Positions 1 to 35,760 of a DNA stretch of 35,760 nucleotides are shown here, piece after piece; within the stretch, counting starts at the first letter, position 1, and each line of letters begins with the position of its first letter. Position numbers and translations under genes: made by a program. The notes beneath the pieces were generated by a model that worked only from the letters and a program-made list of their open reading frames with translations, did not search any database and was not told the origin of the DNA. The stretch lies in contig SHWC01000016.1 in assembly GCA_009691045.1 (NCBI GenBank), positions 1 through 35,760 on the forward strand, in the 5' to 3' direction. Origin of the DNA: Alphaproteobacteria bacterium. Lineage in GTDB: Bacteria > Pseudomonadota > Alphaproteobacteria > UBA828.

Positions 1-438
1 AGCGGCTTTAATGATGGCGATCGTTCTTTTGTCGAGCGCCTTGTCGAGAACGCCGAGCGCGGCCACGATGTCGGTCACCCACCAATCCCATTTGAGGCGC
101 ATGGTCGCTTGCATGCTTGTGCGTGGACCATCCGGGGTTAGAGCCATCTCGACGACAAGCTGGCGCAGCGGCCCTTTCGAAAAGGTCCGGGTCTGGCGAA
201 TGAAGCGCGGCTCGACCCATTCGCCGAAGGCTTCCTCCCATTCGCAGTCGAAGGGCGGGAGCAGTTTGCCGCGACCGGTGCGTCGTACTGAACCATCTGG
301 CTGCGCCTCCTCCGTCACCGTGTAGGTGGCCCCGCCGACTGCCTCGTTGACGCGTTCGGTGTGAGCGATCGCCGCCCAGGCCGCCTCGACTGACGCCTCG
401 ATCACGTAGTCGCGTACAACCACCCGTTCACGGATCAT
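1..438 (-). CDS. SRPBCC/AHSA1-type ligand-binding domain protein, 3' end outside window
   Basis: The minus-strand frame is open for 146 codons from an ATG at 438 to the window edge, so the C-terminus is missing. It begins MIRERVVVRDYVIEAS and continues with the pattern of a helix-grip (START/SRPBCC) fold: an early segment on dispersal of a ligand (AWAAIAHTERVNEAVGG), then alternating strands with FDCEWEEAFGEWVEPRF and a FSKGPLRQLVVEMAL segment. Proteins with this segment order (bacterial SRPBCC plus DUF5939) often carry a C-terminal adenylate/guanylate cyclase domain. That would lie outside the window, so it is only a suggestion. No catalytic residues can be assigned. The gene is divergent from the amidase at 509, and the 70 bases between them must carry both promoters. 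The coding frame is confident; the exact family is moderately so. Confidence 0.65.
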   Translation of the reverse strand, partial: MIRERVVVRDYVIEASVEAAWAAIAHTERVNEAVGGATYTVTEEAQPDGSVRRTGRGKLLPPFDCEWEEAFGEWVEPRFIRQTRTFSKGPLRQLVVEMALTPDGPRTSMQATMRLKWDWWVTDIVAALGVLDKALDKRTIAIIKAA

Positions 439-508
439 TCGACCATCCCCTTTCTCACGCCCTATGCTATGCACGGGGCGCGGACACGCAAGCCCAAGCG
501 GAGCGACG

Positions 509-1960
509 ATGAGCCAAGACCTCTATCAACTGAGCGCAACCGACGCGGTCGAGCGGCTCAAGGCCGGCGACATTACACCAACCAGACTGGTCGAGGCCGC
601 CTTCACGCGGATCGCCGCGACCGATAAACACTTGAACGCACTGCCGACCCTTTGTCCCGAACGCGCCATGGCGCACGCCAAGCGCATCGAGGACGAGAAC
701 CGACGTGGCGTCGCGCGGCCCCGCGCCTGGCTTGGCGGCCTGCCGATCTCAATCAAAGACCTGATGCCGGTCGAGGGCGTGCGCACCACCTTCGGCTCGC
801 CGATCTATGCCGATCATGTGCCGAACGAGTCCGACATTCTGGTCGAGATCCTCGAGGCCAATGGCGCGATTGTCATCGGCAAATCCAACACGCCCGAATT
901 TGGCGCCGGTGCCAGCACGTTCAACGAAGTATTCGGTAAGACGCGCAATCCCTGGAATGTCGCGAAATCATGCGCGGGCTCATCGGGGGGTGCGGCGGTT
1001 TCGGTCGCCGCCGGTCAGGTGTGGCTCGCTCATGGCTCGGACCTCGGCGGTAGTTTGCGCACGCCGGCGAGTTTTTGCGGGATCGTCGGTCTGCGGCCGA
1101 GCCCGGGGCGCGTGCCGCGCGGGCCGATCCCCTTGCCGTTCTCGTCCTTGTTGGTCAATGGCCCGATGGCACGCAACGTGCCCGACGTCGCACTCTTCCT
1201 CGATGCCATGAGCGCCGACCATCCGCGCGACCCGCTGGCACTCCCACCGCCTTCAACAAGTTTCGCGCAAGGAGTGCGCGAGGCGAAGCCGCCCAAGCGC
1301 ATCGCCTATAGCCGCAATCTCGGGCAGTTCCCCATCGACAAGGAGGTGGCGGCGATTTGCGCGGGCGCCCTGCGCCATTTCACCGACATGGGCACGATCA
1401 TCGAGGAGGCCGAGCCTGACCTCCATGACGCTGTGGAGATTTTTCAGGTCTTGCGTGCCGCCAAATTCGCGGCCGAGCGCGCCGAGCTGTTGCGTACACA
1501 GCGCGATAAATTAAAGCCCGAAGTGATTTGGAATATCGAGAAGGGTCTCAGGCTTGATGGCGAGACGATCGGCCGGGCCGAGATCGCACGGGGCGCGCTC
1601 TATGACCGCGTCTGCCGGTTCTTCGAGCGTTATGACCTGCTGGTGTGCCCGAGCGCGATCGTGCCGCCCTTCGATGTCGATGTGCGCTATGTCGAGGCGG
1701 TCGAGGGCGTGCGTTTCGATAATTATGTCGCGTGGATCGGCATCACCTTCGCGCTCACTTTGACCGCGTGCCCCGTGCTCTCAGTGCCCGCCGGGATCAC
1801 AGTGAGCGGCCTGCCTGTTGGCATCCAAATCATGGCGCCGCCGCGCGCGGATGCCGCCGCGCTTGGTGCCGCTGCCCTGTTTGAGCAGGCCAGCGGTCTC
1901 GCCAAACGCCTGCCGCTTGATCCCCTCTCACCGAGCGGCACAAAACTGCCGCTCGTCTAG
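509..1960 (+). CDS. Amidase-signature (AS) family amidase
   Basis: This 483-residue protein is of the amidase-signature family, which hydrolyses carboxamides to acid and amine or ammonia. The Ser-cisSer-Lys triad is visible: Lys83 in ISIKDL, cis-Ser158 in CAGSSGGAA, and the nucleophile Ser182 in SDLGGSLRTP. An in-frame start exists at 464, but the ATG at 509 has a GGAG ribosome-binding site at 500-503, five bases upstream, and matches the usual amidase N-terminus, so 509 is preferred. The length is normal. The motif begins AGSSGG rather than GGSSGG, a tolerated variant. The gene stands alone and converges with the acetoacetate-decarboxylase-like gene, with eight bases between the two stops. 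The substrate is unknown; generic 'GatA' labels would be wrong because there is no GatB, and no GatC beside it. Confidence 0.93.
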   Translation: MSQDLYQLSATDAVERLKAGDITPTRLVEAAFTRIAATDKHLNALPTLCPERAMAHAKRIEDENRRGVARPRAWLGGLPISIKDLMPVEGVRTTFGSPIYADHVPNESDILVEILEANGAIVIGKSNTPEFGAGASTFNEVFGKTRNPWNVAKSCAGSSGGAAVSVAAGQVWLAHGSDLGGSLRTPASFCGIVGLRPSPGRVPRGPIPLPFSSLLVNGPMARNVPDVALFLDAMSADHPRDPLALPPPSTSFAQGVREAKPPKRIAYSRNLGQFPIDKEVAAICAGALRHFTDMGTIIEEAEPDLHDAVEIFQVLRAAKFAAERAELLRTQRDKLKPEVIWNIEKGLRLDGETIGRAEIARGALYDRVCRFFERYDLLVCPSAIVPPFDVDVRYVEAVEGVRFDNYVAWIGITFALTLTACPVLSVPAGITVSGLPVGIQIMAPPRADAAALGAAALFEQASGLAKRLPLDPLSPSGTKLPLV

Positions 1961-1968
1961 CTGCTAAG

Positions 1969-2643
1969 TTATTTCGGCTGCCAAAGGTCCTGACCGCCCG
2001 GATAGCAGAACGTGCCGGAGGGCGTGTAGAGGCCGGCGGTGAGTTTGAATGGGCTCGCCGGGCGTAGCGCATAGATCGAGTGCTTGGGATCGAGGAACTC
2101 CATCGAGATCACCTTCATGGGGTCCGCCGCCGGCAGCACATAGGGAAAGCGACCATCCAAAATCGTGTCGCCGATTTTGCTGAAATAGCGCAGCTGGCCA
2201 TGCGCCGGCAGAAGCTTTTTGCCCACCTGAACCGTGGTGCGAATGATCGGCTTACCTTTGTCAAATGTGGTCGCGACGATGCGCTTGCCGCGTTGCACAA
2301 GCGTGGTTTCACCCGGCGTCGCGGGCACGCCGCGTTCCTTGACGTAGTCGCGCATCTTGGCGCTGGAGTTCAGATAGTGCGTCCAGAAGCGGCCCTGAAC
2401 GACCTTGTCGGCGTTCAGCCCGTCAAGTTCAGGACCGGCATAAGTGAGCGAATAGGCGCCGAACCCTGAGGTGTACTCGGCTTTATCGACGACATATTGG
2501 TTGAGAAAAATCGCCTTGTTCTTGGCCGGCTTGAACGGCGCGGGCAGCAGGGCCGCCGCGGCCTTGGGATCGGCCGGCACATAACAAAGAATGAGCAGGC
2601 GCGCGCCGGTGACGAGTTGCGGTGGCAGAAGCTTGCTGGCCAT
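1969..2643 (-). CDS. Acetoacetate decarboxylase-like protein
   Basis: This soluble protein has 224 residues. The ATG at 2643 is preceded by a strong AAGGGGG ribosome-binding site, whereas the frame further upstream to 2799 has no family character, so this start is preferred. The N-terminal half (LLILCYVPADPKAAAALLPAPFKP, read in parts) matches the acetoacetate decarboxylase family pattern, in which a short strand is followed by 'LLP.P..P' and then a segment with NQY and FGAYSLTYAG. True acetoacetate decarboxylases form a Schiff base on a lysine. Several lysines are present in the middle of the protein (for example in SSAKMRDYVKERG), but I cannot place the catalytic one, so the activity is uncertain. 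It converges with the amidase at 509. A nested palindromic repeat lies upstream of it, between it and the carboxyltransferase gene. Confidence 0.6.
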   Translation of the reverse strand: MASKLLPPQLVTGARLLILCYVPADPKAAAALLPAPFKPAKNKAIFLNQYVVDKAEYTSGFGAYSLTYAGPELDGLNADKVVQGRFWTHYLNSSAKMRDYVKERGVPATPGETTLVQRGKRIVATTFDKGKPIIRTTVQVGKKLLPAHGQLRYFSKIGDTILDGRFPYVLPAADPMKVISMEFLDPKHSIYALRPASPFKLTAGLYTPSGTFCYPGGQDLWQPK

Positions 2644-2740
2644 GATGTCCCCCTTGTTTGTTGACTGCCGATATTGAGCGTGCCTTGCCGTCTCGGCAAC
2701 TAGATCAAACCGGCCGTCGCAATTAGAGGTACGCCTCCTT

Positions 2741-2824
2741 CCTTCGAGACGCCCTGTCGCCTCATCCTGAGGAGCGCGAAGCGCGTCTCGAAGGAGCAAG
2801 GCGACAGGGCTCCTCAGGATGAGG
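2741..2824. repeat. Interleaved palindromic intergenic repeat (class 2)
   Basis: Three inverted pairs occur in the order A-B-C-A'-B'-C'. A is 2741-2752 (CCTTCGAGACGC) with A' at 2783-2794. B is 2752-2761 (CCCTGTCGCC) with B' at 2800-2809. C is 2760-2775 (CCTCATCCTGAGGAGC) with C' at 2809-2824. A small CGC-GAA-GCG hairpin sits between C and A'. The parts resemble the CTCATCCTGAGGAGC...GTCTCGAAGGA repeats common between alphaproteobacterial genes. The arrangement is best explained as one repeat unit inserted into an oppositely oriented copy. It lies between two leftward genes. Confidence 0.8.
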
Positions 2825-2853
2825 TCTAGGGTAAGCGCTACAAAATTTACCCA

Positions 2854-3822
2854 TCAGCTCAAACTCTCTTCGCCGCACAGGCGATCTTGCGCGCGGCGCA
2901 AATCTTGCGCGGCTTCGACCTCAAGCGCGACAAAGCGCAAGCGATCGCCCGGCCGTGTTTGCGCCAGTTTCGCGAAGGCCGCCGAGATCACGGTATAGGG
3001 ATTGATGAAGCCACCAAGCGTCAGCGCGTCGTTCATCAAGATAATCGGCGTCTGCCCGCCGAGATTGATCGCGCCGATGGCATAACCATGATCGATGGTG
3101 TTGGAGGGCTCATTGCCGTTCTCAGGCGCCTTGTCATAGGCCTTGCGGGTAAACGTCCAGTCAGGTCCTTCAAGCCGAAAGCCGACGCGGTTGGAGCGCG
3201 CGGAGAGTCTCCATTCGGTCACGAAGAAGCGCGCCTGCCCGGCCTCATCGATCCAATCGTCATTCGGGCCGACCACGACCTCAATGGTCGCGCGTCCGCG
3301 CTCGATGACCGGTCGGCAAGCAGGTTTCACCGCGCGCCCTGCCCTTGCCTCGCCCGCCGGGCCAATCGGCAGACGATCGCCATTCTTTAGGGCACGGCCC
3401 TCGAACCCGCCAACATGAGCGAGCGTATAGGTCGCGCGCGAGCCCAAAAAGGGCGGCACATCGATCCCGCCGGCAATGGCGACATAGGTTCGTGCGCCAA
3501 GCGTAGCCGAACCGAGCGCGAGCACCTGCCCGGCGCGTACCGCGTGGCTCTGCCAGAGCGCGAGCGGCGTGCCGTCGAGCGTCGCACCCATATCGGCGCC
3601 GCACAGCGCAATGATCGCGTCTTGGGTGAAGCGCAGATGCGGCCCAATGAATTGGCATTCAAGACCCGCCGCGTTAAGCGAATTGCCGACCAAGAGATTC
3701 GCGAGCCGAAGCGACACGGAATCGAGCGCGCCGCAGGGCGGGAAGCCGACATTGTAATGACCCTTCCGCCCTGGCCAATCCTGCACGGTGGTTTCAAGAC
3801 CCGGTTTCAGGATTTCGATCAT
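2854..3822 (-). CDS. Biotin-dependent carboxyltransferase subunit, AHS2/PxpC/urea-carboxylase-like
   Basis: This 322-residue protein is of the allophanate hydrolase subunit 2 / 5-oxoprolinase subunit C family. The N-terminus reads ILKPGLETTVQDWPGRKGHYNVG, then PPCGALDSVSLRLANLLVGN and ALCGADM. The 'QDWPGR.G...VG.PP.G..D' version is typical of the carboxyltransferase part of urea carboxylase rather than of PxpC, which usually has QDLGR and SGAMD. Annotation pipelines would call it 5-oxoprolinase subunit C or KipA-like. The ATG at 3822 overlaps the stop of the upstream gene in ATGA, so the two subunits are translationally coupled and probably form a complex. A longer in-frame start at 3855 lies inside the upstream gene. 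No biotin carboxylase, biotin carrier or PxpA gene is in the window. Confidence 0.9.
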   Translation of the reverse strand: MIEILKPGLETTVQDWPGRKGHYNVGFPPCGALDSVSLRLANLLVGNSLNAAGLECQFIGPHLRFTQDAIIALCGADMGATLDGTPLALWQSHAVRAGQVLALGSATLGARTYVAIAGGIDVPPFLGSRATYTLAHVGGFEGRALKNGDRLPIGPAGEARAGRAVKPACRPVIERGRATIEVVVGPNDDWIDEAGQARFFVTEWRLSARSNRVGFRLEGPDWTFTRKAYDKAPENGNEPSNTIDHGYAIGAINLGGQTPIILMNDALTLGGFINPYTVISAAFAKLAQTRPGDRLRFVALEVEAAQDLRRAQDRLCGEESLS

Positions 3823-4688
3823 GGCGGCGGTCCGCCGGTCAAGGTTTTGGTCCAAGCCAAATGCGCCGCGACCGAGAATTTTTGCGCCGCCGAAATCTCA
3901 TAGTCATAGCGGCCCTCATTGACCGCGGCCTCGATCGCCTCGAACTCGTCCTGCGCAATGGGACGGAATTTGACGCGATCACCCGACTTCAACAGCACGA
4001 TCTCTCCCTTGAACGCCCGATTGCGGCTCAAGGGGTCGAACACCAAAACCGGCGTGCGGCCGATCAATTGATAGCCGCCGGGCGAACGCAGGGTGTAGAT
4101 CGAGCTTGAGACACCGCCGAGCCCGAGCGCGCCCTGCGGCGTCCAGGTGCGCGGCGGGTTGTATTTCGGCGCCGTGATCGTGCAGCGCGGGTCGAGCGGG
4201 CGCAGCACGGGCAGGCCCGGGAATGAACCGACCGTGACCGCCCAATGCTCGCCCGCGCTATGGACGCGCGCCAAATGCGCGCGATCCTTCAGCCCATTGA
4301 TCTCGGCCACGTAATCGGGGTCATAGGGACGGTCGGTGATCTTGCGCCGATAATCCTCGATGCATTCCTTGGTCCAGGGATCGGCATACATCAAGGGCAG
4401 CACCAGAACACGGCTATCGACCACGATCGCGTCCAAGGGCCCGATGCCCTCGAGCAGCGATTTTAGCTCGCGTCTCAAATCGGCACAGGAAATCTCATCC
4501 GCCTCATATTCGACCAAGAGCGTGTTGTAGCAGGTGACGCTATCGATGATCCCGGGCGTGCCGCTCGCCTTCAACGCGGCATCGAGCGCGAGCGCCATGA
4601 TGTTGAGCGCGAGCGAGGCATCATCGCCAAATTGCACGAGCAAATAGCGATCACCGGACGGCGAAAAACGTGGCGAGGGAAAGATCAA
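3819..4688 (-). CDS. Biotin-dependent carboxyltransferase subunit, AHS1/PxpB/urea-carboxylase-like
   Basis: This 289-residue protein is of the allophanate hydrolase subunit 1 / 5-oxoprolinase subunit B family and is the partner of the downstream AHS2 gene. Recognisable parts are YNTLLVEYE, GSFPGLPVLRPLDPR, PRTWTPQGALGLGG and SPGGYQLIGRTP, which form the cyclophilin-like core. A C-terminal extension (GDRVKFRPIAQDEFEAI) makes it longer than KipI/PxpB (about 230-240 residues) and resembles the corresponding part of urea carboxylase. The only possible start in this frame is a TTG at 4688, because a stop lies eight codons upstream at 4710-4712; no strong ribosome-binding site precedes it. The stop overlaps the next gene's ATG. 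If the pair is active it needs biotin carboxylase and carrier subunits from elsewhere. The family call is secure; the substrate is open. Confidence 0.9.
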   Translation of the reverse strand: MIFPSPRFSPSGDRYLLVQFGDDASLALNIMALALDAALKASGTPGIIDSVTCYNTLLVEYEADEISCADLRRELKSLLEGIGPLDAIVVDSRVLVLPLMYADPWTKECIEDYRRKITDRPYDPDYVAEINGLKDRAHLARVHSAGEHWAVTVGSFPGLPVLRPLDPRCTITAPKYNPPRTWTPQGALGLGGVSSSIYTLRSPGGYQLIGRTPVLVFDPLSRNRAFKGEIVLLKSGDRVKFRPIAQDEFEAIEAAVNEGRYDYEISAAQKFSVAAHLAWTKTLTGGPPP

Positions 4689-4717
4689 AAAATCACCGAA
4701 GACTCGCTCTCACTTAT

Positions 4718-4818
4718 CGTCATGCCCGGGCTTGACCCGGGCATCCAGACGTAAAGAAACACTGGATTGCCGGAGCTTGCCCCCGACCCCGATCGGGGGT
4801 CGATGCCCGGCAATGACG
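4718..4818. repeat. Two-hairpin palindromic repeat (class 1, copy 1)
   Basis: The left hairpin at 4722-4744 has arms ATGCCCGGG and CCCGGGCAT around a CTTGA loop. The element ends in GCCCGGCAATGACG (to 4818), which is inverted relative to its CGTCATGCCCGGG start. The middle holds a second GC-rich palindrome (CCCCGATCGGGG). It is the same element type as those at 11417 and 22229. It lies between two leftward genes, the glyoxalase-like gene (3' side) and the carboxyltransferase pair, and may end transcription from 5352. Confidence 0.85.
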
Positions 4819-4845
4819 TTAAGTGTGTAAGGCTCATACGTCCAT

Positions 4846-5352
4846 TTACGGCTTATGCGGGTCGGTGAAATTGGCCCAGGTCTGGGTATAATTGTGCGAG
4901 CTGATCTCAACGATATTGCCCCACGGGTCCTCGCAATAGCAGACCTTGTAAGGCTTGTCCGGCCACAGATTCCAAACCTTGCTACGCTGCTTGCCGCCGC
5001 TTTTCGCGATCGATTTGGCCAGCTGTTCAATGTTCGGGTCAGTCACGCAAATATGGAAAACGCCCGTGCGGGCATAGTCGAAATTCGGCTTCCGGCGTGT
5101 CGTCTTGGGCCGGTAGAACTGGAACAGCTCGATGCCGATGCCCTCGGCCGTGCCCAGATGCGCCATGCGCATGCGCTTGAAGCCCTTGCCAAAAATATCG
5201 GCGATGATGTTCGAGAAGTGGCTGCCGTCCTCATAGGCGTCGATCGGCGGCATGATCACGTGGCAACCCAGGATTTTTTTGTACCAGGCGGTGGCCTTTT
5301 CGATGTCGGTCACCGTGATGCCGACGTGATTGAATGCCCTCAAATAGGTCAT
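4846..5352 (-). CDS. VOC (glyoxalase/bleomycin resistance/dioxygenase fold) family protein
   Basis: This 168-residue protein is a single vicinal-oxygen-chelate unit of two beta-alpha-beta-beta-beta modules. Module 1 starts FNHVGITVTDIEKATAWYKKILG; module 2 starts GVFHICVTDPNIEQL and ends CYCEDPWGNIVEIS. The expected metal ligands are visible: His9, Glu75 (IELFQF), His100 and Glu149, so a divalent-metal enzyme is likely. The start at 5352 has a GGGGAG ribosome-binding site in good position. Family members include glyoxalase I, methylmalonyl-CoA epimerase, dioxygenases and resistance proteins, and the sequence does not decide between them. It is divergent from the dehydrogenase/lyase operon at 5452, with about 100 bases for shared promoters, so joint regulation is possible. 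Confidence 0.88.
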   Translation of the reverse strand: MTYLRAFNHVGITVTDIEKATAWYKKILGCHVIMPPIDAYEDGSHFSNIIADIFGKGFKRMRMAHLGTAEGIGIELFQFYRPKTTRRKPNFDYARTGVFHICVTDPNIEQLAKSIAKSGGKQRSKVWNLWPDKPYKVCYCEDPWGNIVEISSHNYTQTWANFTDPHKP

Positions 5353-5451
5353 GCTCGCTCCCCTTGCGTTTGGCGTCGCAAAACCACGCTGGCGCGCCGC
5401 CCGAACAATCGTTACTACACTTTGCGCGGGGCTGCATCGGAAACCGGGACC

Positions 5452-6366
5452 ATGAGCGACACAAACAATAAATCAATCGGCTGGATCGGCACAGGCCTGA
5501 TGGGCGGGCCGATGTGCCGCAACCTCTTGAAGGCCGGCTTCGCGCTCAGCGCCTTTAATCCGACAATCTCTAAGGTCGCGCCGCTTGAGGCGTTGGGCGC
5601 CAAGCGCTGTGCTGAAGTCGGCACGTTGGCTGCCAGTGCGCCGATCGTGATTTCGATGATTACGGATGACAAAGCGCTGCACGCGGTCGCGCTTGGGCCG
5701 CAGGGCGTGCTCGCCAATGCCAAACCCGGCACGGTCTATGTCGACATGAGTACGGTGACGCCGATGGCCTCGGCCATCATCGCGGCCGAAGCCTCGAAGC
5801 GCGGCATCGCCTATGTTCGCGCGCCCGTATCGGGTGGCGTCGCGCTGGCCGAAGCCGGCAAGCTGGCCGTGATCGCCTCTGGCCCAAAGGACGCCTATGA
5901 GCGTTGTCTGCCCGCCTTCGCCGCGATGAGCGCCAAGCAATTCCTGCTCGGGCCCAATGAAGAAGCGCGCTATTTGAAACTCAGCCTCAACATGTTGGTG
6001 GGCGCCACCGGCGCGCTGCTCGGCGAGGCGCTCGCCTTCGGCCGGCGCGGCGGGCTCGATTGGGCGACCATGCTCGATGTGTTCAACCAAAGCGCCATCG
6101 CCTCGCCCTTGATCGGCTATAAATCGGGCCCCTTGAAAGCGCGCGATTTTTCCCCGACCTTCACCTCGAAAATGATGGCGAAGGATTTCGACCTCTTGCT
6201 CGCGACCGCCAAGGAAACAACCGTGCCGCTGCCCTTGAGCGGCTTGATCCGCCAGCTCTATGCGACCTCGATCGCGCAAGGGCGGGGCGAGGATGATTTC
6301 ATCGCGCTCGCCGCCGTGATCGAGGCCCTGGCCGGCCTTAAGCCCGAAACACCGACAAAGGCCTGA
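5452..6366 (+). CDS. NAD(P)-dependent beta-hydroxyacid dehydrogenase (3-hydroxyisobutyrate dehydrogenase family)
   Basis: This 304-residue protein has an N-terminal Rossmann domain (IGWIGTGLMGGPMCRNLLKAG, dinucleotide motif at residues 10-18), the substrate-binding signature APVSGGV (residues 124-130), and the catalytic Lys176 in RYLKLSLNML. The helical C-terminal domain follows. Such enzymes reversibly oxidise beta-hydroxyacids such as 3-hydroxyisobutyrate, tartronate semialdehyde or 4-hydroxybutyrate partners. The frame is open from 4855, but the upstream part overlaps the antisense VOC gene and lacks family character; the ATG at 5452 is the family start. It is followed after five bases by the CitE-like gene, so the two are co-transcribed and may act in series. 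The exact substrate is not determinable. Confidence 0.92.
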   Translation: MSDTNNKSIGWIGTGLMGGPMCRNLLKAGFALSAFNPTISKVAPLEALGAKRCAEVGTLAASAPIVISMITDDKALHAVALGPQGVLANAKPGTVYVDMSTVTPMASAIIAAEASKRGIAYVRAPVSGGVALAEAGKLAVIASGPKDAYERCLPAFAAMSAKQFLLGPNEEARYLKLSLNMLVGATGALLGEALAFGRRGGLDWATMLDVFNQSAIASPLIGYKSGPLKARDFSPTFTSKMMAKDFDLLLATAKETTVPLPLSGLIRQLYATSIAQGRGEDDFIALAAVIEALAGLKPETPTKA

Positions 6367-6371
6367 TCGTC

Positions 6372-7238
6372 ATGACCGACGCACTGCGTAGTTTTTTGTT
6401 CGTACCCGCCAACCAAGCGGCCCGCATTCCAAAGGCCTTGGCGAGCGGGGCGGACGCCGTGATCCTCGATTTGGAAGATACCGTGCCGGCCAGCGAGAAG
6501 GTCGCCGCGCGCGCTGAGGTGCGGGCCGCGCTCAAATTACCGCGCGACATTAAACTCTATGTACGGATCAACGCGATCGATACGCCGCATTGCTATCCCG
6601 ACTTAATCGGCACGATCGGGGCTGGGCTCGACGGTGTGGTTGTGCCCAAGATCGAGAGCGCGAGCCATATCCAGACGCTCGATTGGCTGCTCCATCAATT
6701 GGAGGCCGAGCGCGGGATCAAAACGCCAATCGATCTGTTGCCGATTGTCGAGACCGCCGCCGGCATCACGCAGCTCGATGCCATCGCCAACGCCTCGCCG
6801 CGCGTCAAGCGGCTCACTTTTGGGGCTGGCGATCTGACCCGTGACCTCGGTCAAATTCTGACCGGCGATGAAATCGCCATCGCTCATGCCCGCGCGCGCA
6901 TCACGCTGGCCTCGCGCGCCGCCGGTCGCGAGCCGCCGATCGATACGGTCTATCTCGATGTGCGGAATTTGGAGGGCATTGGCCAGATCGCGCGCCACGC
7001 CCGCATCCTCGGCTTTCAAGGCAAGCTCTGTATCCATCCCGATCAAGTCGCGGTGGTCAATGCGGCGTTCATGCCGAGCGCGGACGAAATTGCGCGCGCT
7101 GAGCGTATCCTCGCCGCCTTCGCGAAATCGGAAGCCAAAGGCATCGCCTCGATCGAGGTCGATGGCGGCTTTGTCGACTACCCGATCGTGGCGCAGGCCG
7201 AGCGCGTTCTGGCCTTGGCCAAGCGCGCCAAGCGCTAG
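6372..7238 (+). CDS. CitE-like CoA-ester lyase (HpcH/HpaI aldolase family)
   Basis: This 288-residue TIM-barrel lyase resembles the beta subunit of citrate lyase. It has SFLFVPANQAARIPKAL at the N-terminus, DAVILDLEDTV (residues 28-38), substrate-binding Arg66 in YVRIN, and Mg2+ ligands Glu127 (IVETAAG) and Asp154 (FGAGDLTRDLG). Stand-alone proteins of this type cleave or form malyl-CoA, beta-methylmalyl-CoA, citramalyl-CoA or HMG-CoA-like esters. No CitD or CitF is nearby, so it is not a citrate lyase subunit. It sits in an operon with the dehydrogenase at 5452. A CaiB/BaiF CoA-transferase on the opposite strand at 8438 could supply CoA esters; that link is inference. A palindromic repeat follows its 3' end. 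Confidence 0.93.
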   Translation: MTDALRSFLFVPANQAARIPKALASGADAVILDLEDTVPASEKVAARAEVRAALKLPRDIKLYVRINAIDTPHCYPDLIGTIGAGLDGVVVPKIESASHIQTLDWLLHQLEAERGIKTPIDLLPIVETAAGITQLDAIANASPRVKRLTFGAGDLTRDLGQILTGDEIAIAHARARITLASRAAGREPPIDTVYLDVRNLEGIGQIARHARILGFQGKLCIHPDQVAVVNAAFMPSADEIARAERILAAFAKSEAKGIASIEVDGGFVDYPIVAQAERVLALAKRAKR

Positions 7239-7263
7239 CTAGAGCGGGCTCGCCTCAACCATA

Positions 7264-7390
7264 GCGACCCCCCACCCCAACCCTCCCCCTCAAGGGGGAG
7301 GGAAAAGAAGCACGAGCGGCGAGGCCTTCCTTTCTTTCACCTCCCCCTCGACGGGGGAGGTCGGCGCGAAGCGCCGGGTGGGGGTGGGAT
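7264..7390. repeat. Palindromic intergenic repeat (class 3), likely bidirectional terminator
   Basis: Three hairpins occur in order. Stem CCCTCCCCCT/AGGGGGAGGG lies at 7281-7302. Stem ACCTCCCCC/GGGGGAGGT lies at 7339-7361. Stem CGGCGC-GAA-GCGCCG lies at 7362-7376. The whole is bounded by imperfect inverted C-rich and G-rich tracts (CCCCCCACCCC at 7268-7278 and GGGTGGGGGTGGG to 7388). It lies between two convergent gene pairs, so it could end transcription from both sides. The repeat type is common in alphaproteobacterial intergenic DNA. Confidence 0.8.
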
Positions 7391-7418
7391 CAATGATTTC
7401 TCATAAGCTGATTCCGCG

Positions 7419-8441
7419 CTAATAAAATCGATCGAAGTGAATCTGCCCGACCGGCACTTTGCGGCCGAGCACGAGCATTTTCTGCATGGCATCGCCCATG
7501 GCGGGCGGGCCCGAGAAGTAGATTTCCATGTCCTTGAGCGCATCGCCGAAAGTTTCTTCGACCACCGCGTGAATAAAGCCGGTGCGCCCCGCATAACGCT
7601 CGCGCGCGGCGGCCTCGAAATCCGACACCGCGGCGGTGTGATGAATCCGCGTGCCATAGCCCGGAAGGTCTTTGATCTCGGCCTCGGCGCACAGATCGCC
7701 CGGCGTACGCCCACCATAAAAGAGATGGATGTTCCGCGCGGCGAAACGCGGATCGCGCGCGGTGGCGTGCACGATCGAGAGCATGGGCGATAGGCCCGAA
7801 CCACCGGCCACGCATAAAATATCGCGCTCGGAGGGGCGCAAATAGGCGAGGCCATAAGGCCCATCGATATCAAAGCGTGTGCCTTCGACCGGGCCGAACA
7901 ACGCGCCGCTCCCCTTGCCGCCCGGCACGTGCCGGATCACAAAGCGCCATTCGCCATCGCTGCTCGGCAGGCCCGACATGGAATAGGCGCGCGGGCCGAT
8001 CTCGGGGCCGAAATCGATCAGCATGTATTGACCGGGCACGAACTCCGCCGCGCCATCGGTGCGAAAGACGAATTCGCGCAAATCGCGCGTCAATTCGCGT
8101 GAACCGACAAGGAGCGCCGATTGCCGACGCGGCACGACCGGCGGCACGGTCTCGGGCGATAGACGTGTCTTGATGGCGCAAGGTCCGAGCGGGCGGCTTT
8201 GACAGGCGAGCCGGCGCCCGCGCGCCCGGTCGCGCTCGGTCAAGCCCGGCGCGGCCTGCCACACCGTCTCGACCTCTCCGCTGATCAGCTCGATCTTGCA
8301 GGTGCCGCAAGACCCGACGCTGCATTCATAGGGGAGGCCGAGCCCCGCACGCAGCCCCGCGCGCAAAATGGTGTCGCCGACCGCGCAATCGAACCCGATG
8401 TCGCTGCCCGCAAGACTAATTCTTACGCCTGCATCACTCAT
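7419..8441 (-). CDS. 2Fe-2S ferredoxin / FAD / NAD(P)H oxidoreductase (oxygenase reductase type)
   Basis: This 340-residue electron-transfer flavoprotein has three domains. A plant-type 2Fe-2S ferredoxin domain (residues 1-90) carries Cys40, Cys45, Cys48 and Cys80 (ECSVGSCGTC and LACQS). An FAD-binding barrel carries RAYSMSG (151-157). A NAD(P)-binding domain carries GGSGLSPM (213-220) and FSGPPAMGDAM near the C-terminus. Reductases with this order (phenol hydroxylase DmpP, toluene/xylene and benzoate types) pass electrons from NAD(P)H to an oxygenase. No oxygenase is in the window. The start at 8441 overlaps the stop of the CoA-transferase gene as ATGA, so it is translated with it. Its partner enzyme cannot be named. 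Confidence 0.93.
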   Translation of the reverse strand: MSDAGVRISLAGSDIGFDCAVGDTILRAGLRAGLGLPYECSVGSCGTCKIELISGEVETVWQAAPGLTERDRARGRRLACQSRPLGPCAIKTRLSPETVPPVVPRRQSALLVGSRELTRDLREFVFRTDGAAEFVPGQYMLIDFGPEIGPRAYSMSGLPSSDGEWRFVIRHVPGGKGSGALFGPVEGTRFDIDGPYGLAYLRPSERDILCVAGGSGLSPMLSIVHATARDPRFAARNIHLFYGGRTPGDLCAEAEIKDLPGYGTRIHHTAAVSDFEAAARERYAGRTGFIHAVVEETFGDALKDMEIYFSGPPAMGDAMQKMLVLGRKVPVGQIHFDRFY

Positions 8442-9610
8442 GAGGTTCCGCCGATAACACCCTTGGTCCGCAATGCCGCGATGGCGGCTTGATTATAACC
8501 GAGTGCGGCGACAAGCGCGTCCGCATGTTCGCCAAGCGCCGGTGCATGGGGATCGGCACGCCCAGGCTCATTGGCATAATTGATCGCGACGCCGAGTTGT
8601 TTGCCGCCGCCCTCATGCGGCACCAGCATCGCGCGCGCCGTCATGTTGGGATCGGCAAAGGCCTCGACCAGATCGAGGACGGGTGCGAAGCAAATGTCGC
8701 GCCCTTGAAACCACAAATTCCATTCGTCCCGCGTCTTGGTCAAGAATGTGTCCTCTAGGAAGCGATGCAGGGGCGCCTGCTCAGGGCCCGCCGGTTTGCG
8801 GCCGATTGGAATGAGATCGGGCCGCCCGAGCCCGTTCAACAACTCCTCGAGAAATTTTGGCTCCGAGCCGCCGAGCGTGATGTGGCCGCCATCCTTGGCG
8901 CGATAGACGCGATAAAGCGCGGCGCCGCCCAGAATACGATCGCCACCGGGTTTGGGCGCGCGGCCATCGACCAGGGCCTGCCCCGCGATCGGCGCGAGAA
9001 ACGACAAGGCCGCGTCATACATGGCGAGGTCGATATAATCGCCCTCACCGGTGCGCGCCCGCCCGATCAGCGCCATCAGCACCGCCGAAAGGCCGAGGAG
9101 CGCCGCGGCCATATCGGTCAGCGGCAGGCCCGGCATCGAGGGCGTGCCATCAGCGCCTTGGCTGAGCGCGACCGTGCCGGCCAGCGCGCCGACGCTCAAA
9201 TCATGCGCCGGGCGGTCGCGATAGGGCCCGCTTTGGCCGAAGGCCGAGATCGAGCAATAGACCGCGCGGGGATTGACCGCGCGCACGGCCCGATGGCCGA
9301 TGCCAAGACGATCGGCGACGCCAGGGCGAAAGGTCTCGACCACCACATCGGCGGTCTCGGCGAGCTTGAGAAAGAGCGCGCGGCCTTCTGGGGCCTTCAG
9401 GTCGAGCGTCAGGCTCTTTTTACCGCGATTGAGATTGCGGAAATAGACCGAGACCCCCGCCTCGCGCGAGCCGATGACGCGACTTGGATCGCCGGCCTTG
9501 GTATCCTCGATCTTGATCACCTCAGCGCCATGATCGGCCAGCGTCATGGTCAAATAGGGACCGGGCAAAAAGCGCGACAAATCTAGGACGCGGAGGCCGT
9601 CGAGTTTCAT
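8438..9610 (-). CDS. CaiB/BaiF family CoA-transferase, alpha-methylacyl-CoA racemase-like
   Basis: This 390-residue type III CoA-transferase-family protein opens MKLDGLRVLDLSRFLPGPYLTMTLADHGAEVIKIE (read in parts), with RNKKSLTLDLK-like NRGKKSLTLDLK at 61-72 and ISAFGQSGPYRDRPAHD. In true transferases the active residue is an Asp. Here both Asp137, preceded by His136 (PAHDLSVGALAG), and Asp166 (GLPLTDMAAALLG) match the His/Asp pair used by alpha-methylacyl-CoA racemase for proton exchange. A racemase is therefore as likely as a transferase. The gene leads a two-gene leftward operon with the ferredoxin reductase. It is divergent from the class II aldolase gene at 9691, with 80 bases between. 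The family is secure; the reaction is uncertain. Confidence 0.92.
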   Translation of the reverse strand: MKLDGLRVLDLSRFLPGPYLTMTLADHGAEVIKIEDTKAGDPSRVIGSREAGVSVYFRNLNRGKKSLTLDLKAPEGRALFLKLAETADVVVETFRPGVADRLGIGHRAVRAVNPRAVYCSISAFGQSGPYRDRPAHDLSVGALAGTVALSQGADGTPSMPGLPLTDMAAALLGLSAVLMALIGRARTGEGDYIDLAMYDAALSFLAPIAGQALVDGRAPKPGGDRILGGAALYRVYRAKDGGHITLGGSEPKFLEELLNGLGRPDLIPIGRKPAGPEQAPLHRFLEDTFLTKTRDEWNLWFQGRDICFAPVLDLVEAFADPNMTARAMLVPHEGGGKQLGVAINYANEPGRADPHAPALGEHADALVAALGYNQAAIAALRTKGVIGGTS

Positions 9611-9690
9611 GCCCTACTCCAACCATCTCGGGTTCGCGCCGACTACATGATAGATTTTGGCCGCGCCGACAAGCACCGGAGGAAGACGCC

Positions 9691-10470
9691 ATGCCTGCCC
9701 GCCTCGCCAAGCCGAAAGCCGCCTCGGCCCGCAAGCTCAATATATCGGCCGCCGAGTGGGACGACCGGGTCAGGCTGGCCGCGTGCTATCGCATGTTCGT
9801 GCGGCGCCAGATGGACGATTTGATCTACACCCATTTGTCGGTGCGCGTCAGCGACCAGCCCGACGCCTTCCTGTTTATCGGCTTCGGCCAATTGTTCGAT
9901 GACGTGACCGCCTCGACACTGCTCAAGGTCGATCTCGACGGCAACAATATCGGCTCGGTGTCGGGCGAGGTGAACCCGGCCGGGTGGGTGGTGCATGGCA
10001 CGGTCTATAAAGCAAAGCCCGAGGCGAACAGCGTGATGCATTTGCACACCATCACGGGCGTCGCGGTATCGGCCCAAAAAAGCGGCCTTCTGCCGATCAA
10101 TCAATTCGCCATCACCTATGACGGCAAGATCGGCTATCACGATTATGACGGGCCGGGTCTCAGGCCCGAGGAACAAAAGGCCTTTGTGCGCAATCTGGCG
10201 GACAACAAAATGATGTTTCTGCGCAATCACGGCACGTTGAGTTGGGGCCGCTCTCTGGCCGAGGCCTTCACGCTGATGCATTATCTGGAACGCACCTGCG
10301 AAATTCAGATCGCGGCGCAGGGTGGTGGCACGCTTGTGCTGCCGCCGCGCGCGGTGATCGAACGCACGGCGAAGACCGGTCAGGGCACGGGCGATGCGCG
10401 CTGGGGCGATATCGGCTTCGAGGCCTTGCTGCGTCGACTCGATCGCGAGGATCCGTCCTACCGCGCCTAG
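9691..10470 (+). CDS. Class II aldolase/adducin family protein
   Basis: This 259-residue protein is of the fuculose-phosphate aldolase / adducin fold. Zinc ligands are visible as His117 and His119 in VMHLHT and His180 in LRNHGTLSWG, with YTHLSVRV (46-53) and NPAGWVVHGTVY near the substrate site. Proteins of this length without sugar-kinase neighbours are usually annotated 'class II aldolase/adducin domain protein' and may act as aldolases or decarboxylases on small hydroxyacids. The ATG at 9691 follows a GGAGGA-like site (ACCGGAGGAAGACGCC). It is followed 23 bases later by the zinc peptidase gene on the same strand, which has its own ribosome-binding site; a functional link between the two is doubtful. 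Confidence 0.9.
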   Translation: MPARLAKPKAASARKLNISAAEWDDRVRLAACYRMFVRRQMDDLIYTHLSVRVSDQPDAFLFIGFGQLFDDVTASTLLKVDLDGNNIGSVSGEVNPAGWVVHGTVYKAKPEANSVMHLHTITGVAVSAQKSGLLPINQFAITYDGKIGYHDYDGPGLRPEEQKAFVRNLADNKMMFLRNHGTLSWGRSLAEAFTLMHYLERTCEIQIAAQGGGTLVLPPRAVIERTAKTGQGTGDARWGDIGFEALLRRLDREDPSYRA

Positions 10471-10493
10471 TCTTTATGAAAGGTGATTGAGCC

Positions 10494-11390
10494 ATGTTGT
10501 GGCGAGGCCGGCGGAAAAGCGGCAATATTGAGGATCTGCGCGGGCGCCTTGGCGGCCTGCCGCGCATCGGCTTTCCGGGCGGCGGGTCCCATCGCGGCCG
10601 CATGAGCCCGCACACGCGCCTCGCCACGGCGGTCGCGCTCCTTGTGATCGTTGGGATCATTCTTGTGCTCAGCAGCACGCAGCCCGATCAAATGCCGATC
10701 GAGGATCGCACGACGACGAACAATTCGGGCGATGCCGCGGGCGCTTCCGACGAGCAGCGCGAGTTCATCGCCGTGGTGCTGGCCGATACCGAAGACGTGT
10801 GGAACGATCTGTTCAGCCAGTTCAACCGCACCTATCCGGAACCGAAGCTTGTGTTGTTCAAGGGCGGCGCGGGCTCGGCCTGCGGCTTCGCCCAATCCGC
10901 GACCGGGCCGTTCTATTGCCCGGGCGATGCCAAGATTTATATCGACCTCGGCTTTTATCGGGAGCTAGAAGAGCGTTTCAAGGCGCCGGGCGATTTCGCG
11001 CAGGCTTATGTCTTGGCGCATGAGGTCGGTCACCATGTGCAAAATACGCTCGGCGTCTTTGACGATGTCGCCGGATTGCAGGCCAAATTGAATCCGGTCG
11101 AGCGCAATGCGCTCTCGGTGCGGGTCGAGCTACAGGCCGATTGCTATGCCGGGCTTTGGGCCCATCACGCCCAGAAGACGAAACAGATTTTGGAGCCAGG
11201 CAATATCGATGAAGCGCTCCGCGCGGCGAGCGCGGTTGGCGATGACCGCATCCAAAAGCAAACAACCGGTGAGATCGTGCCCGACGCCTTCACGCATGGC
11301 ACGGCCGAGCAACGCGCGCGCTGGTTCCGTCGCGGCTTCGAGGCCGGCACCATGATCGCCTGCAACACCTTCGACGCGGCGCAGTTGTAG
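10494..11390 (+). CDS. YpfJ-type neutral zinc metallopeptidase, membrane anchored
   Basis: This 298-residue protein begins with a basic, Arg/Gly-rich cytoplasmic segment (1-42). One hydrophobic segment follows (about 43-60, AVALLVIVGIILVL), then a periplasmic domain. This holds the gluzincin motif HEVGHH (176-181) and a downstream LQADCYAGLWAHHA segment typical of the putative neutral zinc metallopeptidase family of E. coli YpfJ. The total length and order are normal for that family, whose substrate is unknown. Cysteines at 130 and 142 (SACGFAQ, FYCPGDAK) are conserved in the family. The start at 10494 follows AAAGGTGA. It converges with the amidase gene at 11577, with a two-hairpin repeat between the 3' ends. 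Confidence 0.93.
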   Translation: MLWRGRRKSGNIEDLRGRLGGLPRIGFPGGGSHRGRMSPHTRLATAVALLVIVGIILVLSSTQPDQMPIEDRTTTNNSGDAAGASDEQREFIAVVLADTEDVWNDLFSQFNRTYPEPKLVLFKGGAGSACGFAQSATGPFYCPGDAKIYIDLGFYRELEERFKAPGDFAQAYVLAHEVGHHVQNTLGVFDDVAGLQAKLNPVERNALSVRVELQADCYAGLWAHHAQKTKQILEPGNIDEALRAASAVGDDRIQKQTTGEIVPDAFTHGTAEQRARWFRRGFEAGTMIACNTFDAAQL

Positions 11391-11416
11391 CCGCCAAGTT
11401 GTGCCGCCTTTCCTTT

Positions 11417-11533
11417 CGTCATGCCCGGACTTGATCCGGGCATCCAGGCCCAATGAAGACCCGGATTGCCGGGCCTGCCTGCGCGAAGCCGGAGCTTCGC
11501 TTCGGCGAAGGCAGGTCAAGCCCGGCAATGACG
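11417..11533. repeat. Two-hairpin palindromic repeat (class 1, copy 2)
   Basis: The left hairpin at 11421-11443 has arms ATGCCCGGA and TCCGGGCAT around the loop CTTGA, the same loop as copy 1. The right part runs from ATTGCCGGGC to GCCCGGCAATGACG (ending 11533), with a smaller hairpin (GCCGGAGCTTCGCTTCGGC) inside. The element separates two convergent genes (zinc peptidase and amidase) and could terminate both. The change GGG/CCC in copy 1 to GGA/TCC here keeps pairing. Confidence 0.87.
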
Positions 11534-11576
11534 AGGAGCAAAAATTGCCTCGTGCGGTAATCTCATTTCAACGCGG

Positions 11577-12983
11577 TTAGAGCTTCGGGCGTTTCTTATG
11601 CCAATCGGTCACGCCTTGATAAGCGTGGCCGACCGCGAGCACCCTGCCCTCCTCGAAGGGCCGCCCGGTGATCTGCAGGCTGATCGGCATGCTCTTGGCC
11701 GAAAAGCCGCACGGCGCGGAAAGCACCGGCAGGCCGGTCAAATTGAACGGCTCGGTGTTGTGAATGAGCGAGCCGAACACCGAGGCATCCTTGCCGCGTA
11801 TTTTCATGGTTTGGAGACCGATCGTCTGCGCGGGGATCGGCAAAGTTGGCGTCGCCAAAACGTCGACCTTTTCGAACAGCCGCGCGATCTGTTGGCCGAG
11901 ATGCGTGCGATAGCGTTGCGCGTGCAGATAATCCTTCGCCAACACGTAATTGCCGATCTCGAGAAAGGTGCGCACCTGCTCGGTGAACAATTCGGATTTA
12001 TCATTCAGCCAATCATCGTGATAGGCGGTGCCCTCGGCCAAATAAATCAGCAGGGCCGCGGTTGCGGCATGGTCGATATCGGGAATCGTCACTTCTTCGA
12101 CATGGGCGCCGAGGCCCTCAAGCACCTTGATCGCCTCACGCACCGCGCGTTCGACTTCTTCCGTGGCGGCGGTGAAGAAATAGTGGCTCGGCACGCCGAT
12201 GCGGAGGCCCTTCACGCCGCTTTTGAGCGCGGCAGAATAATCCGGCACCGGGCGGTCGGCGGTCGCCACATCGCGCGGATCGCGGCCATACATGGGTTGG
12301 GCGAGCAGTGCGCAATCCTCCGCGCTGCGTGCCATCGGGCCCGGGTGATCCATGGTCCAGCACAGCGGAAAAATACCGGCGCGTGAGCCTCGCCCATAGG
12401 TCGGCTTCAAGCCCGTGATCCCGCAGGCTGCCGCGGGAATGCGGATCGACCCGCCGGTGTCGGTGCCGGTGGCACCCGCTGCCAGGCCGAGCGCGACCGC
12501 CGCGCCCGAGCCACCGCTCGAGCCGCCGCTGAAGCAGGTCGTGTCCCACGGATTGCGAGCGGGGCCGAAACTCGAACTATCATTGGTCGGGCCATAGGCA
12601 AATTCATGGGTGTTAAGCTTGCCGAGCATGATCGTGCCGGCGGCGCGCCAGCGCGCGGCGACGGTTGCGTCCTCGCTTGGCACGAAATCGGCGAGCACCT
12701 TGGAGCAGGCGGTCGCGCGCACGCCCTTGGTTTGGACCAAATCCTTCTGGCCGATCGGAATGCCGTGCAGCGGACCTTTGTAATTGCCCTTGGCGATCTC
12801 GGCCTCGGCCGCCTTGGCCTCGGCCATCGCGGTGTCTTCGGTCAACAGCACATAGGCGTTGACCTTGTCGTTGAGTTTCTTGATTCGCTCGTAATGCGCC
12901 TTCACGACTTCGACCGGCGAGGTCTTTTTCGCCTTGATCGCGGCGCCAAGCTCGATGATCGAGAGATCGGTCAGCGCGCTCAT
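11577..12983 (-). CDS. Amidase-signature amidase with adjacent GatC/AtzG-like partner
   Basis: This 468-residue AS-family hydrolase has the full triad: Lys80 in IGQKDL, cis-Ser155 in SGGSSGGSG, and nucleophile Ser179 in TDTGGSIRIPAA. It is preceded by a 71-residue GatC/AtzG-like gene whose stop overlaps this ATG (ATGA at 12983-12980), so the two products probably form a complex, as in GatCA or in the AtzE-AtzG pair of cyanuric acid breakdown. The absence of GatB argues against a true tRNA amidotransferase. The protein lacks the C-terminal extra domain of allophanate hydrolase (AtzF), so 1-carboxybiuret- or amide-type hydrolase activity is more likely. The substrate is not determinable from sequence. 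Confidence 0.93.
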   Translation of the reverse strand: MSALTDLSIIELGAAIKAKKTSPVEVVKAHYERIKKLNDKVNAYVLLTEDTAMAEAKAAEAEIAKGNYKGPLHGIPIGQKDLVQTKGVRATACSKVLADFVPSEDATVAARWRAAGTIMLGKLNTHEFAYGPTNDSSSFGPARNPWDTTCFSGGSSGGSGAAVALGLAAGATGTDTGGSIRIPAAACGITGLKPTYGRGSRAGIFPLCWTMDHPGPMARSAEDCALLAQPMYGRDPRDVATADRPVPDYSAALKSGVKGLRIGVPSHYFFTAATEEVERAVREAIKVLEGLGAHVEEVTIPDIDHAATAALLIYLAEGTAYHDDWLNDKSELFTEQVRTFLEIGNYVLAKDYLHAQRYRTHLGQQIARLFEKVDVLATPTLPIPAQTIGLQTMKIRGKDASVFGSLIHNTEPFNLTGLPVLSAPCGFSAKSMPISLQITGRPFEEGRVLAVGHAYQGVTDWHKKRPKL

Positions 12984-13195
12984 CGTCCGCCCTCCTTCCG
13001 TCCCTCGATCGGATGGAAGATCACCGCCGGCTCGACATTTTTAAGGTTGAGCCGGCGCAGGCCTTCAATGCCCTGCAAAATCGGCTCATAGATGGCGGCG
13101 TGGTTTTTGGCGGTCTCGGCGGAGATGCGGAGCCCGGCGATTTCGCTCGCGACCGCGCTCAAGGTTTTTGGGTCGACCGGCTTTCGGCTTGTCAT
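12980..13195 (-). CDS. Small GatC/AtzG-like amidase-associated subunit
   Basis: This 71-residue protein starts MTSRKPVDPKTLSAVASEIAG and ends with NLKNVEPAVIFHPIEGRKEGG. Two predicted helices followed by a short 'EPA.IFHP' tail match the AtzG-like/GatC pattern, in which the small subunit wraps around the amidase. The ATG at 13195 has a GGGAGGATCC site just upstream. Its stop overlaps the amidase start (ATGA), giving the GatC-then-amidase order seen in atzG-atzE. It is easily missed because of its size. In AtzEG the small subunit is needed for stability; the same role here is inference. A GatC of a tRNA amidotransferase is less likely because it is shorter than usual and GatB is absent. Confidence 0.78.
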   Translation of the reverse strand: MTSRKPVDPKTLSAVASEIAGLRISAETAKNHAAIYEPILQGIEGLRRLNLKNVEPAVIFHPIEGRKEGGR

Positions 13196-13242
13196 TGGAT
13201 CCTCCCGTGAAGGGAGCGATGTTAAGCCCGCCGGCTCCGGCC

Positions 13243-13266
13243 GATCAACCGCTCAAGCGGTTGATC
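13243..13266 (-). terminator. Hairpin terminator at the 3' end of the permease gene
   Basis: A perfect 11-bp stem (GATCAACCGCT / AGCGGTTGATC) with a two-base loop overlaps the last codons and the stop (13245-13247) of the permease gene. On the minus strand it is followed by a second GC hairpin (GGCCGGAGCCGGC) and then by GCTTAACAT, with no long T run. It could shield the amidase operon at 13195 from read-through. Confidence 0.55.
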
Positions 13267-14501
13267 ACCTCAAGCACCACGAAAGCCGCCGAAATGAGGA
13301 AGCCGGCGAACGGCACCCAAATCGGCACCACGAGCCCGCCATGCGACGGCGGTTCGCGCCGTTTGATCATGATGAGCGCGAGATTGGCGGACGCGAAGAC
13401 GGCGAGCGTGATCATGGCCGTGGCCTCCGCCAGAGCCTCGATCGGCACGAAGAGCGCGAACAGCAACATCGCGATGACCACGAGCACGGTCGAGACCAGC
13501 GGCGTTTGGGTGCGCGGGTGAACATGGGCAAGATGCCGGGGCAACCACTTCTCATTGCTCAAGCCATAGAGGATGCGCGCCGCCACGATGATCTCGATGA
13601 AGGCGCCATTGAGGGCCGAGATCGTGCCGATAATGCGAAGCGCGGGTATGTCCTGCCCGATCGCGGTCTCGAACAAATAGGCAAGCGGCGCTTTTTGCTC
13701 GGCCAGCGTCGCAGGCACGACGACCAGCACCGCGATCAACGACAATGTCAAGTAAAGTACCGTGGTGATGTCAAGCGTGATGATGATCGCGCGCGGCAAA
13801 ATGCGTCGCACGTCCTTCACCTCTTCGGCGACATTGACCATGCTTTCAAAACCGAGGAAGGCGAAAAACGCAAGCACCGCGCCTGAGAGAATCCCGCTCC
13901 ACGCCATCATCTCAAAGGGCGGCAATAATTCGGCCGCGGGCGCCGGTATATCGTCCAAGGCCTCGGCACCAAACGCGATCACCAGCAAAAGCCCAGCGAG
14001 CTCGATCACGGTGAGCGAGGCCGCCACGATGACCGATTGCATGATACCCCAAGCGGCGATCAGGCCGAGCACCAGGATCAGCGCGATGATATCAGCCAGT
14101 CGGGCGCGGTCACCACGGTCTGCAAATAGCCGGTGAAGCCGCGCACGATGACGCCGCCCGAAATAATCACCGCGCCCGTCATCAAAAGGCCGATGGTCAC
14201 GGCGAACCAGCGTCTGCCAAAACCGTGATAGGCGAATACCGCCTCGCCCGCGCTTCTCGGGTAACGCCCGGACAATTCGGCGAAGCTGAAGGCGGTGAAG
14301 CCCGCCATCAGCGAGGCAAGCAAAAAGGCGATCGGCGTATAGAGGCCGGCACTGCCGGCCACGCTGCCGAGCAGCACATAAATCCCGGCGCCGATGGTGA
14401 TGCCCAAAGCCATAGAGCACCATCAAAGGCAGCGAGAGCGAGCGGCGAAGCGACGCCGGCGCGCCTTTCGGCGTTGGCTTTGGCGGCGCCGCCGGCGTCA
14501 C
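13245..14501 (-). pseudogene. APC-family amino acid permease with two compensating frameshifts
   Basis: This is an amino acid-polyamine-organocation transporter of about 418 codons, but the reading frame changes twice. From a GTG at 14501 it reads into SLPLMVLYGFG. The true sequence then continues in another frame (14413 to about 14093) as LGITIGAGIYVLLGSVAGSA, with TM helices and the family motif SFAELSGRYPRSAGEAVF. The original frame resumes at about 14093 as DIIALILVLGLIAAWG and runs intact to the end, including FFAFLGFESMVNVAEEVKD. An extra base in the AAA run at 14406-14408 (plus strand) and a missing base near 14093-14096 would explain this. The first frame has no stop across the shift, so a single scrambled protein could be made. 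It follows the oxidoreductase gene at 14509 by seven bases, which suggests an operon. It is a sequencing error or a recent pseudogene. Confidence 0.82.
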
Positions 14502-14508
14502 CGGCGCT

Positions 14509-15483
14509 TCACCAGCCGCGTGCTTCTTCCATCACCTTGAGGTTGGCAAGGCCATCCAAGGCGGTTGCCTGGAATTTTCCGTCGCCCCGCACGGCGCGGC
14601 TAAACGCCTCGACCTGAAGTTGATAGGTGTTGTAGGCGGGTAGTTTCTTGGTAACCGGCGCGGCGCCTTTCCGGCTCGTCGTCATCGTGCCGCCGCCGCC
14701 AAACAACGCGCCATCGAAAATGCAATAACCGGTCGTGCCATAGAGCTCGAGACGGCCGGTGCCACCCATCACGCGGCCCATGCCGGCCATGATGGTGCCA
14801 GACGCGCCGTTCTTGAAACCCATCGCGACCAGCGAATGATCGTCGACCTTGAGGCCCCAGGCGTGGTTCGATAAATGGCCGTACACCTCGTCGACATCGC
14901 CCATGAACCAGCGCGCCACATCGATCAAATGCGTGCCGATATTGCCGAGCGCCCAACCGCCGCTCCGCTTGGGATAACCGCGCCAGCCGATTTGCGTGTT
15001 GCCAGCCGGCAGCACCAAATGAATCCGCACATTGACCGGCGCGCCATAAACGCCCTTTGCCCAATCGCGCTGCGTCGCCTGGAAGATCGGGCTGTGCCGG
15101 TTGTTATAGCCAAGGCCGAGCACGCGTCGCGCCTTGATTCCCGCCTTCACCATGGCGGCGCAATCGGCGGCGCTGACCGCCATCGGCTTTTCGCACAAGA
15201 CATGCTTGCCGGCCTTGAGCGCGGCGATGGTTTGTTTTTTGTGGAGGTCAGTTGGCCCCGCGACCCAAACCGCTTCGACGGCGGGGTCAGCTAAGAACGC
15301 ATCAAGATCGGTATAGCCGTTCGGCACACCATGTTTTTTGCAAAACGCGGCGGCGTTGGCGCGCTTCGAGCTGAACACGGCGGCAAGCTCCGCCCCCTGC
15401 GCGGCGGTAATCGCCGGACCAAAGGTGTGATCGCTCCAACTTGTCGAACCGATCAGGCCCCAGCCCACTGTTTTCTTGGCCAT
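14509..15483 (-). CDS. Gfo/Idh/MocA family NAD(P)-dependent oxidoreductase
   Basis: This 324-residue protein has an N-terminal Rossmann domain (VGWGLIGSTSW), the family motif CEKPMA with Glu98-Lys99-Pro100, and GNIGTHLIDVARWFMG, in which His185 and Asp188 are the usual catalytic-site residues. Members oxidise or reduce sugars, inositols, biliverdin and similar polyols. The ATG at 15483 follows GGAGGACACATAAC, a good ribosome-binding site. It is the first gene of a leftward pair with the broken permease. The pairing with a transporter suggests uptake and oxidation of one compound, but substrate identity is not readable. It is divergent from the TcuA-like operon at 15615, with 131 bases between, including a TATATA stretch near 15581 that may serve as a -10 box for the rightward operon. 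Confidence 0.92.
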   Translation of the reverse strand: MAKKTVGWGLIGSTSWSDHTFGPAITAAQGAELAAVFSSKRANAAAFCKKHGVPNGYTDLDAFLADPAVEAVWVAGPTDLHKKQTIAALKAGKHVLCEKPMAVSAADCAAMVKAGIKARRVLGLGYNNRHSPIFQATQRDWAKGVYGAPVNVRIHLVLPAGNTQIGWRGYPKRSGGWALGNIGTHLIDVARWFMGDVDEVYGHLSNHAWGLKVDDHSLVAMGFKNGASGTIMAGMGRVMGGTGRLELYGTTGYCIFDGALFGGGGTMTTSRKGAAPVTKKLPAYNTYQLQVEAFSRAVRGDGKFQATALDGLANLKVMEEARGW

Positions 15484-15614
15484 GTTATGTGTCCTCCGCA
15501 GTTGATTCGGGGCTAGTCTAGCTCAGGCGCCTGGGGATATCGCAAGCGTGTCCGCCGATTGTGCGCCGCGCCGACTGCCTATATACCCGCCGTTGAGTTG
15601 AGCGGAGACGACGC

Positions 15615-17111
15615 ATGACGGATTTAGGAGCGGACATCGTGGTGGTCGGCGCGGGCAATGCCGCCCTCGCCGCAGCGCTGACCGCGCGCGATGCAGGGGC
15701 CAATGTGATCGTGCTCGAAGCCGCGCCCATGGCGGAGCGCGGCGGTAATAGCAGCTATACCGGTGGCGCGCTCCGCATTGTTTATGATTCGGTCGATGAT
15801 CTTCGGACCGTCATGCCTGAATTGAGTGACGAGGAAATCCGCACCACCGATTTCGGCACCTATTCCGCTAATCAATATTTCGACGACATGGCGCGCCTCA
15901 CCCATTATCGCGCGCAGCCTGAATTGGTCGAGACGCTGGTCGCGGGCAGCCGCTCGGCTTTGGCGTGGATGCGCACCAAGGGCATTCGCTTTCAGCCGAG
16001 CTATCACCGTCAGGCGTTCAAGGTTGACGGGCGGTTCAAATTTTGGGGCGGGCTTGCGGTGGAATCCTGGGGCGGCGGCGCCGGGCTGATGGACGCTTGG
16101 TATAGAGCGGCCGATGTGGCGGGCATTGCGGTGCATTATGAAACTCGCGCGACAGCCCTGGAACGCGATGACAAAGGCCATGTCGTCGGCGTGGTCGCGC
16201 GACGCGGCGGGCAAACGCGGCTCTATCGCGCCAAAGCGGTGGTGCTGGCCGCTGGCGGCTTCGAGGCCAATGCCGAATGGCGGGCTCGTTATCTAGGCCC
16301 GGGCTGGGACCTCGCCAAGGTGCGCGGCTCGCGCCACAACCAGGGCGATGGCATTCGCATGGCGCTCGAGATTGGGGCCATGCCGTTCGGTCATTGGTCC
16401 GGTTGCCATTCCGTCGGCTGGGATCGCAACGCGCCCGAGTTCGGGGACCTTTCGGTTGGCGACGGTTTTCAGAAACATTCCTATCCCTTCGGCATCATGG
16501 TCAACGCCAGGGGCCAGCGCTTCGTCGATGAGGGCGCAGATTTTCGCAATTACACCTACGCGATTTATGGTCGGAGTATCCTCGAACAGCCTGGTCAATT
16601 CGCCTGGCAGGTGTTCGACGCCAAGGCGCAACCTCTATTGCGTGGCGAGTACCGCATCAAGCAGGCGACGCGCGTGCGCGCCGATCATCTCGACGCGCTC
16701 GCCACGCAGCTTGAGGGCGTTGACCCCAATGGTTTTCTTGAAACCGTCCGCGCCTACAACGCGGCGATCCGAAGCGACATCAAATTCGATCCGAACATCA
16801 AGGATGGCCGCTGCACCGCTGGCTTGACCCCGCCGAAATCCAATTGGGCGATGGCGATCGATACACCACCCTTCGAGGCCTATGCGGTGACGTGCGGGAT
16901 AACCTTCACCTTTGGCGGGCTGCAGATCGACCGCGCGGCCCGCGTGCTCGACCCCGCCGAACAACCGATCCCCGGCCTCTATGCGGCGGGAGAATTGGTT
17001 GGTGGTCTCTTTTATTTCAACTATCCGGGTGGCACGGGTCTTGTTTCAGGCGCGGTGTTCGGTCGCATCGCGGGCGCCAAGGCCGCGAAGCGCGCGCGGA
17101 GCGGCGCATGA
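15615..17111 (+). CDS. FAD-dependent dehydrogenase of the tricarballylate dehydrogenase (TcuA)/fumarate reductase flavoprotein family
   Basis: This 498-residue flavoprotein has an N-terminal FAD motif DIVVVGAGNAALAAAL (GAGNAA at 12-17) and Glu35 for the ribose, then RGGNSSYTGGALR, a TcuA-type sequence. The C-terminal end has CGITFTFGGLQID, IPGLYAAGELVGG and FNYPGGTGLVSGAVFGR, which close the FAD site. TcuA oxidises tricarballylate to cis-aconitate; related enzymes act on steroids and other carboxylates. TcuB, the usual electron-transfer partner, is absent nearby. The start has a GGAG site at 15604-15607, seven bases upstream. Its stop overlaps the aldehyde dehydrogenase start (ATGA). The membership is secure, but the operon with aldehyde and hydroxyacid dehydrogenases suggests a different substrate from tricarballylate. 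Confidence 0.9.
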   Translation: MTDLGADIVVVGAGNAALAAALTARDAGANVIVLEAAPMAERGGNSSYTGGALRIVYDSVDDLRTVMPELSDEEIRTTDFGTYSANQYFDDMARLTHYRAQPELVETLVAGSRSALAWMRTKGIRFQPSYHRQAFKVDGRFKFWGGLAVESWGGGAGLMDAWYRAADVAGIAVHYETRATALERDDKGHVVGVVARRGGQTRLYRAKAVVLAAGGFEANAEWRARYLGPGWDLAKVRGSRHNQGDGIRMALEIGAMPFGHWSGCHSVGWDRNAPEFGDLSVGDGFQKHSYPFGIMVNARGQRFVDEGADFRNYTYAIYGRSILEQPGQFAWQVFDAKAQPLLRGEYRIKQATRVRADHLDALATQLEGVDPNGFLETVRAYNAAIRSDIKFDPNIKDGRCTAGLTPPKSNWAMAIDTPPFEAYAVTCGITFTFGGLQIDRAARVLDPAEQPIPGLYAAGELVGGLFYFNYPGGTGLVSGAVFGRIAGAKAAKRARSGA

Positions 17112-18574
17112 ACGCGGCACCAGAGGCGCCGGCGCCGCTCCTGATTGGCGGTGAGGCCGCGAAGGGGCATGGACCAATCCTCGAGGCGATCGATCCCGCG
17201 ACGGGTCGCGTGTCGGCCCGCTATCAGAGCGCGACGAGCGCTGACGTCGATGCCGCGGTGAAAGCGGCGCGTGAGTCATTCGCGCACGGAACTTGGCGCA
17301 CCAAGAGGCCTCACGAGCGCGCGACGGTGTTGTTCGAAGCGGCGCGGCGCATCGCAGAGGCGAGTGAGACCCTCGCCCAACTCCAGATGAGTCAAAACGG
17401 CAAAGCGCTGAGGGAATGTCGCGCCCAAGCCAAGGCCGCGGCCGCGACCTTCCGCTATTTCGCGTCGGTCTGCGAAACCATGGAGGGCGAGCTCACCACG
17501 CCGCGCGGCGATTATCTCTCAATGATTGTCCACGAGCCGATCGGTGTGGTAGCCCTGATCACGCCGTGGAATTCGCCGATGACCATGGAAGCGCAGAAGC
17601 TCGCGCCAGCGCTTGCCGCTGGCAATAGCGTGATCTTGAAACCATCCGAAATCACGCCCGGCACGGGCCTGGCGCTTGGCCGTATCGTTTGCGAGGCCGG
17701 ATTGACGCCGGGCGTGCTCAATGTGCTGAGCGGCACGGGACTAACGGTCGGCGATCCCCTCGTGCGGCACAAAGACGTTGGGATGATTTCGTTCACGGGC
17801 GGCACAGCCACAGGGCGCGCCATCGCGCGGATCGCAGCCGAGCGCCTGATTCCGGTGGCGCTCGAGCTTGGTGGCAAATCACCGCACATCGTGTTCGCCG
17901 ATGCCGATGTCGATCGCGCGGTCGAGGGTGTGTTCGGCGGCATCTTCGATGCACTCGGCCAGAGCTGCGTCGCGGGCTCGAGGCTCTTCGTCGAACGCCC
18001 GCTCTATCGCGCGTTCGTCGATCGGTTGATCGAGCGCGCCAACACGCTCAAGCTTGGGCCCCCGGCCGACCCCACGAGCGACCAAGGCCCGCTCGCCTCG
18101 TTCGGCCATCGCGAGCGGGTCGAACGCTATGTCGCATTGGCCCGTGCGGATGGCGGCCGCGTATTGGCGGGCGGCGAGCGACCGAGCGGCGCGCCCTTCG
18201 ATCATGGCGCCTATTACCAGCCCACGATCATCGACGGCCTTACGAATGATGCGCGTGCCTGTCGCGAAGAAATTTTTGGGCCGGTGTTGTGTGTCCTGCC
18301 GTTCGATCATGAGAGCGATCTGATCGAACAAGCCAATGACACGGCCTATGGCTTGGCCGCGGGCCTTTGGACCCGCGATGTGGCAAAGGCGTGGCGGGTC
18401 GCGCGTCGGCTTGAGGCTGGGACAGTTTGGATTAACACCTATCGTGAGCTTTCGATCGCAACACCTTTTGGCGGCATGAAGGAAAGCGGGCTCGGGCGCG
18501 AAAAAGGTCGTCAGGGTGTACGCCTCTATACCGCCACCAAATCAATCTACCTTTCACTCGCGGGCGGCATATGA
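17108..18574 (+). CDS. NAD(P)-dependent aldehyde dehydrogenase
   Basis: This 488-residue aldehyde dehydrogenase has Asn155 (TPWNSP), Lys178 (ILKPSE), Glu253 (LELGGKSP) and the catalytic nucleophile Cys287 (LGQSCVAGSR), so it should be active. Length and order are those of class 1/2-like bacterial enzymes that oxidise aldehydes to acids. An open frame extends upstream to 16844, but this overlaps the previous gene; the ATG at 17108 overlaps its stop in ATGA and begins the family sequence. The C-terminus is normal (PFGGMKESGLGREKG). Being coupled to the FAD dehydrogenase and the beta-hydroxyacid dehydrogenase, it likely works on an aldehyde intermediate of the same pathway; the substrate is unknown. 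Confidence 0.94.
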   Translation: MNAAPEAPAPLLIGGEAAKGHGPILEAIDPATGRVSARYQSATSADVDAAVKAARESFAHGTWRTKRPHERATVLFEAARRIAEASETLAQLQMSQNGKALRECRAQAKAAAATFRYFASVCETMEGELTTPRGDYLSMIVHEPIGVVALITPWNSPMTMEAQKLAPALAAGNSVILKPSEITPGTGLALGRIVCEAGLTPGVLNVLSGTGLTVGDPLVRHKDVGMISFTGGTATGRAIARIAAERLIPVALELGGKSPHIVFADADVDRAVEGVFGGIFDALGQSCVAGSRLFVERPLYRAFVDRLIERANTLKLGPPADPTSDQGPLASFGHRERVERYVALARADGGRVLAGGERPSGAPFDHGAYYQPTIIDGLTNDARACREEIFGPVLCVLPFDHESDLIEQANDTAYGLAAGLWTRDVAKAWRVARRLEAGTVWINTYRELSIATPFGGMKESGLGREKGRQGVRLYTATKSIYLSLAGGI

Positions 18575-19449
18575 CCAAGGCCAGCATCGGGTTTATCGGT
18601 CTTGGCGTGATGGGCGAGCCCATGTGTCGCAATTTGGCGACGCGCGTCGGGCGCCCGATGATCGGTTTCGATCTCAAGCCTGAACCGTTGGCACGCCTCG
18701 CCCCGCTTGGCGTGAAGACCGCCGCTTCGCTCGCCGCGGCGGTTCAAGAGGCTGAAACGGTCATTCTCTCATTGCCGGGCGAGCCTGAACTGCGCAAGGT
18801 TTGCCTTGAGCCCGACGGCGTCCTCGCTCACTGCCGCGGCGGCCAGACCATCATCGACACATCGACCGCGCCGCCCGCGCTGGCCCGCGATCTGGCCGAA
18901 CGCTTCGCGGCAAAGGGTGTCGCCTTCGCCGATGCGCCGATCGCGCGCACGCGCCAGGCCGCTGCCGAGGGCACGCTGTCGATCATGGTCGGCGCGAGCG
19001 ACGAATTGTTCGCCCGCATACGCCCGCTCCTCGCGCTGATGGGTCGCGAGATCACCCATTGTGGGCCGGTCGGCACCGGCCAGGTGGTCAAGCTGCTCAA
19101 CAACATGGTGCTGTTCGAAACCGTCAACGCGGTGTGCGAGGCGCTTGCCATCGGCACGCGCGCGGGGCTCGACGGCAAATTGTTGCTGGAGACGCTGGCG
19201 CGCGGCTCGGCCGATAGTTTCGCGCTCCGCAATCACGGCCTGAAAAGCGCGCTGCCCGAGATCTACCCGACCGACGCGTTTTCCGTGCGCTATGCCTTGA
19301 AGGATTTGACCTATGCGCTCGACCTCGCGCGTGAGACAGGCATCAAGGCCGAAGGGGCCGAGCTCTTACGCTCTTTGTTCGAACGCGCCATTGCGGCCGG
19401 TCATGGCGATGCCTATCACCCCGTAATCCGCAAGGTGATCGAGGGCTAG
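18571..19449 (+). CDS. Beta-hydroxyacid dehydrogenase family protein with variant substrate motif
   Basis: This 292-residue NAD(P)-dependent dehydrogenase has the Rossmann motif IGFIGLGVMGEPMC and the catalytic Lys174 in VVKLLNNM. The usual substrate loop DAPVSGG is replaced by DAPIARTRQAA (residues 121-131), with two arginines where the Ser-Gly-Gly normally contacts the acid, so a different or larger anionic substrate is expected (inference). It is the third gene of the operon, with an ATGA overlap to the aldehyde dehydrogenase. Its stop shares a CTAG with the stop of the convergent peroxidase gene (19446-19449). It is distinct in sequence from the dehydrogenase at 5452, which keeps APVSGG. 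The family call is secure. Confidence 0.93.
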   Translation: MTKASIGFIGLGVMGEPMCRNLATRVGRPMIGFDLKPEPLARLAPLGVKTAASLAAAVQEAETVILSLPGEPELRKVCLEPDGVLAHCRGGQTIIDTSTAPPALARDLAERFAAKGVAFADAPIARTRQAAAEGTLSIMVGASDELFARIRPLLALMGREITHCGPVGTGQVVKLLNNMVLFETVNAVCEALAIGTRAGLDGKLLLETLARGSADSFALRNHGLKSALPEIYPTDAFSVRYALKDLTYALDLARETGIKAEGAELLRSLFERAIAAGHGDAYHPVIRKVIEG

Positions 19450-20378
19450 AGGCGCGACAGCTGACGTAATGTCGCGAGCGAGGGCGCGAACAGAATGGCC
19501 CCCGTGACCGGCTTAGTGAACGCCATTAGCCGATCGCTCAAGCCATCATTGCCCGTGCCATACATGCGCGCGAGCATGGCGTGAAAGATCGCCGCGTCTT
19601 TGGCATAGGCGATGAAGAACAAGCCCTTCTCGCCGCTCGCCGCGCCATAGGGCATGGAATGGCACACGATGGCGAGTTCCTCGCCATCGGGCCCGTCGAT
19701 CTCGACCCGGCTGATATGGGCGCTCGAAAGTTTTTTCTTTCCCGCGAGTTCGATACTGTTGTTTTTGGTGCGGCCGATCGCGGCTTCTTGACGCATCGCG
19801 CTGAGGCGCGACCAGGCGTCGAGGTTATGAACATAGCGCTGGATCAACACATAACTGCCGCCGGCAAAGGCGCGATCCTCGCGTCCGATCAGCCCGGCCG
19901 CGGCGCGCTCGCGCCCTTTGGGGTTCGCCGTGCCATCGATGAAGCCGGTCAGATCACGGCTATCGAGATAACAAAAGCCCGTGACTTCTTCCGCGATCTC
20001 GGCCAAATCGCCGATTTCGGCGAGCAGCGTTCGCGCCAATTCGAAATTCAAATCGTGCCGCGTCGAGCCGATATGAAACAGCACATCCGCCGGTGTACGG
20101 GGCACATCGCTGGCCTTGCCATGGATCGGGTTCAAATCGGCCAGATGCAGGGGCGGCTTTGGCCAGCCGGCCCCCTTGATCAAGAACCCTCGCCCGAAGG
20201 CGACCGTGCAACGGAGCGCCGCCTTGGGATGTCACCGCGCCAGGGCCGCCGTCAGGGCCGGTGCCCGTGCAGAGGCCTTTATAAGGGCGCGCGAATTGGC
20301 GCCCCGTTTGGCGCGCAGCACCACATAGAGCGCGTGCGCGTCTTCTTCCATCAAAATACCCGGTTGCGGCGCGGCCAT
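19446..20378 (-). pseudogene. DyP-type (YfeX-like) haem peroxidase interrupted by an in-frame TGA
   Basis: The minus frame encodes a DyP peroxidase of about 310 codons. The start ATG at 20378 (MAAPQPGILMEE) follows GGGGGATCAGGC; an alternative ATG at 20456 has a weaker site. At 20234-20232 the same frame holds TGA (ALAR-stop-HPKAAL), after which it continues intact as LRCTVAFGRG to the end. Haem features are present: distal Asp in GFIDGTANP and the proximal His in SAHISRVEI. The distal Arg position (IVRQSLPYG in E. coli YfeX) is Cys here (IVCHSMPYG). Each change is one transition from the expected codon (CGA or TGG to TGA; CGC to TGC). A TTG at 20183 could restart a 245-residue fragment. It is probably a dead gene. 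Confidence 0.82.
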
Positions 20379-20523
20379 GCCTGATCCCCCGTCAATCAAC
20401 GCCCGATCGCGGCCATTCTCGGTGTCCGACGGCTCGACATCAAGCGGCTGTCCCATAGCGGCGGAACCGCCCTTCTGTTATGTAACCGCCCGCGCAACGC
20501 CCCTGTGACTGAAAGCAAGTGCC

Positions 20524-22209
20524 ATGGCCGCCTATCAATATGTCTATGTGATGAAGGGCCTGTCCAAGACCTATCCGGGCGGACGGGAGGTCTTGAAAAA
20601 CATTTGGCTGTCTTTTTTGCCGGGCGCCAAAATCGGCGTGCTGGGCACCAATGGCGCGGGCAAATCGACGCTCCTGCGCATGATGGCCGGGCTCGATACC
20701 GAATATACCGGCGAGGCGTTTTTGGCCGAGGGCGCGACCACGGGCTATCTCGCGCAGGAGCCCACGCTCAACCCGGCCAAAGACGTACTCGGCAATGTCA
20801 TGGAAGGCTTGGGGCCGATCAAAAAATTGGTCGATCGCTTCAACGAGGTCAGCGCGCGCTTCGCCGAGGAAATGTCCGACGACGAGATGAACACGCTGCT
20901 GGCCGAACAGGCCGAGTTGCAAGAGAAGATCGACGCGGCCGATGCCTGGGAGATCGAGCGCGTCGCCGAAATCGCGATGGATGCGTTGCGCTGCCCGGCG
21001 GGCGATGCCGATGTGTCCAAACTATCGGGCGGCGAACGGCGGCGCGTCGCGCTCTGCCGGCTCTTGCTGCAAAAACCCGATTTGCTGTTGCTCGACGAGC
21101 CGACCAACCATCTCGACGCGGAATCGGTCGCGTGGTTGCAGCGCTTCCTCGCTGATTATAAGGGCACGGTCGTCACCGTGACCCATGATCGCTATTTTCT
21201 CGATGAGGTGGCGGGCTGGATTCTCGAGCTCGATCGCGGCCAAGGCATTCCCTATCAGGGCAATTATTCGGGCTGGCTTGAGCAAAAGCGCGCGCGGCTT
21301 GAACAAGAAGGCAAGCAAGAAGCGTCCCGCGTGCGCACGCTCGAACGCGAGCTCGAATGGGTGCGCGCCTCGCCGCGCGCGCGCCAGACCAAGAGCCGCG
21401 CGCGCCTCACCGCCTATGAGACGCTGTTGCAGGAGAGCCAGGAAAAGGTCGCCGAAACGGCGCAGATCGTCATCCCGGCGGGCCCGCGCCTTGGCGATCT
21501 CGTGGTCGAGGCCAAGGATTTGACCAAGGGTTATGGCGACAAATTGCTGATCGAGAATCTGAACTTCCTGTTGCCGCGTGGCGGCATTGTCGGCGTGATC
21601 GGGCCGAACGGCGCGGGCAAGACCACGCTCTTTCGCATGATGGTCGGGCAGGAGAAGCCCGATAGCGGCACCTTGCGCTTGGGCGAAACGGTCAAGCTCG
21701 GCTATGTCGACCAATCGCGCGACACGTTGGAGGCCAAGAAAAACGTTTGGGAGGAAATCTCGGACGGCAAGGACGACATCGAGCTTGGCGGCAAGCGCAA
21801 GATTCCAAGCCGCGCCTATTGCAGCCTGTTCGGCTTTCGTGGCGCCGACCAACAGAAGAAGGTGGGCCAGCTTTCAGGCGGCGAGCGCAATCGCGTGCAC
21901 CTCGCCAAAATGCTGAAATCGGGCGCCAATGTTTTGCTACTCGACGAGCCGACCAACGACCTCGACGTCGATACGCTGCGAGCGCTGGAAGACGGCCTGT
22001 TGGAATTCGCCGGCTGCGTCGTGGTGATCAGCCATGATCGCTGGTTCCTCGACCGCATCGCGACGCACATGCTGGCGTTCGAGGGCGATAGCCATGTCGA
22101 ATGGTTCGAGGGCAATTATCAATCCTATGAGGAAGACAAGAAGCGGCGGCTTGGTGCTGACGCCGATCAACCGCATCGGATTAAATTCAAGCCGCTCCGG
22201 CGCGCTTGA
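20524..22209 (+). CDS. ettA: EttA, energy-dependent translational throttle protein (ABC-F)
   Basis: This 561-residue cytoplasmic ABC-F ATPase has two nucleotide-binding domains. Domain 1 has Walker [10 protein letters not shown] (41-49), an arm insertion of charged helices (about 95-140), signature LSGGE (167-171) and DEPTNHLD (191-198, catalytic Glu192). The linker (about 250-310) is a charged helical pair with [13 protein letters not shown]. Domain 2 has GPNGAGKT (360-367), [13 protein letters not shown] and DEPTNDLD. Length and arm match EttA, which binds the ribosomal E site and slows translation when ADP is high. The gene stands alone, divergent from the broken peroxidase, and its 3' end is followed by a class 1 palindromic repeat. 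It is a housekeeping gene, well conserved and with no damage. Confidence 0.96.
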
Positions 22210-22228
22210 GGGCCAAACTTATTCCTTT

Positions 22229-22313
22229 CGTCATGGCCCGATTTAATCGGGCCATCCATCAAGCAACCAAGCCGCTGTTAGCTTGGATGGCCCGGTCAAG
22301 CCGGGCCATGACG
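22229..22313. repeat. Two-hairpin palindromic repeat (class 1, copy 3)
   Basis: The left hairpin at 22233-22255 has arms ATGGCCCGAT/ATCGGGCCAT. The right hairpin at 22287-22309 has arms ATGGCCCGG/CCGGGCCAT with loop TCAAG, the complement of the CTTGA loop in copies 1 and 2. The element is bounded by CGTCATGG and CCATGACG. It separates the convergent ettA and phosphatase genes and may terminate both. Confidence 0.87.
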
Positions 22314-22339
22314 ATGGTTGGGTGATGGGCGGTGCCAAT

Positions 22340-23116
22340 CTAGGCCTGCTGCAGAACCTTCAGCACCTGGCGGTGCAGAGCGGCATCGCCGGCGGCGACC
22401 ACTCTGCCGCCATCGGCGGCCGAGCCGCCCTCCCAGTTCGTCACCACGCCGCCCGCGCGTTCGACGATCGGGATCAAGGCCTGAATGTCCCAGGGCGCCA
22501 GGCTCGCCTCGACCACGAGGTCGACAAAGCCGTGCGCCAACATGGCATAGGCATAGCAATCGGTGCCGAAGCGGCGGAGCGCGACCTGACGCGCCAGGCG
22601 GTTGAAGGCATCGCGCTCGGGGCCGGGCTCGAACATCTCGGGCTCGGTGCAACAGAGCTTGGCCGACGCCAAATCGGGGCAGGCCCGTGTCTTAAGTTTG
22701 GTCGCGCCGAGAAACGCGCCGTCCGGCCCGCCCACGAAGCGCTCACCTATGATCGGTTGATCGAGCAGGCCAAGCACCGGTCGGCCACCCTCATTAAGTG
22801 CGATCAACGTGCCCCAAGTGGGCAGGCCGGTGATAAAGGCCTTGGTGCCGTCGATCGGGTCGATCACCCAGGTCAGACGCGCGCCCGGGTTCTCGTGGGC
22901 ATGCTCCTCGCCCATGATGCCGTGGTCGGGGTGCTTGGCCTTGATTAACGCGCGAATGGCGGCCTCAGCGCCTTGATCGGCGATTGTGACCGGCGAATAG
23001 CGGCCCTCGCCTTTGTCTTTCTTGTCAGTGACATTGATCGCAGTTCGGAAGTGCGGCTTGATGACCGCGCCCGAGGCATCGGCGAGCCGATGGGCAAAGC
23101 CGAGAAGTTCCCTCAA
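22340..23116 (-). CDS. hisN: Inositol-monophosphatase-fold phosphatase, histidinol-phosphatase (HisN) type
   Basis: This protein of about 258 residues belongs to the Mg2+-dependent inositol monophosphatase family. Motifs are IMGEEHA (67-73), the metal site DPIDGTKAF (86-94), and APWDIQALIPIVERAGG near the C-terminus. The DPIDGTKAFITGLPTWGTLIAL pattern (in parts) is the form seen in HisN, which dephosphorylates histidinol phosphate, rather than in SuhB or CysQ. The N-terminus (ELLGFAHRLADASG) fits HisN. No ATG lies upstream in this frame before a stop at 23144-23146; a TTG at 23116 is the best start, without a clear ribosome-binding site. No other his genes are nearby, so the name rests on sequence alone. 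Confidence 0.88.
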   Translation of the reverse strand: MRELLGFAHRLADASGAVIKPHFRTAINVTDKKDKGEGRYSPVTIADQGAEAAIRALIKAKHPDHGIMGEEHAHENPGARLTWVIDPIDGTKAFITGLPTWGTLIALNEGGRPVLGLLDQPIIGERFVGGPDGAFLGATKLKTRACPDLASAKLCCTEPEMFEPGPERDAFNRLARQVALRRFGTDCYAYAMLAHGFVDLVVEASLAPWDIQALIPIVERAGGVVTNWEGGSAADGGRVVAAGDAALHRQVLKVLQQA

Positions 23117-23405
23117 AGATTCGTCTGAAAGTACTGAAATAGCTTAGCTCCTCTGGACCGGCGACGCTTTTTGTCATCGGTGAATGCTGGATGGCTAGCC
23201 GAGGGCACCGCCTTGCCCCTCCCCATAAAGGATTCGAGGGCCTCTGGCCAGAGCGTGATCCGGCCGTCAAAAGCCTCTGTGGCGCTGCACAAATTCCTGC
23301 CCAACCGAGCACCGGCTTGATAATCTCCGCGCCTTCTGGCGCACCGGCGCGGCTTGGCAGGCGGGGCAATCGCCCACGCACAGTCCCGCATAGCGGAGTA
23401 TGACA
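23117..23405. other. Unassigned divergent intergenic region
   Basis: About 290 bases lie between the phosphatase start and the aldehyde dehydrogenase. Minus-strand open frames of 113 and 118 codons cross it, but neither shows a recognisable family. The first ends in a stop overlapping the phosphatase TTG (TTGA), as a coupled gene would. A 12-bp palindrome CTCTGGCCAGAG lies at 23242-23253. The GGAG at 23395-23398 is the ribosome-binding site of the rightward gene. I see no promoter or riboswitch I can name. Confidence 0.4.
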
Positions 23406-24845
23406 ATGTACGAAGGCCTTGGTCTCTATATCGATGGTAAGTGGCGTCCCTCACATTCGGGCCGCACGTTCAAGATTCTCAATCCGGCCAATGAAGAAGT
23501 GCTCGGCGAATTGCCGATCGCGGACGCGCGCGACCTCGACGACGCTCTGGCCGCGGCCAAGAAGGGTCTCGAAGTTTGGCGCAAGACGACAGCGTGGGAA
23601 CGCTCGAAGGTGATGCGCAAGATCGCCGAAATTCTGCGCGAGCGGAATGAATCGATCGCCAAGACGCTGACGCTCGAATCCGGTAAGCCGATCACCGAAT
23701 CACGGCTCGAAGTTGGCGCCGCGGCCGACCAGTTCGATTGGTTCGCCGATGAAGCACGCCGCGTCTATGGCCAGACCATCGAGAGCCGCATCCCGAACGT
23801 GCGCAATTTTCTGCGCTATGAGCCGGTAGGCGTGGTGGCGGCCTTCACCGCGTGGAACTTCCCGGTCGTTTTGGTCGCGCGCAAGATCGCGCCCGCGCTC
23901 GCCGCCGGTTGTTCGATCATCGTCAAGCCGGCAGAGGATGATCCTGCCTCCGGTCTCGCCATCGTGCAGGCCTGCCATGATGCGGGCGTACCGCCGGGTG
24001 TGGTCAATGCGGTGGTCGGCGACCCGCCCTTCATCTCGACCCATTTGCTCGCCTCGCCGATCACGCGGAAGGTCACGCTCACGGGTTCGATCCCGGTCGG
24101 CAAGCAACTCTTGAAGCTCGCCGCCGACACGGTGAAGCGCGCCTCGATGGAGCTGGGCGGCCACGCCCCCTTTATCGTGTTCGAAGATGCCGATCTCGCC
24201 CACGCGGTCGAAGTTGGCGTCAAGACCAAGTTCCGCAATAACGGTCAGGTCTGCGTCTCGCCGACCCGCTTCTTCATCCATGAGAGCAAGGCTGAAGATT
24301 TCACCGCGCGGTTCGTCGCGGGCGTCAAGAAAATCAAGATCGGCAATGGCCTCGACGCCGGTGTCGATGTCGGCCCGCTGATCAACAAGAAGCGGCTCGA
24401 TTGGATCAACGACCTGGTCGAGGATTCACGCCGCAGCGGCGCCAAGATCGAAACCGGCGGCAAGCGGCCGGCGGGCTTCAATAGCGGCTATTATTATGAG
24501 CCGACGGTGATCACCGGTTTGAAGGACGATCACAAGATCATGACCACCGAGCCGTTCGGTCCGGTGGCCCTGATCACCACCTTCAAGGATTTCGGCGAGG
24601 TGATGCAGCGCGCCAATCAACTGCCCTTTGGCCTGGCGTCCTATTGCTTCACCAGATCGCTCAAGACCGCGAACGAAGCCTATGAGCAATTGGAGACCGG
24701 CATGGTGGGCGTCAATCACACCGCCATCGCAACAACGGAGTTGCCCTTTGGCGGCATGAAGGAAAGCGGTCTCGGCCGCGAAGGCGGCTCACTTGGCATC
24801 CACGATTATCTCGAGGCCAAATACGCCTCCATGTTGATGAATTAA
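23406..24845 (+). CDS. Succinate-semialdehyde-type aldehyde dehydrogenase (NAD(P)+)
   Basis: This 479-residue aldehyde dehydrogenase has catalytic residues Asn151 (AWNFP), Lys174 (IVKPAE), Glu249 (MELGGHAPF) and Cys283 (NNGQVCVSPTR). The NNGQVC(V/T) and ELGGHAPF forms are those of succinate-semialdehyde dehydrogenases (GabD/YneI group) and related semialdehyde enzymes, which pass the aldehyde to succinate or a similar dicarboxylate. Two start codons lie six bases apart (23400 and 23406). The GGAG at 23395-23398 is properly spaced only for 23406, so that is chosen. It is followed by a strong stem-loop and then by two amidases and an aminotransferase on the same strand, which could feed it a semialdehyde (inference). 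It is only distantly similar to the other aldehyde dehydrogenase in the window. Confidence 0.93.
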   Translation: MYEGLGLYIDGKWRPSHSGRTFKILNPANEEVLGELPIADARDLDDALAAAKKGLEVWRKTTAWERSKVMRKIAEILRERNESIAKTLTLESGKPITESRLEVGAAADQFDWFADEARRVYGQTIESRIPNVRNFLRYEPVGVVAAFTAWNFPVVLVARKIAPALAAGCSIIVKPAEDDPASGLAIVQACHDAGVPPGVVNAVVGDPPFISTHLLASPITRKVTLTGSIPVGKQLLKLAADTVKRASMELGGHAPFIVFEDADLAHAVEVGVKTKFRNNGQVCVSPTRFFIHESKAEDFTARFVAGVKKIKIGNGLDAGVDVGPLINKKRLDWINDLVEDSRRSGAKIETGGKRPAGFNSGYYYEPTVITGLKDDHKIMTTEPFGPVALITTFKDFGEVMQRANQLPFGLASYCFTRSLKTANEAYEQLETGMVGVNHTAIATTELPFGGMKESGLGREGGSLGIHDYLEAKYASMLMN

Positions 24846-24867
24846 GCCGAACGGCGAAATCCGCACG

Positions 24868-24902
24868 ACGGACGGCGGTGCCAGATCGGTGTCGCCGTCC
24901 GT
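24868..24902 (+). terminator. Stem-loop terminator after the semialdehyde dehydrogenase
   Basis: A perfect 10-bp stem ACGGACGGCG / CGCCGTCCGT encloses a 15-base loop 23 bases after the stop. The following bases (ATTGCTTC) are not a strong T run, so termination may be partial, allowing some read-through into the amidase genes. Confidence 0.6.
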
Positions 24903-24937
24903 ATTGCTTCAACTAAGGCCGGCCTGAAAATATTGGT

Positions 24938-24966
24938 TTGCCGGCCGACGCCGCTAAGCTTGAATA
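24938..24966 (+). promoter_or_regulatory. Putative promoter of the first tandem amidase
   Basis: TTGCCG (24938-24943) and TTGAAT (24960-24965) are separated by 16 bases. The pattern TTTGCCGGC...CGCCGCT..GCTT.AAT recurs upstream of the second amidase (TTGCCG at 26485-26490, TTAAAT at 26508-26513). Its preservation in both paralogues suggests a functional promoter. The match to the sigma-70 consensus is only modest. Confidence 0.4.
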
Positions 24967-24998
24967 GTGATGTCCAATAATTTGGGGGGACACCGACC

Positions 24999-26408
24999 AT
25001 GGCGGCCAGTGACTTTGCCTATATGGGCCTGCTTGAGCTCGGCACGGCGTTCAAATCACGCAAGCTCTCGCCGGTCGAGATCACGCGCACGCTGCTCGAT
25101 CGGGTCGGCTTGGTTGACCGTACGCTCCTGAGCTATGCGACGGTGATGGCCGAAAGCGCCATGGCCGAGGCCAAAAAGGCGCAGGACGAAATCAGCCGCA
25201 GCCAGTATCGCGGGCCGCTCCATGGCGTGCCAATCGCGGTCAAGGATTTGTGCGATGCCGAGGGCGTGGTCACCGCCGCCGGCATGCCGCGCCTCTATGG
25301 CGATCATGTCGCGACCAAGGATTCGACCGTGGTGGCGCGCCTGCGCGCCGCTGGCGCCGTGATCCTTGGCAAGCTCCAGCTCACCGAAGGCGCGGTCGCG
25401 CATCATCACCCCGACGTCAAACCGCCGGTCAACCCGCACAACCCCGATTATTGGAGCGGCGCCTCATCGAGCGGCTCGGGCGTCGCGAGCGCGGCTGGTC
25501 TTTGTTATGGCTCGCTCGGGTCGGACACCGGCGGCTCCATCCGCTTTCCTTGCTTTGCCAATGGCGTCACCGGCATCAAGCCGACCTGGGGCCGCGTCAG
25601 CCGCGCCGGCGTTTTCCCACTGGCGCCCTCGCTCGACCATATCGGGCCGATGGCGCGCAGCGCCGGCGATTGCGGCGCGATCTTGAACGCGATCGCAGGC
25701 CTCGATCCCGATGACCCGACCACCTTGCGCGCACCGCCGCCGGATTGTTTGAACGGCATCGGCCTCGGCGCGCGCGGCATACGCATCGGCTTCGATGAGG
25801 CCTATGCGACGACCCGCGTCGATCCGTTGGTCGTCAAAGCGATCCGCGACGCGCTCGATGTCTTCAAAGCGGCCGGCGCCGATATCAAGCCGATCAAATT
25901 CCCGGCGACTGAGGCGGTTATCGCGGCGTGGTTTCCGATCTGCACGGCAGAGGCGGCCACTTCGCACGAAGCCAATTACCCCGCGCGCGAAGCCGATTTC
26001 GGCCCGGGTCTGAAAGGCTTGATCGATACCGGCCGTGCCACGACCGGCCAGGACTACGCCAAGTCCCACAAAATTCGTCAGATCTTCCGTGGTCAGCTCG
26101 ATGCGGTGTTCGAGACCGTCGATGCCGTGATCGCGCCGTCGTTGATGCGTCAGAACCTTACCAACGCCGAGTTCGATCAATTTGGCAGCGTCGAAAGCGA
26201 TTGGCCCGACCTCGTGCGCTTCACCTCGGTCTCCGATATGGCCGGCAACCCGACCATCTCGCTCCCGGCCGGCTTCAATCCCGATGGCGCGCCGATCGGC
26301 TTTCAATTGCTCGCGCGCAATCTGAACGAAAACCTGTTGGTGCGCCTGGGCGATGCCTATCAGCACGGCACATCGTGGCACAAACAACGGCCGAAACTCG
26401 CGCCCTAG
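24999..26408 (+). CDS. Amidase-signature amidase, tandem copy 1
   Basis: This 469-residue AS-family amidase has Lys82 (AVKDLC), cis-Ser156 in a variant SGASSSGSG motif (usually SGGSSGGSG), and nucleophile Ser180 in SDTGGSIRFP, so the triad is complete. An AHHHPD segment follows the LTEGA strand in both copies and replaces the usual asparagine-rich stretch, a subfamily mark. The ATG at 24999 is preceded by a GGGGGGA ribosome-binding site. It is the same length as the next gene and aligns with it without gaps. The substrate is unknown. Neighbouring semialdehyde dehydrogenase and aminotransferase point to amides of omega-amino acids (inference). It has no GatC-like partner, unlike the amidase at 11577. 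Confidence 0.94.
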   Translation: MAASDFAYMGLLELGTAFKSRKLSPVEITRTLLDRVGLVDRTLLSYATVMAESAMAEAKKAQDEISRSQYRGPLHGVPIAVKDLCDAEGVVTAAGMPRLYGDHVATKDSTVVARLRAAGAVILGKLQLTEGAVAHHHPDVKPPVNPHNPDYWSGASSSGSGVASAAGLCYGSLGSDTGGSIRFPCFANGVTGIKPTWGRVSRAGVFPLAPSLDHIGPMARSAGDCGAILNAIAGLDPDDPTTLRAPPPDCLNGIGLGARGIRIGFDEAYATTRVDPLVVKAIRDALDVFKAAGADIKPIKFPATEAVIAAWFPICTAEAATSHEANYPAREADFGPGLKGLIDTGRATTGQDYAKSHKIRQIFRGQLDAVFETVDAVIAPSLMRQNLTNAEFDQFGSVESDWPDLVRFTSVSDMAGNPTISLPAGFNPDGAPIGFQLLARNLNENLLVRLGDAYQHGTSWHKQRPKLAP

Positions 26409-26484
26409 ACCGGCTCTTCTTTATCAGCAAGAGGCTTGCCTGATTTAACTTGGGCGGAATAGGCGCTAAGTCCGCACTTTGAGT

Positions 26485-26513
26485 TTGCCGGCTCGCCGCC
26501 GCTGCGCTTAAAT
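26485..26513 (+). promoter_or_regulatory. Putative promoter of the second tandem amidase
   Basis: TTGCCG (26485-26490) and TTAAAT (26508-26513) have a 17-base spacer, and the block aligns with the element upstream of the first amidase with a one-base length difference. It suggests that the duplication included the upstream region and that each amidase has its own transcription start. No experimental promoter is known. Confidence 0.4.
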
Positions 26514-26551
26514 GGCCACAAGCCACTAAGACAAAACGGGAGACGACGGTC

Positions 26552-27961
26552 ATGGCCAATAGCGATCTAGCCTATATGGGGCTCCTTGAGCTCGGCGCGG
26601 CGATCAAGGCGCGCAAGGTGTCGTCGGTCGAGGCGACGCGTACGATGTTCGATCGCATCGCGGCGTTCGACGCGAAGCTTTACAGTTACTGCGCCCTGAT
26701 GCGCGAGACCGCCGAGGCCGAAGCGAAGCAGGCCGATGCCGAGATCGGCAAAGGCCAGCACAAGGGCCCACTGCATGGCGTGCCGGTCGCGGTCAAAGAT
26801 TTATGCGATGCCAAGGGCGTGGTCACCGCCGCCGGCATGCCGCGCATCAAGAACAAGAACGTCGCGACCAAGGATTCGACGGTCGTCACCAAATTCCGGG
26901 CCGCGGGCGCGGTGATCCTGGGCAAGCTCCAGCTCACCGAGGGCGCGGTCGCGCACCATCATCCCGACATCAAGGTGCCGGTGAATCCGCACAATGCGAA
27001 ATTTTGGAGCGGGGCCTCATCGAGCGGTTCGGGCGTCGCGACCGCCGCCGGCCTTTGTTATGGCTCGCTCGGCTCCGACACGGGCGGCTCGATCCGCCTC
27101 CCCTGCTTCGCCAATGGCGTCACCGGGATCAAGGGTAGTTGGGGGCGGGTCAGCAAGGCGGGCGTCGCGGCGCTTTCGTGGTCGCTCGACCATGTTGGCC
27201 CGATGGCGCGGAGCGCCGCCGATTGTGGCGCAATTCTGGGCACCATCGCGGGCGTCGATCCGGCGGACCCGACCGCGCTCCGCGTGCCGGTGCCGGATTA
27301 TTTGGCCGGGCTCGGTCAAGACCTCAAGGGCGTGCGCATCGGCTTCGATGAGGCCTATGCGACCAAGCATGTGATCCCGGCCATTACCAAATCGATGGTT
27401 CAGGCGGTTGAAGTGCTGCGCGCGGCAGGCGCCGAAATCAAGCCGATCAAATTTCCGTCGACCGATGAGGTGCTCGAGGCGTGGTTCTCGATCTGCCCGC
27501 CCGAATGCGCCGCCGCGCATGAGGCGACCTTCCCCGCGCGCGCGGCCGATTACGGCCCGGGCCTGAAAGAAATGGCAGAGAACGGCCATAAGACGAGCGG
27601 CATCGCCTACGCCAAAGCACACAATGTGCGCATGATCTTCCGTGGCCAATATGACGCGGTGTTCGACGATGTCGATGTCGTCGTGGCGCCCTCGGGCATG
27701 AGCTATACGCTGTCGGTCAAAGAGTTTGACGTGTTCGGCTCAAAAGACACCGATTGGCCCGACCTGATCCGCTTCACCGCTCCGTTCGACATGGCGGGCA
27801 CGCCCACCCTATCGTTGCCGGCGGGCTTCGATTCGGAAGGCGTGCCCTTCGGCTTCCAGCTCCTTGGGCGCCATTTGGGCGAGACACCGTTGGTGCGCGT
27901 GGGCGATGCCTATCAGCGCGCGACCGACCATCACAAACGGCGGCCCCAATTGGCGCCTTGA
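26552..27961 (+). CDS. Amidase-signature amidase, tandem copy 2
   Basis: This 469-residue amidase is paralogous to the preceding gene, with the same length and residue numbering: Lys82, cis-Ser156 and nucleophile Ser180 in SDTGGSIRLP. The first 50 residues show 30 identities by my count; the core is closer. The copies differ around residue 100 (RLYGDH versus RIKNKN) and in the helical segment near 300-340, where substrate contacts usually lie, so the pair may have split specificities. The ATG at 26552 has a GGGAGACGACGG site (GGGAG). The aminotransferase begins 19 bases after its stop, which suggests one transcript. Confidence 0.94.
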   Translation: MANSDLAYMGLLELGAAIKARKVSSVEATRTMFDRIAAFDAKLYSYCALMRETAEAEAKQADAEIGKGQHKGPLHGVPVAVKDLCDAKGVVTAAGMPRIKNKNVATKDSTVVTKFRAAGAVILGKLQLTEGAVAHHHPDIKVPVNPHNAKFWSGASSSGSGVATAAGLCYGSLGSDTGGSIRLPCFANGVTGIKGSWGRVSKAGVAALSWSLDHVGPMARSAADCGAILGTIAGVDPADPTALRVPVPDYLAGLGQDLKGVRIGFDEAYATKHVIPAITKSMVQAVEVLRAAGAEIKPIKFPSTDEVLEAWFSICPPECAAAHEATFPARAADYGPGLKEMAENGHKTSGIAYAKAHNVRMIFRGQYDAVFDDVDVVVAPSGMSYTLSVKEFDVFGSKDTDWPDLIRFTAPFDMAGTPTLSLPAGFDSEGVPFGFQLLGRHLGETPLVRVGDAYQRATDHHKRRPQLAP

Positions 27962-27980
27962 AGGCAGGACCGAACCTCCC

Positions 27981-29387
27981 ATGACCGAGAGGCGCGATTG
28001 GTCCCAGCTCGAGCGCTGGGATCGCAGCTATTATCTGCACAGCACGCAGGCCGCGGCCGAACACGTGTTCACCGCGGTCGATTCAATGGATGGCAATTAC
28101 TTCACGCTGTCCGACGGCACGCGGCTCCTCGATTTTCAGAGCCAGCTGATTTCCGACAGCATGGGTCACCGCCATCCGGCGATCCATGGCGAATTGACGC
28201 GCGCCATGGAGCGCTATGGCCATGTGTTGTTCGGCATGGCGAATGAGTATCGCGCGCGGGCCGCTAAACTGATCGTGGAAGACGTGCTCGGGCCCAATTC
28301 CTGGGCCGGGCGCGTGCGGATTTTTGCCTCAGGCACGGACGCGGTCGAATGCGCGACCAACATGGCGCGGCTCTACACCCGCCGCACCGTGATTTTGACT
28401 CAAGCGCATTCCTTCCATGGCATGACCATGGGCTCGACCATGATGCGCGGCTATCGCAATAACCTAACACCGCAGGGCGATCTATCGGCCGTGCAAGACG
28501 TGCCGGGCTTTCCGCCGCATGGCTATATCCCGATCCCGCCGCCCGAGCCGGAAGATTATCAGGCAAGCGGCACGCTGCCGTCGATCATCGCGACCGAGCA
28601 AATCCTGCGCGCGATTGGGCCCGAGAATATCGCGGGTGTGATCACCGAGCCCATGCTCGGCGGCGGTGGCACTTTCCCTCACAAGGATTACATGCCGGCG
28701 CTGGTTGCGCTCGCGCGCAAATATGGGATTCTGTGGATCGACGATGAAGTGATCACCGGCTTTGGCCGGCTCGGCGAATGGTTTGGCTATCAGCATTGGT
28801 CGGGCCTCGCGCCCGATCTTCTGGCCGGCGGCAAGGGCGTCAATTCTTGCGCGCTACCGGTCGGCGTGGTGATCGCCAATAAAGCGATCTCGGATCATTT
28901 CGAGCGCGCGCGCTGGTGGAGTGGCTCAACCTGGGACGGTCACCCGCTGGTCTGCGCCACCATCGTCGGTAATCTCGAATACATGCTGGCCAACAACATT
29001 ATCCAGCAGGTGCGCCAACGCGGCGCCTATCTCAAGGAACGGCTCGATGGCTTGAAGCCGAAACACCCCTCGATCGGCCGAATCTCCGGTCGCGGCCTGT
29101 TTCAGGTGATTGACCTGATCAATGGCGAGGGCAAACCGATCGTGCCGGAAGACCGCTTCAGCGCGTTCACCGGCGATCTCGGCGAACACCCGAACGTGAT
29201 CGTCTATAAGGAAATGGCGAACCGCGGGGTCTTCATGGGCGGCTTCACGCCGAACACCTTGAAGCTCGGCCCGCCCTTCACCGTGACGCAAGACGATATC
29301 GACCTCGCGATCGATGCGTTGGACGCCGCGCTCGACGTGATCGATGCCAAATTCGGCAAGACGGGCGCCAGGCCACGATCCAATTAG
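27981..29387 (+). CDS. Class III pyridoxal-phosphate aminotransferase
   Basis: This 468-residue fold type I, class III aminotransferase has a phosphate-binding segment FASGTDAVECA (115-125), HSFHGMTMG (143-151, aromatic-His-Gly), IDDEVITGFGR with Asp255 for the pyridine nitrogen, and the PLP lysine Lys285 in AGGKGVNSC. Members use omega-amino acids such as GABA, beta-alanine or ornithine, or amines such as taurine. The frame is open from 27864, but the ATG at 27981 starts the family sequence 19 bases after the amidase stop. The family is secure. Placement with the semialdehyde dehydrogenase and amidases supports an omega-amino acid or amine donor; that is inference. Confidence 0.94.
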   Translation: MTERRDWSQLERWDRSYYLHSTQAAAEHVFTAVDSMDGNYFTLSDGTRLLDFQSQLISDSMGHRHPAIHGELTRAMERYGHVLFGMANEYRARAAKLIVEDVLGPNSWAGRVRIFASGTDAVECATNMARLYTRRTVILTQAHSFHGMTMGSTMMRGYRNNLTPQGDLSAVQDVPGFPPHGYIPIPPPEPEDYQASGTLPSIIATEQILRAIGPENIAGVITEPMLGGGGTFPHKDYMPALVALARKYGILWIDDEVITGFGRLGEWFGYQHWSGLAPDLLAGGKGVNSCALPVGVVIANKAISDHFERARWWSGSTWDGHPLVCATIVGNLEYMLANNIIQQVRQRGAYLKERLDGLKPKHPSIGRISGRGLFQVIDLINGEGKPIVPEDRFSAFTGDLGEHPNVIVYKEMANRGVFMGGFTPNTLKLGPPFTVTQDDIDLAIDALDAALDVIDAKFGKTGARPRSN

Positions 29388-29414
29388 CCTGAGCGCCCGG
29401 TCAACGACACGCCG

Positions 29415-30002
29415 TCATGCCTTGGTAATGACGATCTCCGCATAGTTCGATGGCACCCGCATTGAGTCATCGCTCGCCGTATTGAAGCGTGCGATCGTGG
29501 CACGGAGGCCATTGGCGAGCGCGGCTTGTCCGGCCGGGTCGAGCGCCAAAAAGGCTTTGTGAACCGGCCCATAGAAGGCGCGGAAAATATCGAGAAAATG
29601 ATCGACCGAGCGATAGCGAAAGACAAACGCCTTTTCCTCGATCGCCATTTGCCGCGCCTGGTGTTTGAACTGCTCCTCAAGCCACGCTTTGGTCCCCCAC
29701 AACGCCGGTGAATTCACGCCGGGTGGTGGCGCGACGCGCACAATTTTGGCCGAGCGCGACAGAGCCTCGGCCTCGCGCGGGCCGATATTTGCCATCTCCT
29801 TGATATCGGCGCCGGCGACGAAGGCCTTTTCGCCCGCGCCGGTCAAGATCACGGCCCGCACGCCCTCATCGCCCGCGATGCGATCGAACGCACTTTTCAA
29901 GGCGCTGAGCACCTGGGCGTTCAGCGCGTTCAGCGCCTCAGGTCGGTTGATGGTCAGCCGCTCGACCGCGCCGATGCGTTCGGCCATCAAGATCTCGGCC
30001 AT
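29415..30002 (-). CDS. Chimeric ORF: enoyl-CoA hydratase N-terminus fused to a methyltransferase C-terminus
   Basis: This intact 195-codon frame has two unrelated parts. Residues 1-85 are the N-terminal part of an enoyl-CoA hydratase (crotonase): RLTINRPEALNALN, then GAGEKAFVAGADIKEM with the first oxyanion-hole glycine. The next expected segment (ALGGG...), with the second oxyanion residue, and the rest of the crotonase are missing. Residues 86-195 read PPPGVNSPALWGTKA, FRYRSVDHFLDIFRAFYG, ARFNTASDDS and NYAEIVITKA. I recognise these as the C-terminal end of a class I SAM methyltransferase, without its SAM-binding motif. The join falls at about 29727-29759. It follows the dehydrogenase gene by three bases and was probably the hydratase of that operon. 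A catalytically dead product is expected. Confidence 0.75.
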   Translation of the reverse strand: MAEILMAERIGAVERLTINRPEALNALNAQVLSALKSAFDRIAGDEGVRAVILTGAGEKAFVAGADIKEMANIGPREAEALSRSAKIVRVAPPPGVNSPALWGTKAWLEEQFKHQARQMAIEEKAFVFRYRSVDHFLDIFRAFYGPVHKAFLALDPAGQAALANGLRATIARFNTASDDSMRVPSNYAEIVITKA

Positions 30003-30005
30003 CGC

Positions 30006-30869
30006 CTATTCCTTCTTTTCGTATTTGTACCAGCCGCGGCCATATTTGCGGCCGTTATAGCCGGCCTTGACCATCTGCTTCATCAAGGGCCGCGGCAAAA
30101 AGCGATCGCCATAGGCCTTATGAAGAATCTCCTGCACATCGAGCGTGAGATTATTGGTCACGCCATCCATCAGACGAAACGGCCCGACCGGCAGGCCCAT
30201 GCCGAGCCGGCAGGCGGTGTCGATATCCTCGGGCGTCGCGACGCCCTCTTCGACCAGGCGGATCGCCTCGATCCAAAAAGTATGAATCAGTCGGTTGACC
30301 GCAAAGCCGACCACATCCTTAATGCGCACCGGTGTTTTGCCAGCCTCGGTGCACAGCGCGAAAGCGTCTTTGACGGCGTCCTCGTTGGTGTCGAGCCCGG
30401 GGATGACCTCAACCAAGGCCATGCGCGAGACCGGCGAAAAATAATGCGTGCCGAGGAAGCGCCCACGCCGCGCCGCCGGCCAATAGGATGACAGCACGGT
30501 GATCGGAATGCTCGATGTGTTGCTCATCAGCAAGCAACCGGGCGCGACAATGGCGTCAAGCTTTTTGTAGGTGTCGCCCTTGATCTTTTCGTCTTCGAAG
30601 ACCGCCTCGATCACCGCTTCACGATCGCGATAGAGGCCGAGATCGAGCGTGGTCTCGATCTGGCCGAGCGCGCGTTGTTTATCCTCCGGCTTGTAGAAAC
30701 CGCGCTGTATGCCCTTGTCGAGCACGGCGCCAAGATTGGCCATCGCTCTGTCGAGCGAGGCCTGATCGCGGTCGGTCAGGCGCACATGCTTGCCCGCGAG
30801 CGCCATCACCAGCGCAATCTCCGAGCCCATCATGCCAGCGCCGACCACGCCGATTTTTGTCAACGCCAT
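30006..30869 (-). CDS. 3-hydroxyacyl-CoA dehydrogenase (NAD+)
   Basis: This 287-residue enzyme of beta-oxidation or butanoyl-CoA metabolism converts 3-hydroxyacyl-CoA to 3-ketoacyl-CoA. It has the Rossmann motif IGVVGAGMMGSEIAL with Asp33 at the end of the second strand for NAD, SNTSSIPIT (116-124), the catalytic His142 in GTHYFSPV and Glu154 in VEVIPG, and KDVVGFAVNRL, the usual start of the C-terminal domain. The C-terminal domain is complete (GYNGRKYGRGWYKY). The length is that of stand-alone PaaH/HbdA-type enzymes. It is transcribed leftward with the truncated hydratase, three bases downstream, and lies just downstream of the thiolase. Confidence 0.94.
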   Translation of the reverse strand: MALTKIGVVGAGMMGSEIALVMALAGKHVRLTDRDQASLDRAMANLGAVLDKGIQRGFYKPEDKQRALGQIETTLDLGLYRDREAVIEAVFEDEKIKGDTYKKLDAIVAPGCLLMSNTSSIPITVLSSYWPAARRGRFLGTHYFSPVSRMALVEVIPGLDTNEDAVKDAFALCTEAGKTPVRIKDVVGFAVNRLIHTFWIEAIRLVEEGVATPEDIDTACRLGMGLPVGPFRLMDGVTNNLTLDVQEILHKAYGDRFLPRPLMKQMVKAGYNGRKYGRGWYKYEKKE

Positions 30870-30905
30870 GTCTCTTCCCTTCTCAACGATCTTTGTTCGC
30901 GGCGC

Positions 30906-32096
30906 TCAGTGTGTCGCGACGTTCTCGATCAACATAGCGAGGCCCTGGCCGGCGCCCATGCACATGCTGATGATCGCATAACGCTGCTTGGTCTCTCTCA
31001 AATGCTGCATGGCGACCAGCGTCATCCGGGCCCCCGTCGCGCCCGGCGGATGGCCGATCGAAATGCCGCCACCATAGAGATTGGTTTTCTCGCGGCTCAC
31101 ACCGAGCTGGCTTTCCGCGAACAGGCAGACCGCCGCGAAGGCCTCATTGATTTCGTAATAATCGATCTGATCGGCCGTCATACCGCGCTGGTCGAGCAGT
31201 TTTTTGATCGCGGGCACCGGACCGCATCCCATAATACGCGGCGGCACGCCTACAATGGCCCAATCGACGATGCGGGCGATCGGCTCGACGCCTAACTTCT
31301 CCGCCGCTTTGCGCTCGGCCACAACGACCATGGCGGCGCCATCGGTCACGCCGCTCGAATTGCCGGCGGTGACCTTGCCGCCGTCGCGAAACACCGGGGC
31401 CATTTTGGCCAGTTTATCGACCGTGACGTCGGGACGCGGATATTCGTCGTCCTTCATCAGGCGCATCGCCTTGCCATCCCTGACCTCGATCGGCGCGATC
31501 TGCTTGGCCAGGAACCCCGACGCGATCGCGGCACCGGCGCGTTTCTGGCTCATTACGGCCCATTCATCCATGGGCGGGCGGGCAATCTGATTATCCTCGG
31601 CGAGGTTCTCGGCGGTCTCGCCCATGAGTTGGAGGCTGAACGGATCGCGATAGGCCCAATCGAGCGCGTCCATCATGGTTTGCGGCCCGCGCTTGTGGCC
31701 CCAGCGCGATGTGGTGAGCACGAACGGCGCGCGCGAAAAATTCTCGCCGCCGCCGGCGACCGCGATCTTGCCGTGCCCGCTGATGATCTGTTCGGCCGCG
31801 GTGATGATCGCCTGCGAGCCCGAGCCGCATGCGCGGCTGACATTGAGCGCCGCGCTCTCGACCGGCAGGCCCGCTTCGATCCCTATAAAGCGCGCGGCCA
31901 AATAGCCCTCCTGGTCGACCGGCAGCACATTGCCCCAGACCAAATGGTCGACATGCTGGGCATCGAGTTTGGCCGCCGCCAGGCACGCCTTGGTAGCGTG
32001 GACGCCGAGTTGCGCCAAGGGGATATCGCGCAGCGATTTGCCGAAATCGCCGAAGGGCGTGCGCTTGCCGCCCGCGAGAATGATGTCGGTGGTCAT
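30906..32096 (-). CDS. Acetyl-CoA acyltransferase (thiolase)
   Basis: This 396-residue type II thiolase has the acyl-accepting Cys90 (NVSRACGSGSQA), NEAF (317-320), His349 in GHPPGATG and the second cysteine Cys379 in CMGAGQG, so all catalytic residues are in place. The enzyme cleaves 3-ketoacyl-CoA or, in reverse, condenses acyl-CoA units. An open frame reaches 32339, but the segment before the ATG at 32096 overlaps the divergent regulator region and has no thiolase character. It heads a leftward series (thiolase, 3-hydroxyacyl-CoA dehydrogenase, hydratase remnant), with 36 bases to the next gene. It is probably controlled by the divergent GntR-type regulator. Chain-length preference is not readable. 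Confidence 0.95.
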   Translation of the reverse strand: MTTDIILAGGKRTPFGDFGKSLRDIPLAQLGVHATKACLAAAKLDAQHVDHLVWGNVLPVDQEGYLAARFIGIEAGLPVESAALNVSRACGSGSQAIITAAEQIISGHGKIAVAGGGENFSRAPFVLTTSRWGHKRGPQTMMDALDWAYRDPFSLQLMGETAENLAEDNQIARPPMDEWAVMSQKRAGAAIASGFLAKQIAPIEVRDGKAMRLMKDDEYPRPDVTVDKLAKMAPVFRDGGKVTAGNSSGVTDGAAMVVVAERKAAEKLGVEPIARIVDWAIVGVPPRIMGCGPVPAIKKLLDQRGMTADQIDYYEINEAFAAVCLFAESQLGVSREKTNLYGGGISIGHPPGATGARMTLVAMQHLRETKQRYAIISMCMGAGQGLAMLIENVATH

Positions 32097-32218
32097 GGGG
32101 GCCTGTTTTCCGTTGGTTTTAGGGTCCGGTCGAGGGCAAATCTGGCGCTGCCCCAGCGGACCCCGCAGCCCGGATTGTAGGCCGGACAGCCCGGGGGTCA
32201 ACGATTTGAATGACGAAA

Positions 32219-32229
32219 TTGTATGACAA
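32219..32229. promoter_or_regulatory. Putative GntR/FCD operator
   Basis: TTGTATGACAA is a 4-3-4 palindrome of the form TNGTNNNACNA, the pattern bound by FadR/PdhR-type (FCD) GntR regulators. It lies between the divergent thiolase (start 32096) and regulator genes and overlaps the first possible regulator start at 32223. It could serve autoregulation and control of the thiolase operon. One short site only, so it may be chance. Confidence 0.4.
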
Positions 32230-32996
32230 GACCTATCATTCCGCGCGAACCCAAAGTGAGCCGAACGATGGCCGTGATGGACATGCCGGTGGCAATCAAG
32301 CTCGAGCGGCGTGTGCGTGCGCAAACCGGGCGCAAGCACGGCCTGAGCTCGCCTGACCAGGTGGTCGCCGCCTTGATCCGCGGCCTCCAGGCCGGTCGTT
32401 TTGTGCCGGGCCAGCGCCTGATCGAGGCCGACCTAACCAAGGAGCTCAAGGTCTCGCGCGGGCCGGTGCGCGAGGCCTTGAAGCGGCTCGCCGCCGAAGG
32501 GCTGGTGAGCCTGATCCCGCATCGGGGCGCCTATATCCGGGCGCTCGCCCGCCATGAAGTGCACGATGTGCTGCTCGTGCAGGAAATGTTGACCGGCCTC
32601 GCCGCGCGGCTCGCTGCCCAGGCGATCAATGCGGGCAATAACCGCGCGGATTTCGAGGCGGCGTACCGGCATTTGCGCGCGTTCCGCGATCATGCCGAAA
32701 GCATCGCCTTCCTCGAGGAGCGTTCACGCTTCTATAGCACCATGATTCGTATTGGCGGCAATCATGAGCTCGGGCGGATGATGCCGGCCATGCAAATCCA
32801 TTTGCTCCGTCTGCAATTTCATCAGCATTTGACGCCGAAGGATCGCACGCGCCAATTTAAGGAATATGACGCGCTCGTCGCCGCCATTCTCGACGGCAAT
32901 CAGAACGGGGCTGAAAGACTGATGCGACAACACATAAGGCGCACGCGCCTCGCCATCGAACGACTGCCCGACAGCGCGTTCGCGAGCTTGGTCTGA
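32223..32996 (+). CDS. GntR family transcriptional regulator, FCD subfamily
   Basis: This protein is up to 257 residues long. A winged helix-turn-helix (about 45-105) contains FVPGQRLIEADLTKELKVSRG and PVREALKRLAAEGLVSLIPHRGAYIR (read in parts), diagnostic of GntR. The remainder is an all-helical FCD ligand domain (EVHDVLLVQEMLTGLAARLA, then histidine-containing segments near the C-terminus that often bind metal and acid ligand). Several starts are possible (32223, 32268, 32277) and none has a strong ribosome-binding site. The operator-like site overlapping 32223 favours a later start. It is divergent from the thiolase, so it likely represses it; the ligand would be an acid or acyl-CoA of that pathway (inference). 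Confidence 0.9.
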   Translation: MTRPIIPREPKVSRTMAVMDMPVAIKLERRVRAQTGRKHGLSSPDQVVAALIRGLQAGRFVPGQRLIEADLTKELKVSRGPVREALKRLAAEGLVSLIPHRGAYIRALARHEVHDVLLVQEMLTGLAARLAAQAINAGNNRADFEAAYRHLRAFRDHAESIAFLEERSRFYSTMIRIGGNHELGRMMPAMQIHLLRLQFHQHLTPKDRTRQFKEYDALVAAILDGNQNGAERLMRQHIRRTRLAIERLPDSAFASLV

Positions 32997-33003
32997 TTGC
33001 GTC

Positions 33004-33780
33004 TCAGCCGGGCGATTTTCGGAGCAAATGCACGGCGAAGGCCGGAAAATTTCGCCAGGCCATGTGCACATTGCTGTTGAACGACCCCCATTTGAGACCA
33101 TGTCGGGTCAATAGAATTTCGAGCGCGCACCGCGAATACATCGAGATATGGCCGTTGCGCGGCGCGATATACCACCAGGAAATGCCGAGGTGCTCGATAT
33201 CGGGCGGCTGAAGCAAGGTTGAGAAATAGATCAGCCCCTTGTCATCAATGAGCCGAGCCAAATTGGCGACCAATCGTTCGGGATCGGTTATGTGCTCGAA
33301 AACTTCGAAGCAGGTCACCAGATCGAACGATCCGGCCGGAAGCTCACCCCGGTGCACGCCGTGCTCATCATAAGTTAGGGCTGCTTTGAAACCTGCGTTC
33401 CGGAGACTCTCTGCAAAGCGGCCATTCCCACCGCCATAATCGAGGCAGGCGAGCTCGGCGCGATGTAAGCCAAACCGTCGCACGATACTTTCGGCGTTGC
33501 CGCTTGGCCGGATTTCGAGATAGTCAGGGTCAACTTTCACGTAGTCCGTGTTGTAAATGCGCGCGCGAAATTGTTCGGGCGACCAATCGTCAAACGCGTT
33601 CGTAAAAGTGAAACCGCACGCCGCGCAGCGCCAATAGTGGATTGGGATGTTGCTCGGCGGAAAGCGCCCGATACGATCCTCGACCCCATGCCGATTGAAA
33701 TCCACCACGCCCAGAAGCGGCGCAGCACTTTGGCAAATTTTGCATGTCGCGGGCGCTTCGAAATTGGACGTGTCGGTCAC
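33004..33780 (-). CDS. Class I SAM-dependent methyltransferase with N-terminal zinc-ribbon
   Basis: This 258-residue protein has an N-terminal CxxC pair (Cys13, Cys16) and a second CxxC (Cys52, Cys55; RCAACGF), which suggests a zinc ribbon. A Rossmann-like methyltransferase domain follows, with motif I LDYGGGNGRF (113-122) and the post-motif CFEVFEHITDPERL. Such proteins are often annotated as methyltransferase domain 23 type and occur in polysaccharide and secondary-metabolite clusters; the substrate is unknown. The frame runs upstream to 34011, but a GTG at 33780 with an AGGCGAGC site seven bases after the acyl-CoA dehydrogenase stop is the likely start, so the two genes are co-transcribed. 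No functional tie between them is apparent. Confidence 0.82.
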   Translation of the reverse strand: MTDTSNFEAPATCKICQSAAPLLGVVDFNRHGVEDRIGRFPPSNIPIHYWRCAACGFTFTNAFDDWSPEQFRARIYNTDYVKVDPDYLEIRPSGNAESIVRRFGLHRAELACLDYGGGNGRFAESLRNAGFKAALTYDEHGVHRGELPAGSFDLVTCFEVFEHITDPERLVANLARLIDDKGLIYFSTLLQPPDIEHLGISWWYIAPRNGHISMYSRCALEILLTRHGLKWGSFNSNVHMAWRNFPAFAVHLLRKSPG

Positions 33781-33787
33781 CGCTCGC

Positions 33788-35080
33788 CTAGGAAATCCAG
33801 ACCGGACGTTTGCGGAAGCCCGGCGTGTTCGGCCGTGGCAACACGACCGATGAACCGCCAGTCGTCGATACCTCGCCCTCATAGCGCCGCATCTCAAGCC
33901 TGGCGATTTGGTTGCGGTGCACTTCATCGGGCCCATCGGCCAGGCGCAATAGGCGCGCCGTCGCATAGGCATAGGCAATGCCATAGTCGGCGGTGATGCC
34001 GGCACCGCCAAAAGCCTGCAAGGTCCAGTCGATCACCTGGCAGGCCATGGTGGGCGCCGCGACCTTGATCATGGCGATCTCTTTGCGCGCTTCCTTATTG
34101 CCAACGGTGTCCATCATCCAGGCGGCCTTGAGCGTAAGGAGCCTGGCCTGATCGATCATGATGCGGGCTTCGGCGATGCGCTCCTGCGTCACGGTCTGGT
34201 CCGCCACCGCGCGGCCGAACGCCTTGCGCGCCTTGGTGCGCCGGCAGAGCCGTTCAAGCGCGCGTTCGGCCAGGCCGATCAGGCGCATGCAGTGATGGAT
34301 ACGGCCCGGCCCGAGGCGGCCTTGGGCGATCTCGAAGCCCCGCCCCTCGCCGAGCAACATATTGTCGAGCGGTACACGGACATTCTCGAACGTGACCTCG
34401 GCATGGCCGTGCGGTGCCTCATCAAAACCGAAGACCGGCAACATGCGGCGCACCGTAACGCCCGGCCAGGGCAGCGGCACCAGGATCATCGATTGCTGCT
34501 TGTGCCGATCCGGATTGTTCGGATCGTTCTTGCCCATGACGATGAGGATCTTGCAGCGCGGGTCGAGCGCGCCCGAGGTCCACCATTTGCGGCCGTTGAC
34601 GACGTATTCATTGCCGGCGCGCTCGATGCGCATTTCGATATTGGTGGCATCCGATGACGCCACCTCGATTTCGGTCATGCCGAAGGCGGAGCGGATGTCG
34701 CCGGCGAGCAACGGCTCGAGCCATTGTTTTTTCTGCGCGGGCGTACCGTAGCGCACCAGCACTTCCATATTGCCGGTATCGGGCGCCGAGCAATTGAAGG
34801 CCTCGGGCGCCCAGGGCGAGCGGCCCATTTCCTCGCAGGCCGGGGCATAATCGAGATTGGTCAGGCCGGCGCCGAGCTCGCTCTCGGGCAGGAACAAATT
34901 CCACAGGCCCTCGGCCTTGGCTTTTTTCTTGAGCTCTTCGAGCAGCGGAATGGGTTGCCAACGATCCCCCTCATCGATCTGCGCGAGGATCTCCTCCTCG
35001 TTCGGATAGATATGGGCGGTCATGAAGGCCGCGACGCGGTCGCGATAATGTTTGGCCTTGGCGCTATATTCGAAATCCAT
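33788..35080 (-). CDS. Acyl-CoA dehydrogenase (ACAD10/11-like)
   Basis: This 430-residue flavoenzyme oxidises acyl-CoA to enoyl-CoA, passing electrons to electron-transfer flavoprotein. It has the N-terminal helical domain ([21 protein letters not shown]), FAD contacts [14 protein letters not shown] and [10 protein letters not shown], and the C-terminal helical domain ending [47 protein letters not shown] (in parts). The GPDEVH form in place of GTSEI is typical of the ACAD10/11-like group, which includes hydroxyacid or long-chain acyl-CoA enzymes. The ATG at 35080 follows CAGGATCAATCG. It is the first gene of a leftward pair with the methyltransferase. It would supply the enoyl-CoA for the downstream hydratase/dehydrogenase/thiolase block, whose hydratase is broken. 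Confidence 0.93.
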
Positions 35081-35180
35081 CGATTGATCCTGCTGGCTTG
35101 TGCGCTTCTCCGGGCTGGCATTTTAGCGCGCTCGGGGCTAAGTCTGTCCGACAATATTGTCCTGTAATTTGAGGCAAATT

Positions 35181-35632
35181 ATGGCGATCCTGGTCACTGG
35201 CGGCACCAAGGGGCATCGGGCTGGACATCGCGTTGGCCTTGGCGACACCCGGCCATGATGTTTGCCTCAATTACCATGCCGATGAGAGCGCTGCGGCCAA
35301 GGCCAAGGCCAAGATCGAGGCCAAGGGCGCACGCCGCCATTTGATCAAGGCCGACATAGGCACGGCGGCGGGTGTGGCGGCCGTCATGGCCACAGTTCGG
35401 GCCGCGACCGATCGGCTCGATCAACTGGTTCATTGCGCGGTGCGCGTCGCGGCGAAACCGACGCTCGAAATCACACCGGATGAATTGGCGGCGGCGGTCG
35501 CGGTCAATGGCCTCTCTCTGCACAGCCTCGTGCAAGCGGCGCTCCCCCTCTTTCGTCCCGGCAGCACGGTGTTCTTTTTGACCAGCCGGGGCGGGCGCAT
35601 GGTGATTCCGAATTGTACGCCGTCAGCGCCTA
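35181..35632 (+). pseudogene. Short-chain dehydrogenase/reductase, frameshifted and truncated by an IS
   Basis: The ATG at 35181 (GAGG ribosome-binding site at 35171-35174) begins MAILVTGGTK, the SDR glycine motif. One extra G in the run at 35210-35213 breaks it, so the expected GIGLDIAL continues only in the next frame (open from 35233). That frame runs through LNYHADESAA, KADIGTAAGVAAV, VHCAVRVAAKP and FFLTSRGGRMVIPN. Near 35615 the frame shifts again, and YAVSAY, the region of the active-site tyrosine, is read in the original frame. The coding homology stops at about 35632, where IS-like sequence (TGAGACAGAATTGGGG) begins. The C-terminal third, including the catalytic Lys, is lost. SDRs normally have about 250 residues. 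The gene is dead. Confidence 0.75.
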
Positions 35633-35760
35633 TGAGACAGAATTGGGGTATTGATTAGAGGAGGGTTTTGGTCTCATCGCAGTGACGAAGGAACGAAGAT
35701 GAGAGCAAAACCCGTGAGTTCGAAAGCCCCGGCTGAACAGGTCCTGAAGGACATTTGCCG
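35633..35760 (+). mobile_element. Left end of an IS3-family insertion sequence
   Basis: SDR homology ends and a new segment starts with TG (TGAGACAGAATTGGGG), as IS3-family termini do. A short leader follows and then a transposase-like OrfA start at 35699. The right end, second inverted repeat and target duplication lie beyond the window, so exact boundaries cannot be fixed. Confidence 0.65.
35699..35760 (+). CDS. IS3-family transposase OrfA, N-terminal fragment
   Basis: From the ATG at 35699, preceded by AAGGAACGAAG, the frame reads MRAKPVSSKAPAEQVLKDIC to the window edge (20 complete codons). This N-terminus (KPVSSKAPAEQVLKDI) is that of OrfA proteins of IS3-family elements, in which a helix-turn-helix follows and OrfB (DDE integrase) is made by -1 frameshifting. 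Only 20 residues are visible, so the subgroup is not assignable. Confidence 0.65.
   Translation, partial: MRAKPVSSKAPAEQVLKDIC

What the first reader, a model, noticed from the sequence alone, without database searches (positions are those of the whole stretch)
2854..4688. Urea-carboxylase-like carboxyltransferase halves without biotin carboxylase or carrier
Both coupled proteins have features closer to the carboxyltransferase part of urea carboxylase (QDWPGR...PP.G..D; GDRVKFRPI tail) than to PxpB/PxpC. No biotin carboxylase, BCCP or PxpA is present. Pipelines would label them 5-oxoprolinase subunits, which may be wrong. The nearby AS amidases, the family of allophanate hydrolase, make a carboxylate-then-hydrolyse route for an amide or urea-like compound worth testing.
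Basis: partly seen in the sequence, partly recalled or inferred. Interest (0 to 1): 0.5.

Follow-up and report, generated by a model that had tools for sequence, protein, structure and literature searches.

The report
Orphan urea-carboxylase-type transferase gene pair
Two adjacent bacterial genes encode the carboxyl-transferring half of a urea-carboxylase-like enzyme without its biotin-charging half; relatives suggest the missing half is encoded elsewhere in the genome and may be shared by several such transferase pairs.

Summary
Observation confirmed: two translationally coupled minus-strand genes, AHS1/CT_C_D (3819-4688) and AHS2/CT_A_B (2854-3822), are closest to the carboxyltransferase (CT) of urea carboxylase (UC), not to PxpB/PxpC. 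They are nevertheless neither UC nor PxpBC (both groupings rejected). They belong to a large clade of split CT pairs that includes a clade mostly found in PxpA-BC-AHS1-AHS2-BCCP clusters. The UC general-base lysine is kept.

The lack of biotin carboxylase (BC), carrier (BCCP) and PxpA beside the pair, and of PxpA in this assembly, is uninformative: the MAG is 67% complete, and two same-genus genomes (100% and 98% complete) carry the whole cluster. In the family, 17 of 20 relatives have an AHS1 next to a BC (one each, two in one genome), yet 2-8 AHS1 matches each. In one genus the cluster is itself split between loci. Best reading: an orphan CT module charged in trans by a shared BC/BCCP. The substrate is unknown.

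The window's AS amidases are not allophanate hydrolases; PxpA is a better candidate hydrolase. The locus is syntenic in one congener; in another the pair is cleanly absent while its neighbours remain. Novelty: new variant of a known kind.

The parts
3819..4688 (-). AHS1 / CT subdomains C-D (UC-type carboxyltransferase small half)
   Evidence: Pfam PF02682 150.8 bits; TIGR02712 175 vs PxpB 78 bits; AlphaFold model pLDDT 92, best match K. lactis UC 3va7 Z 28.5
4164..4166 (-). codon of Lys175 (KYNPPRT), aligned with UC general base Lys1605
   Evidence: Lys1605 role from PMC5770610 passages; position by counting in the alignment; K in 53/53 BC-linked rows (three of them UC), R in 3/3 PxpBC
2854..3822 (-). 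AHS2 / CT subdomains A-B (UC-type carboxyltransferase large half), ATGA-overlapped with AHS1
   Evidence: PF02626 304 bits; overlap; keeps 49/49 signature columns of BC-linked CTs
1969..2649 (-). ADC-like protein (weak acetoacetate-decarboxylase-family match), adjacent downstream
   Evidence: PF06314 below cut-off; adjacent in G002; found in 6 of 385 class genomes; homologue in a Pseudonocardia PxpA/BC cluster
4846..5352 (-). glyoxalase-family protein upstream on the same strand
   Evidence: PF00903; TIGR03645 below cut-off; kept with the AHS pair in G002 and without it in G001
7419..8441 (-). Fer2-FAD-NAD reductase (BenC/MmoC-like, a common family); homologues lie near PxpA-BC genes together with a di-iron hydroxylase in two loci
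   Evidence: 44% identity to L228 and L257 proteins; L228/L257 hydroxylases
2732..2824 (.). palindromic intergenic repeat between AHS2 and the ADC-like gene
   Evidence: inverted repeats I1-I3; the 16-nt arm occurs nowhere else in the window

Best explanation
The pair is a stand-alone, UC-type biotin-dependent carboxyltransferase (CT). AHS2 (domains A/B) and AHS1 (C/D) form the CT active site with Lys175 as general base (inferred from homology). It takes CO2 from carboxybiotin on a carrier protein encoded elsewhere, most likely the BCCP+BC of the PxpA-BC-AHS1-AHS2-BCCP cluster found in congeners, and puts it on a small N-H or C-H acid other than urea. A second enzyme (PxpA in the parent cluster) would then hydrolyse the activated product. 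Shown: family, clade, conserved residues, split and multi-copy genomics in relatives. Inferred: trans charging, carboxylation chemistry, hydrolysis step. Unknown: substrate.
For: Tree of 54 pairs: the window pair falls in clade I (96/98), inside a 100/100 clade with the mostly BC-linked clade II; AU test rejects joining it to PxpBC (p=1.7e-4) or to UC (p=8e-59). UC Lys1605 equivalent: K in 53/53 BC-linked rows (three of them UC) and 20/20 clade I pairs, R in 3/3 PxpBC. AHS2 keeps 49/49 and AHS1 24/27 signature columns. 17 of 20 family relatives have a BC-adjacent AHS1 (18 of 90 AHS1 matches; 2-8 matches per genome). Genus g5: AHS2 lies with BCCP on a different contig from BC-AHS1. Two CT pairs beside a single BC and/or BCCP in L216, L227 and L239. 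PDB 9YX5, by title, shows an AHS pair bound to a mycobacterial acyl-CoA carboxylase complex (paper not seen).
Against: No cluster-type BC, small BCCP or PxpA was recovered in this genome (67% complete), so co-presence is shown only in relatives; 3 of 20 relatives (G013, G017, G018) show no BC-adjacent AHS1. Clade I AHS1 proteins have lost more BC-linked signature columns (mean 0.81 kept) than clade II (0.99) or even the LYRT clade (0.85). Lys/Arg is not a clean test of biotin use: the R-type M. smegmatis pair is the one bound to a carboxylase in 9YX5. The pair is missing from one congener that keeps the BC cluster. Nothing here tests catalysis.
Confidence: 0.5

Rival explanations
1. Biotin-independent, PxpBC-like ATP-dependent activator: the pair phosphorylates an amide or lactam oxygen and an unlinked hydrolase opens it.
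For: PxpBC is a homologous pair without biotin, assumed to phosphorylate 5-oxoproline (PMC13274462 passages). The window has no BC/BCCP; two clade I pairs sit next to PxpA without BC (L106, L107).
Against: Outside the PxpBC clade (100/100) and AU-rejected; Lys instead of Arg at the general-base site; the 100/100 clade that holds it also holds 20 BC-linked rows among 67 in the larger tree.
Confidence: 0.2
2. Genuine urea/guanidine carboxylation with an AS amidase as allophanate hydrolase.
For: UC is the closest solved structure; Asn at the UC Asn/Asp specificity site (the Asn/Asp rule is in PMC12186494 passages, the site's position is recalled).
Against: AU rejects grouping with UC (p=8e-59); the four amidases are far below the allophanate hydrolase cut-off; no UAAP genes among the 30 window ORFs scanned, whereas the two UC loci read have UAAP1/UAAP2.
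Confidence: 0.05
3. Transcarboxylase/decarboxylase module: the pair moves CO2 between BCCP and a keto acid, linked to the ADC-like decarboxylase beside it.
For: The ADC-like gene is adjacent and rare (6 of 385 class genomes) and lies in or near PxpA-BC-AHS genes in L228 and G022; a BKACE gene lies near several tandem pairs.
Against: G001 keeps ADC and glyoxalase without the pair; ADC is not on an AHS contig in G006 and G007; ADC family assignment is below the Pfam cut-off.
Confidence: 0.12
4. Non-catalytic or decaying duplicate (regulatory KipI/KipA-like, or on its way out).
For: Cleanly absent in G001; AHS1 has three departures from signature columns; family relatives carry varying numbers of copies.
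Against: dN/dS 0.19-0.28 against the congener; intact ATGA-coupled ORFs; catalytic Lys kept.
Confidence: 0.1

Closest known systems
Urea carboxylase CT domain (K. lactis UC/UA, PDB 3VA7, 5I8I; TIGR02712)
   Same: CT_A_B + CT_C_D domains, KYNPxRT motif with general-base Lys1605, C-terminal part of AHS1 (model aligned over residues 1-288 to 3va7, Z 28.5, 285 residues, rmsd 3.1)
   Different: split into two genes, not fused to BC/BCCP, AU-rejected as part of the UC clade
Split biotin-linked CT pairs in PxpA-BCCP-BC-AHS1-AHS2 clusters (no function established here); split UC-CT homologues were already noted as unstudied adjacent genes in 2011 (PMC3199775, section 8)
   Same: clade II members (e.g. 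G001/G002, Inquilinus, SAR11 genomes) share the window's 100/100 clade and catalytic Lys
   Different: window pair has no BC, BCCP or PxpA beside it and different neighbours (glyoxalase, ADC-like); the Ruegeria and haloarchaeal clusters belong to another clade
Prokaryotic 5-oxoprolinase PxpBC (E. coli YbgJK, 5DUD; KipI/KipA)
   Same: two-gene AHS1/AHS2 architecture and fold
   Different: Arg for the catalytic Lys, shorter AHS1, separate clade; pxpA adjacent in E. coli
Actinobacterial acyl-CoA carboxylases with one alpha (BC-BCCP) subunit and several beta (CT) subunits (recalled, no call)
   Same: proposed logic: one charged carrier serves several CTs
   Different: different CT family

Membership tests
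Urea carboxylase (TIGR02712) | BC, CT and BCCP in one protein or beside it | tested here: not met
   No BC/BCCP in 30 scanned window ORFs; model score 328/175 bits vs cut-off 1303.85
Urea carboxylase (TIGR02712) | groups with UC proteins in a tree (K. lactis UC plus two annotated bacterial UCs) | tested here: not met
   AU p=8e-59 against window+UC
UC-type carboxyltransferase superfamily (CT_A_B/CT_C_D) | both domains present, paired | tested here: met
UC-type carboxyltransferase superfamily (CT_A_B/CT_C_D) | conserved general-base lysine (KlUA Lys1605) | tested here: met
   Lys175; 53/53 BC-linked rows have K
5-oxoprolinase PxpBC | scores above PxpB/PxpC model cut-offs | tested here: not met
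   PxpB 77.6 of 145.55; PxpC 213.6 of 500 bits
5-oxoprolinase PxpBC | clusters with PxpBC | tested here: not met
   AU p=1.7e-4, three PxpBC pairs only
5-oxoprolinase PxpBC | pxpA in the genome | tested here: inconclusive
   0 matches in this 67% complete genome; 20 of 20 family relatives have PxpA-family matches
Biotin-dependent carboxylase | carboxyl transfer from biotin | not testable with these tools
   needs biochemistry
Allophanate hydrolase (neighbouring amidases) | TIGR02713 cut-off 511 bits | tested here: not met
   149-206 bits for four amidases

The most novel reading that the evidence does not exclude
This alphaproteobacterial family runs a combinatorial biotin carboxylase: one BC/BCCP charges several interchangeable UC-type CT pairs, each tuned to a different amide, lactam or N-heterocycle-derived substrate, whose carboxylated (activated) form is then hydrolysed by PxpA-type enzymes. 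That would be a carboxylation-activated hydrolysis route parallel to ATP-phosphorylation lactamases.
Probability: 0.3. Interest if true: 0.7.

Novelty: new variant of a known kind. Interest (0 to 1): 0.45.

Why it matters
Genes of this type are named '5-oxoprolinase subunit', 'allophanate hydrolase subunit' or 'carboxyltransferase domain protein' in the records seen. If they are CT modules charged in trans, such names mislead, and a widespread cluster (seen here in Alphaproteobacteria including SAR11 genomes, Actinobacteria, Firmicutes, Thermomicrobia and haloarchaea) carries out an unassigned biotin-dependent reaction. The presence/absence of the pair between two congeners, and the g5 genus that encodes what looks like one holoenzyme at two loci, make the trans model directly testable.

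Tried and rejected
Rejected: PxpBC membership and UC membership; AS amidase as allophanate hydrolase; genome-wide absence of BC/PxpA as a biological fact (against 33, 34, 70); GDRVKFRPI as a UC-specific motif. The UC Asn/Asp site (N1330; number recalled) does not separate biotin-linked from PxpBC pairs: 23 of 53 BC-linked rows have Gln, like the three PxpC.

Led nowhere or partial: ADC-like gene as obligate partner (on a contig with AHS in G000, G002 and G022 but not in G001, G006 or G007); the two plasmid hits for ADC (Nostoc, Natronorubrum), of which the Nostoc locus read shows no annotated AHS gene. Literature: in the listings of searches I saw no functional study of the BC-linked PxpA cluster or of CT pairs used in trans; the library holds open-licence papers only. 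One paper notes the SAR11 genes in passing (PMC10308929 passages); one reports the M. smegmatis pair up under nitrogen limitation (PMC4617892 passages). The paper behind PDB 9YX5 was not found; only its title was seen.

Rows dropped: the tree/residue set was cut from 145 to 132 pairs (near-identical rows removed, SAR11 kept to four); 17 loci that I took for duplicates of contigs already held under G handles were skipped; AHS domains under 60% model coverage or 150 aa were dropped, and pairs under 200/220 aa. Five pairs used an upstream AHS2. The BC-AHS1 genes of genus g5 lack an adjacent AHS2 and so are not in the paired tree. Three PxpBC rows only; four further PxpB-like chains were read by eye. 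AHS1 counts include fragments at contig ends. The 'BC-linked' tag means a BC within 4.5 kb and was set by hand for K. lactis UC. An earlier count gave 9 of 39 genomes outside the family; the recount is 8 of 39. One search used only part of the BC list; one search repeats it with all 78 BC places of the 20 relatives and gives the same result.

Full report
What is there. The window is the whole contig G000:C33 of a 1.81 Mb assembly, 67% complete. On the minus strand lie AHS1 (CT_C_D, 3819-4688) and AHS2 (CT_A_B; ORF to 3855, but the ATG at 3822 overlaps the AHS1 stop as ATGA, so 2854-3822). A glyoxalase-family gene lies 157 nt upstream (4846-5352) and an ADC-like gene about 200 nt downstream (1969-2649); further neighbours are HIBADH-like, CitE-like, a Fer2-FAD-NAD reductase, a CoA-transferase, a class II aldolase and AS amidases.

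UC-like, not PxpBC. Urea carboxylase is the best NCBIfam model for both proteins; the PxpB and PxpC cut-offs are missed by a wide margin. K. lactis UC/UA leads the sequence comparison for both and the fold comparison for AHS1. The AHS1 model (pLDDT 92) aligns over its full length to UC (Z 28.5, 285 residues, rmsd 3.1) and over 199 residues to YbgJ (Z 18.9, rmsd 2.3). Lys1605 of K. lactis UA is described as the likely general base (PMC5770610, passages). Its equivalent in the window is Lys175 of KYNPPRT (position counted). Across 132 pairs this site is K in 53/53 BC-linked rows (three of them UC proteins) and 20/20 clade I pairs, R in 3/3 PxpBC pairs, and L in 15/18 of a separate clade that includes the C7 copy of this genome. 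In one search, B. subtilis KipI, PH0987, TTHA0988 and the M. smegmatis protein also show R there (read by eye).

Neither UC itself. A FastTree of 132 AHS1+AHS2 pairs and an IQ-TREE of 54 agree on the grouping. The window pair and its congener orthologue fall in clade I (20 rows: 0 with BC, 2 with PxpA within 4.5 kb). Clade I shares a well-supported clade (100/100) with clade II (23 rows: 18 with BC, 20 with PxpA) and clade III (24 rows: 2 with BC, Shinella and Rubellimicrobium) (tags, counts). AU tests reject joining the window pair to PxpBC (p=1.7e-4) or to UC (p=8e-59). That UC-CT halves occur as adjacent unstudied genes was already noted in 2011 (PMC3199775, section 8).

The missing half. 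This assembly shows no PxpA and one BC match, in a 664-aa ORF with a biotinyl domain. But 20 of 20 family relatives have PxpA-family matches. In 17 of 20, including the same-genus G001 (100% complete) and G002 (98%), a BC lies next to an AHS1; G013, G017 and G018 show none. G001 and G002 show PxpA-BC-AHS1-AHS2-BCCP. The absence here is therefore most simply incompleteness.

Many transferases, few chargers. All 20 family relatives have 2-8 AHS1 matches (90 in all, end fragments included), against 8 of 39 genomes outside the family. Of the 90, 18 are BC-adjacent. In genus g5 the parent cluster is split. BC-AHS1 has no AHS2 nearby in the five loci examined by tblastn, two of them with only 2.1-2.3 kb of downstream sequence. 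AHS2 followed by BCCP lies on another contig, or on a contig with no BC-AHS1, in 7 of 8 g5 genomes. Both halves were seen in G006 (BC side at a contig edge), G009, G011, G015 and G020. Elsewhere, two CT pairs accompany a single BC and/or BCCP in L216, L227 (BCCP only) and L239; L228 has two AHS1 genes, one of them cut, and one BC; L177 has two AHS1 and one AHS2. Tandem AHS1-AHS2-AHS1-AHS2 units occur in this genome (C2) and in several relatives; in 8 of 8 tandems with both members in the tree, one member is clade III and the other clade I. PDB 9YX5 is titled as a mycobacterial long-chain acyl-CoA carboxylase complex with MSMEG_0435-0436 bound: an AHS pair on another enzyme's carboxylase, though of the Arg type. 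These facts make trans charging plausible; none proves it for the window pair.

The locus. Gene order from the class II aldolase to the amidase is identical in G002, with dN/dS 0.28 (AHS1) and 0.19 (AHS2). In G001 the flanking genes are present at about 77-93% identity, but the AHS pair is absent: the glyoxalase and ADC-like genes are 87 bp apart, against 2,196 bp in the window (sequence). G001 also has only a clade III pair at the locus where this genome has the tandem, and none of its four AHS1 matches is clade I. With G002 carrying the pair, loss in G001 is simpler than two insertions; this is inference, and assembly error is not excluded. A palindromic repeat lies in the AHS2-ADC gap.

Substrate hints. 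The ADC-like family is rare (6 of 385 class genomes, five of them in this family). In the one genome outside the family, G022, it lies on the same contig as PxpA, BCCP, BC and AHS genes, with a di-iron hydroxylase and a reductase 44% identical to the window's. In Pseudonocardia endophytica L228 it lies with a di-iron hydroxylase, Rieske ferredoxin, reductase, PxpA, BCCP, BC and AHS1. The reductase is a common family, so its share of this link may be chance, and ADC is not on an AHS contig in G001, G006 or G007. In Ruegeria the BC-linked cluster lies near GABA transaminase and succinate-semialdehyde dehydrogenase genes. A hydroxylated N-heterocycle or lactam is therefore my guess for the parent system. 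A carboxylated-lactim intermediate has been considered for the unrelated caprolactamase (PMC8453981, passages). The window's own substrate remains unknown.

Verdict. The pair is an orphan UC-type CT, probably served by a biotin carboxylase encoded elsewhere.

Noticed in passing
G000:C7 (L008:9692-11543) and 17 related pairs: A separate clade of AHS pairs in this family where the UC general-base lysine is Leu in 15 of 18 (LYRTPR); none has BC and 5 of 18 have PxpA within 4.5 kb. Possibly a new activity.
   Followed up: partly
G000:C2 (L006:5487-9531) and relatives: Tandem AHS1-AHS2-AHS1-AHS2 of two different paralogue clades; in L006 and L081 a fused E1 dehydrogenase lies on the other strand, and BKACE is nearby in several loci.
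   Followed up: partly
L097, L100, L101, L102, L152 versus L260, L261, L262: Genus g5 encodes BC-AHS1 and AHS2-BCCP at separate loci.
   Followed up: partly
L257 plus L156 (G022:C119) and L228 (Pseudonocardia): Gene neighbourhood of di-iron hydroxylase, reductase, ADC-like protein, PxpA, BCCP, BC and AHS; no pathway assigned here.
   Followed up: partly
L256 (G001:C67) against window 2650-4845: Clean presence/absence of the AHS pair between two congeners with flanking genes kept.
   Followed up: yes
window 23400-29387: Aldehyde dehydrogenase, two adjacent AS amidases and a class III aminotransferase on one strand: possibly an amide/amine catabolic island.
   Followed up: no
window 4689-4845: By eye, the gap upstream of AHS1 holds a second palindrome-like GC-rich repeat (sequence); the inverted-repeat search of 2600-4900 did not list it.
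   Followed up: no
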